This document shows, one piece after another, positions 1 through 64,000 of a stretch of 64,000 bases of DNA. The first letter of the stretch is position 1. Each line of letters starts with the position of its first letter. Source of the stretch: a bacterium (lineage in GTDB: Bacteria > Orphanbacterota > Orphanbacteria > Orphanbacterales > Orphanbacteraceae); the NCBI GenBank assembly GCA_025782575.1, contig JALGYY010000017.1, positions 361,892 to 425,891 on the forward strand. The letters run 5' to 3'. A model generated the notes under the pieces. The model did not search any database. It worked only from the letters and a program-made list of their open reading frames with translations, and was not told the origin of the DNA. The position numbers and the translations under genes were made by a program.

Positions 1-34
1 ACTCAACGGTAAGCTCATCTACCTCCGATGCCAT
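1..34 (-). CDS. Start of an unidentified gene (partial)
   Basis: An ATG at 34-32 on the minus strand follows an AAAGGGG ribosome-binding site with correct spacing. It opens a frame reading MASEVDELTVE that runs off the left edge. It lies downstream of sixA in the same direction, so it may belong to the same transcript. Eleven residues are not enough to name it. Its SixA neighbour makes a polyphosphate-related gene conceivable, but this is only a guess. Confidence 0.4.
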   Translation of the reverse strand, partial: MASEVDELTVE

Positions 35-116
35 GATTCCCCTTTCAAGATTGATCAAAAGTAAAGGCCTGCCCTGATCGATGGGCCTGCCCGAAACAAA
101 CATCGATTTGGCCGCG

Positions 117-614
117 TCAGCCTGCTGTTCTCTTTGGATAGTCGAAGTCGACCAGCTCACCGCTGCCCAGTTCGACATCCGCCCACCTGTCGACGGCGAG
201 ATCGACAATCACGACGCCTGATGTGGGGACATTCTCGATCCGCACTCCGGTCATCAACTCGGCGAAATCGGTGAGCCCCGGATTGTGGCCGAAGATCATC
301 AATCGCTCCACTTGATCGTCACAATTCTTCACGATCCGAAGAGTTTCCGACGCGCTTGCCCCGTAGAGACCATCGTCAAGAGCGATCTTCGATCGCGGAT
401 GACCGAGGGCGTCAGCAATCATTCCGGCTGTTGTAAGAGCCCGCACCGCAGGGCTCGTGATCATGTGATCTACCGATTCACCCCGGTCCGCCAGCCGACG
501 CCCCATTTCAGGCGCGTTTCGCTCTCCTCTTTTGTTCAACGGCCGATCGAAGTCGGAAAGATCGGGATGATTCCAACTCGACTTGGCATGCCGTACAATC
601 GTCAATCGCTTCAT
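117..614 (-). CDS. sixA: SixA-like phosphohistidine phosphatase
   Basis: A small histidine-phosphatase-superfamily protein of 165 residues, the usual SixA size. The N-terminus carries the catalytic R-H motif (TIVRHAKSSW, near residue 6), and the second catalytic histidine lies in the FGHNPGL segment near residue 108. SixA enzymes remove phosphate from histidine in phosphotransfer proteins, and members often sit near polyphosphate genes. The start codon overlaps the stop of the upstream nucleotidase gene by 4 bases (ATGA), so the two are very probably translationally coupled. Family assignment is firm. The substrate in this organism cannot be told from sequence. Confidence 0.88.
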   Translation of the reverse strand: MKRLTIVRHAKSSWNHPDLSDFDRPLNKRGERNAPEMGRRLADRGESVDHMITSPAVRALTTAGMIADALGHPRSKIALDDGLYGASASETLRIVKNCDDQVERLMIFGHNPGLTDFAELMTGVRIENVPTSGVVIVDLAVDRWADVELGSGELVDFDYPKRTAG

Positions 615-1600
615 TCGTCAATGACCACCTTGCCGATCGCATCAATCAACGCATCGTGTAATGCGCCGTTCGAAACGACGATACCCCGGTTGTTCTTCAG
701 CGTTTCACCGGCGCGAAAATCGAGCTTCCTGCCATGCATGTCGCTTACTACACCACCGGCTTCGCGAACAACGATGACTCCCGCTGCATGGTCCCAGATC
801 CGCTCCTCGTATCCCTTTCTCGTGGGAAGACGAAGATAGATCGATGCGTCACCCCGCGCCACCGCGGCATACTTACACTGGCTGTCGATCCGATAGGGCT
901 TACTTTTGATCCCGAGATGGGCCGAAATCCGAGCATGGGTATCATGCGCCCCATGGCCGCTCTCAACGGATTCACAAAACCGCGCTTCAGACGGGTCGCC
1001 CTGCCCGTCCACACGAATGGCGCTCCCGGCCGAACCGTCGAGAGGATGAACGAATGCCCCCGCACCGGCAACCGCTGAAAAGAGCGCCCCCCCCTGCTTC
1101 TCTCGGGGATCACCCCCTGACGGCGAAAGATTGGGACAGCCGAGGACGCCGACGACCACTTCGCCATCCACAATCAGGGCGAGCGCGACTGCGTACTGAT
1201 CCCCTCTAAGAAACCCTTTGGTACCATCTATCGGATCGACGGTCCAGTATCGTCCGTTCCCCTCGGCAGAACCGCCCCCTCTTTCAATCGCTTTATAAAG
1301 TCCGTCTCGATCGATTCCGGGAAACTCCTCCAGTACCAGTCCCAGAACTTTATTGGACAGGTCGGCATTTTCCCTGAGAAGCGATGTATCCTCCTCTCCC
1401 ACAACGGGATCATCAGGGAAGGCTTCAGCCAGTTCCAGACAGACCACCCCCTGGCTGCCGAGATCGGCGATCGTCACGGGAGACCGGTCCTCCTTGGCGA
1501 GTGTGTCCTCGCCGACGAGTTTGTCCTGCACGTTTCTGCAGAGCCGGCTCGCCTTCGACACCGCCCTCAGGGCTGCCTCCAGCTCTCTCTCGTATCCCAT
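611..1600 (-). CDS. 3'(2'),5'-bisphosphate nucleotidase / inositol monophosphatase family
   Basis: Inositol-monophosphatase-fold enzyme of 329 residues. The metal-binding signature WTVDPIDGTKGF is in the middle, the C-terminal W-D-H-A-A-G motif is present, and an acidic G-E-E-D-T segment is upstream, as in Hal2/CysQ-type enzymes. Eukaryote-like Hal2 proteins of this length hydrolyse 3'-phosphoadenosine 5'-phosphate, a by-product of sulfate assimilation and sulfotransfer. The frame is open to 1735, but the ATG at 1600 has a GGGAGAG site just upstream and begins where family homology starts (MGYERELEAAL). It overlaps sixA by 4 bases. Family is firm; the preference for PAP over inositol phosphates is inferred from length and motifs. 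Confidence 0.85.
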   Translation of the reverse strand: MGYERELEAALRAVSKASRLCRNVQDKLVGEDTLAKEDRSPVTIADLGSQGVVCLELAEAFPDDPVVGEEDTSLLRENADLSNKVLGLVLEEFPGIDRDGLYKAIERGGGSAEGNGRYWTVDPIDGTKGFLRGDQYAVALALIVDGEVVVGVLGCPNLSPSGGDPREKQGGALFSAVAGAGAFVHPLDGSAGSAIRVDGQGDPSEARFCESVESGHGAHDTHARISAHLGIKSKPYRIDSQCKYAAVARGDASIYLRLPTRKGYEERIWDHAAGVIVVREAGGVVSDMHGRKLDFRAGETLKNNRGIVVSNGALHDALIDAIGKVVIDE

Positions 1601-1770
1601 CGTCTCTCCCTGGATAACCCCGCCATGGTAACCGGGACTTTGATTGATTATCAGTTTTGAGGCATCATAGCACTCGGACCGCCTCCATCCCAGCCATCGC
1701 GGGCCCGATGGCGGGAGATCCCGGCCAATCTCCAAATCACCCGGATGAGGGCCTAATGAAAGGAAATGAC

Positions 1771-2436
1771 ATGAACAGAGCAGCCGCGATCATGCTGCTC
1801 AGCGCAGCAATTACTCTTCCCTCCCATGCCCAGGTTTCACCGACCACGACTCCGGAGGGCGCCACGCTGGCGGTTGTTCAGGTGCCCGCAGGCTATGGAG
1901 ACGGCAGGGTCACCGAAAGGGATGCCAAGGCTCTCGGCGAGTATTGCGTCTGGGGATTCAACCGCATGATCGAGTTGGAAGGAGTCGATTTTGAGCTGGG
2001 TGCGGATGCCGAAACCCGAATGCTCGACTTTTGGTTCTACGTCTGGGAGTACGTAGACGAGGAGACGCAGGCAATCATCAGCGTGGCCGATGTGGTCTGG
2101 CCGGCGATTCTCTCTCAATACAATTCCGGGGATGAGGCAGCCCGTCAATTGCTAGTCGATGAGTTTGCAGCCGTGTCAAACGACATCTGGGGAGGTTTCA
2201 TCGAGCAGACGGTTTACTATCTCGCAGGAGAACTCTCCGCCGTCGAGTATACTGTGCTGGTGGATCAGGCCATTGCGCAATCGTACCAGTCCACAGGCGG
2301 GGGCGGAGGAGGTGGTGGTGGTGGTGGTGTGAGCAGTTCTTCACTTGATAGCTGGGACTCGTATGTACCCGACTACAGTTCGGACTATCAGTTGAATGAC
2401 GGTTCCGGAACTATTATTTACTCTTCACCGTACTGA
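1771..2436 (+). CDS. Secreted hypothetical protein with poly-glycine tract
   Basis: A 221-residue protein I do not recognise. The N-terminus is a typical Sec signal peptide (MNRAAAIMLLSAAITLPSHA, cleavage before QV). The mature part has an acidic, aromatic-rich alpha-helical region (about residues 50-165), a run of 11 glycines (residues 176-186), and a Ser/Tyr/Asp-rich tail ending IIYSSPY. The ATG at 1771 was chosen over upstream starts at 1657 and 1756 because it follows AAAGGAA and begins the signal peptide directly. Its 3' end overlaps the convergent threonine dehydratase gene by 19 bases. Function unknown; probably periplasmic or exported. Confidence 0.65.
   Translation: MNRAAAIMLLSAAITLPSHAQVSPTTTPEGATLAVVQVPAGYGDGRVTERDAKALGEYCVWGFNRMIELEGVDFELGADAETRMLDFWFYVWEYVDEETQAIISVADVVWPAILSQYNSGDEAARQLLVDEFAAVSNDIWGGFIEQTVYYLAGELSAVEYTVLVDQAIAQSYQSTGGGGGGGGGGGVSSSSLDSWDSYVPDYSSDYQLNDGSGTIIYSSPY
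2296..2328 (+). repeat. GGN/GGT glycine-codon microsatellite
   Basis: Eleven consecutive glycine codons. The last six are identical GGT triplets and the first five are mixed GGC/GGG/GGA. Changes in repeat number would keep the reading frame, so this would vary linker length rather than switch expression. Confidence 0.7.
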
Positions 2437-3404
2437 GAACCGGGACGCGAGAGAATACCGATCATCGTCTCTCGATCGATGTTCCCTCCGCTCAGGATAA
2501 TACCCGTTTTTGCGCCGGGCTTGATCGCGTTGCTTAGAAGCGCAGCGACTCCGAGCGCCCCTGACGGTTCCACCACCAGGCGGGCACGGTCGTAGAGAAA
2601 ACGGACCGCTTCGACAATGGCCTCCTCGCTGACCGTGACCATGTCGTCTACATAGCGGAGCACGAGTGGAAATGTGAGCTTCCCCAGTGAGGGTGTTCGC
2701 GTGCCGTCAGCGATGGTAGGAGGATTGCTGACCGTATGAAGTTTCCCTGTTCGAAAGGAGCGGGTCGCATCGTCGGCCATTTCAGGCTCGACGCCCACTA
2801 CGCGACATCCGGGCGCCATCGCTTTGGCCGCGACGGCCGTTCCGCTCAGGAGCCCCCCACCCCCGCACGGCACCAGAAGAAGGTCGAGCGGCCCTGATTC
2901 CTCGATGAGTTCGAGCGCCGCCGTCCCCTGGCCTGCAATAATATGAGGATGATCATAGGGGGGAATAAGCGTCGCGCCGGTCTTCTGCCGGATTTGTTCT
3001 GACACCTCTTCTCGTGTCGACTTCGACGGATCGTATTCGATCACGCGGGCCCCGTACTCTTCCGTCGCCCTTCTCTTCACAATCGGGGCATCATTCGGCA
3101 TGACCACACGAATTGGTATATCGAGTATTCTGCCTGCCAGTGCGATCGCTTGCGCATGGTTGCCGGACGAATGGGTCAGTACGCCATGCCGACGCTCTTC
3201 ACGGGACAACCGGCAGAGCGCATTGTAGGCTCCCCGGAATTTGAACGCCCCCACGCGCTGCAGGTTCTCACATTTCATAAAGATCGCGCTGTCTGTGGAT
3301 TCACCGAGGGTTCGGCACGTCTGTACAGGTGTTCTGTGGGCGATTCCGGAGAGTTTCTCGGCCGCCGCTTTCACCTCTTCAAACGTAATGTCTTCCCAGT
3401 TCAT
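2418..3404 (-). CDS. Threonine/serine dehydratase (PLP-dependent)
   Basis: Fold-type II pyridoxal-phosphate enzyme of 328 residues, the size of catabolic threonine deaminase or serine racemase/dehydratase and lacking the regulatory ACT domain of biosynthetic IlvA. The PLP lysine is in AFKFRGAYNAL (near residue 55), the substrate loop is SSGNHAQA, and the phosphate-binding glycine loop is CGGGGLLSG. It would deaminate L-threonine or L-serine to a 2-oxo acid and ammonia in the cytosol, which fits the amino-acid catabolic genes elsewhere in the window. The ribosome-binding site before the ATG is weak. TdcB-type and serine-racemase-type members cannot be separated by eye. Confidence 0.88.
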   Translation of the reverse strand: MNWEDITFEEVKAAAEKLSGIAHRTPVQTCRTLGESTDSAIFMKCENLQRVGAFKFRGAYNALCRLSREERRHGVLTHSSGNHAQAIALAGRILDIPIRVVMPNDAPIVKRRATEEYGARVIEYDPSKSTREEVSEQIRQKTGATLIPPYDHPHIIAGQGTAALELIEESGPLDLLLVPCGGGGLLSGTAVAAKAMAPGCRVVGVEPEMADDATRSFRTGKLHTVSNPPTIADGTRTPSLGKLTFPLVLRYVDDMVTVSEEAIVEAVRFLYDRARLVVEPSGALGVAALLSNAIKPGAKTGIILSGGNIDRETMIGILSRPGSQYGEE

Positions 3405-3612
3405 GCGCTCATCTTACGCCCGCCTCTTGCCTGGCGCACGGGAATCCTGGCAATCAGGGCAGGCCGTACAACGGATTCCGTCGGAAGCCAAGGGAATATC
3501 CGAATGATTTCGCTCAACCAGAGGCCGATACGTGAGACGGAATGGGTTCGTGAGGTATGAGTCGGGGCGGCTTCCGGTGCCCTGACACAACAAGAAAAGG
3601 AGCAAAAGAATA

Positions 3613-4296
3613 ATGAAGCAACTCCTCATACTGACCTTGCTTTTTTCGTTTGCAGCTACCGAGCTGTACGCGCAGAACACGGGTACGGTAGTCGTTCGCG
3701 GACGTGTAGCGAAAGCCGCGGCTCTCCGGTGGTGGACCTACACACCCATCAATGCGGAAGCCGGCATCAACGCGCCAAACCTCGCCAACGGTCCTCTGGC
3801 GTTTGATATCAACCTGGATGACGTGGCGGCCGGGAATAGTCTCGTGGGGTATGGCGGCGGTGAAGTGGAGATGATCTTACGATCCAATACGGCTTACACT
3901 CTGGACGCGCAGGTGACGTCGTCGAGCGGCTTCGGGCTAGTGGGCGATGGTGATCTCGCGCTTTCGGATGTCGGCTTCGGCATGTCGAGCCTCGCGAATT
4001 CCGGAGCGAAAGTGTTCCTGGATCCGGCCGCCGGCTCCACGATCGCGGCCGGTTTCAACGCGGATCCGGCGACCGCTGGAAAAGACGGTGACGATGAGCC
4101 GATCTTCACGCGGACCCTCAGCGACGTCTCGGCATCGACGCAGGTGCTCAGCGGCCCGCGGATTTCGAACCGCGGCGGCATCGGCTCCCCGAACAACGGA
4201 CTCATGGTGACATCGAGCTACGCGGTAGGCCCGCAGTTCTACACGCCGGTCGATCCCTGGTCGGCCACGGTCACCTACACCCTGGCAACTCCATAG
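3613..4296 (+). CDS. Secreted pilin-like subunit 1
   Basis: 227 residues with a clear signal peptide (MKQLLILTLLFSFAATELYA, then QNTG). The mature protein is predicted all-beta and Ser/Gly/Ala-rich, and ends in alternating hydrophobic strands (SATVTYTLATP), as fimbrial and spore-coat-U-like subunits do. It shares with the next gene the blocks G-K-D/N-x-D-D-E-P-x-F and A-V-x-P-Q-F-Y-T-P at matching places near the C-terminus, so the two are paralogues. The next gene starts 5 bases downstream and the third encodes a PapD-like chaperone, which supports a subunit role. AGGAG lies 10 bases before the ATG. The pilin role is inferred; no named family is recognised. Confidence 0.6.
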   Translation: MKQLLILTLLFSFAATELYAQNTGTVVVRGRVAKAAALRWWTYTPINAEAGINAPNLANGPLAFDINLDDVAAGNSLVGYGGGEVEMILRSNTAYTLDAQVTSSSGFGLVGDGDLALSDVGFGMSSLANSGAKVFLDPAAGSTIAAGFNADPATAGKDGDDEPIFTRTLSDVSASTQVLSGPRISNRGGIGSPNNGLMVTSSYAVGPQFYTPVDPWSATVTYTLATP

Positions 4297-4301
4297 GAAT
4301 C

Positions 4302-5012
4302 GTGCGCGGACGTCTGAATCACATCAGTCACGCTTTCCGGTCCGCGCACCGGGCGGGGGGGGCTTACCCCTCCGCCCCGTTTCTTGTTCTGGCTGCTTTC
4401 GTTATTCTACTGACAGGGGCCGCACCGATTGAGGCGCAGAGCGAGATCACTCTCGTCCTTCCGACTCCCGGCCCCGGCATCAGTATCCCTGATTCCATTA
4501 AGGTCCGGATCAATCTGCATTTCGGGATAGACCCAGGGGATGGAGCAGCACCACCATCTCTCGGCACAGTCAATCTCGGAGAACTTTCACCCATCAATCT
4601 ATCCGGTTTTGCATCGGGAACGATTCGCATCCGTATCTACTCCCCCTTCGGTTTTGTTCCCCCCTATACAGTCCGGGCGAGGACGTTCATCCCGCCTGAT
4701 CGTACAGTGGGAAATTTCAATACCAATGACATCGGAATGGGAATCAGGGGGATTGTAGCGAGCCTTCCCCGGGTGAATGGCAACTATGACTATGACCCAC
4801 GGCTGGTGGGAAAGAACATCGACGATGAACCGAACTTCGCCGGGACCGTCGGTGGACTACCGACAGGATCCCGGGGCCACCGATTGTATCGAACGAGAGG
4901 ATGGTACGTCGGTCGCTGGAACTACTTCACGTTGGTCTTCGCAGTGGCGCCACAATTCTATACACCGTCCGCATCGGTCGATGCGGTCCTCGAGTTGGAG
5001 CTGATGTTGTAA
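4302..5012 (+). CDS. Secreted pilin-like subunit 2
   Basis: 236 residues beginning with a GTG that follows AGGAATC. A long n-region precedes the hydrophobic signal segment (FLVLAAFVILLTGAAPIEA, then QSEI). The mature part repeats the pattern of the preceding protein: an early beta-rich segment, the block GKNIDDEPNFAGT, and a final A-V-A-P-Q-F-Y-T-P strand leading into VDAVLELELML. It lies between the first subunit gene (5-base gap) and the chaperone gene (TAATG overlap), so the three form a tight operon. Probably an exported structural subunit. Identity as a pilin is inferred from paralogy, C-terminal beta-strands and the chaperone partner. Confidence 0.6.
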   Translation: MRGRLNHISHAFRSAHRAGGAYPSAPFLVLAAFVILLTGAAPIEAQSEITLVLPTPGPGISIPDSIKVRINLHFGIDPGDGAAPPSLGTVNLGELSPINLSGFASGTIRIRIYSPFGFVPPYTVRARTFIPPDRTVGNFNTNDIGMGIRGIVASLPRVNGNYDYDPRLVGKNIDDEPNFAGTVGGLPTGSRGHRLYRTRGWYVGRWNYFTLVFAVAPQFYTPSASVDAVLELELML

Positions 5013-6175
5013 TGAGATACTCCTATTGCGTATTGACGGCAGCTTCGATTCTCCTCGCGTGCCCGGCCTACGGGGGTAACGTGTCGATCATGCCGAGCCT
5101 GATCGAAGCCACGATCGAGCGGGGGAGAGATCAGACTACTTTGGTACAGATCATTTATTCCAAGGACGGCCCGGAGGATACGGCCCCGCTTCGAATCGCG
5201 CTTAGCGAGGAGCAGTGGGATATGGACCGAATCGGTCAGGTATCGTTCAGCCCTCAGCCCGCCGACAGGAATCCGCACGATCCGAGGATCGTGTTCTCTC
5301 CTTCCGAGTTGGAGATTCGCCCCGGCGAGACGATGGAAGTTCGCCTGTCGATCATTGTTTCTGACAGCACGGTAGCCGGAGAGTACAGAAGCGCGTTGAT
5401 TGCCGAGCCACGGATCCCCTACAAGCCTCTCGAACAGGGAGAGCGACGGCTTCAAATGCGGCTTCGTCTATCGACGATTCTCTATGTCGAGGTTCCTCGG
5501 ATCGAACACGATGTCGAACTGGCCGGACTCCGGGTGGACAGAGTGGAGGGCCAATGGAACGTGATTCCGGAATTCCGAAACAACGGCAACGGACACACTC
5601 GCATTTTCGATTGGCTCGAACTCTATCCGCTGACAGGGGATGATCGGGGAGAAGCCATCTACTCGAAAGAGATGGATGAATCAGGCGTGGTGCTCCCGGG
5701 ACGGACACGTGAGATTCACGAGAAACTGCTGGTCGAGCTCCCACCAGGCGATTTCCTGCTTGTCTATCGTGCCGACGGGGGGCGGGATTCCCCTCTCATG
5801 GAAGGGGAACTCTCGTTTACGAACTTCGGTGATGCGCCCGAGGCTGACACCATTGACGTGGATGATCAGCCGGAAGAAGCTCCGGAAACGAAACCTGTGA
5901 TCATCGCCGGGGTTCGTGACCGACTCTCGGACGGATACTGGGTTCAGTTGTTTGCGACCGACGACTATGAGCGGGCCCACGATTTTGCTGAAGCGATCGA
6001 CCCCTCATTCAAAGAGACGGTCAGTCTCCACTATGACGAGCCACATTACAAGGTCCTCGTCGGCGGATATTCCACTAGAACCGAAGCCCAGGATCTGCGA
6101 GTACGTGTGGCGGCAAGCGGTTTTCAGGAAGCGTGGATTGTCAGAACGTCAGAGCTGAACAGCCCATCCAGATAG
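5012..6175 (+). CDS. PapD-like periplasmic chaperone fused to a SPOR domain
   Basis: 387 residues. The ATG at 5012 overlaps the preceding TAA by one base and begins a signal peptide (MRYSYCVLTAASILLACPAYG). Residues about 22-250 resemble fimbrial-chaperone Ig domains: an N-terminal strand with I-x-P-x-x-I-E-A-T, the P-x-R-I-V-F-S-P-S-E-L-E-I-R-P-G-E block typical of PapD domain 1, and a second beta domain. Residues about 310-380 are a SPOR domain (YWVQLFATDDYERAHDFAE, then HYKVLVGGYSTRTEAQDL), a fold that binds denuded peptidoglycan. An acidic Pro/Glu linker separates the parts. A chaperone carrying a SPOR domain is unusual and may tie subunit handling to septal peptidoglycan. Domain calls are by eye. 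Confidence 0.7.
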   Translation: MRYSYCVLTAASILLACPAYGGNVSIMPSLIEATIERGRDQTTLVQIIYSKDGPEDTAPLRIALSEEQWDMDRIGQVSFSPQPADRNPHDPRIVFSPSELEIRPGETMEVRLSIIVSDSTVAGEYRSALIAEPRIPYKPLEQGERRLQMRLRLSTILYVEVPRIEHDVELAGLRVDRVEGQWNVIPEFRNNGNGHTRIFDWLELYPLTGDDRGEAIYSKEMDESGVVLPGRTREIHEKLLVELPPGDFLLVYRADGGRDSPLMEGELSFTNFGDAPEADTIDVDDQPEEAPETKPVIIAGVRDRLSDGYWVQLFATDDYERAHDFAEAIDPSFKETVSLHYDEPHYKVLVGGYSTRTEAQDLRVRVAASGFQEAWIVRTSELNSPSR

Positions 6176-6236
6176 TCTCTCTTCATTGAGGATCGATCGA
6201 ACCCGACCTCCTCGTGCATAGTGCAGGAAGTTGGCT

Positions 6237-7100
6237 CTATAGATTCGCCGTCGCCCGCACTACTTTTTGTTGAGGCTGAAAGATCTGATTCATCATTCTG
6301 AGCACCGAATCGACCCCCTTGCTCCTAATGTCAAGCACCATACCGACCAACTCGGACTCTCTTGAGAGCAAAGACTGTACTTCTTCATTCGGTTGCCGAA
6401 ACGTCTGACCAGAACCAATCTCCAATTGTAAACTTTCCTGAATTCTCTGGCCGAGCTCTCTGGCATTCTTGATCAGGTTCTTTGCGGCAGGAACCAGCAT
6501 GTTGGTTTCTCCACCCGTGTAGATGGACGCGATGATTGAGACGATTATAAAAAAACTGCCGATAACGATTGAGCTTACTAGCCGCGCGTCTTCGACCGAT
6601 CCGATCTCCCCGGTCATCCTGGACCGGATATCCGAGGCCTGGTCCAAAATTGCGTCGCGCATTTCATTCAGGCCGTCCGGTAAATCGCCGAGTGCGCTCA
6701 GCACATTCTGTGAGTTCTCGACCACGTTTCTCATCAGAGCCTGAATATCCGGCATGGCGTCGCCCCCGCTAAGACCGGCTGCCATCGCAGCCACGCTCGA
6801 TCCTAGCCCGATCATCGGCTCGCGGAGGTGTTTGGGAAGTTGCGGAACGGGCAGCGCGGCTTCGGCGCTGTTGTTCAGCAGCTTACCAATTGTGGATGAT
6901 CTCGAATTCGTAAGTCCTTCGGCAGCCTTCTTTATACTCTCACGGGCGGCTGATTCAGCCGTTGGTTTCGTCGAGCGCGGACCGGCTACTCCGACACCTT
7001 TTCGACTCTCTGAACCCTTGCTTGCCTCTTCAATTGCTTCCTTTGCATCATTTGCCATCTCATTCGAAACGGAGGGCATCTTCGGCTTGTTGATCTTCAT
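6237..7100 (-). CDS. Hypothetical membrane protein with helical N- and C-terminal regions
   Basis: 287 residues, no family recognised. The N-terminal 75 residues are Lys/Glu/Ser/Ala-rich and probably disordered or helical. Residues about 95-165 are helical, with repeated hydrophobic and Asp/Asn positions. One strong transmembrane segment is visible (SSIVIGSFFIIVSIIASIYT, near residue 180). The C-terminal 90 residues look coiled-coil. There is no signal peptide. The arrangement recalls translocon-like or needle-complex hydrophobic proteins, but I see no specific motif. The ATG follows GAGGAAGAG. It lies downstream of, and in the same direction as, the usher-like gene (190-base gap), which makes a joint role possible but unproven. 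Confidence 0.55.
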   Translation of the reverse strand: MKINKPKMPSVSNEMANDAKEAIEEASKGSESRKGVGVAGPRSTKPTAESAARESIKKAAEGLTNSRSSTIGKLLNNSAEAALPVPQLPKHLREPMIGLGSSVAAMAAGLSGGDAMPDIQALMRNVVENSQNVLSALGDLPDGLNEMRDAILDQASDIRSRMTGEIGSVEDARLVSSIVIGSFFIIVSIIASIYTGGETNMLVPAAKNLIKNARELGQRIQESLQLEIGSGQTFRQPNEEVQSLLSRESELVGMVLDIRSKGVDSVLRMMNQIFQPQQKVVRATANL

Positions 7101-7289
7101 GGCTCTTCCTCTTATACTAAATAAGGTTGATTATTTCTAGCCGATTCATTTGGCTGGAGGCCACAATCTCCCGGGAAACGTTTCTCTCGAATCAGGAAAT
7201 GACAGGATTAAGATACGTGCGGGACTTGGAATTGATCAGGGTGGGATCTCGGCCGGTGGAGAATTCCGCCCGGTTCTGGAGCGGGGTCT

Positions 7290-9773
7290 CTAACGTTCTT
7301 CTAGCCGGCTTGTGAAGATTGTCCTGATTACCGGACGGCTGACCGGCTGCAGGGGAATCAGGATCGGCCCCGGATCTCGATCGCTTGGAATCAGGATCTC
7401 CTGAGAGTCGGGTGCTTTCAAGTCTTCCGAGAGCGAAGAGCGGTCCACAAGAAGAACATGGACGCCGGGCGACAAGTCTCCGAGTCGGTACCGCCCTTCC
7501 CAGTCGGTTACCGTGTCTCCTCCCCCCTGCACCAGGATATGGAGGTCCCCCACTCCCGGTTCTCCCTCGTCTCGCTTTCCATTCAGGTTCCTGTCCTCGA
7601 ATGCGATCCCCTGAAGCGTACGATTGATCCCGGTACGGAAATCGACACCGACCGTATGAAAGGCGGGACAGACGACCGGACGGTCTCCGCCGTCCAGCAG
7701 ACAAAGATCGGCGCGAACCGTTCGCGGCGCGATTGAGACCGTGTGATCTCCCGCCGAGACAACTGCGAATCGATAGCGCCCGTCCTCCCCGGTCACTTCC
7801 CGAAACCGCCCCCCGTCGAGCATGATCGCGACGTCATTCAAAGGACGGTCCCCATCATCGAAAAGCCCGTTCAGATTGCGATCGAGATAAACCCGCCCCT
7901 CGATCGTAGAAATATGCCGGAGGGATCGGCCGGCGCCTGTTGCCGGGACGAGAGCGCCTCCTCCCCGGGACAGAAAGAACATCCCTTCTCCGTTAATGCG
8001 ACTGGTCGTACCGCTCTGGTGTTCGTCCATAAGGAGATCGAACCTGTGGAATCCACCGAAATTCCATGTCAGGCGAAACTGTCCGAGTGTGCCGCCCCCC
8101 CGATTCTGCTGAGCCCGGGACCAGCGCGCGCCGAGAGTGATCTGCAGCGAGCGGCTCCTGAGGAAAGACCGTATCCAGTAGAGCGAAACACCTTCGAGAG
8201 TCTGGTCGAGCCAGGATCCCGTCAGCTGAGTTGTTCCCATTCGAGTGTCGGCGTTCCAACCTGTGGTCAGATGAATCGGTGCGGCTTCGTCCGTCTTCGT
8301 CCGGGCGGACGCGAACCAGCCACCGGCTGGAAGGCCTCCTCGAACATCGATCATGAGATCCGATTGATCCGCTCCGGTCGCAATCTCAGAGCTCGTAAGC
8401 GTGGCACCCGCCGTTCGGAGCGGTCCGCGGCCGGGGCTGAGCATGGCCGATACCGTGGTGATTCTGTCTGTCCCAGTCTCCCCCTCCCCCCTATCTCGCT
8501 TGAATTCCGATCGTGACGCTTGTAGAGAGAGCAGCCGCCAGGGTCGGAAACCGGCCCCGAGGACATAGAATCGGGAGCCTTCTTCAGCAAATATTGTTGC
8601 AGGCAAGCGAAAACGGGATTCATAGGAGCCAAGCCGGGATCCGATCGACCATCGCCGCCAGGGCCTGAATTCCAGACTTGATTCCCAGGCGAAACCGTTC
8701 GTTACGCCCTTCCTGCCACCGGCGAAAAGCCCGCTCATGGTTTGAGCCCGCAGCCGGCCCCGGGCGAGCCTGTGCTCTGCCGCGATCAGTGTCCCTTCTT
8801 CCTCCCCGTCTCGTTTTCCCACCCAGGCCGTACCCAGACCAAGAGATTGCCCGGCCGGCGCTCCGGGCCTTGCACCGAAAGCATAACTCGTCGTCACGAT
8901 GTCACCTTCGAAGCGTGGATGGCTCAGCGTTCCGCTCCCCCCCCCATGACCGCTCGAGAGTCGGACCCAGCCACCCGCCATCCTCCGCCGACCGCTCTCC
9001 CATTCTCGCGACCACGCTCCTCCCCGCCCGAACGCTCCCAGCCATCTCAATTCGCCGCCGGTACGCACATCGCCTGCCGTCAGAGAGCCCCCCTCCCGAC
9101 CTGTGTAGTGGAGTAGAAAATTCCGAACCACCACCCCCTCCCCCTCTGCCGCCTGGCTGGAAATCGATGTATGGAGATTGCCCCTCCCGAGCCGGCTTCC
9201 GGTCTCCAGTGTGAGTCCTCCGTCCGTTCGACCTGGGCGGCGATTGGAGTAACCTCTATACTTCAGCTCATTCAGACTGAATCCCCCCATGCCGGAGACG
9301 CGAACCCCCGCTTCCATATCGAAACTCATGAGAACAATCTCTGTCTCGTCGGGATCGATATGGGTCCGCACTTCAAACAAGACGGAGAGAATTGAAAGGG
9401 GCAAAAGCAGATCATGCTTCGACGTGCCAAGCGTGAGACCGGGCGGAAGTGTGAGTTCCAGCGCATCATTCCGGCGAATCTCCCCGCTGATGTCGTCATA
9501 GCTGAGAACATCGCCGGTGATCGGGTTCGAAACGGAAACGGAACCGGCGGCCGGATCGTATTCAAAAGCCTGCTGAAGCGCCCGGGCGACCGGCTCAACC
9601 GGAATGTACCAGTGGTTCCCCCGTTTGCCTGGCTGTACGGCGGTGGTCGGAATCTGTTCTCTGTTTACGGTCAGAACGGGGGGAGCGCTAACACCCGGTA
9701 CGCCGGCCGCACTAGCCTGAAGGGGGAAGGCGAGCAAGATCTGAACAGCGGCGATTAGAGAATGCCTCGTCAT
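7290..9773 (-). CDS. Usher-like outer-membrane beta-barrel protein with SdrD-B-type tail domains
   Basis: 827 residues with a signal peptide (MTRHSLIAAVQILLAFPLQASA). Residues about 32-150 form a two-part module (V-N-R-E-Q-I-P, then W-Y-I-P-V-E-P-V-A, then L-L-P-L-S-I-L) like the copper-amine-oxidase-N or stalk domains seen at the start of non-classical ushers. Residues about 155-620 are long alternating amphipathic strands rich in G, R, S and W, as in an outer-membrane barrel. Residues about 630-790 hold two SdrD-B/CNA-B-like modules marked by V-Y-L-D-R-N-L-N-G-L-F-D-D-G-D and F-E-D-R-N-L-N-G-K-R-D-E-G-E. GGAG lies 5 bases before the ATG. With the nearby subunits and chaperone it is a plausible secretion pore of a divergent chaperone-usher system. 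The classical FimD signature was not found. Confidence 0.6.
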   Translation of the reverse strand: MTRHSLIAAVQILLAFPLQASAAGVPGVSAPPVLTVNREQIPTTAVQPGKRGNHWYIPVEPVARALQQAFEYDPAAGSVSVSNPITGDVLSYDDISGEIRRNDALELTLPPGLTLGTSKHDLLLPLSILSVLFEVRTHIDPDETEIVLMSFDMEAGVRVSGMGGFSLNELKYRGYSNRRPGRTDGGLTLETGSRLGRGNLHTSISSQAAEGEGVVVRNFLLHYTGREGGSLTAGDVRTGGELRWLGAFGRGGAWSREWESGRRRMAGGWVRLSSGHGGGSGTLSHPRFEGDIVTTSYAFGARPGAPAGQSLGLGTAWVGKRDGEEEGTLIAAEHRLARGRLRAQTMSGLFAGGRKGVTNGFAWESSLEFRPWRRWSIGSRLGSYESRFRLPATIFAEEGSRFYVLGAGFRPWRLLSLQASRSEFKRDRGEGETGTDRITTVSAMLSPGRGPLRTAGATLTSSEIATGADQSDLMIDVRGGLPAGGWFASARTKTDEAAPIHLTTGWNADTRMGTTQLTGSWLDQTLEGVSLYWIRSFLRSRSLQITLGARWSRAQQNRGGGTLGQFRLTWNFGGFHRFDLLMDEHQSGTTSRINGEGMFFLSRGGGALVPATGAGRSLRHISTIEGRVYLDRNLNGLFDDGDRPLNDVAIMLDGGRFREVTGEDGRYRFAVVSAGDHTVSIAPRTVRADLCLLDGGDRPVVCPAFHTVGVDFRTGINRTLQGIAFEDRNLNGKRDEGEPGVGDLHILVQGGGDTVTDWEGRYRLGDLSPGVHVLLVDRSSLSEDLKAPDSQEILIPSDRDPGPILIPLQPVSRPVIRTIFTSRLEER

Positions 9774-9796
9774 CCTGACTCCATGCGGTCAAATTC

Positions 9797-9820
9797 TTTT
9801 CCCGGCATATGCCGGGAAAA
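9797..9820. promoter_or_regulatory. Perfect 24-bp palindrome between divergent genes
   Basis: The half-site TTTTCCCGGCAT is followed immediately by its exact reverse complement. It lies 24 bases upstream of the usher-like start (9773, minus) and 125 bases upstream of the GNAT-like start (9945, plus). As a hairpin it would be followed by A, not T, on either strand, so it is not an intrinsic terminator. An operator for a dimeric regulator of one or both divergent units is the simplest reading. Confidence 0.6.
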
Positions 9821-9944
9821 CCCTCTGTGAGCCTGGATGGGCTCTCCTACGGAAAATCGGCAAAATCCTTCAAAACGTGAGCTGCTCACAGTGGCTGAGA
9901 AAGAGGACGGAATTGTCTATAATAACTGGATAGAAAGGATCGCC

Positions 9945-11030
9945 ATGGTTCGGTTGGTCGACATCACAGAAAAGGACTATGCGCCGCTCGCCCGGTTTCT
10001 GGCCAACTTCGGCGAATCGGCGGAAACCGAAGCACTATGGCTCGACCGGTTTCGATTCTGGTGGGACGACAACCCCGCCGCAACGGAGGGTGTAGCTCGT
10101 GGATGGATCCTGGAAGATGACTCCCGGATCGAGGGCTTTTTCGGCATCATCCCCACTCGATTTCAGCTTCTGGGCAAGCACACGACTGCCCACAACGCGA
10201 CCACCTGGCGGGTATCGGATGCCTACCGACACTCCAGCATGAAGCTCCTCTTCCGCGCTATCAAGGAGACCGGGGAGGGGATTTTATTCAACAACACACC
10301 GATCGAGCAGGTCGTACCGATACTGAAGTCTCTCAGATTCAGACCTCTGCCGCGGGAGAGTGAGGCAGGTGACCGGCTTCCCTGCGGGGTAGTGGTCCTC
10401 GATTTCAAGAAGGCAGCCGAACTCAGGGCCGGGCGTGGTTTCGCCGGACAGGCGGGAGCCTTGCTGGGCGCCCCTCTTTTCGCCCTCTATCAGCGCTTCC
10501 GACTCCGAAACCTGAAAATGAACGGTCTCGAAGTTCGCCTGCTTGATCAGGCAGGGGTCGAGTTCGACAGGTTCTGGGAGGAGACCCGACCGGTCTACGC
10601 CAACACCAGTGTGAGATCGGCTGAAGCGCTCCAGTGGTACTGTTTCCGAGCAACCCCGGAAGAGATGAAACTCTTCGGCTGCTATCGGGAGGGCCGGCTG
10701 GCTGGCTACCTCATTGCCTGGCGGCGAATCGACAGGAACTCATCCAAACTGGAATGCGTCGATCTCTGGACCAGGCCGGGGGACGACGAGGCGACCAGCG
10801 CCCTTCTTGCCGGTACGATCCGATATGCGAAGTCAGAAGCGGCCGATCTCGCCCTCTTCCCTCATTTCTCCGGAGCACTCGGGAAAACCCTGCTTCGACT
10901 CGGGCTGTTTCGCGTTTCCACCCGGAGGCGCGGCGAATACTTCAAAACGACCGATGAAATCGCCGGAAGGATCGATCACAGGAATTCCTATTTCGTCGAT
11001 ACTCAGGGAGACCGTTCCTTTTTCCCTTGA
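9945..11030 (+). CDS. GNAT-like N-acyltransferase
   Basis: 361 residues with the look of a double GNAT fold. The first half contains IEGFFGIIPTRFQLLGKHT, then W-R-V-S-D-A-Y-R-H-S-S-M-K-L-L, corresponding to the beta4-beta5 and acyl-CoA-binding region. The second half repeats the pattern with GRLAGYLIAWRRID. GNAT enzymes transfer acyl groups from CoA or carrier protein to amines. The ATG at 9945 follows AAAGGAT; the frame opens at 9837 but lacks a good site there. It is followed after 41 bases by an adenylating ligase and then an acyl carrier protein, so it may transfer a carrier-bound acyl group. Substrate unknown. Confidence 0.65.
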   Translation: MVRLVDITEKDYAPLARFLANFGESAETEALWLDRFRFWWDDNPAATEGVARGWILEDDSRIEGFFGIIPTRFQLLGKHTTAHNATTWRVSDAYRHSSMKLLFRAIKETGEGILFNNTPIEQVVPILKSLRFRPLPRESEAGDRLPCGVVVLDFKKAAELRAGRGFAGQAGALLGAPLFALYQRFRLRNLKMNGLEVRLLDQAGVEFDRFWEETRPVYANTSVRSAEALQWYCFRATPEEMKLFGCYREGRLAGYLIAWRRIDRNSSKLECVDLWTRPGDDEATSALLAGTIRYAKSEAADLALFPHFSGALGKTLLRLGLFRVSTRRRGEYFKTTDEIAGRIDHRNSYFVDTQGDRSFFP

Positions 11031-11071
11031 GGGCTGCGCGGTTCCCGCGCGATCCCGGATGAAAGAGCTTG

Positions 11072-13261
11072 ATGAAGTCGACTATTCTGGAAACCCTTCG
11101 CGAGCGGGCGAGCGATGGACCCGACGCGTGTTTTCTGCACCATAGGCCGCTCGACCATTCCCTCTCCTATGCGGAACTTCTCGAGGAAACGGAGAAGATC
11201 GCTGACTGTCTGCAGGAGCAGGGCATCGGCAAGGGAAAACATGTGGCTCTCGTTGCCACCCACCATTGGGCCTTTTTTCCACTTCTGGCAGCATGTTCCG
11301 CCCGCGGTTCTGTCCTGGTGCCGGTCAACCCGGACCTCCACCCGGATGAGCTCGCGTTCATTCTGGAAGATGCGGCCCCGTCGCTGATCATCAGCGAAGA
11401 GAGCGTGCGCCTCACCAAGCGGTTCGACCGAATCCCGCAACTTACGATCGACGAACTTCTTGCCCACACGGCAGGGGGAATCGGCGGCCTCCCGGAATCA
11501 CCGGAACCTCCCGAGGACGTGGCGTTAATGGTCTATACATCCGGCACGACGGGCAGCGGCAAGGCGGTCATGCTGAGCCAGAGTAACCTGCTTTCAATGG
11601 CACATCTGTTTCGCGACTTCTATGAAATCCGTCCGACCGATAATTTTCTCGGCGTTCTTCCCCTCCACCACATGAACGGCATCATGATGACAGGACTCCT
11701 TCCCCTTGTCGCAGGAGCCCGCGTGACGATCGCCGATGTGTTCAGCTATCTGAACGCCAAGCTCTACTGGAGAACGGTAGAAGAAGAAGGGACTACGATA
11801 TGCAGTCTTGTTCCTTCGATCATGGCCATGCTGCTGAAACTCTTCCCTTACGGAATAGAGAACGGAACCGAACAGGTGCGGTTCGGATTCTGCGGGACAG
11901 CCCCGCTTCCGGCCGATTTATGGCGTACGTTCGAAGAACGCTTTGACTTCCCCATTTACCAGGGCTACGGACTGACGGAGACAACCACATGGGCGACTTG
12001 CACTCCCTTCGAGGCTGTTCATAAGTACGACACCGTCGGCGTCCCTCTCGGCACTGAGATCAAGATCGATCCGAGCGGTTTCCCGACCGAAGAGGTGGTT
12101 CGCGGAGAGGTTCTTATTTGCGGACCAATTGTCATGACCGGCTACTTCAAGAAAGGAAGACTGACCCGCGAGCAATTCCGGGGCCGGTTTCTGAAAACAG
12201 GTGACATCGGTTTCATCGACTCAGACGGGGAACTGCATATTACGGGACGAAAGAAAGAGATCATCATCAGGAACGGGATCAACATCAATCCACAGGAGAT
12301 CGATGATGTGCTCGGGAGGCATCCGGGAGTGGCTGAATCGAAGACTCTCGGAGTAGCGGACGAAATTTCCGGGGAAGCGATCGTTTCGGTGTGCGTCTGC
12401 AATGATGCCGGAACGCCACCTGATGCTACGAATATCAAACAATGGGTTCGGGACAACATGTCCGCTTTCTATGTACCCAATCGAGTCACGACCATGGGGT
12501 ACCTCCCGAAAGGTCCGACAGGGAAAGTGGCAATCAAACAGCTGGAGAAAATACTGAGCGGGGATCTGGCATCCGATGTTCTGAAGAAGCTCACATCGTG
12601 GAAGCACAAGAGGTCGGCGCCCTCCGATGCCGAGAGCATCCGGGGCCGGATTCAGACCGCACTCATTCGAGGCGAACCGGTACGATTTCTCACCTATTGG
12701 GGGTGTGGTAACCGCGAGTCGATTTCGGAAATCGACCGCATCGCGATCGAACGGCTCGTCGAGTACATGAGTGGTATGTCTCTCGTTCAACAGGCGAGGG
12801 GAGAGTTGACCATCATGCTGAATGATGTTCACTCCAGGATCAATACGATCCCTGCGGACCGGTTCGAGCAGTATTATGGAGAGATCGGGGAGTTCTCTCG
12901 ATCTCTGGGATTGAAAACCATCTATCAGACCGAGGCATGGAAAAGCGCCGGGCTCGATCTCGATCAGATCCTCCAAGAGGCGAGAACCAGTACGTTCGAT
13001 GACGAATGGAACGCCTTGCCGATTCGCGATCAACTCCTGAGTCAGTCAGCTCGTCATTTCCAGGGTGAATGCAGCGTCACAGGAGCCCGCCAATACGCAC
13101 TCGCCTGCCGGAGAGAAGCACCCGCGTTTGCGGAACTCTTCCCCGATGATGTGTTCATCACGTACAATGGACCGGTCTTCGATCTGTGTCTTCCGGACCT
13201 GCCGAAGCTGTATATCTATTCCTACAAGAAGGGCAAAACAGAGAAGCCCTGGTTCCTGTAA
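11072..13261 (+). CDS. AMP-dependent acyl ligase fused to a PvcA/DIT1-like domain
   Basis: 729 residues. Residues 1 to about 500 are a full acyl-adenylating enzyme: P-loop VYTSGTTGSGKAVMLS (near 155), GYGLTETTTWAT, LKTGDIGFID, GRKKEIIIRNGININPQEID, and catalytic lysine in PTGKVAIKQ. It would activate a carboxylic acid with ATP, probably for the carrier protein encoded next. Residues about 510-729 are an extra domain: GEPVRFLTYWGCG, then a helix, then ELTIMLNDVHSRIN, Y-x-x-E-I, then YALACRREAPAFAELFPD. This order resembles the isocyanide-synthase (PvcA/DIT1) family, but the match is by eye. ATG at 11072 is preferred to TTG at 11069. The ACP gene starts 12 bases after the stop. Confidence 0.75.
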   Translation: MKSTILETLRERASDGPDACFLHHRPLDHSLSYAELLEETEKIADCLQEQGIGKGKHVALVATHHWAFFPLLAACSARGSVLVPVNPDLHPDELAFILEDAAPSLIISEESVRLTKRFDRIPQLTIDELLAHTAGGIGGLPESPEPPEDVALMVYTSGTTGSGKAVMLSQSNLLSMAHLFRDFYEIRPTDNFLGVLPLHHMNGIMMTGLLPLVAGARVTIADVFSYLNAKLYWRTVEEEGTTICSLVPSIMAMLLKLFPYGIENGTEQVRFGFCGTAPLPADLWRTFEERFDFPIYQGYGLTETTTWATCTPFEAVHKYDTVGVPLGTEIKIDPSGFPTEEVVRGEVLICGPIVMTGYFKKGRLTREQFRGRFLKTGDIGFIDSDGELHITGRKKEIIIRNGININPQEIDDVLGRHPGVAESKTLGVADEISGEAIVSVCVCNDAGTPPDATNIKQWVRDNMSAFYVPNRVTTMGYLPKGPTGKVAIKQLEKILSGDLASDVLKKLTSWKHKRSAPSDAESIRGRIQTALIRGEPVRFLTYWGCGNRESISEIDRIAIERLVEYMSGMSLVQQARGELTIMLNDVHSRINTIPADRFEQYYGEIGEFSRSLGLKTIYQTEAWKSAGLDLDQILQEARTSTFDDEWNALPIRDQLLSQSARHFQGECSVTGARQYALACRREAPAFAELFPDDVFITYNGPVFDLCLPDLPKLYIYSYKKGKTEKPWFL

Positions 13262-13273
13262 GTAGCCGAACGG

Positions 13274-13525
13274 ATGCGAGAGATGACAGAAACAGAAATC
13301 CTCTCCCGAATCAGGGATCATATTGAAGACGCCACAGGTGTTCGCGTTGAGCCGGACACATCACTGTCCGGCGATGCCGTGCTCGACTCAATGAAGTTTA
13401 TCGAGCTGGTCGCCCATGTGGAATCGGAATACGGAGTTTCATTCGAAGTGGAAGAACTCGAGAATCGCTTCGACTCTGTAGGTTCGATCGCGAAAATGAT
13501 CGTCGAGAAGAAGGAACCCTCTTAG
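13274..13525 (+). CDS. Discrete acyl carrier protein
   Basis: 83 residues of an acidic four-helix carrier protein. The phosphopantetheine serine is in VLDSMKFIEL (near residue 42), the D-S-M variant of the usual D-S-L. A phosphopantetheinyl group there would carry the acid activated by the upstream ligase. It is the last gene of a three-gene operon (12-base gap) and is converged upon by a glycosyltransferase gene whose stop lies 10 bases away. A second ATG at 13283 has a slightly better-spaced GGA upstream, so the true protein may be three residues shorter. It is not the housekeeping AcpP, because no fatty-acid synthesis genes surround it. Confidence 0.85.
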   Translation: MREMTETEILSRIRDHIEDATGVRVEPDTSLSGDAVLDSMKFIELVAHVESEYGVSFEVEELENRFDSVGSIAKMIVEKKEPS

Positions 13526-13535
13526 CCTGTAAGTT

Positions 13536-14642
13536 TCATCCCGCGTAAAGCTCCTCGTAACTCCTGACCATAGTCTCGATTGAGTAGGACTTTACTACGC
13601 GCTCACGGGAACTGATTCCATCCGATTTCGATCGCTCCGGATCTTTCAGGAGCGCACGCCATGATTCGGAAAGGGCGGATGGGTCGCCAGCCGGGACGAG
13701 GCAATGGGCGAGCGAATCTCCGAGGACAGCTCGATTCCCTCCGACGTCGGTGACGCGAACGGGGAGCCCGGCACTCATCGCCTCCAGAAGACTGACCGAT
13801 GTCCCTTCGCTTCGGGAACTCATCGTGAAGAGATCGAACGCTGAATGAAGATCATGAAGGTCGTCCCTCCAGCCGAGGCAATGGACGTTCTCTGCGAGCC
13901 CGAGGGAGGAAGCCTGCTCCTCCAGACCGACGCGTTCGGTTCCGTCCCCCACTAGAATAAGATGGGGTCTGATGTCTTCATCGCCAGTCGCGAGAAGATC
14001 GGCGAACGCTTCCATCATCTGATCGTAACCCTTGACCGGCTCGAGCCGTCCCACGCTTCCCAGTATGGGGACGCCGTCCGGGATACCGAGAGAGTTCCGG
14101 ATCAGGCCGTTATCAGAGGCGGGAACAAACGTACCGGTGTCGACACCATTCGTCACCGTTACGATCGGGCAACGCCCTCGAACAATTTCGGTTTCCATCC
14201 TCTCGGCGAGCGGGCCGGAAACGGCGACCACCACATCGGTGCGGCGCGCCGCTCTCCCCTCGGTAAAGCGGACAAGACCGGGTGTGGGAAATGTGCGGCC
14301 ATGTTCCGTGTAAATCACGCGCGGCACTCCTGCACGGCGGGCTGCGAGGGAGGCTTTGTACCAGACACCGCTATGGATGTGAACCACATCGGGAGCGATC
14401 TCCCTGATCTGTTCGATGAGCGGTCCCGGCCAGATCATGGAGTATGGGGGAAGCGGCCGCCCCACGTGAAGGCCGGCTTGACCCTCAAGCCCTTCGGCGA
14501 ATCGCCCCAGATACTGGAGACCGAGTACGTGACTCTCGAAACGGGTCCCATCCGTCAGGCGGACAATCTCCGCGATGAGACGCTCCATTCCTCCGTAGTG
14601 GAGATTCTGGATCATGTGAAGAACGCGAAGCTTGCCGCTCAT
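13536..14642 (-). CDS. Glycosyltransferase family 4
   Basis: 368 residues, a GT-B enzyme. The N-terminal acceptor domain starts RVLHMIQNLHYGGMERLIAE, the pattern of GT4 enzymes from exopolysaccharide clusters. The C-terminal nucleotide-sugar domain has G-S-V-G-R-L-E-P-V-K-G and the E-x7-E signature SEGTSVSLLEAMSAGLPV. It would add a sugar from a nucleotide donor to a lipid- or glycan-linked acceptor at the inner face of the cytoplasmic membrane. It lies 70 bases downstream of the amidotransferase gene on the same strand. No other polysaccharide genes are adjacent, so the acceptor cannot be guessed. Confidence 0.85.
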   Translation of the reverse strand: MSGKLRVLHMIQNLHYGGMERLIAEIVRLTDGTRFESHVLGLQYLGRFAEGLEGQAGLHVGRPLPPYSMIWPGPLIEQIREIAPDVVHIHSGVWYKASLAARRAGVPRVIYTEHGRTFPTPGLVRFTEGRAARRTDVVVAVSGPLAERMETEIVRGRCPIVTVTNGVDTGTFVPASDNGLIRNSLGIPDGVPILGSVGRLEPVKGYDQMMEAFADLLATGDEDIRPHLILVGDGTERVGLEEQASSLGLAENVHCLGWRDDLHDLHSAFDLFTMSSRSEGTSVSLLEAMSAGLPVRVTDVGGNRAVLGDSLAHCLVPAGDPSALSESWRALLKDPERSKSDGISSRERVVKSYSIETMVRSYEELYAG

Positions 14643-14712
14643 GCAGCCGCCCGCCCGAGACAGTCAGAGCGATGAAGTGACAAAATCTCCTCCTCCCGGC
14701 CGGGCGGCGCAA

Positions 14713-15450
14713 CTACAGAAGTACACGATCGATAAATTTCCTGACAATGCCGTTGGAGTCAGGGGTCTCCCGAAACGCTCGGATCACATCCTGATAATCG
14801 TCATCATTCTGCACATACTGATCCTTGTAGACCGAGAGCCTGTCGATCAGGCGGCGGCGATCGAGTTCCGGGTGGAACTGAAACGCCCAGAATCTTTTGC
14901 TGTCGACTCGAAACGAGTGGGCGCATATGTCGGTGCGTGCGAGAAGCGTGCATGAATCAGGAAGGGACAGCGCTTTTTCTTTGTGACCGGAGACGGCGAG
15001 GAATGGATCGGGGACATCCCGAAACAGATCGTCTTTCGAAGCCTCTGCGGTCAACCGGATCGGGATCGTACCGAACTCGAAGTCCTTTTCGTCCCGCACG
15101 ATCCGGCCACCGAGCGCGATCACAGCGAGCTGAAATCCGAAACAGGATGCAAACACGGGGAAGTCTTTTTCCACACACCATTGCAGGAGCGACTCCGCTT
15201 CGTTGACAAAAGGGTAATGCTCCGGCTGCAGAACAGAGGCGTCACTCGCACCGCCGACGAAAAGCGCGTCATAGCCATCGACGATTTCCGGCCCGAATCG
15301 AGGCTCTTCGAAAACGTTGTGGACGTCGATCTGAGATTCGTTCAGCCCGGCATGAGCGGCAAAACTGCGGCGCTCCTCGGAGCGCACGGAGTCGGATCGC
15401 CTGATCTGGAGAAGCAGAAGGCGTAGTTTCGATCTCGACTCCATCACCAT
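14713..15450 (-). CDS. Class I glutamine amidotransferase-like protein
   Basis: 245 residues of stand-alone GATase-1 fold, like the GMP-synthase-type amidotransferase domain. The nucleophile elbow is FASCFGFQLAV (cysteine near residue 103), and the His-Glu pair is in WAFQFHPEL. These proteins hydrolyse glutamine to supply ammonia, or hydrolyse gamma-glutamyl bonds in catabolism. The start is ambiguous: ATGs at 15450 and 15444 both lack a strong ribosome-binding site. The gene begins 9 bases after the stop of the royal-jelly-family lipoprotein gene, so the two are probably co-transcribed. No synthetase partner is adjacent, so a gamma-glutamyl hydrolase role is possible. Confidence 0.78.
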   Translation of the reverse strand: MVMESRSKLRLLLLQIRRSDSVRSEERRSFAAHAGLNESQIDVHNVFEEPRFGPEIVDGYDALFVGGASDASVLQPEHYPFVNEAESLLQWCVEKDFPVFASCFGFQLAVIALGGRIVRDEKDFEFGTIPIRLTAEASKDDLFRDVPDPFLAVSGHKEKALSLPDSCTLLARTDICAHSFRVDSKRFWAFQFHPELDRRRLIDRLSVYKDQYVQNDDDYQDVIRAFRETPDSNGIVRKFIDRVLL

Positions 15451-15459
15451 ATCGAGACG

Positions 15460-16578
15460 CTACTCGGTTGCGCTCAACCGGAAGATCCGGTAGGGAGACG
15501 AAGGGTTGTCGCCAAGATGAATCTGAGATGTCGTGACATAAATGATCCCGCTGAAACTTTCGGAAAAGCTGTCAGGCCATGAGAGCCGGGAATCCTTGAC
15601 AACCGTTTCCAGTGTGCCTTCTTTCGTCCAGCGTCGAATGGAGCTCGATTCGAGAGACGTAAAATAGACAGCGTGGTCATCGGCGAACAGAATCGCGTCG
15701 GATGGACCGGGAGTCGCCACTTTTTCCACCTGCAATTCCAGATTGGCAACGGAAAGGGATGCATCACGAAGTCCGCCGCCAGGAACACGGTAGAGCGTGG
15801 CTCCCGTGAGGGCCTGGTAATAGAGGAAATCTCCCTCGGTATCGAGCGCGAGACCGTCGACATGAATGTCCGGCGTCTCACCGTCCATTTTCCAGGTCTT
15901 ACCTGCAACTTTCAGTTTGAGTCCCTCCGACTTTGTGGATCCATGATCAGCGAGGAGACGGCGGGACGACCCGCTGGAAAGGTCGACTACAATGATCGCA
16001 CCCGTGCCGGAGTCGGTGATATAGGCTACGCCCCTTTCATTGTCAACGCGCACATCATTCAGGTAACTCTCCAGGGGGGCGATCGTCTCATCAAACTGAT
16101 ACGTCTTCGCCACCCGGTTCTTCTGCAGATCGATACGCACGAGCTTGGCGCCGCCCGCAACTACACCGGCGAATGCAGGATTGCCCGCATCGACAACCCA
16201 GAGATCATTTCTGGAATCAATGTAAACCGCCTGAACACATACGAACCGGTCGGATGCTTTTTCGCCCGATTCCCAGCGATTCCAGTCGCCTGCCGGGAAT
16301 TGTTCCACAACATCTTTCGATAGTACTTCCCCAACTGAAAGAGAGTGATCCTCCGACCACCGGGGGAAGCAGACGAATATCCGGCCGTCCTTGGAGACAG
16401 CCACGCCGGTCCAGAGGCGATCGGATCGGGCGACCTCGACAAGATTGAAGGGCGATGATGATTGAGCGGGCCTGGTAACCGGCTTGGCCTTGGTGACCTT
16501 CTTACCCGATCCGCAACCGGTCCCGAGGGTAACTGCGCAACACAGGGTAACTGCGATCCAACTCCTGAATCGATTCAT
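15460..16578 (-). CDS. Major royal jelly / yellow family lipoprotein
   Basis: 372 residues starting at the ATG at 16578, where a signal peptide begins (MNRFRSWIAVTLCCAVTLGTGC); the cysteine suggests a lipoprotein although the lipobox is imperfect. The rest is a six-bladed-propeller-like protein of the royal-jelly/yellow family. The block SYLNDVRVDNERGVAYITDS, followed by G-T-G-A-I-I-V-V-D-L-x-S-G-x-S-R-R-L-L, is nearly the family signature, and WVVDAGNPAFAGV is also typical. Bacterial members are exported and of unknown substrate, sometimes with lactonase-like folds. The frame extends upstream to 16722 without a ribosome-binding site. It shares an operon with the amidotransferase gene. Confidence 0.82.
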   Translation of the reverse strand: MNRFRSWIAVTLCCAVTLGTGCGSGKKVTKAKPVTRPAQSSSPFNLVEVARSDRLWTGVAVSKDGRIFVCFPRWSEDHSLSVGEVLSKDVVEQFPAGDWNRWESGEKASDRFVCVQAVYIDSRNDLWVVDAGNPAFAGVVAGGAKLVRIDLQKNRVAKTYQFDETIAPLESYLNDVRVDNERGVAYITDSGTGAIIVVDLSSGSSRRLLADHGSTKSEGLKLKVAGKTWKMDGETPDIHVDGLALDTEGDFLYYQALTGATLYRVPGGGLRDASLSVANLELQVEKVATPGPSDAILFADDHAVYFTSLESSSIRRWTKEGTLETVVKDSRLSWPDSFSESFSGIIYVTTSQIHLGDNPSSPYRIFRLSATE

Positions 16579-16725
16579 GATATCGGCCTCGCTTTCGATG
16601 GACAGAGTCCGCCCTCCAACCTGAACGCATAGTAGTCTTAAGGGTAACCCATACCAGGCGGGACTCAAACAGGATCTTGCCGGCAGTCCCTTCGTACCGC
16701 CGGGCAAGACCCTGCTATTCACGAG

Positions 16726-19700
16726 TTAACGGTCTTCGGGGGTGATCCCCATACCGCTCCGATCCGGGTAGGCCGGACGTGCGGGAGGCGTAAAGGGATT
16801 CCGTTCGATTTCGCTCAGCATATGATCGATCGCGGCGTCCAGCTGGGGATCACCCCCGTCCACCATGAGAGAGGGATCATCGATCACCTCGATGTCCGGG
16901 TCGACCCCGTGCCCCTCGATGCCCCAGGTGCCGTCTGTTTCGAAAAAAGCGAACATCGGTACCGAGGTGTAGCCGCCGTCAATAAGCCGGGGATTACCGC
17001 TGATCCCGACCAGGCCGCCCCAGGTGCGAGTACCGATCAGCTTCCCGATTCCGGCTCTCTTGAAGAGAAACGGGAAATAGTCACCCCCAGAACCGGCGAG
17101 ACCGTTGATGAGCATGCACTTTGGTCCATGGTGCGCATCGGGCGGCCATGGGGGAGCTTCTTCGCTGAATCGCTCGGCCCAGTAGCTCTCCACAGGACGA
17201 TTGAGAAGTTCGATGAACCGGGACGGTATCTGACCCCCTCCGTTCCAGCGCTCATCAATAATAAGAGCGTTTTTGTGGAGCTGACCGATGAACTGGCGAA
17301 ACAGTTCGCTCTGTCCCCGCCGCCCCGTATCGGGCACGTAGATATAACCAACCCGGCCATCGGTCTTCTCCTCCACATAGGCCCGGTTCGCCTCGACCCA
17401 CGCGCGGTAACGCAGCCTGGAATCACTCGCGAGCGGCTCCACCACAACACGGCGGGCACTGTCGTCGAGCGTAGGCCGTTCGCTCACGGTAAGAGTGACA
17501 GTCCGCTCGGCGAGACCCTGGAACGCCGCCCATGGATCGTTGTCAGGGGCGACCCGGATGCCGTTTACCTCGAGAACATAATCTCCTGCCTTCACGTCGA
17601 GGCCCGGCTGGCTGAGCGGCCCGCGTGCATCGACATCCCACGGCGCTCCCTCCAGAATCCTGCTTATGCGATAGGCCCCATCGTGCAACTCGAAATCGCA
17701 TCCCAACATTCCGACTGAGACATCGGGTGTCTCCTCCAGATCCCCGCCCCAGTAGTAAGCATGACCGACGTTCAGCTCCGCGATCATTTCACGGATCACG
17801 AAACTGAGATCTTCCCGCGAGGCGCAGTAGTCGACCATCGCCCCGTACTGCACGCGTATCGCCTCCCAGTCGACACCGTGCATATTACGATCATAAAAAT
17901 ATGCTTTGTGGATTCTCCATGCATCCGTGAAGATCTGACGCCACTCCGCCCGTGGATCGATCATCACGGTCATGCCTGTCGTGGAAACAGGTTCTTTCTC
18001 CTGATCCGACTCGGCGTCGACGAGCGACATCGCTCCGCCTTTCTCGAAGAGCAGAAGCTTCTTGCCGTCCGATGACATGACGAAGGAAGCGGTTCCCTCT
18101 ACGACCTTCTTCTCCATTTCGTCCTCATCGTCCTCTTCGAGGTCGATGAGGTAGACCGCCCGTTCCCCTTGATCGCCACGCGAAGAGATCCGGCCATAAA
18201 CGAGTTGGTCGTCACTGTTCACCGCGAGGGAAACGAATCCGCCCGGTTCGACGGGAATCGCTACGGCTCGACGCTCGAAGCCTTCCAGGTCGACTACTAC
18301 CGGCTCGGGTTTTTTCTTACCATCCTCGTCATCTTCGTCCTCCTCATCATCGTCCCCGTCGTCATCCCCCTTCTTCTCATCACCCCATTCTTCCTCATCG
18401 CTTTCAGGGAGGAGTGGAGACTTGATCTCATCGGTGAGAGGCACAACATAGAGTCTGTCCGTCTTCGAATAGATCCAGGTGGTTCCGTAGTCGGAGTACT
18501 GAGGAGCCGAGATCTCGCGGTTACTAGCGAAGTAGAGATACTTGCCTTCTCTGTCGAATGTGGGCCATGTATCCTGGAACATCCCTGCAGTGACACGATG
18601 TTTCACGTCCTTCTTCACGTCGTAGATCCAGATCGCGTGAGGGGTGCGCGCTGTTTCCTGATTGGTATAGGCGATCCATCTGGAATCGCTCGACCAGCTG
18701 ATCGTGGATCGGCCGTTGTTGTCCGTGTACTTGTCGACACGCCTCGGTTCCCCCCCACTCGCCTTCTGAATCCAGAAAGTGCCCGAGTTGTCCCAGAATG
18801 AAATCCATTCGGAATCGGGTGACCACTCCGGATCGAACAGAAACCCCCTCTTCATCTCGGTCAGTTGACGCGCCTCTCCCCGGCCTCCTTCCCCAGTCAG
18901 GTAGAGCTCGTAGCTACCGGTCTTATCGGAAAAGAACGCCACATACTTGCCGTCGGAGCTCCACGCCGGATCCCGCTCCGCGAGTCCGCTCGTATGAGTC
19001 AGGTTCACCGGCGAGCCATTTTCAGCCGGGATCGTCCAGATGTCCCCTCGCGCGCCGACCACCACCCGCTTCCCAGTAGAAGAGATGTTTCTGGAGATGA
19101 TCACATCAGATGCATCAACCGCATGAACACGCACTTTGGGTCTGTCGCCCGGTATCGTAATTTGAACGATGCGATCGGACCCGGTTGTGAGATCGAGCAG
19201 ACGAAGTTCGGAACCGATCTGATAAACGATCTCCCCGTCTCCGGAATCGCCGGGACCGATCGACGGGTACTTTACATCGTAATCGTCATGAGTCGTAACC
19301 TGGCGCCGCTCACTCGAACGGATGTCATAGACCCATATGTTGAGGCGGTGATTTGCCCCGCCATCAGACAGGTAGTAAATTTTCTCTCCCTGCCACATGG
19401 GAGATGTGTCGGTCCCCTCCCACTCCGTCACCTTTCTGGCGGAGTGATCTTTAAGATTGAAGAGCCAGATATCCGTCGCCATCCCGCCCCGATAACGCTT
19501 CCAGGAACGTTGATCTCTGGTGAAAGGCGTATAGGCGAGCCATTCTCCATCCGCGCTGATCGCGCCTACACCGCCATAAGGGACCGGGAGTTTCTGTGGC
19601 ATCCCCCCCCCGGCATTCACACGAAACATCTCGCGGGTCCGTGCATGGGATCCGATACCGAAACCTGTGAAGAGGAGCTCTCCGTCCGGCGTCCAGTCGT

Positions 19701-20049
19701 TCAGCATTTCAGAGGTCGGATGATGGGTCACACGAAACGGCACACCACCGGCGACTGGAATTGTATAGAGATCCGTACCACCATCATAATTTCCTACGAA
19801 CGCGATCGTCTTGCCGTCGGGGCTGAACCGGGGATAGAGTTCCCCTCCCGGTGGCGAAGCGATGGGGAGAGCCGTGCCCCCCTCTCGCGGAACGAGCCAG
19901 AGATTATTCGCATAACGGAAAGTGATGTGCGTCCGACTGACATCGGGAAAGCGAATCATCCCGGGATGGGGATCGTTCGCTGCCGGTGACGGCATGGCGG
20001 ACAGTAGCAGACCGGCCAGAAGAACGGCCGGAACGAGCCGATAATGCAT
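16726..20049 (-). CDS. Tricorn-like S41 protease
   Basis: 1107 residues. A signal peptide (MHYRLVPAVLLAGLLLSAMPSPAA) begins at the ATG at 20049, after AAAGGA. About 650 residues of WD/TolB-like beta-propeller follow, with repeated blocks such as YPRFSPDGKTIAFVG and DPAWSSDGKYVAFFS. An Asp/Glu tract (about residues 555-580) comes next, then the C1 region with the histidine in ELNVGHAYYW, a PDZ domain, and the S41 core with the nucleophile in LAGSGGDYFPF and the closing G-H-G-V-D-P-D-I-E-V. Tricorn peptidases degrade oligopeptides to di- to tetrapeptides. Here it is exported, so it acts on periplasmic or external peptides, which fits the peptidase genes nearby. Confidence 0.9.
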   Translation of the reverse strand: MHYRLVPAVLLAGLLLSAMPSPAANDPHPGMIRFPDVSRTHITFRYANNLWLVPREGGTALPIASPPGGELYPRFSPDGKTIAFVGNYDGGTDLYTIPVAGGVPFRVTHHPTSEMLNDWTPDGELLFTGFGIGSHARTREMFRVNAGGGMPQKLPVPYGGVGAISADGEWLAYTPFTRDQRSWKRYRGGMATDIWLFNLKDHSARKVTEWEGTDTSPMWQGEKIYYLSDGGANHRLNIWVYDIRSSERRQVTTHDDYDVKYPSIGPGDSGDGEIVYQIGSELRLLDLTTGSDRIVQITIPGDRPKVRVHAVDASDVIISRNISSTGKRVVVGARGDIWTIPAENGSPVNLTHTSGLAERDPAWSSDGKYVAFFSDKTGSYELYLTGEGGRGEARQLTEMKRGFLFDPEWSPDSEWISFWDNSGTFWIQKASGGEPRRVDKYTDNNGRSTISWSSDSRWIAYTNQETARTPHAIWIYDVKKDVKHRVTAGMFQDTWPTFDREGKYLYFASNREISAPQYSDYGTTWIYSKTDRLYVVPLTDEIKSPLLPESDEEEWGDEKKGDDDGDDDEEDEDDEDGKKKPEPVVVDLEGFERRAVAIPVEPGGFVSLAVNSDDQLVYGRISSRGDQGERAVYLIDLEEDDEDEMEKKVVEGTASFVMSSDGKKLLLFEKGGAMSLVDAESDQEKEPVSTTGMTVMIDPRAEWRQIFTDAWRIHKAYFYDRNMHGVDWEAIRVQYGAMVDYCASREDLSFVIREMIAELNVGHAYYWGGDLEETPDVSVGMLGCDFELHDGAYRISRILEGAPWDVDARGPLSQPGLDVKAGDYVLEVNGIRVAPDNDPWAAFQGLAERTVTLTVSERPTLDDSARRVVVEPLASDSRLRYRAWVEANRAYVEEKTDGRVGYIYVPDTGRRGQSELFRQFIGQLHKNALIIDERWNGGGQIPSRFIELLNRPVESYWAERFSEEAPPWPPDAHHGPKCMLINGLAGSGGDYFPFLFKRAGIGKLIGTRTWGGLVGISGNPRLIDGGYTSVPMFAFFETDGTWGIEGHGVDPDIEVIDDPSLMVDGGDPQLDAAIDHMLSEIERNPFTPPARPAYPDRSGMGITPEDR

Positions 20050-20207
20050 TTTCAATCCTTTCGACAATGCCGGGGCGGAACGCCTCCGGCGGATACGCAA
20101 AGCGGGAGCCTGTCTATCTGGAGTCGGCTTTCTGTTGTAAGAGACGGGTTCCAATGGAAAATCGATCGAAATATCTGCGAGTCTCCCGTTTCCTCCGAAC
20201 CGGTCCG

Positions 20208-20720
20208 TTACCACTGTCCTGCATATCCGGGAGAATAGGGTCGGGAGATCTCTTCCAGGTAACGAAAGTGGAGTGTCACGATCTGGCGGGCGTGGAGGTA
20301 GTCATGGGCAAGCCACGACGAGAGCATCGTTCCCGCTTGCAGCTCGCCGAGTACGGGATGGGAGTAGGAGCGGTCCCACTCAGGTGATTCAAGTCCCCTG
20401 AGCCACGTGGTTGACCGCTCTCTCTCGGCGAGAAACGCGGATACCGAATCCGCCCAGTCCCGTTCGCTGTACTTCTTCTCCTTTACCCACCCTTCCGGAT
20501 CGATCTCGGGCCAGGGCTCACCGGGAGAGTGAAGAAGAAGATCAAGCCTCTTCCTGAAATCCAATCGCTCCTCGTCGTACATGTGATTGACGATCTCGAT
20601 CAGCGACCACTTCTCCGGAGCCGGCCTCCATCGAACCTGCTCTTCCGGAACACCGCTTGTCAATCCACGAAAGAGGTCGGCGCCGGCAATGAGTCGCCCG
20701 ATAAAATAGTTGAGATCCAT
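20208..20720 (-). CDS. DinB/YfiT-like metalloprotein
   Basis: 170 residues of four-helix-bundle DinB superfamily, which is unrelated to DNA polymerase IV. Candidate metal ligands are the histidine in SLIEIVNHMYDEE (near residue 43) and the H-D-Y-L-H pair near residue 145. Members bind divalent metal and include thiol-dependent transferases; most are uncharacterised. The ATG at 20720 follows GAGAGGGA; an upstream extension to 20804 overlaps arginase and was not used. It lies 13 bases after the arginase stop, at the end of a five-gene operon. The specific reaction is unknown. Confidence 0.75.
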   Translation of the reverse strand: MDLNYFIGRLIAGADLFRGLTSGVPEEQVRWRPAPEKWSLIEIVNHMYDEERLDFRKRLDLLLHSPGEPWPEIDPEGWVKEKKYSERDWADSVSAFLAERERSTTWLRGLESPEWDRSYSHPVLGELQAGTMLSSWLAHDYLHARQIVTLHFRYLEEISRPYSPGYAGQW

Positions 20721-20733
20721 TGGGCTATCCCTC

Positions 20734-21639
20734 TCAAAGAATCCGTTTTCCAAAAGCAGACTGCACGAGTTCGACTGCCAGCGCGGCCGAACGATTCCGA
20801 TCATCGAGGATCGGATTGACCTCGACGAGCTCCAGCGAAGTCATCACTCCTGAGTCGGCTAGCAGTTCCATCAGAAAATGCGCCTCACGATAACCGAGCC
20901 CTCCCCGGACCGGAGTACCGACACCCGGAGCGATCAGCGGATCGATCGCATCGAGATCAAAACTCACATGAACATAGTCAGTCGATTCGGTTACCTGCTC
21001 CAGAGCATGTTCCATCACGGAATGGATGTTGTTCCGATCGATTTCCTTCATGGTGTGGACGTGTACGCCTGTGCTCCGAAGCCGTTCTTTCTCCCCGTCA
21101 TCCAGACTGCGAATACCGATGAGGACGACGTTTTCAGGCGCCACACCGGTTTCCATACCATTGACCCGGGCCAGTTCGTCGGGGCCATCGCCAAGAACGG
21201 AGGCGAGGGGCATACCGTGAATGTTACCCGAAGGCGATGTAGCCGGTGTGTTCATGTCGCCGTGAGCGTCGATCCAGAGAACGCCGAGCCGCTTTCCCTC
21301 TGAACGGCAATGTGCCGCCACACCGGCCAGGGTACCGATTGCGATCGAATGGTCTCCCCCTAGAACGAGAGGGAATCCCTCACCCGCCATGATCGATTCG
21401 ACCCGATCGCTGATCTCCCTCGATGCTCGTCCGATTTCGTCAAGGTAGCGAGCCTGGGAGTCGCCGGGCGACACTTCCTCCATATTCCGAATAGAGACGT
21501 CACCTTCGTCGATTACTTCGAGACCAAGGTCGCGAAGCGCCTCTTCGATTCCCGCAATTCGAATGGCCGACGGCCCCATGTCGACCCCCCGCCGCCCCGA
21601 CCCGAGATCCATCGGCGCCCCGAGAAGATGAATTTTCAT
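20734..21639 (-). CDS. rocF: Arginase
   Basis: 301 residues, the normal arginase length. The manganese-binding signatures are all present: GGDHSIAIGT, WIDAHGDMNTP and SFDLDAIDPLIAPGVGTP. The N-terminal GAPMDLGSGRRGVDMGPSAI matches the arginase branch rather than agmatinase or formiminoglutamase. It would hydrolyse L-arginine to ornithine and urea in the cytosol. GGAGG precedes the ATG at 21639 at good spacing. It lies 28 bases downstream of the LON-domain gene and 13 bases upstream of the DinB-like gene. With the peptidases and OPT transporter around it, it fits growth on peptides. Confidence 0.93.
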   Translation of the reverse strand: MKIHLLGAPMDLGSGRRGVDMGPSAIRIAGIEEALRDLGLEVIDEGDVSIRNMEEVSPGDSQARYLDEIGRASREISDRVESIMAGEGFPLVLGGDHSIAIGTLAGVAAHCRSEGKRLGVLWIDAHGDMNTPATSPSGNIHGMPLASVLGDGPDELARVNGMETGVAPENVVLIGIRSLDDGEKERLRSTGVHVHTMKEIDRNNIHSVMEHALEQVTESTDYVHVSFDLDAIDPLIAPGVGTPVRGGLGYREAHFLMELLADSGVMTSLELVEVNPILDDRNRSAALAVELVQSAFGKRIL

Positions 21640-21667
21640 GATTACGATCCTCCGGGAAAGCCGGTGT

Positions 21668-22321
21668 TCAGTCCGCGCCGGGGCCCGACTCCCCCTCAAT
21701 TATTTGAAGGTGGTTGATTAGAAACCCAGCCCGGCACCTTACCGATGGTTCCTCGAGCATCTGATAGAGTTCCTCGGAATCAGTACAGAGAACCTGGAGA
21801 GCCATGTCAATCCAGGGTCCCGTCGGGCAATCGTCTGCCAGTTTCCCTCTCAGGTCGTCCACACCGTCTCTCTGCCTGATACCCGGCAACTCCATGAGAT
21901 TCACGAAACGTGACCGTTCATTCACCAGCGTCTCTTCGGCGTGGTGCTCAATATCGATCGGACGGAGTAAGGCGAGCCGATAGGGCTCATTCGCGACTTC
22001 GGTCACAATTCTCGCACGGGCCACCCCCTGCAGCAACAGAAGGTAGCGACGGTTGTTCAGCATTTCATAACCGGTAATGTAGCCGATACCGACACACGGC
22101 CTTAAGGGAGGATGTCCGTTCCAGTACTCCTCCTGCGTCACCCATCCATCGAAGAGCGCAATTGCGATCAGACCATGAGCATCAAGAGCGTCGTCCACCA
22201 TCCGTCGATAGCGGGGTTCAAAGACATGAAGTGGTTGTGCCGTATGGGGGAGGAGAACACATCCAGGGATGGGAAACAGCGATATGGGTTGCCTGAAATT
22301 GATTGGGAGTACGGATTCCAA
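21668..22321 (-). CDS. LON substrate-binding-domain protein
   Basis: 217 residues of stand-alone LON N-terminal-type domain. The hallmark LFPIPGCVLLPHTAQPLHVF is at the N-terminus, followed by E-P-R-Y-R-R-M and the G-x-x-x-R-x-R-I strand typical of the domain. There is no ATPase or protease domain, so it may bind unfolded substrates or act as an adaptor. I chose a TTG at 22321 because AAGGAG lies 6 bases upstream and the domain starts soon after. The frame can extend to a TTG at 22363, overlapping rlpA. It is the third gene of the M24, rlpA, LON, arginase, DinB-like operon. Confidence 0.72.
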   Translation of the reverse strand: MESVLPINFRQPISLFPIPGCVLLPHTAQPLHVFEPRYRRMVDDALDAHGLIAIALFDGWVTQEEYWNGHPPLRPCVGIGYITGYEMLNNRRYLLLLQGVARARIVTEVANEPYRLALLRPIDIEHHAEETLVNERSRFVNLMELPGIRQRDGVDDLRGKLADDCPTGPWIDMALQVLCTDSEELYQMLEEPSVRCRAGFLINHLQIIEGESGPGAD

Positions 22322-22340
22322 TTCAGCTCCTTCAAGACAA

Positions 22341-22766
22341 TCAGTCAGGCGACAACACTTCAAGCCTTACTTTCGCCACTCCTTCACCAAAGAGATCAAG
22401 CTTTACCGCAGCCGCCCGGGATACATCGATAATTCGCCCCTTCACGAACGGCCCTCTGTCGTTAATGCGAAGGATGACGCTCTTTCCGTTTCCACTATGA
22501 GTCACTCGGACGATTGTCCCGAACGGCAAAGTCTTGTGTGCTGCGGTCATCCTCCACATGTCGTATGCTTCGCCGCTGGCCGTCTGCCTTCCGTGGAACT
22601 TTCCGCCGTACCAGGACGCCATGCCAGTCTGGACGGCATCGATAGAACGATCCGGATGGCCGCTCCCGATGGTCGGGCGGGGACTGACGCAGCTCGCCAG
22701 GGTGAACACCTGCACGGCCAGTAAGAAGACCACGAACGGCATCCTGCCCTGCACTCGCAGACTCAC
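22341..22766 (-). CDS. rlpA: RlpA-like lipoprotein (double-psi beta-barrel)
   Basis: 141 residues. A GTG start overlaps the upstream peptidase stop by 4 bases. The signal peptide ends in a good lipobox, LASC. The double-psi barrel follows: GMASWYGGKFHGRQTASGE, then AAHKTLPFGTIVRVT, then INDRGPF and IDVSRAAA, the complete RlpA pattern with catalytic-type Asp and His. There is no SPOR domain, unlike E. coli RlpA. RlpA proteins cleave glycan strands lacking stem peptides at division septa, or act structurally there. Outer-membrane lipoprotein by prediction. Confidence 0.88.
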   Translation of the reverse strand: MSLRVQGRMPFVVFLLAVQVFTLASCVSPRPTIGSGHPDRSIDAVQTGMASWYGGKFHGRQTASGEAYDMWRMTAAHKTLPFGTIVRVTHSGNGKSVILRINDRGPFVKGRIIDVSRAAAVKLDLFGEGVAKVRLEVLSPD

Positions 22767-23941
22767 AGGAGCGGCTCAACTTCCGTCTGGACGCCCCCCG
22801 TCACGTGAACAGTTCCATCCGCGCCCAGGAACACATCGACTTCGCATCGAATACCGAATTCTTCCAGGTAGATCCCCGGTTCGATGGAGAAACAGGTGCG
22901 CGGTAACAGGAGCCGCTCATCCCGCGTCTCGAGATTGTCGATATTGGCACCGTTCCCGTGAGTTTCCTCACCAATACTGTGGCCCGTTCGATGAATGAAC
23001 TGTTCCCCGTACCCCGCCTTCTTGATCACCGAGCGAACCGCGTCGTCCACGTCGCACCCCCGCAATTCGCACCCCTTTTTCACACCGTCACGAACAAGGG
23101 CGATCCCGGCATCTCTCGCCTCGGCGACAATCTTGAATACCTTGGCGATCCCGGTCGGGATCCGGGAACCGACATACGCGTTTTTCGTTATGTCGCTGAA
23201 TACGGCTCCGGGCCTGTTCCGCTTCGACCAGAGATCGATCAGAACGAATTCGCCGACTCCCAGCTCCCGATCGGTAGAGGGTTCGGGCGCGAAGTGGGGA
23301 TTGCCGCTGTGAGGCCCGCCTGCCACGATCGGCGGATGATCAGTCAGAAGATCGTTCACTAAGAAGTGGCGTACGATAGCGGCCTGAACCTCGGTTTCGG
23401 TAGCCGGCTTTCCCGCTGACGCCCTTTCCGAGATCAGACCGAAAGCGAGTTCAAATGCTTCGAGATTGATCTTTTCCGCTTCGAGATGGAGCTGCCACTG
23501 GTCCTCCGACCAGACCGCTTCAAACTGCTGCACCAGATCGCCCGACGAACAGACTTCAACATTGAAAGAGCGGACAAGCTCGACCGTACCGGCATCGACC
23601 CGTGCAATATAAGGAATCGCATTTCGGGGAGAGTACTCCATCGCGATCCGTCCGCCTCCCTCGAGTATCCGGCCGAGCTCCCGTTCGAGAGTCTGCCATC
23701 GGAGGTAGATTCGTTTTTCGCCGGGAAGATGATCCAAAGCGCCCGATTCGATCTTGTGGACGAGTTTGACCGGTTCCCCCGATGAGGGGACAAAGTAGAA
23801 GACGCGCCGGCTCCCCATTTCTCTGTCCGACATCCGCAAAATGCGGCGGGCCAGAAGATTGCCTCCCCGAAACTCGGAAAAGAGCCATCCGTCGAAGCCG
23901 AATCTACTGATCGATTCCTGGACGGCATGGACATCAAACAC
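22763..23941 (-). CDS. M24 family aminopeptidase (Xaa-Pro type)
   Basis: 392 residues of pita-bread fold. Metal ligands can be read in order: FVLIDLWSKRN, FSDITKNAYVG, TGHSIGEETHGNG, CFSIEPGIY and IRCEVDVFLG. The N-terminal creatinase-like domain is present. It would release N-terminal residues from X-Pro peptides using two divalent metals. The start is a GTG preceded by a near-perfect AAGGAGGT site. It is the first gene of the minus-strand operon that includes rlpA, LON, arginase and DinB-like genes, and it is divergent from the OPT transporter, so both may share a control region. Confidence 0.87.
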   Translation of the reverse strand: MFDVHAVQESISRFGFDGWLFSEFRGGNLLARRILRMSDREMGSRRVFYFVPSSGEPVKLVHKIESGALDHLPGEKRIYLRWQTLERELGRILEGGGRIAMEYSPRNAIPYIARVDAGTVELVRSFNVEVCSSGDLVQQFEAVWSEDQWQLHLEAEKINLEAFELAFGLISERASAGKPATETEVQAAIVRHFLVNDLLTDHPPIVAGGPHSGNPHFAPEPSTDRELGVGEFVLIDLWSKRNRPGAVFSDITKNAYVGSRIPTGIAKVFKIVAEARDAGIALVRDGVKKGCELRGCDVDDAVRSVIKKAGYGEQFIHRTGHSIGEETHGNGANIDNLETRDERLLLPRTCFSIEPGIYLEEFGIRCEVDVFLGADGTVHVTGGVQTEVEPLL

Positions 23942-24069
23942 GAATGGAACCTCCTTCGCCGGTTGTCTCGGCCGGGGAGAGCTTGATGGACAGGGCGCTC
24001 TTCGCTATCCTTTCTTGCTCATACAGAATCAGCGGCCCGGTTGCCGGATATCATAGTCGAAAGGAAGTC

Positions 24070-25875
24070 ATGAGCGCAGGGGAATCGATGGCGAACGCCG
24101 GAACGGAAGAATCCGCCAATCACGAGCGGCTCTACACGCCGGAGCCAGGAGAGTGGCAGCTTACGGCGAGAGCGATCATTACCGGCTGTCTTCTTGGCGT
24201 GGTGATCTCGGCGATGAACATCTATTTCGGTCTTCGGACCGGATGGTCGATCGGCGGCTCGCTAATCGCGGCGATTCTCGGCTTCGCAGTATGGGCCTCC
24301 ATTCACAAGACCTTCCACACCCGCTCCTTCTCCGTGCTGGAAACGAACATCACCCAGACGGCAGGTTCGGCGGCCGGATCAATGGCCGGTGCCGCGGGGC
24401 TCCTCTCATCCATTCCGGCACTCGGAATGCTGGGGGTCGAGCTGTCCTACACTCAACTCGTCCTCTGGGCATTCGCCATAGCCTATCTGGGCGTCTTCTT
24501 CGCAGTCCCCCTCCGAAACCAGATGGTGGTCGTGGAGAAGCTGCGATTCCCCACCGGCACCGCAACGGCGGAGACCATTGTCTCCATGTACGCTAAGGGT
24601 TCCCAGGCGCTCGCTCAAGCGGGGGTGCTCGTCAAGTGGGGAATCTTCGCCGCGCTCTTCACCGTAGCCGCGTTCTTCGTCCCTCAGCTCGCCCAACCGC
24701 CGAGCGCTTGGTTCGGACTCGCCGCGATCGGCGCCTGGGGATTCTCGCTTCTCATAAGCCCGCTCATGACCGGTGCCGGGTTACTCATCGGACCCCGCGT
24801 CGGCACCTCCCTCGTGCTCGGCGCAATCGTAGGGTGGGGATTGCTCGGTCCGCTCGCTCAATCACAAGGCTGGGTTACCGGATCCATCATGAGCTACCAG
24901 GACGGCCCGCGAGGCTGGATCCTCTGGCCCGGAGTGGCGATCATGGTGGCCGATGCGATGACCAATCTCGGGCTTTCCTGGCGGACGATCCTGAATACGT
25001 TCCGGCGATCGGACAAAACGGCCGCAATAGGAATGGAAGCGGAGAACGATCGTGTGCCGAACTCCTGGTGGCTTGTGGGACTCTTGATCGGGAGTACTGT
25101 TTGTGTGTTCATGGCCTGGCGCGTGTTCGACATCCCGCCGTGGATGACCGTCATCGCCATCGCGCTGTCATCGGTTCTCGCCACAATCGCTGTACGATCA
25201 ACGGGCGAGACGGACATCAACCCGACCGGCGGCATGGGTAAGGTGACTCAGCTTGCGTTCGGGGGGATTGCACCGGGAAGCACCACCATCAATCTCATGG
25301 CTGCCGGAATCACGTCCGCCGGCGCATCACAGGCGGGCGACATGATGCAGGACCTCAAGACAGGTCGCCTGCTCGGCGCGTCGCCACGGAATCAGATCAT
25401 CGCCCAGTGCATCGGAATCGCCGCCGGCATTCCAGTGGCGACCGGTATCTACAAGATTTTCGACCGAGCATACGAAATCGGCGGGACCGAAGTACCGGCG
25501 CCGGCCGCCCATGCCTGGCGTGCAATGGCAGAGGTGCTCTCCAAGGGCTTCGGTGAGTTGCCGGACATGGCGCCGACCGCGATTCTCTGCGGCCTGGCGT
25601 TCGGCGTCACCATGGCGCTGACGCGGAAGCTCTCGAAAAAGGTCGGGACCTGGCTCCCGAGCGGACTCGCATTCGGAATCGCCATGATCGTTCCTCCGTA
25701 CTACTCGATCGCCATGTTTATCGGTTCCATGATTCTGATCGTGTGGAAAAAGAGCCGGCCCGATTCGGCCAAAATATTTGCGATTGCAGTCGCATCGGGA
25801 TTGATCGCAGGCGAAGGACTTATGGGAGTGATGACGGCGATCATGACACTGCTGGGCCTTGGCCCGATTACTTAG
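24070..25875 (+). CDS. OPT family oligopeptide transporter
   Basis: 601 residues with about 15 hydrophobic segments. Recognisable OPT blocks are GVVISAMNIYFGLRTGWSIG near the start, LRFPTGTATAETIV, and the C-terminal G-A-S-Q-A-G-D-M-M-Q-D-L-K-T-G-x-L-L-G-A-S-P-R-N-Q motif. OPT proteins are proton-coupled importers of small peptides or metal chelates in the cytoplasmic membrane. The ATG at 24070 follows GAAAGGAAG; the frame upstream to 23944 lacks a site. It lies head to head with the M24 peptidase, which would process imported prolyl peptides. Confidence 0.9.
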   Translation: MSAGESMANAGTEESANHERLYTPEPGEWQLTARAIITGCLLGVVISAMNIYFGLRTGWSIGGSLIAAILGFAVWASIHKTFHTRSFSVLETNITQTAGSAAGSMAGAAGLLSSIPALGMLGVELSYTQLVLWAFAIAYLGVFFAVPLRNQMVVVEKLRFPTGTATAETIVSMYAKGSQALAQAGVLVKWGIFAALFTVAAFFVPQLAQPPSAWFGLAAIGAWGFSLLISPLMTGAGLLIGPRVGTSLVLGAIVGWGLLGPLAQSQGWVTGSIMSYQDGPRGWILWPGVAIMVADAMTNLGLSWRTILNTFRRSDKTAAIGMEAENDRVPNSWWLVGLLIGSTVCVFMAWRVFDIPPWMTVIAIALSSVLATIAVRSTGETDINPTGGMGKVTQLAFGGIAPGSTTINLMAAGITSAGASQAGDMMQDLKTGRLLGASPRNQIIAQCIGIAAGIPVATGIYKIFDRAYEIGGTEVPAPAAHAWRAMAEVLSKGFGELPDMAPTAILCGLAFGVTMALTRKLSKKVGTWLPSGLAFGIAMIVPPYYSIAMFIGSMILIVWKKSRPDSAKIFAIAVASGLIAGEGLMGVMTAIMTLLGLGPIT

Positions 25876-25891
25876 GAGCAGCGCGATCTCT

Positions 25892-26548
25892 TTACGCGCC
25901 GAAGCCGCTCTCACCAGTAAACTCGAGCACTTCTTTACAGCCCGAACATCGATACTCCATTGATCCTTGCTGGAATCGACGATGGGAACGACCGACCAAG
26001 CCGTGAATTTGATCACAAAGGCAGAAGTAGTAATACCGCCTCACCCGACGAGCCGGAGTGGTTTCGAAACTGTGTGTTGTTCTGGGATTCGCGCCGAAGG
26101 CTCTCATGACCGCCTGCCACTCTTTCCCATGAGGGCGAATCCTGCCGCGATGGACGAATGCGGCGACGATGTGAGCGACCTCATGGGGAACGATCTCATC
26201 GACGAATCGATGACCATACCGTCCGAGAAGCTCGAGATTGTAGTTTACATTGCCGGCAGAGGGTGACGCCTGTCCCGCGGTGCGTCCCAGAAGAGTGAAT
26301 CTTAGGTCAAGCACTGGAAAACTGATATCCGGCCAGATTTCCGCCGCCATTCTCGTATACCGGACGGATTCGGTTCGCACCCTCTCCACCCAGCTATCTA
26401 GCGGCGCGTCCGGCAAGTACTCTTTAGCCGGTCCCGCGTCGATATCCGAGTCGAATTCGAGTCGGAATTGAATCTTCTCTTCTCCCGCTTCCTGCTGATT
26501 TTCCTTCCGGTAACTCATTCCACCCATCCCCTTCACACGTTCCCTCAT
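25892..26548 (-). CDS. SprT-like zinc metalloprotein
   Basis: Up to 218 residues. The active-site HEVAH helix (near residue 122), then HGKEWQAVM with the third ligand, and a C-terminal zinc-ribbon (CLCDQIHG, then RCSGC) are the SprT/Spartan arrangement. Spartan enzymes remove DNA-protein crosslinks; bacterial SprT-like proteins are little studied. The ATG at 26548 overlaps the M29 peptidase stop by 4 bases. Internal ATGs at residues 8 and 11 (after AAGGGG or GGTGGA) are also plausible starts. Confidence 0.78.
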   Translation of the reverse strand: MRERVKGMGGMSYRKENQQEAGEEKIQFRLEFDSDIDAGPAKEYLPDAPLDSWVERVRTESVRYTRMAAEIWPDISFPVLDLRFTLLGRTAGQASPSAGNVNYNLELLGRYGHRFVDEIVPHEVAHIVAAFVHRGRIRPHGKEWQAVMRAFGANPRTTHSFETTPARRVRRYYYFCLCDQIHGLVGRSHRRFQQGSMEYRCSGCKEVLEFTGESGFGA

Positions 26549-27651
26549 TCAAAGAGGAACTTCCCGTTCTTGTGAATCGGCCGACCATCCCCATAGATCG
26601 TAAAGCCCTTGCGTGTATCGCAAACCATGTCCCAGTGCAGGGCCGACTTGTTTGTGCCGCCCGATTCCGGAATCGACGCACCGATCGCAAGATGCATGGT
26701 CCCGCCGATCTTCTCGTCGAACAACGTATTCCTGGTGAACCGCTGAATCGAATCATTCGTGCCGAAGGCCAGCTCTCCGAGCCTGCGCGCCCCCTCATCC
26801 GTATTCAGCATAGCATGAAGGAACTCCCTCCCCTTCCCGGCGGACGCATCAATCACCCTCCCCTTTCGGAAGGTCAACCGCACATCCTGGACCTCTCTCC
26901 CGTCGTAGACAGCCGGGAATGCATAGCGAATCGTCCCATCCGCTGAATTCTCGATGGGGCCGGTAAACACCTCGCCGTCCGGGAAATTCATCTGACCGTC
27001 GCAATTAATCCAATTGCGACCGGCCACGCCGACAGTAAGATCCGTCTCTTTCCCGACGATCCGGAGGGTCTTAATCTTGCTTAGCCGGCGGACAATTCCC
27101 TCCTGCCTTTTTGAGAGCGCCTTCCATTCGGCAACAGGATTTCTCTTGTGCAGCTTCCCCGCCCGAAACACGAAATTTTCGTACTCTTCGAGAGACATTT
27201 CCGCGTCCTGAGCTGAAGAAAGTGTCGGATAGAGAGTGCCGCACCAGCGAAGCGAGCCTTTCGTGATGCGCTTGAAGACAGACTGCAAATAGGGTTGTCT
27301 GGACGCCTTGAATTTCGTCGAGCGAACGGGATTTACTCCGGTCATTTCCTTACTGTTCCAGCCACCCCAGATACTGAGAAGTTTATCGAGCCCCCGCATG
27401 TCCGCTTTGTCGCCTGGTGATTGAAACGCAAACTGTGCGTCTGACGCTTCACTTACGAAGATTCGCTTGATACCCGGTATTTCAACATCCAGATAGGGGT
27501 GCCCACCGACTGACAACGCCTCACGGAAGACGGCACGCATCAGATTTTCGCTGGCGTAGGCCCCCTGGATCCGGACCCAGTCACCCTTCTTGATTCTCAG
27601 ACTGTAGTTCACAAGCAGGCGGGCGAGTTTTTCCACTCTCGTATCGATCAC
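26545..27651 (-). CDS. M29 family aminopeptidase
   Basis: 368 residues matching the thermophilic-aminopeptidase (M29) family, which includes AmpS and PepS. The N-terminal domain has VRIQGAYASENLMRAVF. Metal-binding blocks include G-x-N-W-I-N-C-D-G-Q-M-N-F-P-D-G-E-V-F-T-G, NTLFDEKIGGTMHLAIG, and SALHWDMVCD near the end. It would remove N-terminal residues from peptides in the cytosol with two divalent cations. A GTG start sits just after GGTTGGAGAA, a short spacing. It is followed by the SprT-like gene with a 4-base overlap. Confidence 0.87.
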   Translation of the reverse strand: MIDTRVEKLARLLVNYSLRIKKGDWVRIQGAYASENLMRAVFREALSVGGHPYLDVEIPGIKRIFVSEASDAQFAFQSPGDKADMRGLDKLLSIWGGWNSKEMTGVNPVRSTKFKASRQPYLQSVFKRITKGSLRWCGTLYPTLSSAQDAEMSLEEYENFVFRAGKLHKRNPVAEWKALSKRQEGIVRRLSKIKTLRIVGKETDLTVGVAGRNWINCDGQMNFPDGEVFTGPIENSADGTIRYAFPAVYDGREVQDVRLTFRKGRVIDASAGKGREFLHAMLNTDEGARRLGELAFGTNDSIQRFTRNTLFDEKIGGTMHLAIGASIPESGGTNKSALHWDMVCDTRKGFTIYGDGRPIHKNGKFLFE

Positions 27652-27717
27652 TTCTCCAACCTCCGGCTTTCATGATCACGGGACGACAAAATAGAACTCT
27701 CTATCAGGCAAACGAGT

Positions 27718-28221
27718 TCAGTACGGGGGCTCATCCATACCGTACTGCTTCCACTCTTCCTTGGACGGCCCGTAGAGACCCGGTACCTTGTTCCCTGCCT
27801 GCCGAAGCATTGTGGTGATCTGACCTCTATGATGGATTTCGTGGTGAACCAGTGCTGTGAGGGTTTTGCCGCGGGGCCATTTCTCCCCGTACAATTCATC
27901 TATCTCGGTGAGAGTCGTATCAGACCAGTTCTCCTTCACTGCTTCAAGCAGCTCGGATGATACCTGCGCGTAGGCGCCGACAATCTCGGCGGCCGAACTC
28001 GGCGGCGGCGCTTTTTCATTCACGGATGACAGTTTGAGACCGGTTCGATTCATCATCTCAGGAACAGTGACAACGATATGCCACGCAACGCTGCCGAGCG
28101 ACCGATAGCCATCAGCCGGCCTTTGTTTCAGGGAATCATCGGGAATCTCCCCGAACAGCTTCGAGGTCGACTCGACAAGTTCCTTGTCGTGCTCCAAGCA
28201 ATCATTGATACATCGATACAT
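27718..28221 (-). CDS. DinB family metalloprotein
   Basis: 167 residues, a second DinB/YfiT-type four-helix protein in the window. Candidate metal ligands are the histidines in SVAWHIVV (near residue 48) and the pair in VHHEIHHRGQ (near residue 129), the standard three-histidine arrangement. The ATG follows GGGAGGAG. It lies between the M1 and M29 peptidase genes with gaps of 63 and 66 bases, so it may be part of one long transcript. The reaction is not known; thiol transfer is the best-supported role in the superfamily. Confidence 0.85.
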   Translation of the reverse strand: MYRCINDCLEHDKELVESTSKLFGEIPDDSLKQRPADGYRSLGSVAWHIVVTVPEMMNRTGLKLSSVNEKAPPPSSAAEIVGAYAQVSSELLEAVKENWSDTTLTEIDELYGEKWPRGKTLTALVHHEIHHRGQITTMLRQAGNKVPGLYGPSKEEWKQYGMDEPPY

Positions 28222-28284
28222 TTCTTACTCCTCCCTGATACCGATCTGCCGGAAATGTGTCAGAAGCATATCATGGTTCGATCT

Positions 28285-30906
28285 CTATCGATTCGTTGCA
28301 AAGTTCGTGGCGACGCGATTCAAGTACGCCTCCACAGCGGCACCTTCGCGTAGCCTCAAGGCCGCGCACTCGTTCACGGAATCCGAGAGTCGGTACAGTG
28401 AGTTTGCGGTCCCCTCCACAGCGCGATCAGGATGGCCGTAGAAGTCCTTTGCCAGCTCCAGGCGCTCGAGGGAACAGCCACCACCATAATGCGTAAGAAA
28501 TGAAATGAATTGATCGGGAATCGCCGCCGCCATGACATCAAAATTTTCCATCGCCCACCGCAAACGCTTGTCCGCCCCCGCCTCGGACCAGCCGATTCCC
28601 CTGCTGAGCGTGAAAGTTTCATCGGGACGAACCTGTCCACTGATCGCCAATTGAAGTGTCTCATCCTGCAGCTCAGGTTTCTGAAAAGCGGAGAGTCCCG
28701 ATAGCAGCCGACTCCGATCGGCGGGAATAGAAGTTTCGTGCAGAGCGGCAAGGTAGGCGTCGTAGAGTTCCCGATCGCCGTGGAACCCGGCGACGGAGAG
28801 TGCGGCACCGGCGATAGTCGGATCCACCGAAGAATGATCCTCCAGATACTCCTTCACAAGGCCATTGCAATATTGAATCACTTCTTCATCCCGGGCGCGC
28901 CGGCCGAGCCATTGGAGAAGCCCCGGGCGCAGAAGTGCTCGCGACTCCGGCTCGCCATCTGCGGGTTCGATGCCGATTCGATCAAGAGCGGGGCGAAGCA
29001 CCATGTGCACATACACTCCGAATGGTTCGATCAAGCGATCCGGTACCAGAACTCCACCCACCTCATCCAACTGCGCCATCGCGGCTGAAACTATTTCGGG
29101 CTCCCCGCTATCGGCGACTTTTTCGAGTAGGCTGAGATACTCATCTCCTCCGATATCTCCGGATTGAAGAAGCGCCCACGTGTTTCCGAGAAAGGCGGTC
29201 ATCTCCCTTGTGTCGAGGGCGCCCGCTGCATCTTTAAGCATATGATCGATAGAGCCGGTGTCTGATTTCCATCGGTAGTAGCCGTAGGCGCCGGCATCGG
29301 GAAGCACCCACAGGGGATCTCCATCGATTGGAACGAAGAGTGGCTCCTTCGTAAGGAAAACGGTTTTGACCTTGTATCCGCTATGAATCGGATATTTGAT
29401 ACGTATGGGGAGTCGCCAGTCGAGCTCGTCCGCCACCTGGCCGTGGGTGACGAATCGAGTCTGGGACAGGCGGATTCCCCCCTCGCTACGCTCGAGGAGG
29501 ATCAAGGGGTAGCCGGGCCGGTCGAGGAAGTCTGACAGCACACCTCCCACATCCTTTCCGGACACGTCGGAAAGGACGGACCAGAGATCTTCGGCAACGG
29601 TATTTCCCCACTCGTTCTCGTTAATGTAGCGGCGAACCGCCAGTTGAAACGTCTCGGGACCGATCCACTGCTCGATCATGCCGAGAACAGCTTTCCCCTT
29701 GTCATAGGTGACGCCTACCGATCCGAGCATGTCGTCGGGGGAGCTAACGGGCCGACGAATGGGGCGCGAGGAGGATCTCGCGTCTACGTCGAACACGTTT
29801 TGCCGTTTCTGAACCTCCCTTCGTCCGACACCTAACTCCGGGTAGATCTCGTCGGTTACTTTGTCGCCAAGCCAATCAGCAAACGCCTCGTTCAGCCAAA
29901 GGTCGTCCCACCAACTCATCGTAACCAGATCGCCGAACCACATGTGGGCAAGCTCGTGTGCCGTCACCCGAGCCAGAGTGCGGCGTTGCACGACACTTGC
30001 AGCCTCGGGATCGACAAGAAGGAGACGGTCTTTGAAGGTGATCGCCCCTGGATTCTCCATCGCGCCGGGCCAAAATTCCGGGATAGCTATAAGATCGAGT
30101 TTCTCGTAAGGGTAGGGGCGGCCGAAATAGGTTTCGATCGCTTCCAGCACGATCGGCGTCATTGCCGATGCCATTCCGGTGAGCTTACTCTGACCCTTGA
30201 CAGTGTAGATTCTGCCTGGGACAGAGAGTCCGGAGATCGGAGTACTCTCGAGCGGACCGGCGGCTATGGCGATCAGGTATGCGGGGAGAGGCGGGGTTCT
30301 CCGATAGACGATCGTACGAACGCCGTCCACCGACGTTTCGGATTCGACAGGACTGTTTGTCACCACCTCCTGCCCTTCGGGGATATGGATGGTCATCTGA
30401 AAAGGAATCTTGTAGATCGGTTCATCCCAGCAGGGAAATGCTTTGCGCGCATCAATAGATTCGAATTGCGTGAAGAGATAGCCCCGTTCATCGTGAGTCA
30501 TCTTGTAGAGGCCCACCGAAGTCATGTTGTACTCATTGACGAATCTGATCTGAAGGACGTAGGAGCCGGACGGAATGGTTTTTTCACTCATAACCACTAC
30601 CACGCCTTCCAGCTCCTCTTCCGGGTGAAGCGTGAAAAAGCCTGCTGATCCACGAAGAATCGCGGACTCCAGAACCATGCCTTCCGCGTTGAACTCTATG
30701 CTTTTGGTGGAGTTGGCAATCGTGATTTCGATTTCCACAGTTCCGGTATAGCCCGACTTCTCGGCATCGAGAAAAAGCTCGATTGTTTCGCTCCTGGGGA
30801 CGGCATTCGAATCAAGCCGGAGCCCGGCTGAAGCCGAGTGAGGAAGAAGGCCTGCAAATGAGACGAGAAGAGTGAGCGCAATCAGGAATGGACGGTACGA
30901 GAACAA
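28285..30906 (-). CDS. M1 family aminopeptidase, exported
   Basis: 873 residues. The signal peptide starts at a TTG preceded by AAGGAG at ideal spacing (hydrophobic core FLIALTLLVSFAGLLPHSAS). The M1 catalytic set is intact: exopeptidase motif GAMENPGAITF, zinc motif HELAHMWFGDLVTMSWWDDL, and the second Glu in LWLNEAFADW. The N-terminal beta domain and the C-terminal helical ERAP1-like domain are both present, giving the usual puromycin-sensitive/ERAP layout. It removes N-terminal residues from peptides, here in the periplasm or outside the cell. It is divergent from the PIG-L gene. Confidence 0.92.
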   Translation of the reverse strand: MFSYRPFLIALTLLVSFAGLLPHSASAGLRLDSNAVPRSETIELFLDAEKSGYTGTVEIEITIANSTKSIEFNAEGMVLESAILRGSAGFFTLHPEEELEGVVVVMSEKTIPSGSYVLQIRFVNEYNMTSVGLYKMTHDERGYLFTQFESIDARKAFPCWDEPIYKIPFQMTIHIPEGQEVVTNSPVESETSVDGVRTIVYRRTPPLPAYLIAIAAGPLESTPISGLSVPGRIYTVKGQSKLTGMASAMTPIVLEAIETYFGRPYPYEKLDLIAIPEFWPGAMENPGAITFKDRLLLVDPEAASVVQRRTLARVTAHELAHMWFGDLVTMSWWDDLWLNEAFADWLGDKVTDEIYPELGVGRREVQKRQNVFDVDARSSSRPIRRPVSSPDDMLGSVGVTYDKGKAVLGMIEQWIGPETFQLAVRRYINENEWGNTVAEDLWSVLSDVSGKDVGGVLSDFLDRPGYPLILLERSEGGIRLSQTRFVTHGQVADELDWRLPIRIKYPIHSGYKVKTVFLTKEPLFVPIDGDPLWVLPDAGAYGYYRWKSDTGSIDHMLKDAAGALDTREMTAFLGNTWALLQSGDIGGDEYLSLLEKVADSGEPEIVSAAMAQLDEVGGVLVPDRLIEPFGVYVHMVLRPALDRIGIEPADGEPESRALLRPGLLQWLGRRARDEEVIQYCNGLVKEYLEDHSSVDPTIAGAALSVAGFHGDRELYDAYLAALHETSIPADRSRLLSGLSAFQKPELQDETLQLAISGQVRPDETFTLSRGIGWSEAGADKRLRWAMENFDVMAAAIPDQFISFLTHYGGGCSLERLELAKDFYGHPDRAVEGTANSLYRLSDSVNECAALRLREGAAVEAYLNRVATNFATNR

Positions 30907-31030
30907 CGGATTCTCCTTGCAACTGGGCGGAACCTGACTTGAGAGGGGCAGCGAACCCCATTTTAGAGGACGATGATCATGGCCTTACCTGCTCAATCGT
31001 TTATCGCACTCTAGCACATTATCCGTCGTG

Positions 31031-31049
31031 GTCGGCCGGTTCGGCCGAC
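31031..31049. promoter_or_regulatory. Inverted repeat in the divergent M1/PIG-L spacer
   Basis: GTCGGCC, a 5-base loop, then GGCCGAC: a perfect 7-bp stem in the 239-base non-coding spacer between two divergent genes. No T run follows on either strand. It may be an operator or a 5' leader hairpin of the PIG-L gene. The rest of the spacer shows no convincing promoter by eye. Confidence 0.35.
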
Positions 31050-31145
31050 TGTGGCCATGCTTTACATAGATATTACGCGGCCTGGTGGACAGAAACGTTC
31101 GGCACCGTTAAAGTGGTGATTCAATCCGGCCCGGAGGAATTCGCC

Positions 31146-33671
31146 TTGCCCACTACTACGTTTCGAGCCTTCTGGTCCGGGGTAATGATCCTCCTCTCGG
31201 CCGGGATAGGGAGCGCCACACTCTCGCCCACCCGGGCGACGACATCCGGCGAGATTGAATTGAACCTAAAGAAGCTCGCCGTTACGGGGAGCGTTCTCTA
31301 TCTCGCCGCCCACCCCGACGATGAGAATACCGCACTCCTCGCGTATCTTGCGAACGAGCGCCTGGTTCGAACCGGGTATCTCTCTCTAACCCGGGGAGAC
31401 GGGGGGCAGAACCTGATCGGTTCTGAGAAGGGGGCGATTCTCGGTGTGATCCGGACGGAGGAGCTCCTTGCGGCACGAGCGATTGACGGCGCCGAGCAGT
31501 TCTTTTCGCGAGCGATCGACTTCGGCTACTCCAAATCATCGGAAGAGACCATTGCGATCTGGGGGCGAGAGGAGATTCTCGAAGATATAGTGCGCGTTTA
31601 CAGAAGCTTCAGGCCCGATGTGATCATCACACGATTTCCAGGAGACGGAGGGGGCGGCCACGGCCATCACACTGCCTCGGCCATTCTCGCCAGGGAAGCG
31701 ATGGATCTCGCATCCGACGCCTACTGGCATCCTGAGCTGGGAGATCCATGGCAGGTGAGGCGCCTCTTCTGGAACTGGTGGACATGGGGGGAAGGGCCGA
31801 CCGAAGAGGAACTGGATTCACTGGTTGCCGTTGATGTGGGGGGCTATAACACGTATCTCGGCAAGTCATACACCGAGATCGCCGCCGTGAGCCGCACAAT
31901 GCACAAGAGCCAGGGATTCGGTTCAGCAGGGTCACGAGGAACCCGCATGAATTATCTGAAACTGCAAAGGGGAGAACCTGCACAACAGGACTTTCTTGAT
32001 GGTGTCGATCTCACATGGGGACGGATTCAGGGTGGAGAGAGAGTCGGTGAGTTGCTGCAGGAAGCCGCCGAGCGGTTTCGATCTGATGATCCGTCGGCAA
32101 CCATCCCACAGCTACTGGAAGTAGGGAAGGAACTCGCCCGTCTCATCGAGTCGGGAGATGGCCGGGGTTGGAGTGCGGGGAACGCGCTCCTCCCCGCGAC
32201 GCTGACAAAACTCAACGAACTCATGCGTGCCTGCGCCGGACAGTGGGTCGAGGTGATCGCCGATCGTCACACGATAACGCCCGGCACAGAGGTCAAACTG
32301 ACCGCCACTGTTGTCAATCGACTGGGACAGTCGGCCGGATCTCCCGCCGGCAATCGTAACGCGAAACTGTTCGGCATGGAGACGGACGAGATCGTGGACG
32401 TGAAATCAGGGCTGAATGAATCTATGGTCAAAGAATTCACGTTCACCCTTCCTGCAGACATGAATCCCGGCAGCACGACTCAACCGGAGTGGCTCCGATC
32501 ACCCCCCTCGAAAGGCCGTTTCGTAAACGCCGCGCGGTCGGTTGGATCCGGAGCACGAGCGGAACTATTCATCCCCCCCGCCATTTCCATCGTCGACCCG
32601 ATCCTGTTTCGATCGGTCGACCGGGTGAAGGGTGAACTGTACAGGCCGCTCAGGGTCGTCCCCGCAGTCACGCTCGATCTCGGCCAGAAAATCTATTTAT
32701 ACCCTGACAGTGCTACTCGAGACATCAAGATATCAATTACGGCCCATGAGCCGATCGAGGGAGTCCTGTCACTTATTCTGCCTCCGGGATGGCGCGCCGA
32801 TCCGGCGGCGGTTTCGCTCCGCTTTGATGAAACCGGATCCGAGCAGATCATTCGTTTCGCAGTCACGCCCCCTCCTAATGATCCGGATGACGGCACGATC
32901 TCGGCCCGGTTCACGAGCAACGGGCGTCTATTCGACGAATCAATGATCACGATCGACTACGATCACATTCCGATTCGCACCATCCTTCAGCACGCTGAGG
33001 CGCGAATTGTTCGGCTGTCGATCAAGCGTGAGGGCGACTATATCGGATATGTCACGGGTTCCGGAGATGAAGTGCCTGAAGCGCTTCGAGCAGTCGGATA
33101 CGATGTGACCGAACTCGACAACGAGACGCTCCGATCAGGTAATCTCACCGGCTACGACGCGATCGTCTTCGGAATCCGCGCATTCAATATCAACAGCGAA
33201 CTTCCCCGCTATCAGGAACGGGTCCTCGAATACGTGAATGGCGGCGGCACGGTGGTCGTGCAATACAACACTGCCGGTCGTCGATCGAGCCTGCCTGCCA
33301 TGGGACCGTTCCCCTTCGAACTCGGCCGCGGAAGGGTCACGGTCGAGGAGGCGGAGATGACCTTCCTCGACTCGACCGACCCGATTTTAAGCGGACCGAA
33401 CCGGATTACATCGGCCGACTTCGATGGGTGGGTGCAGGAGCGGGGGCTCTACTTCGCAAGCGAATGGGACGCAGGCTACCGGACGGTTCTCGCCTGTCAT
33501 GATCCGGGCGAAGATGACCTGGAGGGAGGCCTCCTGGTCGGCGAGCATGGGAAGGGCGTCTTCATCTACACCGGATTCTCGTTCTTCCGGCAGCTCCCCG
33601 CGGGTGTCCCCGGCGCTTATCGCCTGTTCGTCAACCTCGTCTCCGCGCGAACCGGATCCCAATCACCGTGA
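31146..33671 (+). CDS. Exported PIG-L/LmbE family deacetylase
   Basis: 841 residues. I place the start at a TTG (31146) because GGAGGAATTCGCC precedes it and the protein then begins with a signal peptide (MPTTTFRAFWSGVMILLSAG). The frame is open upstream to 30888 but that part looks non-coding. Residues about 45-330 are the PIG-L domain: VLYLAAHPDDEN with the zinc ligands, L-T-R-G-D-G-G-Q-N, then GGGHGHHTASAILARE. The remaining 500 residues are beta-rich modules ending with a Rossmann-like segment. PIG-L enzymes remove acetyl from N-acetylglucosamine-type groups. The stop overlaps the start of a 38-residue membrane peptide gene (GTGA). Confidence 0.85.
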   Translation: MPTTTFRAFWSGVMILLSAGIGSATLSPTRATTSGEIELNLKKLAVTGSVLYLAAHPDDENTALLAYLANERLVRTGYLSLTRGDGGQNLIGSEKGAILGVIRTEELLAARAIDGAEQFFSRAIDFGYSKSSEETIAIWGREEILEDIVRVYRSFRPDVIITRFPGDGGGGHGHHTASAILAREAMDLASDAYWHPELGDPWQVRRLFWNWWTWGEGPTEEELDSLVAVDVGGYNTYLGKSYTEIAAVSRTMHKSQGFGSAGSRGTRMNYLKLQRGEPAQQDFLDGVDLTWGRIQGGERVGELLQEAAERFRSDDPSATIPQLLEVGKELARLIESGDGRGWSAGNALLPATLTKLNELMRACAGQWVEVIADRHTITPGTEVKLTATVVNRLGQSAGSPAGNRNAKLFGMETDEIVDVKSGLNESMVKEFTFTLPADMNPGSTTQPEWLRSPPSKGRFVNAARSVGSGARAELFIPPAISIVDPILFRSVDRVKGELYRPLRVVPAVTLDLGQKIYLYPDSATRDIKISITAHEPIEGVLSLILPPGWRADPAAVSLRFDETGSEQIIRFAVTPPPNDPDDGTISARFTSNGRLFDESMITIDYDHIPIRTILQHAEARIVRLSIKREGDYIGYVTGSGDEVPEALRAVGYDVTELDNETLRSGNLTGYDAIVFGIRAFNINSELPRYQERVLEYVNGGGTVVVQYNTAGRRSSLPAMGPFPFELGRGRVTVEEAEMTFLDSTDPILSGPNRITSADFDGWVQERGLYFASEWDAGYRTVLACHDPGEDDLEGGLLVGEHGKGVFIYTGFSFFRQLPAGVPGAYRLFVNLVSARTGSQSP

Positions 33672-33784
33672 GTGAAGACAGACCGCCCATCGGCGGGAGC
33701 TGGCGCGCACTCTATGCTGTCATTTTTCTCTTTCTCGCACTGCAGATCGTACTCTACACAATCTTTACGAGGGCGTTCTCTTGA
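33668..33784 (+). CDS. 38-residue single-pass membrane peptide
   Basis: A GTG at 33668 overlaps the PIG-L stop by 4 bases, and its TGA overlaps the TTG start of the symporter by 4 bases. The peptide has a short polar N-terminus (SEDRPPIGGSW) and one transmembrane segment (LYAVIFLFLALQIVLYTIF). Both junctions being 4-base overlaps in the same direction argues that it is a real gene and not chance. It is probably a small companion subunit of the sodium:solute symporter, as small partner proteins are known for some members of that family. Function is inferred. Confidence 0.75.
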   Translation: MSEDRPPIGGSWRALYAVIFLFLALQIVLYTIFTRAFS

Positions 33785-35481
33785 GTTCAATCGATTGGGG
33801 CGTTCTCGTATTATCCCTCACACTGATCATCGGGTACGGCATCTATGCCGGAAGGCGAAGCCAGAGTCTCGACCAGTATCTGCTTTCGGGACGGGACATG
33901 CGATGGCATATCGTCGCCTTCTCCATCATGGCTACCCAAGCGAGCGCGATCACATTTCTTTCCACTCCCGGACAGGCGTTTACTGACGGCATGCGATTCG
34001 TTCAGTTCTACTTCGGCCTGCCACTCGCGATGATCGTTCTATCAATCACGGCTGTACCCATTTACCACAAGCTACGGGTCTTTACCGCGTACGAGTATCT
34101 GGAAACACGGTTCGACTCCAAGACAAGAATCCTAGCGGCCGGGCTTTTTCTGCTTCAACGAGGACTGGCCTGCGGACTTACAATCTACGCGCCCGCCCTC
34201 GTCGTATCCGTCCTGCTGGGTTGGAATCTCTACCTGACGAATTTCATGATCGGCGCTCTCGTGATTGTCTACACCGCTTACGGCGGCACGCGGGCGGTGG
34301 GCCACACCCATCTCTGGCAGATGCTGATCGTTCTCGCCACTCTCACTATCACAGGTTTTCTTGTGGTGAGCTACCTTCCCCAAAACGTCTCGTTCGGCGA
34401 TGCGCTCTTCGTTGCAGGCAAACTCGGACGGCTGAATGCAGTCGATTTCTCATTTAATCTGACAGACAAATACAACATCTGGTCCGGTCTGATCGGCGGA
34501 TTCTTTCTCGCCCTCTCCTATTTCGGTACAGATCAATCTCAAGTTGCGCGCTATCTGGGCGGGCAGTCGATCGCCGCGAGCCGGATCGCTCTCCTCTTCA
34601 ACGGTCTCGTTAAAGTTCCGATGCAGTTCGGTATTCTTCTTATCGGCGTTATGGTTTTCGTCTTCTATCAGTTCGAGGCGCCGCCGATCTTTTTCAATTC
34701 CGTAGAGGCGGATCGCGTCGCCGTGAGTGCCCGGGCGGATGATTTTCATCAACTGGAGAGAGAATACGGCCTGGCAACGTCTGAAAAGAGCACCCACATC
34801 AAACGCATGCTGCAATCGCGTGATTCAGGCGATGTGATCGGTGTAGAGGGAGCGCTCCAGCGAGCACTTGCTGCAGACGAAAAGGCGATTGTAGTCCGTG
34901 ATCAGGCGATCGACCTCATGGTAGAGGGCAATCCTCGAATGGACCGGAGCGACACGAATTATGTATTTCTGAATTTCATATTGCATCATCTACCAGCCGG
35001 GTTGATCGGACTCGTGATGGCGTCGATCTTCGCAGGGTCGATGTCATCCACGTCGTCGGAATTGAACGCTCTCGCCTCGACCACCGCTGTCGATGTCTAC
35101 AAACGGGCGATTCGGCGAAACGCGAGTGACCGCCATTACCTCGTTTTTTCCAAGGGCGCCACAGTCGTCTGGGGGATCATTGCCATTGTTTTTGCTGAGT
35201 ATGCGAGCAAACTGGGCTCTCTCGTTGAAGCGGTTAATGTTCTCGGCTCTCTCTTTTACGGTACCGTGCTTGGAATCTTTCTACTTGCCTTCTATTTCAA
35301 ACGCATCGGTGGGACGGCCGCTTTTGTGGGAGCCATTGCGGGAGAGGTGATCGTGATTGCCTGTTTCATCTGGAGCGATCTTTCGTTTCTCTGGTACAAC
35401 GTGGTCGGATGTCTGGCCGTCATCCTGATCGCATCGATACTCCAGCTGTTTTCAGGCAAAAGAGAACCCCGCCCGCTGTAG
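33781..35481 (+). CDS. Sodium:solute symporter (SSS family)
   Basis: 566 residues with about 13 transmembrane segments of the SSS/LeuT fold. Visible family blocks are YAGRRSQSLDQYLLSGRDM at the start, GLTIYAPALVVSVLLGWN, the Na+-site-like D-Q-S-Q-V-A-R-Y-L-G, and SIFAGSMSSTSSELNALAST with its Ser/Thr string. It would import a sugar, amino-acid or organic-acid solute with Na+. A hydrophilic loop of about 80 residues lies between helices near residues 310-390. The start is TTG after GAGGG located inside the upstream small gene, implying coupling. The deacetylase partner hints that it may take up a released sugar. Confidence 0.9.
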   Translation: MSSIDWGVLVLSLTLIIGYGIYAGRRSQSLDQYLLSGRDMRWHIVAFSIMATQASAITFLSTPGQAFTDGMRFVQFYFGLPLAMIVLSITAVPIYHKLRVFTAYEYLETRFDSKTRILAAGLFLLQRGLACGLTIYAPALVVSVLLGWNLYLTNFMIGALVIVYTAYGGTRAVGHTHLWQMLIVLATLTITGFLVVSYLPQNVSFGDALFVAGKLGRLNAVDFSFNLTDKYNIWSGLIGGFFLALSYFGTDQSQVARYLGGQSIAASRIALLFNGLVKVPMQFGILLIGVMVFVFYQFEAPPIFFNSVEADRVAVSARADDFHQLEREYGLATSEKSTHIKRMLQSRDSGDVIGVEGALQRALAADEKAIVVRDQAIDLMVEGNPRMDRSDTNYVFLNFILHHLPAGLIGLVMASIFAGSMSSTSSELNALASTTAVDVYKRAIRRNASDRHYLVFSKGATVVWGIIAIVFAEYASKLGSLVEAVNVLGSLFYGTVLGIFLLAFYFKRIGGTAAFVGAIAGEVIVIACFIWSDLSFLWYNVVGCLAVILIASILQLFSGKREPRPL

Positions 35482-35535
35482 CCCCAGCGAGCGAGGTTTC
35501 TGTTACCTACTATCTGTAAAGTACAGTTTGCGTGA

Positions 35536-36594
35536 TCAGGATGAACTGGAGAGAGTCTTCAGAACTCCCTTGATCCGTCCCTTCTGGCCATCATCTTCAC
35601 ACATGGAGAGAGCCTTTTCATAGAACTCGATCGCCCTCTTGGTCTCCCCTTTTGCTGCGAGAGCCTCGCCCAGACTGTCATAACAGTTCCAGGAATCCGG
35701 GTGTTCCTCGACATTCAACTCGAAAAGTTCGATCGCGTCGTCCAGCTTCCCCTGGTTCACAAGCTGGTAGCCGAAGTTATTGATCTCCCCTTCCGTAGCC
35801 ATTTCCATGGCCGTCTCTCGGGATTCATCCGAGCCGATCTGATCTTCAAGCTTGGCCTGAAGATTGGATTTCAGCATATGGGTCGTGAAGCTCGGGTTCA
35901 TCTGCACGGCCCGCTCAGCCCATTGGAGTGCCTCATCGAGATTGGTGTCATTCTGGTTGCACCAGTTCGCCGCCTGCTGCCAACCCTGCCAGAAGAATCG
36001 GGAGACACCACGAAGCTGATTCTGGATGTCATCGAGAACGATCGCGTCGACGTCTACTTCCACCGTAAAGGAAAGACGGACCTTCTCCCAGTTCATGGCG
36101 ATGTCGACCGAGTTATCTGTCGGATTGTCGAACGTAAAACTGAGCCGCTCTTCTTGCGGAGCCGACTCCGGCTTGGCGGCGACGCGGAGCGCGTCTTCCC
36201 CATCATCGTAGCTGAAACTTCCCCAGGCGCCGGACTGCGTGCTGAAGATCACATCCCACTCGCCTGTCTCTCTCGGGAGCATGTGGAGTCCATAACGGCC
36301 GGCGGCGAGATCCTGGCCGTTTACTTTCACGGGATCGGAGAACTCGATCGCCGTGTTCTCATTCGCTCCGGCGCGCCACACCTGATCGTACGGCACGAGG
36401 GCGCCCCAGATTTCGCGCTCTTTCACGCCCGGCCTGTGGTAGTCGATCGTGATCTCACTGAGGCCGATGGTCTGCATGACCTTGGCGTGCTGGCTCGTCC
36501 GTGGGGTCTTGATCACCGGCTGGGCGAGGAGCTCCTCGGGCAGCAGTATTGAGGCCGCAAACAGCACGAGCACGACGGTGAATAGTCGTCTCAT
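35536..36594 (-). CDS. Exported DUF2911 protein with TPR tail
   Basis: 352 residues. The signal peptide (MRRLFTVVLVLFAASILLPEELLA) begins at 36594 after AAGGAGATGAG. Residues about 30-190 match DUF2911: ITIDYHRPGVKEREIWGALV, WRAGANENTAIEFSDPV and L-A-A-G-R-Y-G-L-H. The C-terminal 150 residues hold tetratricopeptide repeats (A-L-Q-W-A-E-R-A-V-Q-M-N-P, then YDSLGEALAAKGETKRAIEFYEKA). DUF2911 has no established activity; the family is common in Bacteroidetes-type bacteria. Periplasmic by prediction. Confidence 0.88.
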   Translation of the reverse strand: MRRLFTVVLVLFAASILLPEELLAQPVIKTPRTSQHAKVMQTIGLSEITIDYHRPGVKEREIWGALVPYDQVWRAGANENTAIEFSDPVKVNGQDLAAGRYGLHMLPRETGEWDVIFSTQSGAWGSFSYDDGEDALRVAAKPESAPQEERLSFTFDNPTDNSVDIAMNWEKVRLSFTVEVDVDAIVLDDIQNQLRGVSRFFWQGWQQAANWCNQNDTNLDEALQWAERAVQMNPSFTTHMLKSNLQAKLEDQIGSDESRETAMEMATEGEINNFGYQLVNQGKLDDAIELFELNVEEHPDSWNCYDSLGEALAAKGETKRAIEFYEKALSMCEDDGQKGRIKGVLKTLSSSS

Positions 36595-36721
36595 CTCATC
36601 TCCTTGTAGGGGGTTCCGGGTACATTGCACTCGAGATCCGGGTGCGCATCGGTCGCACACCCGCTGATCCGATCTGAAGCCGGGCCGCCCCGGCCGATGA
36701 AACGATTAGTGGCCAGACCAT

Positions 36722-36755
36722 CCCCGTACGTGTAAAAGGTATGTCACGTTCGGGG
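36722..36755. promoter_or_regulatory. 11-bp inverted repeat between two minus-strand genes
   Basis: CCCCGTACGTG and CACGTTCGGGG, separated by 12 bases, pair at 10 of 11 positions. They lie just past the stop of the Rho-N-like gene and 130 bases before the DUF2911 start. No T run follows on the minus strand, so a classical terminator is doubtful. It may be a terminator-like hairpin or an operator. Confidence 0.4.
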
Positions 36756-36759
36756 CAGT

Positions 36760-37083
36760 TCAAGTGGTTGCAGCGTGGATCCGGCGTTTCAGGCTGTGGA
36801 TCTGGCGGCGGATACGCTTGAGCCCCGCACTGTCCTTCGACTCCAGAGCCGCCTGTCGCTTGACTTTCAGCTCCTTGATCTTCGCTTTGACCGACCCCTT
36901 GTCAATACCGACCACTTCATGGTGCCGGTGATCTTCGATCTTCAACGCGTGGCAGAGCGCCGGAAGGAGCTTGTCCTTGTGCATCATTGTGTAGCCCTCG
37001 AGCTCCTTGTGCTTGATTCCATCCGCAATCTCCCGGAGCTGGGCTACGTTCATCCCGTGCAATTCATCCCATGTATGGGCCAC
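36760..37083 (-). CDS. Rho-N-domain-like small basic protein
   Basis: 107 residues. The N-terminal half resembles the Rho termination factor N-terminal (SAP-like) helical domain: MNVAQLREIADGIKH, then Y-T-M-M-H-K-D-K-L-L-P-A-L-C. The C-terminal half is a basic helical hairpin (IKELKVKRQAALESKDSAG, then LKRIRRQIHSLKRRIH). Proteins of this kind probably bind nucleic acid; none is well characterised. It stands alone between the DnaE-type polymerase gene (same strand, 87 bases upstream) and the DUF2911 gene. Confidence 0.72.
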   Translation of the reverse strand: MAHTWDELHGMNVAQLREIADGIKHKELEGYTMMHKDKLLPALCHALKIEDHRHHEVVGIDKGSVKAKIKELKVKRQAALESKDSAGLKRIRRQIHSLKRRIHAATT

Positions 37084-37170
37084 TTCGTTTCTCCTTATGT
37101 TTCGAATCAGCGCCTCGTTCCTCAGATATGATCATTCAGGACGAACCGTCTCCAGTCAAGCGGGCAATTG

Positions 37171-40100
37171 TCACATGGACTCACTGTCAAGAACGTCGCT
37201 CAGCAGCCCTCCCTCCTTGCCGAGTGATTCGATTCGTTCCACGGTGATCGTTCGAACACCGTAATGCTCCTCGATTCGGCCGGTCACACGGAATGGTCCC
37301 GCTCCACGGGTGGCCTGCATGAACCGCGTGTAAACCGGCGGAAAGAGCGTGCACTCGAATAAGCCATGCTCATCTTCCAGCGTCAGGAAGAGCATGACGG
37401 TCTCTTTTTTCGTCCGGACGAGCCTGGATGCGTCACGAATCCCGACAATCGTGATCCGCCGGCCGGCCGGCCCTGCGCCGAGCACCCGCGAATCCGCACA
37501 TCCGGCACACCCATCGGTCGGCCGGATCAAGGCGACCGGGTGCGCGGAAACAGCGAGTCCCAGAATCTCCATCTCGTATCGCAGGCACTCCTGCAGCGCC
37601 ATGTCGTTCAGCATGGGACGATCACTCTCGCCTCCCCCCTCCTCACCGGGAAACATGGTCGCCTCATCGAAGAGAGCTTCCCGAACCATGGTGGGCGCCA
37701 TCCCGTCCGCCGGTACGATTCCGACTCCCTTCGCTCTTCCCCATGTTTTTCGCCGTGTTTCGTATGTTGCGTAGAGCTCCCAGAGAAGCTCGGTTCGCCG
37801 CGTGCCCGTCCAATCGAACGCGCCCACAAGGACGAGATGCTCCGCATCCCGCCGGGGGGGCATCACCCGCCGGAGAAACTGGGCAAGCGACCGGAACGGG
37901 CGGGCGTCATAGATCCGCTCCCGGATAACGGCGGACAGATCGCGCACCCGTCCGAGGCCGACCCGGATTGCCGCATCATGTATCGCGTCGCCGGAAACGG
38001 ATCGAGTCCTGCCGGCCGGCTTCTCATCGGCCCGTTCCCATGTGAACTCCTCCCCGCTCTGATTAACGCAAGGCAAACGGATCTCGATCCCCCGGCGCCG
38101 GGCTTCTTCAAGATGAACCCGTGTGGGATACATCCCCTGATGATTATTGAGAAGCGAAACAGCATGCTCCACAGGGTGATGGGCCTTCAGCCAGGCGGTC
38201 TGGTAGGCGAGCACACCGTATCCCGCAGCATGGGCTTTGCAGAAAGAGTAGCTCGCAAAACGGGCAATCATACGCCACGCCTCTTTGGCAAGGCCGATAT
38301 CCACCCCTCGCTGCACGGCAAGACCGAGAAACGAATTGGTGAGCGCCCGCATCGAGTCTTCGTCCCGCGCCTCCCCGATCCGCCGCCGAAGGAGATCGCC
38401 CTCCTCGAGGCTGATCCCCGTCACCCGGCTCGCGACCGCCATCACATCTTCCTGGTAGAGCGGAATGCCGAGTGTCTCTTCCAGTAGATCGCCAATCGCC
38501 TTCTCCAGCGCCGGATGGCCGTAACTGACCGGTTCGATCCCCCGGATTCTACGAACGTAACGCTCTTTCATGCCGGACGACGCCGGCCCCGGCCGGATGA
38601 GCGAGTGCGCGGCGATCGTCTTCCCCATCGTCTTCGTGCCGATCATGCGTAGCAGGTTGCGCATGCCGGGTGACTCCACCTGGAAGCAGCCGAGCGTCTG
38701 TCCCGTGCATAGCAGTTCCGCCGTTCGGGGATCATCGGGCGGAGCGTTTTCGATATCGATCTCTATGCCCCGAGTCTTCTTGATGAGGGCGACCGTCTCC
38801 CGGATCGTCGAGATCGCCCGATTACCGAGGAGGTCGATCTTGATGAGGCCGATCTGCTCGATCTGATGCATTTCGTACTGCGTGACCACGATCCCCTTGG
38901 TCGCCTCTTCCAGCCCGGTCAGCCGGGCGAGCGGCCGGGCGCCGATCACCACCCCGCCGCAATGGATGCCGAGATGGCGCGGCGCCCCCCGCAGACGTTC
39001 GGCGATCTCGAGCACACCCCGATAGGGCTCCTGGTCGCGGGGATACTCGGCGAGCAGCTTCGACCGGGCAAAGCAGGCGGCGAGCGTCTCTTCGGTCTCC
39101 CGGGGAATGCGCTTGCTCACCCGGTCCACCACCTCGGTAGGCACACCGAACGCGCGGGCCACATCGCGGAACGCCGACCGGCAGTGGTAATGGTTGTGCG
39201 TCGAAATCATCGCCACCCGGTCCCGGCCATAGGTCTCATAGGCGTACTCGATCACCTCGTCCCGGCCACGCCAGCAGAGATCGACATCGAGATCGGGCCA
39301 GTCATCCCGCAAAGAATTCAGGAAGCGCTCGAAATAGAGCCGGTATGCGATCGGATCGACACTCGTGATTCCGAGCAGATACGCGACAAGCGAACTCGCC
39401 CCCGAACCGCGCCCCACCACAGGAATCCCCCGGGACCGGGCGAAACGGACGAGGTCGCCAACGACCACAAAGTACGCAGGGAACCCCATCTGATGGATCG
39501 TCTCCAGCTCCCGCTGGAGTCGGGCGGTGATTTCCGGCGTGATCTCGGAACCGTAACGGCGACGAAGCCCGTCATGAGCCAGCCGGTACAGGTACGAGTA
39601 AGGGGTCTCCCCCTCGGGCAGGGGATAGCGGGGAAAGATCGGTTTCGATCGCAGGAGATCGACGTCACAAGCCTCCGCGAGCGCCCGGCTGTTCGTGAGC
39701 GCCTCCGGGACCTCGCGCAGGAGTACCGCCGCCTCTTCGGGCGCGCGCAGGTACCCCTCCGCCGAAGCGAGGTCGGCGGCCGTTACTTCCGTGACGATCC
39801 CCCGGGTGCGAATCGCGGCAAGTACCCGCTGAAACGGGCCCTCTCCCCCTGATCCCATGGACATCGCTCCCCCGGCGACCAGCCCGATTCCGAGCCGGCG
39901 GGCCGATTCCCGCCTGAGAGCAAGCGACCGGGGCCCGATCCAGAGAGGGAGCTCCATCCAGAGAGCGCCGGGAACGAGATAAGAGCGGAGCGCCGTAGCC
40001 AGATGCTCCGATTCCACAAGAACGAAGAGTCCCCGGCCATCCCGACCGATCGCCCGGACGAGATCGAACTCCGGGTCCAGCATTCGCTCCGAGACCACCC

Positions 40101-40485
40101 GGCAGACGTTCCCGTAGCCGGTGAGATCGCGGGCGAGGAGAACGGCGCGGTCGATACAGCCCGGGGCCGCATGAACCCTTTTACCCGAGCCGCTAGCGCC
40201 GTCGCCGCCCTCACTCTCGAAGCGCCGGTGGTGTGGGATGATCGCCCCGCCGCTTCTACCCTCCGCGATCGGCCGCTCTTCCACTTCGGCGCCCGTAATC
40301 GGCCGGATTCCCGCCGCCCGGGCGGCCGTCTGGAAGAACATGGCCCCGTAGAGATTGTTCCTGTCCACCAGGGCCGCCCGATCACAGCCGGCCCCGGCGA
40401 GCCGCTCCACTAAACACTCGATCGAAACCGTGCCGTGGAGCAGGGAAAAGTGACTCTGCAGGTGAAGGGGGACGTAAGGTTTCAT
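37171..40485 (-). CDS. dnaE2: Error-prone DnaE2/ImuC-like DNA polymerase III alpha subunit
   Basis: 1104 residues, near the DnaE2 length. Start ATG at 40485 follows CTGGAG; an upstream frame to 40923 is antisense to the promoter region and the giant gene. The order is PHP domain, palm with catalytic aspartates in PDLDVDL (D400, D402), then GAPRHLGIHCGGVVI, the finger block RPGPASSGMKERY, helix-hairpin-helix, and an OB domain (GRRITIVGIRDASRL). The PHP domain begins PLHLQSHFSLLHG, where a metal-binding H-x-H would be H-x-Q, so PHP exonuclease activity is doubtful. Its promoter carries the 26-bp motif shared with the DNA polymerase IV operon, which supports a damage-induced translesion role. 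Confidence 0.85.
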   Translation of the reverse strand: MKPYVPLHLQSHFSLLHGTVSIECLVERLAGAGCDRAALVDRNNLYGAMFFQTAARAAGIRPITGAEVEERPIAEGRSGGAIIPHHRRFESEGGDGASGSGKRVHAAPGCIDRAVLLARDLTGYGNVCRVVSERMLDPEFDLVRAIGRDGRGLFVLVESEHLATALRSYLVPGALWMELPLWIGPRSLALRRESARRLGIGLVAGGAMSMGSGGEGPFQRVLAAIRTRGIVTEVTAADLASAEGYLRAPEEAAVLLREVPEALTNSRALAEACDVDLLRSKPIFPRYPLPEGETPYSYLYRLAHDGLRRRYGSEITPEITARLQRELETIHQMGFPAYFVVVGDLVRFARSRGIPVVGRGSGASSLVAYLLGITSVDPIAYRLYFERFLNSLRDDWPDLDVDLCWRGRDEVIEYAYETYGRDRVAMISTHNHYHCRSAFRDVARAFGVPTEVVDRVSKRIPRETEETLAACFARSKLLAEYPRDQEPYRGVLEIAERLRGAPRHLGIHCGGVVIGARPLARLTGLEEATKGIVVTQYEMHQIEQIGLIKIDLLGNRAISTIRETVALIKKTRGIEIDIENAPPDDPRTAELLCTGQTLGCFQVESPGMRNLLRMIGTKTMGKTIAAHSLIRPGPASSGMKERYVRRIRGIEPVSYGHPALEKAIGDLLEETLGIPLYQEDVMAVASRVTGISLEEGDLLRRRIGEARDEDSMRALTNSFLGLAVQRGVDIGLAKEAWRMIARFASYSFCKAHAAGYGVLAYQTAWLKAHHPVEHAVSLLNNHQGMYPTRVHLEEARRRGIEIRLPCVNQSGEEFTWERADEKPAGRTRSVSGDAIHDAAIRVGLGRVRDLSAVIRERIYDARPFRSLAQFLRRVMPPRRDAEHLVLVGAFDWTGTRRTELLWELYATYETRRKTWGRAKGVGIVPADGMAPTMVREALFDEATMFPGEEGGGESDRPMLNDMALQECLRYEMEILGLAVSAHPVALIRPTDGCAGCADSRVLGAGPAGRRITIVGIRDASRLVRTKKETVMLFLTLEDEHGLFECTLFPPVYTRFMQATRGAGPFRVTGRIEEHYGVRTITVERIESLGKEGGLLSDVLDSESM

Positions 40486-40537
40486 CCGACGCTCCAGCGA
40501 CCCTCTCCCCAAGTCCAGGCCCCACCTGACATCCAGA

Positions 40538-40566
40538 AGAATACCCCACATTTGTGTAGTAGTCAA
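40538..40566 (-). promoter_or_regulatory. Putative SOS-type promoter/operator of dnaE2
   Basis: Read on the minus strand: TTGACT (40566-40561), a 17-base spacer, then TATTCT (40543-40538). The spacer holds ACTACACA-A-ATGTGGGG, whose centre CACAAATGTG is palindromic apart from one centre base. The same sequence, 25 of 26 bases, is upstream of the small gene-dinB operon at 54645-54670. A start site about 7 bases past the -10 would leave a leader of about 45 bases to the dnaE2 ATG. Promoter geometry is seen; the LexA role is inferred. Confidence 0.7.
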
Positions 40567-40665
40567 CACCCAAAGGGAGCGGAAACGAAATTCACCTAAA
40601 CCCCTTGAAACATTAGAGAAACGGCCGAAAAGAAGAGAGACGGTAAAAGTCCGGAGCGAGTAGAG

Positions 40666-43600
40666 ATGAAGAGGAAAACGCACAATCGAATTGTACTGCC
40701 AGGTCTCCTTGTCGTGGTGGGACTGATCTGTCTCGCACTGCCTTTCGCGGACATGGCAATCGCGAAGACCGTCACCGTAACGCTGGACCCCGCGACCACC
40801 AAAGATACTTACAACCAGGAAGACAGCGACAATCGAAACAAGGGGATTGACACCAAGCTCGGGGTGAGGGGTGAGCCGGGCAAGGACAGACATTTGTTCC
40901 TGGAGTTTCCCGTTCCGGCCCAACCTCTGCCCTGGGTACTTACTTCAGCCGAGATCGTCTTCACCGTCAAATCGATGGATCTGACAGGGGACGACATGAC
41001 GATAGGCGCCCACCGTGTTCTCGCTCCCTGGGACGAGGGGGTCGATCAAAACGATAAGGACCTCAACTGGAGTCAACGGAAAACGGACTCGTTATGGGTC
41101 TCTGCGGGGGGTGATTTCACAGGAGAGAGAAGCTCGGTCGATGTCTTCGATGGGGAAAGCACCGTCACACTGGATGTGACTACGTTCATTCAATTCTGGT
41201 CTGCCAATCCGGATTCCAACTTCGGTCTGGTCCTGGTGGACAGTTTGGCTCAATCGGGGTGGCCCGAGGGCGACGAAATCAAATTCTACTCGACTGACGA
41301 AGGGACTCTTAGCAGGCGCCCGGTGCTCACGATGACCTGGGACTCTCTGGCTGTCGTTCCGATCGGCAGCGATGTCGCCGAGATCCAACCGACATTCGTC
41401 CGGGAGAATATCCGCGATACGCTGACACTCTTCATCGCTCTCGAGCTGCCGGGGTTGGAATCGCAGATTGACCAAATCACTATGGCTATGCCCACCGGCT
41501 TCACCGACCCGATAGTGATCAACACAACCTGGAACGGCTCGGGTCGTTCGACATTCGACATGAGTTCGGCGAATCAGCTCGAGCTGTACCTGGATACCCC
41601 TGTATCGAGCGACGGGATACTGGCGATCACCTTCGATGTGGATACGCCTCCGGTCAAAGCACTCGGTGGCGCCGACTTCGTCCCCTACGTGGACGACTGG
41701 TCGACGTTCTCCATACCTGATCAACGGGTGCCCTCCGGGAATGCCAATGGAATCCCGGGCGACGGGGACACTCTCCACGTCGATTTTACTTCGGACGGCA
41801 CTCTCGTGGTCACACCCGACTCAGTTGTAATCGCCGTCGATTCCGCAATTCAGTTCACTGCGGTCATTATCGGCGCAATGGGCGGGAGCACACCGGTCAC
41901 ACCGACCTGGACCGTCACGGGGGGACTCGGCGACATCGATCCGCTCGGAAACTTCACGCCCAAGTTCGTGGGGAGCGGTTGGGTAATTGCTACGTACATT
42001 ACGCTGTCCGACAGCGCCCGGGTCTTCGTCACCCATGGGAGTGTCGATTCACTCGCGATCTTCCCGGTAGACAGCGCAGTTACCGCTGACGGATCCGTAC
42101 AGTATCGGATCCTCGCGTGGGACATCTACAGGAACAGCTTCCTGCCCGATGTCGTCACCTGGTCCGAGCCGACTGGTCTCGGCAGCATGGCTCCTGTCGG
42201 ACTGTTTGATCCGGTAACAGTGGGTATCGGGCTGGTGATCGGGAGTGCGGAAGGTATCTTCGACTCGACCACCGTAACGATCTCAGCCGGAGCGCTGGTA
42301 TCGATGAACGTGACACCGGCGAGCGCAATCCTGACTGCAGACTCTTCACTCCAGTTTGTCGCGACGGGGAGCGACGGGGATGGAAACCCGGTGCCCATCG
42401 ATCCCATTTGGACTGTCAACGGCCCGATGGGGGCGGTCGACGGCACGGGATTATTTACCGCGACGAAAGTCGGCGCAGGCCAGGTGGTGGCACACGTCCC
42501 CCCGATCGCCGCCGAGAGCGAGGTCACTGTCGTTCCCGGCATTATCGCGAGGGTAGTCATCGCCCCCTCTGATACCAGCATTACCGCCGATGATCCCGTC
42601 AGCTATACGGCAATCGCCCATGACGCCGATTCCAATGTCGTATCGACGACATTCACATGGTCGGAGCCGTCAGGCCTCGGATCGATCGATGCTTCCGGGA
42701 TCTACACACCGGGGCTCACCGGAAATGCAATCATTGTGGCAGGAACGGGCATCGCTACGGACACTGCGAGCGCCACCGTCACCGCCGGAGCTCTGGCAAC
42801 CATTGCAATCACCCCCGCCAGCGCGGACGTCACCACCGACTCATCGATTCTCTTTGCGGCTCAAGGTCTCGACGCTCAGGGTAACGACGTGCCGATCTCC
42901 CCGATCTGGAGCATAGTAGGGGCCATCGGAACCATCACCCCCGTCGGTCTGTTCGATCCGACCACCGTGGGTGCCGGTTCCCTGATCGCGACAGATGGTG
43001 CCATTAGTGGATCGGCACCCGTCAACGTCACCGTCGGTGCCGTCGCTACTCTCGCCGTTTCTCCGACCGACACATCCGTGACGACCGACGAAACCGCGAG
43101 CTTCTCCGCGATCGCCTTCGACGCCGATTCCAATCCCTTCACGCCGACTGTGGTGTGGACCGAGCCGACCGGTCTCGGAAGCATCGATGGAAGCGGCCTC
43201 TTCACGCCGAACACGGCAGGCAACGCAATCGTTGTCGGCACGGCGGAAGGCGTTTCGGATACGGCAGATGTCACGATTGCAGCCGGCGCGCTTGCGAGCA
43301 TCGTCATCACTCCGCCCAGCGATTCCATTACGGCCGATTCGACTATTTTCTTTATAGCAGAAGGGTTTGATTCCAAGGGTAATCCGGTCCCCATCAGTGC
43401 CAGCTGGAGCGTGGTGGGTACGATCGGTTCGATCAATGGGTCAGGGCGTTTTGATGCGGAGACAGTCGGGGTCGGACAGGTCATCGTCGCTGCCGGTCTA
43501 TTTGCGGATACAGTCCGGGTCGCTGTCTCTCGCGGACGGGTGGCGACGTTGGCCATCCAGCCTGCTGACACAACGATCACAGCCGACGACGCCGTTTCGT

Positions 43601-46600
43601 ACACGGCGACCGCCTGGGACGATGACGGCAATGCTTTCGTTCCGACCGTCGTCTGGTCAGAGCCGACAGGGCTCGGATCAATCGACGGCGCAGGCCTCTT
43701 TCAGGCGACAATTGTCGGTGACGCAACCGTAGTCGGGACGGCCGAGGGAATTTCTGAATCGGCCGACGTAACGATTACGCCAGGAGTGCTGGCAGCGATC
43801 GTTGTTCTCCCCTCGAGTGCCGGATTGACGACCGATTCTCTCCTCACATTCAGTGCAGCCGGTTTCGACGGGGACGGGAACAGTGTCATTTTCACTCCGA
43901 CCTGGGTTGTAAGCGGCGGCATCGGAAATATCGACGGGGCAGGCCTGTTCGATCCGACTACAGTGGGCAGCGGCAACGTGATTGCCCGATCGGGCGTCAT
44001 TGCGGATACATCGTCTGTCACAGTTTCTCATGGGGCTGCTGATTCGATCGCAGTGAACCCGGCCGTGACAACTCTCACACTCACAGACATCGTAAGTTAC
44101 TTACTGACAGCCTGGGATTTCGATCGAAACGCCTATACCCCGGCCGGGATTTCGTGGACGGAGCCGACCGGCCTCGGGACGATCAACGGTGTCGGGCAGT
44201 TCGACCCGGACACGCCGGGATCAGGCATTGTCATCGGAAGCGCGGAAGGGCTCTCCGATACAGCCTCGTTCACCGTTCTGGCCGCCTCACTGGACAGTAT
44301 CCGCATCGCGCCCTCGATCGCATCGGTTACGACCGACACGCTTCTCCTGTTTACAGCCACGGGATACTTTAATGATGCATCGTCCGGCCCTGTCTCCCCT
44401 GCATGGTCAGTCAACGGCGGTGTGGGGACGATCGATGGATTCGGGCTATTAGATGCCACGCTTCCGGGGGTCGGTTCAGTAGTAGCGAGCCTGAATGGGC
44501 GGACCGACACTGTAACCGTGAGCGTCATGCTCGGCCGAATCAATTCGCTCGAAGTGACTCCTGAAAACGACACGATTACTGCTGCCGAGACGATTCTCTT
44601 TGACGCCGTCGCATACGACGCGGACCATAACTCCATTCCATCGGCATCCTTCACCTGGTCAGAGCCCGGCGCGATCGGATTCATCGACCTGAGCGGCCTC
44701 TTTACGCCGGCATCCCCTGGTGCCGGGATCGTCGTAGGAACATCAAGCGGAATTTCCGACACGGTTTCGTTTACCGTTACGCCCGGTGCACTCGACTACG
44801 TGGTGATCGCCCCGGCCAGCGCCGGCGTTACAACCGATTCCACGCTGGCCTTTGCTGCCACAGGTTACGACGCTCTCGGATTCGAGGTTCTGATCAGCCC
44901 GGCCTGGAGCGTGGAGGGTGGAATCGGTACGGTCGATATCGGCGGCCTGTTCGATCCGACTACGCCCGGGAACGGTTTGGTGATCGTAACGGCCGACGGG
45001 AAGCGCGACACTGCCCACGTGACGGTAACAGCCGGCATGCTCAATTCATTCTTAGTACTCCCATCGGACACCACCATCTCTGTCGACGGACTAGTGGCTT
45101 ACAATGGATTCGGCTTCGATGCCGACGCCAATCCCCTTTCCCTTACCATTATATGGAGCGCGCCGGGTGCGCCCGGTTCGATCACCTCAGGAGGCCTCTT
45201 CACACCAGGCGGCACCGGCTCAGGAATGGTTGTGGGATCGACAGGCGGGTTCAGCGATACGGCAACCGTGACAGTTACGGACAGCAACGCCGCCACTCTC
45301 GAAATTATCCCGAACACAGATAGCGTTACGGCCGATGAAACGATCGATTTCGACGTGATCGCCCTGAATGCTTCAGGGGATCCGGTCCCCCTCCCGGGAA
45401 CTCCGGTCTGGAGCGGTGGTACGGGGATCGGCACCATCGATCCGGCCAGCGGACTATTCGACGCCACTTCGGTGGGAATGGGAACCGTCTCCGTTAGCGC
45501 CGGCGGAGTGAATGTCACGAGCGGCATCATAGTCGTCACGGCCGGCGCTACAGCGTCGATCATGATCACGCCCGGTGCGGTGCTCATTACCGCAGGCAAC
45601 GATACAGCCTTTGCCGCCGTTCCCCAGGACGGTGACGGGAATCCAACCAATGAAGGAGTCTTGTGGTCCGTCACCGGCGGGATCGGTTCGATAGGGGGAA
45701 CAGGGCTCTTTATGGCGACCACAGCCGGCAATGGCCATGTTGTCGCTTCTGCCGGCAGCGTTCTCGATTCGGCAGCCGTTACGGTGCTCGATAACTCCGG
45801 CCTCACCGTAGTTGCCGTCCTGGAGGAGAGAGATCTCGTCCGGGCGGGAGAATCGGCCGTCCCGGTTTCTCTCGTGATCTCCAATGCATCCGGGCAGACC
45901 GTGACCGGCCTTTCCGGCTCCCTTCGATTCTCTTCGGGGGCGACCGACCTCTCGGGCGAGTACACGGTTTCGCTGATTGTCGGAATGCCCGACTCCCTGC
46001 CTGACGGGGCGAGTGACACATGTTACTTCGTAGTCGGGATCGATGACTCCGCAACCACCGGCGAACTGATCACTATTGATGGCTCAGTTTTCGGCACTCT
46101 CGGAATGAGCGGCGCTCCCACCGGAGACCTGGCCGCTGACGTTACGGGAAGCTGGACTGTTACCGAAGCGCCTCTCCTGGACGATGTCACCCGATCTCTT
46201 TTCCCGGCCAGGTCGTATCCTGGAAAGAGTGAGGCATTCGCCATTGCTCTTCGAAATCGCGGGGGAACTTCTCTGACGCTCCAAAGCGGTACGATGCTCT
46301 TTCTTACCGACGGTACGGACTCTCTACTGACACCGTTGCTCGCCGAGGTGACCGTACCGGCAGGCGGTTCCGCTGTGCCCGTCTATTTTTCGACCGCTTC
46401 GATCCCACCAACATTCGATCCCGGTTCCTACGTTCTCACTATTCGAATCACCGGCGTCGACGGAAACGGACTCGACTATCCCGAGCCGCTCATAGCCGAT
46501 AACAACGCGCTACAGATCCTGCCGCCGTACATTCTGGTGGAAGCGATCCCCGTACCGAGTTCGGTCGTTCTCCCGGGAGAAGACTCGCTTCTCCTCATGC

Positions 46601-49600
46601 GGATCGAACTGATCAATCTCTATGAAGACAGTCGCACTCTCGGGAGCGTTCAATTCACGAATCATGTACAGGGGTTGGGAAGCACGGAGGATCATGACGG
46701 TTCATGGGGACTTCTGACTCTTATCAACGATGTCGATCGGGACGGCAACTGGACCGGCGCCGATTCGATGTGGGCAACCGGCTCCTTTACCGGCGGCACC
46801 ATGCTGTTCGAAAACATCGATCAGTCGATCGCCCCTGAAGAGACGCTGTCGGTTCTGCTCACCGGATCGGTCTCCCTCTTTGGCGCACGGGATGGTGATG
46901 AACTCGACGTCACCATCGCCGGCCCGGGAGAAATCGATTTCGGTGACACCACTGCGGTCTCCGCCGCCGACACTTTGAATTCCCCCGGTGCACGATTCGT
47001 CGACGGTATGGTGGCGGCCCAGATCAAGATAACAGGCGGATTCCCCGTTTCTCTTCCGGCAGGTGGCGACGACTCGCTTGCCATGGTTATCCGCATTCCA
47101 TCGAACGGGTATATGACCGACACGCTGCGGACTATCAGCGTCGGAAACCTCGCCGATGCCGAACCGGCGATCGATATCGCCGAACTCCGGCTGTTCGCCG
47201 ACGGAGGCAATGGTCTCTTCGACCGAGACGGTGGGGACGATCAGGATCTCGGGCCCATGCCCTGGATCGGCGATATCTGGTCGCTCTCCCGAATCGATCT
47301 CCCCATCCCTCCTGGTGGCGCACTCCTCTACGTAGCCGTAGATGCGGCCGACGGGGCGACGGAAGAGCGTGTGCTTCGACTCACGCTCCCGGTCGACGGG
47401 ATCGACATGGCAAGCTCGAACGACGGTCCGATCGACCAGCCGGTCTCCTGCCCGGACAGCCGGATCCTATCCGGCGCGAACCGGATCGTTGTAAGAGCGC
47501 TCGTATTCGTACCCGCCGCGATGCCGATCCCGGGTGACTCCCTTTACCCGGCGCTCCATATCGAGGTATCCAATTCCTATGCGGATACCGCCATACTCGA
47601 GCAACTGAGCGTTGAGGATCAAAGCTACGGAGCAAATCCGGATGCCATTCTGAAGCGCGCCTATCTCCTCGGAAAAGACCGCTCAACCGTTTCGATCGCT
47701 GACCGCTTGGACGGGGCGTTCCATTTTTCCGGCTTCCGGATTCCTGTAGTACCAGGCCGTACTTGCACCCTCGCCGTGGTGGCCGATGTGGGCCTCGAAT
47801 GCATCAGCGACGGTGATCGCCTCGATCTCTGGATCGACGATGAGCAGGAGTTGACATTCGCGCGGCAGCGCCGAGTGGCCGGGCTCTGGCCCGTAAGGAC
47901 GGGCGCCTCCCTCGAGGTCGACGGACACGCGGCGGCGCAAATCTCGTTCCAGCAGTCAGGAGGGGGCGCACTCCGACCAGGCGAGACAAATCGCACCGTG
48001 CTCAGGCTCAACATACCCTCTAACGGCTGCCTGCCCGACACGCTCTCGGGACTTCGATTGACGAACAGAGGATCGCTCACAGCCGAAAAGATCGACCGTA
48101 TGTCGCTCTATTCGGGAACCGATGGAGAAACGGAGATCGGGGAACTTGTCTGGAATGGTTCAATCTGGGGCCGGGAGGGGATGAATGTTCCGATTGATTC
48201 TTCAGGTTCCCTGCTGACGGTCAAGATTGATCTCTCACTGGCGGCGGATGATGGCGCTTCCCTTCAGATGGCTGTCCCCGTCGACGGGATCACGGTTCGA
48301 TCGGATAACGACGGGCCCGTCGACAAGCAAGCGGTTTCCGGAGACATCTATCTGGTGACTGACTCTCCAATCTTCGCTTCCATGGCTGCATCTCCCCTCA
48401 GGGTCAGTATTGGCCAGCAGATTCAGGTAGCGCTCGACGTGCAGAACTACTCCCCCATCACACCGGAAACCGTATTCGGCGTGGCGCCCGATTCAATGGC
48501 GCCATCTAGCAGCATTGTGGAATTGCTTGAAGACCCGACCACCCTTGCCGATACACTTTCTCCCGACGAAAACCATGAATTCATCTGGCGTTTCCGCGCC
48601 ACCGAAGTCGGCACGATTCAGTTTGCAGGGCGTGCTGCGGGGACGAATAGCTCCGAGGAAACTGTGCAGACCCTCGTCGCACTTTCGAACGGAATCACGA
48701 TTCAGATCCCGCCAACTTCTCTCCTCGTAAACGCAGTCGCAACACTGCCTGAAGCGATCGCCCGTGGTGAAGCGCACGAGCCGGTCTTCGTCATCTCACT
48801 TGCCCATGCCGATACGACTGAGAATGCCGCACCGGTCAGGGTCGACTCAATCGCTTTCTCGATTGAGGATATCAACGGGAATGCGCTGGCCGCCGGCGCG
48901 TTCTTCTCCGGCTTTTCGATTGAACGAACAGGACGAGTGATCGGATCAATCAATGCCGATGACTTTGACGGGAACATCGTCCGCGTAGCTTTGAACGAAC
49001 CGATTTTAGTAACGCCCACAGGAGAAGCGGCATTTACAGTGATCGCTTCGGTTGATGAAGCCCCGTCAGCAACACGATTTCGAATCGTGATGAACGGCAC
49101 CGGCAGTGTCTTCGCAAGGGACGCGAACTCCGGCGCGACCGTCGGTGTGACGGGAATTTTTCCCGTCCGGACCGGCGGAACTGAAGTATTTGATACACCA
49201 ACCGGATTACGTGCCCTCGTATACGGAACGCTTCCACCGAGCCTGAACCGGGGTTCGAAAGATGTAAGAATCGCTCACTTCAGCCTGGAGGCGGAGGGGG
49301 GCGGAACCCTCACTTCCGAAATCGCCATCGATCTGATCAAGGTCTTCGTAGAGGGAGGCCACTTCCCATTCGCGGCTGTAAAAGTCGTAGCGGGAGACAT
49401 TGTGTCGTACGATGATTCAACATGGGAAACAGTAGGCGACACACTTCTACTCTATCTTTCACCGCCGGTCCTGGTTCCACCAAGTCAGACAGTAGGCTTC
49501 ATCTTCCAGGGTGATCTTTCCGAAGATTCCCCGCTTGGCCCGATTCGGTTTACCGGGTATGACCTGCAGGCTCGAGCCGCGGCTGGAGGAGAGATCGTTC

Positions 49601-50913
49601 CGGCTACGGTCGAATCGGACGGGGCGATCGAGACTGTAGTAGTCCTCCCCGCCGAATCGATTCGTGCGACCGGTATCGCAGGCATAGAAGAGGTCGACCT
49701 CTTCCCCGGAACGCAGAGCCACATCCCGTTCGGCCTCGGGTTAAGTCACAATTCTCCTGACTCGACAGCCGGTGTGATTGTCGAAAGTGTTCGCATTCGG
49801 CTGGAATCGGATGAAGGAACGACATCGCCTATTCGTTCCACCCTCAGCCGGATCCAGATACGGGAGGATGATATCGTCATCGCCTCGATCGCTCCGCTCA
49901 GGGACGATGTCGATACGATTACGATTCCACTCAGTTCGCCTTTCCTTCTGGTGGCGGGGGACAGCGCCTATTTCGAGGTCCAAGTAGACATTCAGGGAAA
50001 CGCGCCCGTCGGCAGCTACCGGCTCGCTCTGGACCCGGGAGCGGTCGCCGCCAAAGACGCCAACAATGGCGCGGTCGTTTCAGTCGAACTCGCCGGAGAT
50101 GGTGAGCCGTTCCGATCCGGGGTAATAAACGTTCGGGAGCCGGCGGCACAGGTCGAGGTGGCCGTAAACCTGATGCTTCCAGCCGCATCAAGTAGCGGCG
50201 AACTGGTTCCGGGTGCGGTTGACCTCCATCTTCTCGTGCCGGGCGGGGATGCGAACGAAGGATCGCTTCACTTACGCTCGTTCTCGTTAGTCGTTGAGAA
50301 CTCTGATGGGAAGAAGATCGATCCGTCGATGGCTCTGGAAAGTGCGGAATTATGGACAAGCGATTCAACTTCCATAGAAGCGATTCTCGAAACCGGTGTG
50401 GTTCGGTTCCGGTTCGACCCGCCGACAGTTCTGACCTCGGGAGACACATTGAATCTTCACGGTGATCTCCGGTTTGCGGAAGAGATCGACCTTCCCTCTT
50501 TCCGAATTGCTCTCGATATCGGCGATCTCGATCTCGTAGAAGCTGTGCCGATACTGGCGAGTCCGGCCGGCGGCACCAATCCATCGCCGTTCACTTATCT
50601 GGCGGCGCGCGAATTCGAAGCGAGCATTCGGAACTACCCGAATCCGTTCTCCTCGATCAACGGGGAGACGGTAGTGACATTTTTTTCCGGCATGCCGGGG
50701 AAAGCGACAATACGAATCTACACGGCCCTCGGCGACCCGGTTCAAATCCTGGAAAGCGACATAGTTGGCGGCGGACTCGTTCGACTTAATTGGGACGGCA
50801 AAAACGGTAAGGGACAAAGCGTGCTGAACGGCGTTTACATCGCTTCGATCGAAGTTACCTATGATAATGGGGTGAAGGAACATGCGATTCACAAGATCGC
50901 TGTGCTCAACTAG
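40666..50913 (+). CDS. Giant secreted repeat protein with C-terminal sorting domain
   Basis: 3415 residues. A long signal peptide (hydrophobic core VLPGLLVVVGLICLALPFA) is followed by a DNRLRE-like beta domain to about residue 225, with VTLDVTTFIQFW and G-L-V-L-V-D-S. Residues about 377-1710 are 16 Ig-like repeats of about 83 residues. Residues about 1710-3310 are further beta modules, several resembling each other, with recurring V-D-G-I-x-x-x-S-x-N-D-G-P-x-D blocks. The last 95 residues are a FlgD-like sorting domain: RNYPNPFSS, ATIRIYTALGDPV, NWDGKNGKGQSVLNGVY. It is probably exported across the outer membrane and surface-bound. AGCGGAGCG-like purines precede the ATG. The next gene overlaps it by 32 bases. 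Confidence 0.85.
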   Translation: MKRKTHNRIVLPGLLVVVGLICLALPFADMAIAKTVTVTLDPATTKDTYNQEDSDNRNKGIDTKLGVRGEPGKDRHLFLEFPVPAQPLPWVLTSAEIVFTVKSMDLTGDDMTIGAHRVLAPWDEGVDQNDKDLNWSQRKTDSLWVSAGGDFTGERSSVDVFDGESTVTLDVTTFIQFWSANPDSNFGLVLVDSLAQSGWPEGDEIKFYSTDEGTLSRRPVLTMTWDSLAVVPIGSDVAEIQPTFVRENIRDTLTLFIALELPGLESQIDQITMAMPTGFTDPIVINTTWNGSGRSTFDMSSANQLELYLDTPVSSDGILAITFDVDTPPVKALGGADFVPYVDDWSTFSIPDQRVPSGNANGIPGDGDTLHVDFTSDGTLVVTPDSVVIAVDSAIQFTAVIIGAMGGSTPVTPTWTVTGGLGDIDPLGNFTPKFVGSGWVIATYITLSDSARVFVTHGSVDSLAIFPVDSAVTADGSVQYRILAWDIYRNSFLPDVVTWSEPTGLGSMAPVGLFDPVTVGIGLVIGSAEGIFDSTTVTISAGALVSMNVTPASAILTADSSLQFVATGSDGDGNPVPIDPIWTVNGPMGAVDGTGLFTATKVGAGQVVAHVPPIAAESEVTVVPGIIARVVIAPSDTSITADDPVSYTAIAHDADSNVVSTTFTWSEPSGLGSIDASGIYTPGLTGNAIIVAGTGIATDTASATVTAGALATIAITPASADVTTDSSILFAAQGLDAQGNDVPISPIWSIVGAIGTITPVGLFDPTTVGAGSLIATDGAISGSAPVNVTVGAVATLAVSPTDTSVTTDETASFSAIAFDADSNPFTPTVVWTEPTGLGSIDGSGLFTPNTAGNAIVVGTAEGVSDTADVTIAAGALASIVITPPSDSITADSTIFFIAEGFDSKGNPVPISASWSVVGTIGSINGSGRFDAETVGVGQVIVAAGLFADTVRVAVSRGRVATLAIQPADTTITADDAVSYTATAWDDDGNAFVPTVVWSEPTGLGSIDGAGLFQATIVGDATVVGTAEGISESADVTITPGVLAAIVVLPSSAGLTTDSLLTFSAAGFDGDGNSVIFTPTWVVSGGIGNIDGAGLFDPTTVGSGNVIARSGVIADTSSVTVSHGAADSIAVNPAVTTLTLTDIVSYLLTAWDFDRNAYTPAGISWTEPTGLGTINGVGQFDPDTPGSGIVIGSAEGLSDTASFTVLAASLDSIRIAPSIASVTTDTLLLFTATGYFNDASSGPVSPAWSVNGGVGTIDGFGLLDATLPGVGSVVASLNGRTDTVTVSVMLGRINSLEVTPENDTITAAETILFDAVAYDADHNSIPSASFTWSEPGAIGFIDLSGLFTPASPGAGIVVGTSSGISDTVSFTVTPGALDYVVIAPASAGVTTDSTLAFAATGYDALGFEVLISPAWSVEGGIGTVDIGGLFDPTTPGNGLVIVTADGKRDTAHVTVTAGMLNSFLVLPSDTTISVDGLVAYNGFGFDADANPLSLTIIWSAPGAPGSITSGGLFTPGGTGSGMVVGSTGGFSDTATVTVTDSNAATLEIIPNTDSVTADETIDFDVIALNASGDPVPLPGTPVWSGGTGIGTIDPASGLFDATSVGMGTVSVSAGGVNVTSGIIVVTAGATASIMITPGAVLITAGNDTAFAAVPQDGDGNPTNEGVLWSVTGGIGSIGGTGLFMATTAGNGHVVASAGSVLDSAAVTVLDNSGLTVVAVLEERDLVRAGESAVPVSLVISNASGQTVTGLSGSLRFSSGATDLSGEYTVSLIVGMPDSLPDGASDTCYFVVGIDDSATTGELITIDGSVFGTLGMSGAPTGDLAADVTGSWTVTEAPLLDDVTRSLFPARSYPGKSEAFAIALRNRGGTSLTLQSGTMLFLTDGTDSLLTPLLAEVTVPAGGSAVPVYFSTASIPPTFDPGSYVLTIRITGVDGNGLDYPEPLIADNNALQILPPYILVEAIPVPSSVVLPGEDSLLLMRIELINLYEDSRTLGSVQFTNHVQGLGSTEDHDGSWGLLTLINDVDRDGNWTGADSMWATGSFTGGTMLFENIDQSIAPEETLSVLLTGSVSLFGARDGDELDVTIAGPGEIDFGDTTAVSAADTLNSPGARFVDGMVAAQIKITGGFPVSLPAGGDDSLAMVIRIPSNGYMTDTLRTISVGNLADAEPAIDIAELRLFADGGNGLFDRDGGDDQDLGPMPWIGDIWSLSRIDLPIPPGGALLYVAVDAADGATEERVLRLTLPVDGIDMASSNDGPIDQPVSCPDSRILSGANRIVVRALVFVPAAMPIPGDSLYPALHIEVSNSYADTAILEQLSVEDQSYGANPDAILKRAYLLGKDRSTVSIADRLDGAFHFSGFRIPVVPGRTCTLAVVADVGLECISDGDRLDLWIDDEQELTFARQRRVAGLWPVRTGASLEVDGHAAAQISFQQSGGGALRPGETNRTVLRLNIPSNGCLPDTLSGLRLTNRGSLTAEKIDRMSLYSGTDGETEIGELVWNGSIWGREGMNVPIDSSGSLLTVKIDLSLAADDGASLQMAVPVDGITVRSDNDGPVDKQAVSGDIYLVTDSPIFASMAASPLRVSIGQQIQVALDVQNYSPITPETVFGVAPDSMAPSSSIVELLEDPTTLADTLSPDENHEFIWRFRATEVGTIQFAGRAAGTNSSEETVQTLVALSNGITIQIPPTSLLVNAVATLPEAIARGEAHEPVFVISLAHADTTENAAPVRVDSIAFSIEDINGNALAAGAFFSGFSIERTGRVIGSINADDFDGNIVRVALNEPILVTPTGEAAFTVIASVDEAPSATRFRIVMNGTGSVFARDANSGATVGVTGIFPVRTGGTEVFDTPTGLRALVYGTLPPSLNRGSKDVRIAHFSLEAEGGGTLTSEIAIDLIKVFVEGGHFPFAAVKVVAGDIVSYDDSTWETVGDTLLLYLSPPVLVPPSQTVGFIFQGDLSEDSPLGPIRFTGYDLQARAAAGGEIVPATVESDGAIETVVVLPAESIRATGIAGIEEVDLFPGTQSHIPFGLGLSHNSPDSTAGVIVESVRIRLESDEGTTSPIRSTLSRIQIREDDIVIASIAPLRDDVDTITIPLSSPFLLVAGDSAYFEVQVDIQGNAPVGSYRLALDPGAVAAKDANNGAVVSVELAGDGEPFRSGVINVREPAAQVEVAVNLMLPAASSSGELVPGAVDLHLLVPGGDANEGSLHLRSFSLVVENSDGKKIDPSMALESAELWTSDSTSIEAILETGVVRFRFDPPTVLTSGDTLNLHGDLRFAEEIDLPSFRIALDIGDLDLVEAVPILASPAGGTNPSPFTYLAAREFEASIRNYPNPFSSINGETVVTFFSGMPGKATIRIYTALGDPVQILESDIVGGGLVRLNWDGKNGKGQSVLNGVYIASIEVTYDNGVKEHAIHKIAVLN
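41794..45800 (+). repeat. Sixteen tandem Ig-like repeat units (about 249 bp each)
   Basis: In-frame units of about 83 codons. Each begins with I-x-P-x-x-x-x-x-T-x-D and ends with D-T-x-x-V-T-V-x-x-G-x-L. Two types alternate through unit 14: odd units carry W-S-V-x-G-x-I-G-T-I-D, even units carry W-S-E-P-T-G-L-G-S-I-D. The array therefore grew by doubling of a two-unit block of about 500 bp. Units 15 and 16 depart from the alternation. Confidence 0.85.
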
Positions 50914-52984
50914 GCAGGTGCTGAGGAGCGGTCTACGAGCAGCGCGGAAACGCGTGGCTCTCGTATCCGTGACGGCATCCCTTTGCCTGCTTCTCCCCTC
51001 GGACACCTGCAGCGCCGGTGGTCTGGATGGCGGGACGGATTCGCCGTTCGCTGCCGGTGCCGGTGCGCGGGCGCTTGCGCTGGGTGGCGCCTATACAGCA
51101 GTCGCCGAAGGCCCGTCAGCACTCGTCTGGAACCCGGCCGGCCTGGCGCTCGAACAGAGAAAGACCGCTTCGTTCTACTACTCTTCCCCCTTCCTGGAGG
51201 GGAGCCGGTACACGTTTGTCGGTTACACTCACCCCCTTCTGGATCTCGGAACTCTGGGATTCGGCAATCTGCGCTACGGCGTCGGCGAAATCGATAAATA
51301 TGGATCCGATGGTGCCCCCCTCGGATCGTTCTCCAATGTGCAGAACGAGTGGTTACTCTCCTACGCACCCCCTCCCTTTGGTCCGGCCAGTTTCGGCGCC
51401 AACCTGAAGGTGGAGACTCATGAGCTGGATGACAAATCGGCCACAGCAGTCGGCGCCGACTTAGGCGTCTTGATTCGATCGGAAGAACGATCGCGACATG
51501 CCCTCGCCAGGCAGAATTTCGGTCTCGGTATCTCGATCCGGAATATCCTGGAGCCACGACTTACACTTTCGGAAGAAGAGCAGAGTCTTCCCCTTCTCGT
51601 TCGAAGCGGTGTATCCTATTCGCTCCCCCTTGGGAGTTCCCTCTCCCGTCGCGTTCTACTTCTGGCTTCATTCGAGCAGGGAGTGGAGAGCGGAGGGCGG
51701 TCCCGGTTCGGCGCCGAGTTTGACGTGGACCCGACCGTCGCCCTACGTGTGGGCGCCGGCCCGGAAGAGTGGTCTACCGGTGTGGGTTTTGCGCTCAGCG
51801 GGGGCACGATCGATTACACGTTTGCCTCCCACGAGATCGGTTCCACCCATCGCGTGGAATTGACGCTCGCGTTCGGCACCGGTCTCCACGATCTCCGCCT
51901 TGCCCGTCAACGGGAAGAAGAGGAGCACCTCGCCAAACGAACGGAAGAGGAACTCCTGCAGAAAGAGCGGAACCAGATCGAGACCAATCTCGCCCAGGGG
52001 AGGCGCCACTTCAAGAAGAAGGCCTACACCCAGGCGGAGGCGTGGTTCGAGCGCGCACTCCTGTGGGATTCCGAGAACTCCGAAGCGCTTTCCATGCTCA
52101 GCCAATGCCGGTGTGAGCGCCATCTGGACGCCGCCTACGCGCGAGCTGAAAACGGAGACCTTCTTGACGCCATCGAGTCCTGCAACGAGGCGTTGGCTGC
52201 CTTGCCCGGCGATTCGCGAGCGACTAACCTCCTTGGCGAGCTCCGGACGCGGCTTGAACTGAGTTCCGCACGAAGTCGCGAAGTGAGTGAGTTCCTCGCC
52301 AAGGGGATCGAGTATCTGACGGTAGGCAATTTCTCCGGCGCCACCAATTCATTTATGGGGGTACTCGAAGTCGACGAAGGAAACCCCGAAGCGACTCGCT
52401 ATCTCGCTCGAACCGACTCTCTCGCCGGTGCGCAGGTACTTGCTCTCGTCGAGGAGGCCGACTGGTTCCGGAAGCGAGGAGACTTGAAGGGCGCCCGAGA
52501 GCGTATTCGAAGAGCGATGTCCATTCAGCCTGAGAATCTCAAACTTCGAAACACACTCGCCAGACTCGACCAAGCATCGAGTCGTACAGAGGCATCCGCG
52601 AAAGTCGAATCAGCGCGCGAGCAGGCACTCCCCCAACGTACACTTTCCTCTGCTGAAGCGGGAGAGGCAGAGCGCATGTACCAATCGGGTGTCGAAGAAT
52701 TCAGAAACCGCCGCCACAGCGAGTCAATCCCCTATTTTGAATTCGTTTTCGCGCTCCAGCCGGCCTACGAGAACGTCACCCCCTACCTGAAGCAGGTCTA
52801 TCTCTTCGTCGGCATGGAGCAGTTCACCGCAGGCAATCTGGTACAGGCTGTAAATCTATGGGAGAAAATCCTCGACATCGATCCGAACGACGAGAAAGCG
52901 CTCAGCTATGTTCGCCGGGCCTGGATCGCCATCAGGAAGACTCGCGAACTCGCTGTCTCCAGCGAGACTTCAACGGGCGGATAG
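50882..52984 (+). CDS. PorV/UPF0164-like outer-membrane protein fused to TPR domain
   Basis: 700 residues. An N-terminal signal (VALVSVTASLCLLLPSDTCSA) precedes a beta-barrel of about 300 residues that starts with SPFAAGAGARALALGGAYTA, then VWNPAGLA, the PorV/UPF0164 pattern. From about residue 340 a charged coiled segment (QREEEEHLAKRTEEELLQKE) leads into tetratricopeptide repeats to the end. PorV-type proteins receive type IX cargo at the outer membrane. The ATG at 50882, after GAAGGAAC, lies inside the last codons of the giant repeat gene (32-base overlap), so the two are coupled. A GTG at 50918 is a weaker alternative start. The TPR part is unusual and may be periplasmic. Confidence 0.82.
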   Translation: MRFTRSLCSTRQVLRSGLRAARKRVALVSVTASLCLLLPSDTCSAGGLDGGTDSPFAAGAGARALALGGAYTAVAEGPSALVWNPAGLALEQRKTASFYYSSPFLEGSRYTFVGYTHPLLDLGTLGFGNLRYGVGEIDKYGSDGAPLGSFSNVQNEWLLSYAPPPFGPASFGANLKVETHELDDKSATAVGADLGVLIRSEERSRHALARQNFGLGISIRNILEPRLTLSEEEQSLPLLVRSGVSYSLPLGSSLSRRVLLLASFEQGVESGGRSRFGAEFDVDPTVALRVGAGPEEWSTGVGFALSGGTIDYTFASHEIGSTHRVELTLAFGTGLHDLRLARQREEEEHLAKRTEEELLQKERNQIETNLAQGRRHFKKKAYTQAEAWFERALLWDSENSEALSMLSQCRCERHLDAAYARAENGDLLDAIESCNEALAALPGDSRATNLLGELRTRLELSSARSREVSEFLAKGIEYLTVGNFSGATNSFMGVLEVDEGNPEATRYLARTDSLAGAQVLALVEEADWFRKRGDLKGARERIRRAMSIQPENLKLRNTLARLDQASSRTEASAKVESAREQALPQRTLSSAEAGEAERMYQSGVEEFRNRRHSESIPYFEFVFALQPAYENVTPYLKQVYLFVGMEQFTAGNLVQAVNLWEKILDIDPNDEKALSYVRRAWIAIRKTRELAVSSETSTGG

Positions 52985-53062
52985 ATAGCCTGCATTGCGT
53001 GATGCTGACAAATTGATCGCACTGACCCATCGACTCTTCAGCAAGACATCTCTCCGGATCAC

Positions 53063-54268
53063 CTACCTGGTCAAGCTCGGCGTGCGCAGCACAAAACCGT
53101 GATCGCTTCGTTCGAGCCGGTCGATGAGATCGAGGCTTTTCCCCGCCACAACGGCCCCGAAACCGAATCGATCCCGCACCCGATCGAGCGCCCCGGTCAG
53201 GCTCTCTTCCCTCCTCGCCCCTTCCTCCTCATAGAGATCGGTCTGCCTTGCCCGTGGAGGTCCGATATTCGTCAGAGAAACGCCGGCCAGATGAAGGGCT
53301 TCCCGCCTCGTCCAGATTCGGTCGAGCAACCAGAGCGCCATGTGGAGCACCGGCTCATGCAGCGATGTGGGGCAGGCTAACGACTTTGATTTCGATTCAC
53401 CCCCACCCCCGGCATACCGGATCCTCACATGAACGGTCCGTGTCTCGAGACCGAGCTCCCGCACCGTTTTCACCGCACGTTCGCTCAAGTAGGAGAGCAT
53501 TCCCTCCACCTCCCGGCGATCACTCGTGTTCACGTGGAAACTCGTCTCTCGCGATACTGATTTCGGCATCTCCTGCTCTTCGATAACCGCCGAATCCTCT
53601 CCTCGACATCTCCTGTAGAGTATTTCTCCGTGACTCCCGAAAAGTCTGGTCAACGCTTCGGCCGGCACCGCACGAAGTTCGGCGATCGTATTGATCTGGA
53701 GCTTTTCGAGTATTTCCCCATAACGATAGCCCACCCCGGGGAGATCACGGACCGGAAGCGGCCCGATGAACACGGCCTCTTCTCCCGGCGGAATCGCTCC
53801 GAGTCCGTCCGGCTTGACCGATTTCCCTGCGAGCTTGGCAATCATCCGTGACGAACCGACACCAACTGTGACCGGAAGTCCTGTTTGAGCGCGCACCGTT
53901 TTTCGCAGCTCCCGCCCCACGCTCTTGCCTGAGCCGTGAAGTCTCCTCGTGCCGGTCAGCTCCACATACGCCTCGTCCAGAAACGTCTCCACATTGGGCG
54001 AGATGGCCCGGCATAGATCAAATATCTGATCGGCGAATGCACGATACACCGGATAGGAGCCATCCAGAATCACCAGGTCCGGGCATATGCGACGCGCCCG
54101 GGAGAGGGGCATCGCGTTATAGAGCCCCCGACGGCGCGCATCGTAACAGCAGCTCGCGATCACACCATTCCCGACCGCCACCGGCCGGTTCCGAAGCAAC
54201 GGATTCCGCGCCTTCTCTACCGAAGCGAAAAACGCGTCAAAGTCTACATGCAGAATCTGAAGACTCAT
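53063..54268 (-). CDS. dinB: DNA polymerase IV (Y-family)
   Basis: 401 residues with the full Y-family plan. Palm: ILHVDFDAFFASVEKARNP with the first catalytic Asp, and ETFLDEAYVELTG with the second acidic pair (near residue 100). The thumb helix-hairpin-helix contains LPGVGYRYGEIL, and the little-finger domain follows. It copies past damaged bases at low fidelity. It lies 69 bases downstream of a small gene whose promoter carries the shared 26-bp motif, so both are probably damage-induced together. There is no ImuB-like loss of the catalytic acids, so this is a real polymerase. Confidence 0.93.
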   Translation of the reverse strand: MSLQILHVDFDAFFASVEKARNPLLRNRPVAVGNGVIASCCYDARRRGLYNAMPLSRARRICPDLVILDGSYPVYRAFADQIFDLCRAISPNVETFLDEAYVELTGTRRLHGSGKSVGRELRKTVRAQTGLPVTVGVGSSRMIAKLAGKSVKPDGLGAIPPGEEAVFIGPLPVRDLPGVGYRYGEILEKLQINTIAELRAVPAEALTRLFGSHGEILYRRCRGEDSAVIEEQEMPKSVSRETSFHVNTSDRREVEGMLSYLSERAVKTVRELGLETRTVHVRIRYAGGGGESKSKSLACPTSLHEPVLHMALWLLDRIWTRREALHLAGVSLTNIGPPRARQTDLYEEEGARREESLTGALDRVRDRFGFGAVVAGKSLDLIDRLERSDHGFVLRTPSLTR

Positions 54269-54337
54269 CGCCTCACCCCTGTGGTTTCGAATCGTACGGC
54301 GAGGGAAGCTCGGTCTTGCAGTTCACGATCCGAAACC

Positions 54338-54592
54338 TCACGAGTCGAGCATGACGAAGTCGAGATGCCAGCTCATATCCGAACTGTCGAGGTGCATCTG
54401 GTAAACATCGCCCGCCTCGACCGAAACTGAAAAGTAGAAGAACTTCCGCCCCCCCTCCCGGTCCTCCCAACGAAGATTTACTTTGGTGACTTTGTGCTTC
54501 TGGTTGCTCCGCCGGAAAAGGATCGGTGTTACTTTCGCTCCTTCGAAGTCAGCCCGAACTTTGATTCGTTCCTGGATCGATTCGACTCGCAT
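54338..54592 (-). CDS. Small protein (DUF6504-like) upstream of dinB
   Basis: 84 residues from the ATG at 54592, which follows AGAGGACC. The longer open frame to 54964 runs through the promoter motif and the repeat element and is not real. The protein is beta-rich and basic: TPILFRRSNQKHKVTKVNLR, a central aromatic strand RKFFYFSVSV, then DVYQMHLDSSDMSWHLDFV. The layout recalls DUF6504 proteins that accompany Y-family polymerases in other bacteria, but I match it only by pattern and context. It shares an operon with dinB and is likely an accessory of translesion synthesis. Confidence 0.65.
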   Translation of the reverse strand: MRVESIQERIKVRADFEGAKVTPILFRRSNQKHKVTKVNLRWEDREGGRKFFYFSVSVEAGDVYQMHLDSSDMSWHLDFVMLDS

Positions 54593-54641
54593 TGTGGGTC
54601 CTCTCACCGGCCCGCCTGCCGGACAATCAATCAGCAAACGG

Positions 54642-54670
54642 AATATACCCCACATATGTGTAGTAGTCAA
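54642..54670 (-). promoter_or_regulatory. Putative SOS-type promoter/operator of the small gene-dinB operon
   Basis: On the minus strand: TTGACT (54670-54665), a 17-base spacer, then TATATT (54647-54642). The spacer contains the perfect palindrome CACATATGTG flanked by ACTA and GGGG. It matches the dnaE2 promoter at 25 of 26 bases. The predicted leader to the ATG at 54592 is about 43 bases, almost the same as for dnaE2. A repressor at this site would block RNA polymerase directly. Confidence 0.72.
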
Positions 54671-54789
54671 GAGAGAATACGGGTCTGGAATTTCACTACT
54701 TTTCAGAATCCCTGCGTCGACATCCGGCGCGAGGGAGGCGGGGCGAACTCTGCAAGATGATCGAGCGCTCCGCGAGCCACACACCGATG

Positions 54790-55018
54790 CCTCTTCACGG
54801 CGGTCGACCCTCCTCACGGGAGAATTAGCGAGACGAGGCCGGTGGGCCCATTTAGTTCCGGGGGAAGTTCCGGGGACACAATACTTAACTCCGCCAAACG
54901 GGGCGTGGGAGTTATGTTTTGTGTCCCCGGAACTTCCCCCGAACGAGCCAGCGAGGGACGACATTCAGAGTCCCGCAGCGGCTCCTCGGGAGGGAGGGTC
55001 GACCGTCGTGGAGGAAGA
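54790..55018. repeat. REP/MITE-like nested inverted repeat
   Basis: Inner arms: 54855-54890 contains GAAGTTCCGGGGACACAATA, and 54911-54944 is its near-perfect inverse (TTGTGTCCCCGGAACTTCCC). Outer arms: ACGGCGGTCGACCCTCC (54796-54812) matches the inverse of GGAGGGTCGACCGTCGT (54993-55009). The whole could fold into one long hairpin. The GGGGACACAATACTTAA core resembles repeats mobilised by REP-associated tyrosine transposases in other bacteria. That link is from memory, and no transposase is in this window. Confidence 0.7.
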
Positions 55019-55026
55019 CACCGGCC

Positions 55027-55656
55027 CTACTTCGAGCCCCTGTAGTCGAGCACGAAGGTCTTCAGATCGGGATACCAGATGCTCCGAAAACCGTACTGGT
55101 TCATTTCGGCAAAGGCATCTTCCGATGTCCAGTCGTCGTACTCAATTCTGTAGACGGCAAGCATGGTGCCTGTGCGCTCCGCCCCCCTCTTACAGTGGAT
55201 GAATGCAGGCAGATTGGCCGGATCAGCCAGAATTCCGAGGAATCGAGAGACGAGTTCGGTATCGACGGCTTCATCATGCCCGCTCCAGGGGAGATTAAAA
55301 TACTGGAGACCGGACTCACGACAAGCGCTCACTTCGGGATCCGTACTGCTCACCGACCTGCGAAAATCGATGACCGAGGCAAAACCGGTGTTCCTGAGCC
55401 GCCAGATCTCATTCGGGTCAGGTTCGGCACCTCGATACACCTCATCATTGACAACGCCGAAATTGGGAAAGTAGGGCGAAAGTAGTTCCAGGCGTTCGCC
55501 GGCAATTGTCGCCGACTCCCGATCAAGGCGGTCGATCGCCTCACGTGACGCCTGGTCGGCATCTCGATATCCTGAAATGAACGTCGCACATCCCGATTGC
55601 AGTTGGAGTACCGCCACAACTGCGACGATCGAACCGGTTTTCCAGCGGTAGCTCAT
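55027..55656 (-). CDS. Tyrosine/dual-specificity phosphatase-like lipoprotein
   Basis: 209 residues. An ATG at 55656 starts a lipoprotein signal (IVAVVAVLQLQSGC). The catalytic domain has the C-x5-R loop HCKRGAERTG (near residue 140) and the preceding general-acid region around LPWSGHDEAVD. Such proteins remove phosphate from Tyr or Ser/Thr, or from lipids or nucleotides. The form with D-F-R-R and Y-F-N-L-P-W matches a bacterial group typically exported. The ribosome-binding site is weak, but the start lies 31 bases after the PNGase-like stop on the same strand, so reinitiation or coupling is possible. Confidence 0.8.
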   Translation of the reverse strand: MSYRWKTGSIVAVVAVLQLQSGCATFISGYRDADQASREAIDRLDRESATIAGERLELLSPYFPNFGVVNDEVYRGAEPDPNEIWRLRNTGFASVIDFRRSVSSTDPEVSACRESGLQYFNLPWSGHDEAVDTELVSRFLGILADPANLPAFIHCKRGAERTGTMLAVYRIEYDDWTSEDAFAEMNQYGFRSIWYPDLKTFVLDYRGSK

Positions 55657-55687
55657 GGATCTGATACACCGAAACGGCCAAAGGAGT

Positions 55688-57043
55688 TCACTGAATACGA
55701 AGCATCTTTCGTGTGTGCGTTTCCCCATCGACCCGAATCATGTAGAAATAGACTCCCGTAGAGACGTTTCTTCCTTCCATATCTCGACCGTCCCACGAAG
55801 CGGTGAAAGTGCCGGGAGAAGGGTGATCGCGACGGACCTGATGTATCATCCGGCCCCGCACATCATAGACCAGGATGTCCACACGGGACGGATGAGGAAT
55901 GGAGTAGTTAAAACGGGTACCGGGGATAAAGGGGTTCGGCGAATTCTGTTCCAGAATGACCTGAGAACGAGGCATCGTCTCCGGTGAGGCGACATCGGTG
56001 GCGACCGCCGATGACGTGTAGAAGATCGCCTGCGACTGAATTACATAGATCGGTACGGTGTGCCCGGTGTTGTTGTAGTTGCAGTCGGGGCACGATGAAC
56101 CGCCTCCTACACAGTCGGGATGGCTCGGGCTGCAGAGATTCTCATAGGGATCGACCTCGTACTCAACCGTGACCGTCTGGCCGGGAGGCGCGTCACTCGT
56201 TACATCGATACTCCACGGTGTCGCCCTCGAACCGGGACACCATCCCGCACGATTGAACTGCCACGTCCCCCCCTGCGGGCTGCAAACATTGGAGATGCAG
56301 TTATTGCGCCAGAGCGAGTGAGAGTAGACATTCCCATCGACAACAAGCGAATGATTCTTCTGGCAGAACTCGGCACAGTTATCCGTGTTCCCCTGCCCGT
56401 GACCGGTTGCATAGACCCGAAGCACGACCTTCTCGGCTTCAGCCGGAATGTCGAGTGATATCGGCTGAATGTAGTTGGAGAGAGGGTCGTTCGGGTTGCC
56501 GTACTCCACCCAGTCATCCTGCCAGAGGTTGACCACCTTGTACGGCTCCTGTGCGAGCGATCCCTCGATGAACGCGAAGTTCGCCGTAATCAGCCAGCCG
56601 TCATCCCCCCCGATCCACGATTCGATGTAGAGGCGAAACTCCACTTCGTCCTGAAGCAGGCTCTTGTAATGGGTGACTATGTGAGTCCAGGCACAGGAAA
56701 CCGGTCCACCGGGGATCGTGATGTCATATGGCGTGATGAAGCGTGCGATCTCTACGTCCCCCTGGTCGGCCGTTACCACTCTCAAATGGCCCAACCGATC
56801 CCAGGGATCACAGTCACCAGGCGAGCCGGGACATTCAATTGTGAGAAAGAGAATGATTTTTTCCCAGTTCCCCGGATTGGAAGGGAGAGAGAAAGTGCCG
56901 AAGTGAGGCGTAGCCCAGTTGATGTATTCCTGGTCGAACGTAGACACCCAGGTCGTATCGCCAGGTGCGGCAGACGTAGCGCCACCAACGAGCAGGAAGA
57001 GGAGTGCGAACCCCGAGACCAGGATCTTCGGCCGGAGACGCAT
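55688..57043 (-). CDS. Secreted PNGase-F-like protein with C-terminal sorting domain
   Basis: 451 residues. The signal peptide (ILVSGFALLFLLVGGATSAA) starts at the ATG at 57043 after GGAGGT. The first half has GDCDPWDRLGHLRV, the calcium/active-site-like block of peptide-N-glycosidase F. The second half has ATGHGQGNTDNCAEFC, HSLVVDG, SLWRNNC and F-N-R-A-G-W-C-P-G, the PNGase-F C-domain pattern. Many cysteines suggest disulfides. The last 90 residues are a FlgD-like sorting domain (NSPNPFIPG, then ASWDGRDMEGRNVSTGVY). PNGase F releases N-glycans from asparagine. Catalytic acids were not individually checked, so activity is inferred. Confidence 0.85.
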   Translation of the reverse strand: MRLRPKILVSGFALLFLLVGGATSAAPGDTTWVSTFDQEYINWATPHFGTFSLPSNPGNWEKIILFLTIECPGSPGDCDPWDRLGHLRVVTADQGDVEIARFITPYDITIPGGPVSCAWTHIVTHYKSLLQDEVEFRLYIESWIGGDDGWLITANFAFIEGSLAQEPYKVVNLWQDDWVEYGNPNDPLSNYIQPISLDIPAEAEKVVLRVYATGHGQGNTDNCAEFCQKNHSLVVDGNVYSHSLWRNNCISNVCSPQGGTWQFNRAGWCPGSRATPWSIDVTSDAPPGQTVTVEYEVDPYENLCSPSHPDCVGGGSSCPDCNYNNTGHTVPIYVIQSQAIFYTSSAVATDVASPETMPRSQVILEQNSPNPFIPGTRFNYSIPHPSRVDILVYDVRGRMIHQVRRDHPSPGTFTASWDGRDMEGRNVSTGVYFYMIRVDGETHTRKMLRIQ

Positions 57044-57102
57044 GGCAGTTGACCTCCGCAAGAGTGACATGATGACTGTCGAATACGATCGATTCTCTCT
57101 AG

Positions 57103-57128
57103 CATAGCAGCAAACCGGCCATGCTATG
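57103..57128. promoter_or_regulatory. Inverted repeat between divergent PNGase-like and aldo/keto reductase genes
   Basis: CATAGCA, 12 bases, then TGCTATG: perfect 7-bp arms in the 138-base divergent spacer. A TATGAT at 57125-57130 could be a -10 for the plus-strand gene, but no good -35 is seen. Possible operator. Confidence 0.3.
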
Positions 57129-57181
57129 ATCCCGATGTAACGTGAATCGAACATCTCTCGAATTCCAGACAGGGGTATAAA

Positions 57182-58057
57182 ATGAAGACTCGAGCTCTCG
57201 GGCCAGGTGCGTCCCAGGTATCAGTAGTCGGTTTCGGCGGCATGCCGCTCTCATTGAGCGATCGGCCTTCGGAAGAACAGGCGATTCGTGTCATTCATGA
57301 ATCCATCAACGCGGGCATGACCCTGATCGACACCGCGGATGTCTATTGCATAGATGAAAACGAGTATGGCCATAATGAACGGCTCGTCCGAAAAGCGGTG
57401 GAAAGCTACTCGGGTTCCCGCGAAGATCTGATCGTTGCGACAAAAGGTGGGTTGACCCGTTCCGGAACCGACTGGGGCCGTGACGCCAGGCCCGACCGTT
57501 TGAAACTTACTTGCGAAGCTTCGCTTGCTGCCCTCGGTGTCGATCGCATCGACCTCTACCAGTTACACGCTCCCGATCCGGATGTTCCCTTTGCGGAAAG
57601 TATCGGTGCGCTCGCCGAGCTCCGCAGTGAGGGCAAGATCCGCTGGGTCGGTCTCTCCAACGTCTCCGTCGCGGAGATTCAGGAAGCCGAAAGTACCGTG
57701 CCCGTTACAACGGTTCAAAATCGGCTGAGCCCCTTCTTTCGTGAAGCGATCGATGAAGGTGTGGTCGAGTATTGCGCCGCGCAGGGGATCGGTTTTCTCG
57801 CCTACAGCCCCGTTGGCGGGGGCCGCCTGAACAAGAAGCTCTACAACCATGAAGGACTCTCACCGCTCGGGGAAAAACAGGGGGCCAGCCCGCATGAACT
57901 GGTTCTCGCCTGGGTACTCGCTCAGGGATCCAGCGTCATTATCATCCCGGGAGCGCGAACCACCGAGCATGCCATGAGCTCCGTGCGGGCGGCCGATCTC
58001 GAACTATCCGAAGATGAAGTGCGGGAGATCGGCGCGGCAGAGTACTCGACTGATTGA
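57182..58057 (+). CDS. Aldo/keto reductase
   Basis: 291 residues of NADPH-dependent TIM-barrel reductase. Catalytic-site blocks are present: LIDTADVYCIDENEYGHNE with Asp and Tyr, LIVATKGGL with Lys, and DLYQLHAPDP with His. The cofactor loop is IPGARTTEHAMSSV near the C-terminus. It reduces aldehydes or ketones to alcohols. AGGGG precedes the ATG. It stands alone, divergent from the PNGase-like gene. Substrate cannot be told; it belongs to the general YajO/Tas-like group by pattern. Confidence 0.9.
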   Translation: MKTRALGPGASQVSVVGFGGMPLSLSDRPSEEQAIRVIHESINAGMTLIDTADVYCIDENEYGHNERLVRKAVESYSGSREDLIVATKGGLTRSGTDWGRDARPDRLKLTCEASLAALGVDRIDLYQLHAPDPDVPFAESIGALAELRSEGKIRWVGLSNVSVAEIQEAESTVPVTTVQNRLSPFFREAIDEGVVEYCAAQGIGFLAYSPVGGGRLNKKLYNHEGLSPLGEKQGASPHELVLAWVLAQGSSVIIIPGARTTEHAMSSVRAADLELSEDEVREIGAAEYSTD

Positions 58058-58241
58058 GCGGTGCCCCGGGAATGCGACGATCACATACTGTCCGAATCGA
58101 GATCGAATTCTCTGTTCCGAATGGGGATAATATCCTCCCGGCATTCTTCCCCGATGATGCGAGCAGAAACTACGCCGCCCTTGTGGTACGGAGACTATCC
58201 CAGTTCGGACCGCGTGACTCCGCCCTTATTCAAGGGGAGTG

Positions 58242-59030
58242 TCAGCGAGTCCGCTTCAAGCTGTTGCTCGAAAAATCATCGTCTTCGAGTCCGACCCGGA
58301 ATGCGTATCCGGTCCACTCCAGGTCGGTGCTCTTGCCGTTCTGATGATTCACCATGTGCATCGCCACCGACCGCCAGAATCGATCAAGATAGCGTTCATA
58401 ATCTGTGACTTCGAGGGTTTTGAGGAGAGAGTCTTTCCGATCGTAGTACTCGACCTTCCATGATCGGTACTCTTCTTTGTCCAGCCAGGTCACCTGCCGG
58501 GTGTAACCGGAATTCTTCTTGTCCACCGGGTATCGCTCGATCACGAAACACTCTCTATCAAGATACATTTCATCGCGGATCCATTTGTACGTGTACTTCT
58601 CGATCTCCTGGCTAGCAATGTCCTCGTAGGAAAACTCGCTTCCCATAAAGGATCCCGACTTATTCCGTGAGCTGATTCTTTTCACTCGCTTGAGGGCAGG
58701 AAGATAGAGCCACTGATCGTCATCGCCGACCTTGTGAGTATAAGTTAGGAAGACGGTCCCTTTCACGTCCCGGGGCGTATCGAAAATCGTCAGGCTCTTA
58801 TCGCCGTCCCCATCTACTTCGAGGGTCTTGATGCGCATCTCCCGCAGGCTCTCATCGCCATGCTTGTTCCGAAGCACCATGCGTAGCTCGGCGGTGAAAT
58901 CCTGGAAGCCATTATCACGCTGATCGGCTTCGATAGCAATGGCGAGACCTCTCTCCTCAGGAGTCTCCGCCCCCACCGGATGCGGGAAACTCGCCAGGCA
59001 AAGTATCAAGACCGACATGAGACGTTTCAT
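58242..59030 (-). CDS. LolA-like outer-membrane lipoprotein-sorting protein
   Basis: 262 residues. The ATG at 59030 follows GAGGAG and opens a signal peptide (MKRLMSVLILCLASFPHPVGA). The mature part has the LolA-like half-barrel pattern of the large family paired with RND exporters: DFTAELRMVLRNKHG, WLYLPALKRVKRISS, GSFMGSEFSYEDI and W-L-D-K-E-E-Y. These proteins are periplasmic and may carry lipid to or from the exporter. Its first 74 bases overlap the 3' end of the RND gene in another frame, so the pair is coupled. A TTG at 59045 is a weaker alternative start. Confidence 0.85.
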   Translation of the reverse strand: MKRLMSVLILCLASFPHPVGAETPEERGLAIAIEADQRDNGFQDFTAELRMVLRNKHGDESLREMRIKTLEVDGDGDKSLTIFDTPRDVKGTVFLTYTHKVGDDDQWLYLPALKRVKRISSRNKSGSFMGSEFSYEDIASQEIEKYTYKWIRDEMYLDRECFVIERYPVDKKNSGYTRQVTWLDKEEYRSWKVEYYDRKDSLLKTLEVTDYERYLDRFWRSVAMHMVNHQNGKSTDLEWTGYAFRVGLEDDDFSSNSLKRTR

Positions 59031-61323
59031 CAGCTTTCTCCTCAACTCTCATCAGCAATGCAGGTAGAAACAGGAAATCGAGTACAAGGGCGATGCTGAT
59101 CGTAATCGCAGTCATCATCCCCATATCAGAGTTCATCTTGAAACCGGATAGCGTAAGCACCAGAAAACCGGCCACCAGGGCGATTGTGGTGATCCACAGC
59201 GCCCTGCCTACCGTTTTGAAAGCGTATCGGACCGCGCCGCGCGGCCCCATTCCATGCTCCCGGCGGGCGCGAATATATTTGGACATGAAGTGCACCGTAT
59301 CGTCGACCACAATACCAAGCGTCATCGCAACGATGACGGAGAGTGCCAGCCCGACTCGCCCGACGGTGAGACCCCAGACACCGAAGGCCATGAACGCCGG
59401 CGCCATGTTCGGTATGAGGCTGATTGCCCCCAGCTTGAACGATCGAAGCGCGAAAATCAGAATCACTGATATCAGGATGAGAGCGCCGAACGACGCGCCA
59501 AGCATGCTCTTGATGTTCCGCTCAGAAATATGGGCCCAGATAATGGAAAGCCCCGATCCATAAGTCAGCATGCTCTCCGGGGCGTTTTCACGCAGCCAGT
59601 CGCGAGCCTGCTCATCCATTTCTCGAATGGAGTTCGTGGTCATCCCCTTCATGTTGACCAGCATCCGTGTCGCCGATTTGTCGACATTGATCTGGTCGTT
59701 CAGATCGAGCCCGAATGGGAGGGACATCTCGTAGAGGAGAAGATACTGCGCCGCCAGATCACGCCGCTCCGGAATGGCGTAGTATGCCACGTCATTTCCG
59801 TGCATGTTCATGTTCAGACGTTTCATCGTGTTTGTGATCGTGCTTATGTGGACCACATTCGGCTGTTCTTCATACCACCGGGCAAACGCCTCTATCGTAG
59901 CGAGGTATTCGGGATCGTTGATCCCCCCCGATTCACCGGAATAGAGGGAGTATTCGATGATGTCAAAACCGGTCAGATTCTCTTCGGCGAAATCGCTCGA
60001 TGTTCGAATGTCGTAACTGTCATCAAAATAATTCACCCAGTCATCGTTCAGTTCGATTCGGGCGATTCCCGCAGTGAGCAGCACGATGAAGAGAGTCGTT
60101 CCCCAGAGGACAATTTTTCTGCGGGCGATTACAAATCGGGCGAGTGCGTCCGTCCAGCCGTCATGCTCATCGGTCCCGCTGGTCTTCACCCGTATCGGGA
60201 GAATCGCCAGCAGGGCCGGCAGGAAGAGCACGGAGTAGAAGAAAGCGGCTACCACGCCGATCGCGACCATATTTCCGAGATCCCGGAACGGAGGGGCGTC
60301 CGAAACATTCATGGAGAGAAAACCGATCGCCGTCGTAATGCTCGTCAGCATGACCGGTTGCAGATTGACACGGAGCGATTCCGCTATCGCATCGTGCCGG
60401 CTCTTTCCTTGTCTGAATTGCGAGAAGAAAGTGACGAGAATGTGCACACTGTCGGCCACAGCCAGCGTCAGTATGATTGTCGGGGCGTTCACCGATGCGC
60501 TTGTGAGCAGGATACCGAGCCAGCCGGCCATACCGAGGCCGGTTAATGCCGAAAAGAGAATGACCAGCAGAGTGCCGAACGTTCCGACTAGAGAGCGAAG
60601 TGAAAGCCCGGTGATCACGACCAGCACAACGAACATGATCGGCACCAGCGTCGAGATATCCTTCTGGCTTACTTCGGCAAACGCATTGTCGAAGACGATT
60701 CCCCCGGTCAAATGGATCTCGAGGCCCGGGTATTTTTCCTCGTACCGAACGATCAGGTCGCGGGCAAAGAGTGTTACTTCCGGTACTTCATCGAGTGATT
60801 TGCCGGGCAGGAGAGCGTTGACGCTGATCGCGGTTACATGGCCTGATTCCGACACCGCATCATTTACGAGCTGGGGCTCATGAATTGCGATTGTGCGAAT
60901 TCGTTTCAGATCGGCGTCGCTTAAGGCCGACGCATCCCGCACCAGGTCATCGACGATCAGATCATCATCGACAACCTCGGTGTGCTGGTAGTTGGTGATC
61001 GAGTTCACCCGGGAGGAGTACGGCATCTGCCAGCACTCTTCGGTCATCTCCTCTACTGCGGCTAGGGTCTTTCGCGTAAACACATCACCATCGGCCGGTG
61101 CGATCACGAAGAGGACGTTGGTGTTCTTGTTATAAGTGTTCTCCAGCGTCTCCAGTGCCTGGAGCTGGGGGTTCTTGTCACTGAAAAACGCCCGGAGATC
61201 GTTGTTGAAAGTGAGAAAGCGTGCGCCGCTTGCCGCTGCAATCAGCAGAACGAGAGTCGCCATTAAGATCGGCCAGCGGTGCCTGACCACCCAGCGGCCG
61301 TATGCCGCTTCAAATCGTTCCAT
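58957..61323 (-). CDS. RND/MMPL family exporter
   Basis: 788 residues with the two-fold RND layout: one N-terminal helix (WPILMATLVLLIAAASGARF), a periplasmic loop, five clustered helices including the V-A-D-S-V-H-I-L motif, then a second helix, loop and five-helix cluster with G-I-V-V-D-D-T-V-H-F-M. The aspartates in these helices are the usual proton-relay type. It is of the lipid-exporter (HpnN/MMPL) kind and is followed by an overlapping LolA-like gene, so it probably moves a lipid or hydrophobic compound outward. The ATG at 61323 has GGAG 11 bases upstream. No outer-membrane channel is adjacent. Confidence 0.9.
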   Translation of the reverse strand: MERFEAAYGRWVVRHRWPILMATLVLLIAAASGARFLTFNNDLRAFFSDKNPQLQALETLENTYNKNTNVLFVIAPADGDVFTRKTLAAVEEMTEECWQMPYSSRVNSITNYQHTEVVDDDLIVDDLVRDASALSDADLKRIRTIAIHEPQLVNDAVSESGHVTAISVNALLPGKSLDEVPEVTLFARDLIVRYEEKYPGLEIHLTGGIVFDNAFAEVSQKDISTLVPIMFVVLVVITGLSLRSLVGTFGTLLVILFSALTGLGMAGWLGILLTSASVNAPTIILTLAVADSVHILVTFFSQFRQGKSRHDAIAESLRVNLQPVMLTSITTAIGFLSMNVSDAPPFRDLGNMVAIGVVAAFFYSVLFLPALLAILPIRVKTSGTDEHDGWTDALARFVIARRKIVLWGTTLFIVLLTAGIARIELNDDWVNYFDDSYDIRTSSDFAEENLTGFDIIEYSLYSGESGGINDPEYLATIEAFARWYEEQPNVVHISTITNTMKRLNMNMHGNDVAYYAIPERRDLAAQYLLLYEMSLPFGLDLNDQINVDKSATRMLVNMKGMTTNSIREMDEQARDWLRENAPESMLTYGSGLSIIWAHISERNIKSMLGASFGALILISVILIFALRSFKLGAISLIPNMAPAFMAFGVWGLTVGRVGLALSVIVAMTLGIVVDDTVHFMSKYIRARREHGMGPRGAVRYAFKTVGRALWITTIALVAGFLVLTLSGFKMNSDMGMMTAITISIALVLDFLFLPALLMRVEEKADETSHVGLDTLPGEFPASGGGGDS

Positions 61324-61440
61324 TATTGCTGGTCTCCACTGCTATCGATCCCGACAGATCCAGGGCCGGGTTGATCCTGACTAGTGAATATTTTCATTAT
61401 GATTCACCACCACTCCAAAACAAATGGGACTGCCCGCTGA

Positions 61441-61454
61441 CGTAGGCGCCTACG
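61441..61454. promoter_or_regulatory. 14-bp palindrome upstream of the RND gene
   Basis: CGTAGGC followed by GCCTACG, a perfect palindrome in the 178-base spacer between the propeller-protein stop and the RND start. No T run follows on the minus strand, so it is not a standard terminator. Possible operator of the exporter genes. Confidence 0.35.
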
Positions 61455-61501
61455 ATGTGGCCCGAATCCAGGGGAGAACCGGTAAATACTCAAGAGGAAG
61501 C

Positions 61502-62896
61502 CTAGCGCACCACCACGGCCCGCGCCTGGAAGACTTTGCCGGCGCGCAAAAAGTAAATACCCACCGTGACCCTGTGACCGCGATCGTCACGAAGGTCCCA
61601 GGTGGTCGTGCCTGAAGAGACAGGACCGACGGGGCCGACGGTTCGTACGAGCCGGCCGGCAATGTCGTGAATGGTCACTTCGAGCGCCCGGCTGACGGGA
61701 GCGTCAAAGAAGATGCGGGCCTCGTGACGAATCGGGTTCGGGGAGACGCGGAGCATGGCTGCTGCACGGTTCCCACTCCCGACCGTTGTCACCGCTCCAC
61801 TGGAGAGGGCGTACTTGAGAGAGGCGCCGTCCGCTTTGTAGCTGATGTGTACGTTCCCCTCCGTGTCGACGACGAGCGAGTTGAACTCACCGACGGCACC
61901 ACCGGTGTCTACGGTCTGGACGCTCCAGGCACCACCGGTTTTCACGGCATATTGCAGAGCCGTGACCACGCTGACATAGAAGCTGATGTGCGGTATTCCG
62001 GCCTGATCCAGGTTCAGCGAAACGAATTTCGGCCCCAGCGCCTCGGTGTGAACCGTGTCGATCATCCAGGCTTCGCCGGTACGGACTGCATACTTGAGCT
62101 GCCCGTTCGTGTGATCTCGATAGGCGATGTGCGGAGTACTTCCCCCATCAAGCACAAGCGAACAAGCCTGACCAAGAAACACCCCGCTCTCGATCGTTTC
62201 AAAGGTCCAGACACCAGCGGTCTTCCGGCCATACTTCAGCTCCATCTCTTCGCCTGCACTGCTCCGATAGCTGATATGAACGTCCCCTGAAGCATCGACC
62301 ACCACGCTCATGTCGAAGAGGACGCTGCTGTCCGGAATTGCTTCGAAGCTCCAGACTCCTCCCGACTTAACGGCATATTTCAGATTTCCCGGGTAATCAA
62401 GGTAGAGAATGTGGACCTGTCCCGCGGCATCGAGGGCAAGCGCAATCGATCGGCCCATCTCCGCGGTGTTGTCGACCGTCTCGACCGCCCATACTCCCGA
62501 CGATTTCCGTGCGTACTTGAGGGCGCTGTTCGTCTCGTCCCTGTATGCGATATGGGGATCACCTGAAGCATCGAGAGCGATGGCCGTGTTTCGCCCCGTG
62601 AGACCGGTCGTGTCCGGGGTCTCCGTAATCCAGACCCCCCCCACCTGCCGGGCGTATCTGAGGTCACCACCTGAGTAAGCGTGATAGCTGATGTGAGCTG
62701 AGTTCCCCGCATCGAGGGCGATCGACGTATATCCTCCTACCGATCCAACGGCGTCCACTGACTCGGTGGTGAAGAGAGTTGACGCTGCAGCGGCGTGAAC
62801 GGCCCCCGTCGCCGCCAGGCTTGAAAAGCACGTAAGCGACAACAAGACGGGGAATGTGATCGGACTTGGGGGGCGGAAAGGTGCGATGTTCATCAT
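61502..62896 (-). CDS. Secreted seven-repeat (propeller-like) protein with sorting domain
   Basis: 464 residues. The signal peptide (hydrophobic core FPVLLSLTCFSSLAATGAVHA) starts at paired ATGs 62896/62893 after GAGGGA. Residues about 45-375 hold seven repeats of about 46 residues. Each has the pattern S-x-x-L-D-x-x-G-x-x-H-I-S/A-Y, then L-K-Y-A-x-K-x-x-G-x-W-x-x-E-T-V. Seven such units would build one seven-bladed beta-propeller. The C-terminal 85 residues are a sorting domain (LRVSPNPIRHEARIFF, D-I-A-G-R-L-V-R-T, W-D-L-R-D-D-R-G). Ligand and function unknown; surface or secreted location inferred. Confidence 0.82.
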   Translation of the reverse strand: MMNIAPFRPPSPITFPVLLSLTCFSSLAATGAVHAAAASTLFTTESVDAVGSVGGYTSIALDAGNSAHISYHAYSGGDLRYARQVGGVWITETPDTTGLTGRNTAIALDASGDPHIAYRDETNSALKYARKSSGVWAVETVDNTAEMGRSIALALDAAGQVHILYLDYPGNLKYAVKSGGVWSFEAIPDSSVLFDMSVVVDASGDVHISYRSSAGEEMELKYGRKTAGVWTFETIESGVFLGQACSLVLDGGSTPHIAYRDHTNGQLKYAVRTGEAWMIDTVHTEALGPKFVSLNLDQAGIPHISFYVSVVTALQYAVKTGGAWSVQTVDTGGAVGEFNSLVVDTEGNVHISYKADGASLKYALSSGAVTTVGSGNRAAAMLRVSPNPIRHEARIFFDAPVSRALEVTIHDIAGRLVRTVGPVGPVSSGTTTWDLRDDRGHRVTVGIYFLRAGKVFQARAVVVR

Positions 62897-63069
62897 AGAT
62901 CCGTCCCTCGCCATGGTGAATTCTTCGATCAGTCTACCACAATCCTCAATCACGACAGGAGATCATGGCCAATGTTGCCTTGATGGGTGACCGGTCCACG
63001 ATCATACTCACCCATGATGGAAGAGCGCCGTTAGACATAAGAAACGCAATCGACATGGAGGCGATCGGA

Positions 63070-63981
63070 ATGAGCAAATGCGCCGTGATCGACATGGGGA
63101 CCAACTCGATGAAGATGCGGGTGATGGCGATACTCCCCGGGGAGGCGAAAGTCCTAGCCGACAGAACAGTGATCACCATGCTCGGCGAGGGGATGCACGA
63201 AACGGGAGTGATCTCTTCGGACGCGATCGATCGAAACGTGGCTGCCGTTCTCGAGTTCGTACAGGAATTCCGTGACATTGGTGTCGGCGAAATCGTGGCT
63301 GTAGGCACGATGGCTCTCCGGACTGCGAAGAATGCAGGGGAGTTTATCGATCGAGTGAAGAGAGAGAGTGGCATTGTGGTTGAGGTGATCTCCGGCGAGG
63401 AAGAGGCTCGTCTTTCCTACCTGGCTGTTCTCTCAGGGCTAGGCATACCGGAAGGGAATGTCTGTGTCTTCGATACCGGTGGGGGGAGCATCGAATTCAT
63501 TTTCGGCGCGGATGACCTGATCAAGCGCCGCTTCAGCCTCGACGTCGGCTCCCGCCGACCGACAGAGGAGATCCTTCGATCTGATCCGGTTACCACGGAA
63601 GAGCAGGCGAAGTTCATCGGCTTTCTGGAAAAGGAACTGGGCGATCTGAAAGCCGGCGTTGACACTCTCGTCGGAATGGGGGGCACTGTTACCAGTATGG
63701 GAGCGGTCATGCTTGAAATGAAGGAGTACGATCCCGATCGAATCCAGGGACTGATCCTCCCCTTTGGTGAGGTGAACCGGCAGGTCGAAATGTATCGCGC
63801 TCTGACCATAGAAGAACGAAAAGGGACAGTCGGCCTGATGCCCAAGCGGGCGGACGTCATTCTCGCGGGCGCATCCATCGTGCTAACGGTGATGAAGATG
63901 ATCGGCGTTGAGCAGCTGACCATAAGCGACCGCGGACTTCGCCATGGATTGATGTATGATCGTTTTCAGCGGGGAGATTAG
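63070..63981 (+). CDS. ppx: Exopolyphosphatase / guanosine pentaphosphate phosphatase (Ppx/GppA)
   Basis: 303 residues, the short Ppx form without the C-terminal HD domain. The ASKHA-fold phosphate loops are clear: CAVIDMGTNSMKM at the start, and VFDTGGGSIEFIFG (near residue 138). It removes terminal phosphates from polyphosphate or pppGpp in the cytosol. The ATG at 63070 has GGAG upstream and begins the domain directly. The frame is open to 62965 but the extra 35 residues do not match the family. It is divergent from the propeller-protein gene. Confidence 0.88.
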   Translation: MSKCAVIDMGTNSMKMRVMAILPGEAKVLADRTVITMLGEGMHETGVISSDAIDRNVAAVLEFVQEFRDIGVGEIVAVGTMALRTAKNAGEFIDRVKRESGIVVEVISGEEEARLSYLAVLSGLGIPEGNVCVFDTGGGSIEFIFGADDLIKRRFSLDVGSRRPTEEILRSDPVTTEEQAKFIGFLEKELGDLKAGVDTLVGMGGTVTSMGAVMLEMKEYDPDRIQGLILPFGEVNRQVEMYRALTIEERKGTVGLMPKRADVILAGASIVLTVMKMIGVEQLTISDRGLRHGLMYDRFQRGD

Positions 63982-64000
63982 ACGATTCGTAGCGAGCCAC

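Follow-up and report, generated by a model that had tools for sequence, protein, structure and literature searches.

According to PMC4654587, the archaic (sigma, Csu-type) chaperone-usher systems range over Proteobacteria, Cyanobacteria, and Deinococcus-Thermus. The locus described here lies in a 64,000-nucleotide stretch of DNA (the window) from a bacterium that is related to Candidatus Eisenbacteria. It and its relatives share with the archaic systems a chaperone homologous over its full length, small secreted subunits that have a putative strand extension at the N-terminus, a large outer-membrane protein with two predicted beta-sandwich domains at its C-terminus, and an operon of subunit, chaperone, and sometimes barrel genes. 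They differ in that the chaperones form a separate clade in a FastTree phylogeny (SH support 0.995), the barrels are not matched by PF00577 and in most cases lack the plug, the C-terminal domains are of the SdrD_B/CnaB type, and the subunits miss the known pilin families. The EcpB chaperone (5dfk) of the alternative chaperone-usher pathway Ecp weakly matches the profile of the new chaperone family (E 0.002), while the barrels match no Ecp protein in a PDB search and the subunits match no pilin family in Pfam. The WxLIP proteins of Gram-positive WxL clusters (9i1y, 9i25) also have two Ig-like domains, both of which are matched by the new chaperones, but the WxL system belongs to a monoderm cell wall with WxL domains and has no outer membrane or barrel; here there is no WxL domain. 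SdrD and the MSCRAMM adhesins share the SdrD_B domains, which form a long surface stalk in those proteins; here two such domains end an outer-membrane barrel protein.

The locus encodes, with a probability of about two in three, a divergent chaperone-usher pathway. This reading is favored because the chaperone is homologous to archaic chaperones over both domains, several related loci have subunits that match archaic ones, the genes co-occur, and sister barrels are homologous to ushers. All five open reading frames at 3613-9773 are present as first described (Table 1). The chaperone gene starts at ATG 5012 and overlaps the stop codon of the second subunit in TAATG, and for this reason the three plus-strand genes look like one operon. 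A 424-residue version of the chaperone starting at 4901 was rejected as overlong. The barrel gene is convergent with the operon, and the initial annotation correctly placed it on the opposite strand from the subunit genes with a membrane-protein gene between them. It was also correct that no classical Fim or Pap type is present: none of the classical families of ushers, PapD proteins, or pilins is matched by the window proteins, and PF00577 (Usher) has no match anywhere in the source genome.

Table 1. Features of the locus, in window coordinates, with supporting evidence or conservation in sampled genomes (G numbers).
Feature	Position	Strand	Evidence or conservation
Subunit 1 (P0001), 227 aa	3613..4296	+	56-57% identity to G002/G005 copies, 66-73% to G387/G343 copies
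Subunit 2 (P0002) of the same pilin-like group, 236 aa, starting with GTG	4302..5012	+	Kept in G002, G005, G343, G387
Chaperone-SPOR fusion (P0003), 387 aa	5012..6175	+	hhalign to archaic pilus chaperones; Foldseek
Two Ig-like chaperone domains of P0003, residues about 23-274	5078..5833	+	Alignment; AF2
SPOR domain of P0003, septal peptidoglycan-binding type	5930..6145	+	Pfam PF05036; alignment
Membrane/coiled-coil protein (P0004), 287 aa	6237..7100	-	ORF between chaperone and barrel genes
Usher-like outer-membrane protein (P0005), 827 aa	7290..9773	-	Orthologues 37-42% identical in G002, G005, G386, G387; partial in G343
P0005 N-terminal periplasmic domain, residues 32-150, Cu_amine_oxidN1-like	9324..9680	-	Weak Pfam match; AF2
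P0005 beta-barrel region, residues 155-612	7938..9311	-	Crude strand count; plug HMM
P0005 GD-x14-RG motif, residues 234-251	9021..9074	-	Alignment of 29 barrels
P0005 SdrD_B/CnaB domain 1, residues 622-700, at usher CTD1 position	7674..7910	-	Pfam PF17210
P0005 SdrD_B/CnaB domain 2, residues 718-795, at usher CTD2 position	7389..7622	-	Pfam

The locus is real and is conserved beyond chance co-occurrence. The two subunits, the chaperone, and the convergent barrel recur together in G002, G005, G343, and G387, so the four-gene set is found in five genomes of two families including the source, with G343 and G387 belonging to the second family. The class of the source genome is represented by seven genomes in the sample. 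In G005 the operon and the barrel are on separate contigs, with the 3' end of the chaperone adjoining the barrel, and G386 also carries a barrel of the P0005 type. A contig scan with P0005 as single query found no relatives, while an alignment-based scan found two records, Candidatus Eisenbacteria OFTM309 (L043) and Gemmatimonadetes MAG SS_bin_27 (L044). The expected conservation of five genes thus holds for four of them and not for the membrane protein P0004, which is not syntenic with the operon or the barrel in G002, G005, G343, or G387. Its sole relative in the class (L147, 31% identity) is at 234 kb on contig C4 of G002, and the G002 operon is at about 770 kb. P0004 was rejected as a component on the basis of this missing synteny and is probably not part of the system. 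It matches no Pfam family, and by eye it has a single membrane segment, with ends resembling coiled coils.

Along its full length, the chaperone shares homology with the archaic pilus chaperones. In hhalign the P0003 group matches six archaic chaperones taken from PF00577 loci over 224 columns (Prob 97.6, E 4e-12), and the match covers both domains, as expected for a two-domain PapD-like periplasmic chaperone. The wider chaperone family reaches E 6e-22 in a profile-profile comparison with the archaic chaperones, and its members have only domain-level or superfamily matches in Pfam and NCBIfam. In the archaic systems the carboxylate anchor consists of Arg89 and Tyr196 of CsuC (PMC4654587). Arg126, in the GEYR sequence of P0003, is aligned to the YR that archaic chaperones conserve, and the likely D2 position carries no Tyr in our presumed mapping of P0003 to CsuC. 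In the FastTree phylogeny, chaperones beside plugged barrels branch near the base, and the clade associated with plugless barrels has a support of only 0.735. The fusion of the chaperone to a SPOR domain was described correctly for P0003 (SPOR E 2e-8). As a general trait it is not supported: Pfam finds SPOR in only four of 31 family chaperones, the aligned orthologues of G002 and G343 lack the SPOR tail, and the G005 copy ends at a contig edge.

Clusters related to this one, so far without a name, occur across dozens of distant families of bacteria. Relatives of the L033 chaperone were found in 47 of 386 sampled genomes, P0003 among them (E 1e-9), while PF00577 matches eight of the same 386 genomes and neither P0005 nor any of 29 family barrels. 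Forty neighborhoods were taken, selected on the chaperone only, and a chaperone was called in 37. In 21 of these 37 loci the chaperone is directly followed on the same strand by a barrel protein of 770-1195 aa with two SdrD_B/CnaB domains at its end (criterion: same strand, >600 aa, at least two SdrD_B domains, no more than two genes downstream). Only one such two-SdrD_B protein was not adjacent to a chaperone (Fisher p 8e-8). The other 16 loci have no recognized same-strand barrel adjoining the chaperone. The SdrD_B pair is found in nearly all family barrels, and the chaperone gene is usually preceded by genes for small secreted proteins, about 150-330 aa long. The barrel search also caught distant loci through their SdrD_B tails, several of which consist of one or more subunits, a chaperone, and a barrel. 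The system had been suggested as a branch in FCB-type bacteria, and a restriction to these does not hold: Deinococcus plasmids carry the set, with each gene annotated as hypothetical protein in three records.

Some loci of the family have other arrangements. On contig C75 of G359 (L110 and L136), a PF00577 usher operon, two chaperone genes of the new family, and a two-SdrD_B barrel lie within about 25 kb. Five loci (L076, L091, L095, L097, and L105) have two chaperone genes or a tandem two-copy fusion of 530-576 aa, together with several small secreted genes and no recognized barrel nearby, and they may be a further assembly type.

At least four barrels of the family keep a predicted plug and are, judged from sequence, clear usher homologues. 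Five sister barrels (L033, L107, L112, L089, and L113) match the archaic-type ushers of PF00577 over 506 columns (Prob 99.4, E 5e-21) and still do so with the SdrD_B tail removed (E 6e-13), while DUF11-type control barrels gave no usher match in the same comparison. The tails of sister groups clearly match usher C-terminal domains with E-values of 1e-8 to 2e-9. An HMM of the plug built from ushers is positive in L033, L107, L112, and L089 and negative in all other family barrels, including P0005 and its orthologues. It seems that the plug has been lost or replaced in many pores of the family.

For P0005 itself, the link to ushers is indirect, through synteny, domain order, and weak collinear matches, and homology is only suggestive. 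The SdrD-B-like tail noted earlier consists of two SdrD_B domains (E 1.5e-12). The amine-oxidase-N-like front module is weak in P0005 (Pfam E 0.044) and significant in its distant relative L033 (E 4e-8). The P0005 N-terminus has a weak collinear match to the N-termini of ushers and of L033; from there to the GD motif, hhalign gives a collinear match to ushers at an E-value of about 0.003 (controls 0.5), and hmmsearch with the corresponding usher region gives no significant match. The first G of GD and the last G of RG in GD-x14-RG are kept in at least 90% of 29 barrels, and ushers have GD...G followed by the plug at this place. The tail matches ushers at E 4e-4, and generic SdrD_B domains come close to this level with E 0.002. 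The 463 aa that separate the N-terminal domain from the tail give 25-30 strands in a crude count across thresholds, and the barrel region has room for about 24-28; 24 are expected, and the usher alignment gives 22-25 at the same thresholds. AF2 pLDDT is 56-83 for residues 51-140 of the N-terminal domain and 29 for the barrel, which was modeled from a three-sequence alignment; Foldseek with this low-confidence barrel model found no match at E <= 0.001. PDB and NCBIfam searches of the barrel returned only CnaB/SdrD-type domains or low-level noise, and an identity as MSCRAMM adhesin was rejected, the tail alone being matched. P0005 should be called usher-like rather than an usher because the PF00577 and plug features both fail. 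The earlier description as a large usher-like barrel agrees with the domain order and a marginal profile match to ushers, while the plug expected under that description is not detectable in P0005 or most of the family; by its own criterion P0005 is not a standard usher.

These results bear on the possibility that P0005 is no usher relative but another outer-membrane barrel, taken over to anchor or export subunits, that binds those delivered by the chaperone and displays them on the surface without forming a fiber. Once the tail is removed, the P0005, L030-type, and L075-type barrels have no significant usher homology, which together with the missing plug and the use of SdrD_B domains as generic adhesive or scaffold modules agrees with such a protein. 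However, true homologues of ushers are encoded at sister loci that share the gene order and the two-domain tail, and in P0005 the N-terminus, GD motif, and tail are arranged as in ushers. Recruitment of an unrelated barrel is considered unlikely.

Several other large proteins were observed. The barrel of the second G002 locus (L030, 8842-12429, plus strand) is preceded by a long, repetitive N-terminal linker with NTSTNTSTN stretches and repeated EPTHRAPVP blocks. The source genome also encodes a 1812-aa protein (L034, G000:C2:878000-896000, at 3810-9248 on the minus strand) that ends in an outer-membrane barrel and also has DUF11-like repeats, a single SdrD_B domain, and an OmpA-like part. Barrels like it are found in unrelated genomes, in L037 (3005 aa) and in L033 (15222-17774), where the barrel adjoins a chaperone-usher-like operon. 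Elsewhere in the window, a 3415-aa ORF (40666-50913, plus strand) has a marginal C-terminal FlgD_ig match and contains opposite-strand ORFs, and its end is overlapped by a TPR protein (50882-52984).

The two subunits are homologous to each other, as first proposed (27% identity over 173 aa, blastp E 2e-8). Subunit 1 has a signal peptide and, judged by eye, an N-terminal strand-like extension (NTGTVVVRGRV) and an alternating C-terminal strand (WSATVTYTLATP). Pfam finds nothing in either protein. Family subunits from the mixed loci match archaic subunits over 151 columns in a profile-profile comparison (E 3e-7), and the subunit group of L085, L106, and L109 matches this mixed group at E 9e-11. 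P0001 and P0002 match the mixed group at E 2e-5, but over 33 columns only, and their direct profile comparison with archaic subunits is at chance level. DUF4402 pilin was rejected as a general label because it matches one of 38 subunits. The subunits may have incomplete Ig folds and undergo donor-strand exchange.

The chaperones also resemble WxLIP. The family profile matches Enterococcus WxLIP in the PDB over both domains (E 2e-10). The best Foldseek match of the P0003 model, which is good for the second domain only (pLDDT about 85), is WxLIP 9i25 (E 4e-7), although the two structures superpose poorly (TM 0.26-0.37). The locus could instead be a diderm version of the WxL/WxLIP surface system, with the WxLIP-like protein staying bound to the subunits at the surface or peptidoglycan and not being released as a chaperone. 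This would fit these best matches, the WxLIP_PGBD match in nine of 31 chaperones (Pfam), and the pointer to peptidoglycan from the SPOR fusions, but it is improbable given that the full-length match to archaic pilus chaperones is stronger, that Pfam finds no WxL domain in any of the 38 subunits scanned, and that usher homologues adjoin the chaperone in several loci.

As a divergent chaperone-usher pathway, the cluster probably builds surface fibers in the manner of chaperone-usher pili, with a very different outer-membrane pore. Both subunits would be exported to the periplasm, where P0003, by homology to archaic pilus chaperones, would cap and fold them. The chaperone-subunit complexes may then dock at the N-terminal domain of P0005, whose large barrel would be the exit pore. 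The SdrD_B/CnaB pair may act in place of usher CTD1 and CTD2 and hold the growing base, while the next subunit inserts its N-terminal strand in place of the chaperone and a thin surface fiber grows. With no recognizable plug in this lineage, gating would be by other means, for example the N-terminal or C-terminal domains. In the source species the SPOR domain could hold the chaperone near peptidoglycan at the division site.

The locus thus appears to belong to a divergent branch of the chaperone-usher pathway that is wider than FCB-type bacteria and apparently undescribed. The initial annotation had suggested an undescribed branch; a divergent chaperone-usher-like system is supported, and an FCB limit, the plug, P0004 as a component, and a general SPOR fusion are not. 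Neither Pfam nor NCBIfam has a model naming the barrels as a family, and the literature covered on ushers with SdrD_B, DUF4402, and divergent ushers across phyla, with few subscription papers and preprints among it, describes no such system. A broader proposal is tentative: the chaperone-usher superfamily may include a large branch, as yet without a name, that extends across many bacterial families and is more common than PF00577 ushers in the sample, with the plug lost or replaced in most pores, a C-terminal assembly platform made of paired CnaB domains, and chaperones that link Gram-negative pilus chaperones with Gram-positive WxLIP. If true, this link would suggest that surface assembly by strand complementation predates the split of these systems. 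The archaic branch is the widest known chaperone-usher branch, and a second, more widespread one unseen by Pfam and NCBIfam would revise the number of bacteria thought to make fibers. It would also make many hypothetical gene clusters a testable system, and a plugless usher-like pore would directly raise the question of what the plug is for.

Follow-up and report, generated by a model that had tools for sequence, protein, structure and literature searches.

A probable SOS box shared by translesion polymerase and lexA promoters in a Candidatus Eisenbacteria lineage

Two translesion polymerase units of a Candidatus Eisenbacteria genome, a dinB operon and dnaE2, are preceded by promoters that contain the same 20-bp dyad, with the family consensus TACTANACAWATGTNTAGTA, and this dyad is very probably the LexA operator (SOS box) of the lineage. 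Both promoters lie in a single 64-kb stretch of DNA, which was analysed as a whole and is referred to here as the window. The assignment is made because the dyad is present, positioned and conserved at these promoters and is associated with lexA as well as with translesion polymerase genes. LexA binding, repression and damage induction at the dyad would follow from this arrangement of sequence elements. As far as our literature search reached, this would be the first SOS box found for the Eisenbacteria phylum, and with it the damage regulon of uncultured genomes can be picked out straight from the sequence, a hydrolase operon and an apparently dead DnaE among its members. The comparisons below use seven Eisenbacteria genomes of one family (G000-G006), of which G000 is the genome of the window, together with genomes of other phyla.

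Results

A common dyad in the dinB-operon and dnaE2 promoters

As read from the sequence, the promoter ahead of the small gene-dinB pair is TTGACTACTACACATATGTGGGGTATATT on the minus strand (54670-54642), and that ahead of dnaE2 is TTGACTACTACACAAATGTGGGGTATTCT on the same strand (40566-40538). A first-pass annotation of this DNA had reported a 26-base sequence common to both promoters with one difference, which was confirmed: the first 26 bases on the minus strand, TTGACTACTACACA(T/A)ATGTGGGGTAT, differ at one position, and the distance of 17 bp between TTGACT and TATNNT likewise holds at both. The CACAWATGTG near-palindrome that it described is present, but the full dyad is longer, covering 20 bp as TAC-N3-ACAWATGT-N3-GTA at both sites. 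Its placement of the promoters upstream of the start codons also stands, with the proposed 43-45 bases refined to -10 hexamers that end 49 nt (small gene) and 52 nt (dnaE2) before the ATG. In the sites aligned, the dyad occupies the spacer between the -35 and -10 hexamers and touches both of them, a geometry that would suit a repressor excluding RNA polymerase. Three parts of the dyad are invariant across 22 aligned sites: ACA, the G in TGT, and the GT on the -10 side. Coordinates of these and other features are collected in Table 1.

Table 1. Positions of promoter elements, genes and associated loci (plain numbers refer to the window; C and L numbers denote contigs and loci)
Feature	Position	Strand	Remarks
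20-bp operator dyad, dinB operon	54646..54665	minus	TACTACACATATGTGGGGTA
-35 hexamer, dinB-operon promoter	54665..54670	minus	TTGACT; read from sequence
-10 hexamer, dinB-operon promoter	54642..54647	minus	TATATT; 17-bp spacer; read from sequence
Small gene, first in dinB operon	54338..54592	minus	84 aa; ATG at 54592
dinB, Y-family translesion polymerase	53063..54268	minus	401 aa; Pfam PF00817
20-bp operator dyad, dnaE2	40542..40561	minus	TACTACACAAATGTGGGGTA
-35 hexamer, dnaE2 promoter	40561..40566	minus	TTGACT; read from sequence
-10 hexamer, dnaE2 promoter	40538..40543	minus	TATTCT; 17-bp spacer; read from sequence
dnaE2, error-prone C-family polymerase	37171..40485	minus	GRGS and PDLDVD intact; ATG at 40485
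lexA, own genome	L029:1730-2338 (C13:400732-401337)		second gene of unit
DnaE paralogue, own genome	L029:2376-4988 (C13)	minus	also L052, L053, L054, L055, L078
Region of two extra LexA-like S24 proteins	C13:571605-578374		near 573k and 576k (L009, L010)
Hydrolase unit, own genome	C2:783500-789500 (L082, L184)		also L036, L080, L081, L085
recA upstream region	L030:3256-3560		also L057, L058, L059

The product of dinB is 75% identical to the DinB of a Candidatus Eisenbacteria MAG, which is the closest named record, and that of dnaE2 has the Pfam domain PF07733 in addition to PHP, fingers and HHH domains. The orthologue of the small gene in G001 gave a weak match to DUF6504 (E 0.004, below the cut-off). 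In a genome of another phylum (G140; L214, C120), lexA, a gene resembling the small gene of the window and dinB stand together behind one box, which indicates that the pairing of the small gene with dinB is kept outside Eisenbacteria too.

The dyad at the lexA operon

The genome of the window contains one family-conserved lexA, and the promoter of its unit bears the box TTTGACGCAGGCTACAAATGTGTAGTATTGT. All six family genomes with lexA have the box at the head of the lexA operon, the unit of G001 being apparently split over contigs; lexA was not found in G006, an assembly that is 91% complete, though the box is present there. The suggestion of the first-pass annotation that the shared sequence marks a LexA regulon thus gained support, the same operator standing before the lexA operon of the window's own genome and of five other family genomes. 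A PWM trained on six polymerase sites only, with lexA promoters excluded from training, scored the six lexA promoters at 13.5-25.8, against 12.8 for the best of the non-site 300-bp windows tested. Within the 22-site alignment, the lexA-operon sites have a nearly perfect half on the -10 side and a degenerate half on the -35 side, which is consistent with weaker self-repression.

The conserved LexA has a LexA DNA-binding domain (PF01726) and an S24 domain (PF00717), and alignment with E. coli LexA finds the Ala-Gly cleavage site and the Ser and Lys residues kept; judged by these domains and aligned residues, it is of the canonical, cleavable type. We propose that a LexA dimer on the dyad TACTANACAWATGTNTAGTA in the -35/-10 spacer would block RNA polymerase, that DNA damage would lead through RecA filaments to self-cleavage of LexA at the Ala-Gly bond, and that this cleavage would induce dinB, dnaE2, the operon of the hydrolase and second Y-family polymerase, a GIY-YIG nuclease gene and lexA itself.

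Two extra LexA-like S24 proteins are encoded on the same contig as lexA (Table 1), in G000 only among the family genomes, and possibly belong to a mobile element. Their presence could be taken to mean that the dyad is bound by some other damage- or stress-responsive repressor or co-regulator, such as an XRE protein or another S24 protein, and not by the conserved LexA; other damage regulators exist beside LexA, for example DdiA in Myxococcus (PMC12288472). We consider such a regulator very improbable, since the extra pair is confined to one genome while the box occurs in all seven, and since the box heads the conserved lexA operon and is found before lexA of other phyla too, with a matching half-site core. 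Counted against LexA as the cognate regulator were the boxless recA genes of six genomes, the G006 assembly without lexA, the degenerate half-sites at lexA and the two extra LexA-like proteins.

A DnaE paralogue ahead of lexA

The gene before lexA, in an apparent operon with it, encodes a DnaE paralogue of 837-931 aa that has PHP, finger and HHH domains. The two paralogues tested gave no match to PF07733, and all five that were aligned are missing the loop with the PDLDVD aspartates and have lost GRGS and KIDLL. Outside the family, the closest LexA is that of G178 (L178), where the gene ahead of lexA encodes a DnaE with PF07733 retained; in G072 an HHH_6 protein was the only one seen in that position. 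These patterns suggest that a dnaE-lexA pair decayed into a non-catalytic partner, and the paralogue may be a C-family counterpart comparable to ImuB of the Y family.

The recognition helix and residue 41

The recognition helix reads RSTKGVVDHL in the Eisenbacteria LexA and RSPNAAEEHL in that of E. coli, with Lys for Asn at position 41; the altered-specificity mutant LexA408 reportedly has changes at residues 40-42. In other LexAs whose half-site could be recognised, Asn41 was accompanied by G in 14 cases and by A in 3, and Lys41 by A in 4 and by G in 1 (Fisher p = 0.02), in a small sample uncorrected for kinship, with both the operon start and the lexA start examined for three Lys41 genes. 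As a lead only, Lys41 tends to accompany the A-form half-site and Asn41 the G-form, and a change of specificity, Asn41/G versus Lys41/A, that could be tested directly is suggested by this small set of naturally occurring helices and boxes. A more extended proposal is that Lys41 LexAs form a cross-phylum class with the operator CTANAC-N4-GTNTAG instead of CTGNAC-N4-GTNCAG, a single helix residue switching the half-site G to A, and that in Eisenbacteria this LexA is co-expressed with a catalytically dead DnaE paralogue whose role in a translesion complex is that of a non-catalytic partner; taken jointly, these two ideas are speculative and we would sooner doubt than accept them.

The regulon in Eisenbacteria

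The seven genomes were scanned with a family-wide model built from 12, later 19, sites. With the refined model, the genome of the window has at least five units with the box, namely the dinB operon, dnaE2, the lexA operon, the hydrolase operon and the GIY-YIG nuclease gene, after which the E-value rises from 0.005 to 0.156 among the 150 of 283 first-look candidates that were scored, so that the list for this genome may be incomplete. Among those candidates, all matches were SOS-type units; an occurrence at many unrelated genes, which the first-pass annotation had held would speak against its reading, was not seen. A site at C7:26067 of G000 had E 0.185 with the first model, was missing from the second list and was treated as chance.

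The hydrolase operon consists of an FrsA-like hydrolase gene, a chorismate-binding-enzyme-like gene and then a second Y-family polymerase gene at C2:784067. Across the seven genomes, all 13 Y-family polymerase genes are in box-headed units, two of them (G003 C13 and G004 C152) by inference across contig breaks, and the box precedes dnaE2 in three (the genome of the window, G001 and G002). At the FrsA-like alpha/beta hydrolase gene a LexA box was seen in 6/7 genomes, with the second Y-family polymerase ~1-3 kb downstream. In two genera, a weak box also stands before a small-protein gene that is apparently the same in both (G006 C177:9341 and G001 C22:153826; L195, L206), and by eye this protein resembles the metal-dependent DinB superfamily.

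The LexA box is absent from the recA upstream regions of the six family genomes in which these are readable, and the same regions contain no convincing alternative palindrome. LexA operators usually, if not always, precede recA. The annotation's expectation that a genome scan would return lexA, recA and other repair genes was therefore borne out for lexA and repair units and failed for recA, while the different palindrome that it had envisaged at lexA and recA as evidence to the contrary was seen in convincing form at neither, lexA having the same box. The recA upstream regions have a common TGCTATACT-like extended -10. In G000, G002, G003 and G005, a GTGGGAGC stretch is also found farther upstream.

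The dinB-operon and dnaE2 promoters both have good -35 and -10 hexamers and are nearly identical within the genome, as would be expected of recent duplicates of one strong promoter in which the dyad has no regulator. They share no sequence outside the -35 to -10 interval, however, and the alignment of promoters from related genomes, which the first-pass annotation had proposed, finds the dyad kept from genus to genus and from gene to gene, with variation at the other promoter positions. Core-promoter spacers are not normally conserved, and on these grounds a recent duplication with an unregulated dyad is most improbable.

Genome-wide and cross-phylum searches

In the 4.88-Mb genome, the dinB-operon and dnaE2 sites are the only matches to the 17-mer ACTACACAWATGTGGGG with fewer than three mismatches; other matches, with three mismatches, were no more frequent than in the control and did not reappear with the refined models. 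The pattern TTGACTACTANACAWATGTNNNGTAT, with 3 mismatches allowed across 60 genomes, had matches in five family genomes and in one outsider (G030). The G030 site lies 69 bp before lexA and is the lexA promoter, which ruled out a chance match near a PAPS-reductase-like gene. The Eisenbacteria-only model was run on 193 genomes (186 unrelated and the seven of the family) and gave 8 matches in the unrelated set, five before lexA (G085, G177, two lexA genes of G140, and G007), one before recA (G082), one before a Y-family polymerase gene (G007) and one unclear (G163). A chance match, or a motif general to promoters of this GC-rich genome, could account for the -35 and -10 parts, which are ordinary promoter hexamers, but is refuted as a reading of the dyad, and keeps next to no probability, in the face of 2 sites in 64 kb against 0.04 expected (ACTACACAWATGTGGGG, up to three mismatches), 0 matches of the reversed pattern in 60 genomes, the confinement of genome-wide matches to SOS-type units with an E-value gap among the candidates scored, and the cross-phylum results.

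Comparison with known LexA boxes

Many of the 84 LexA genes examined in other genomes have TACTG(A/C)ACA-N2-TGT(G/T)CAGTA in their upstream regions, a sequence which contains GAAC-N4-GTTC plus outer arms as in the E. coli box. By its spelling, the Eisenbacteria box is a variant of this wider class, the chief change being A for G at position 5. The first-pass claim of a new box is upheld in that the sequence is of neither the CTGT-N8-ACAG nor the GAAC-N4-GTTC type, and has to be qualified in that it retains the AC-N4-GT core and 20-bp geometry of the GAAC-N4-GTTC and TACTG...CAGTA boxes that precede lexA genes in other phyla. In the mostly open literature searched, no paper naming LexA in Eisenbacteria was found and the box spelling was not found described; an earlier description elsewhere is possible.

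The full E. coli 20-mer has outer TACT...AGTA bases and a length of 20 bp, and the Eisenbacteria box resembles it in both respects and in being a promoter dyad. It lacks the E. coli-type CTGT/ACAG half-sites, the consensus being CTAN...NTAG, and thus differs in having CTA-N instead of CTGT and a conserved inner ACA-N2-TGT. The E. coli CTGT-N8-ACAG box is a promoter dyad that blocks RNA polymerase (PMC3323433; PMC3108266); other described LexA motifs are GAAC-N4-GTTC, GTTC-N7-GTTC and TTAC-N3-GTAA (PMC3323433), all of them different from the Eisenbacteria box, and 17 had been reported by 2021 (PMC8565304). With GAAC-N4-GTTC, the LexA box of Firmicutes and Actinobacteria (PMC3323433), the Eisenbacteria box has in common an inverted repeat and an AC-N4-GT core in the same register, and many lexA promoters of other phyla, which read TACTGAACA-N2-TGTTCAGTA, are GAAC-N4-GTTC with longer arms. 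It is nevertheless not of this type, the half-site being ANAC instead of GAAC (A mostly stands in place of the G, and the base after it is unconstrained) and the outer TACT/AGTA being conserved.

The SOS boxes of Bacteroidetes, CTAA-N5-TTAG and GGA-N5-TCC, are bound by non-canonical LexA proteins (PMC8565304). The units under their control include dinB, dnaE2 and a GIY-YIG nuclease that has exonuclease homology (PMC8565304), much as is proposed for the Eisenbacteria box. The Eisenbacteria LexA is, in contrast, canonical by sequence, and its predicted box differs from both Bacteroidetes boxes in half-sites and spacing, having CTANAC and GTNTAG 4 bp apart. Like the LexA box of Balneolaeota (PMC7739468), it belongs to a sparsely studied phylum and was found by comparing genomes, but it is an inverted repeat whereas the Balneolaeota box, TTACACATATTTTWTACATA, is a direct repeat.
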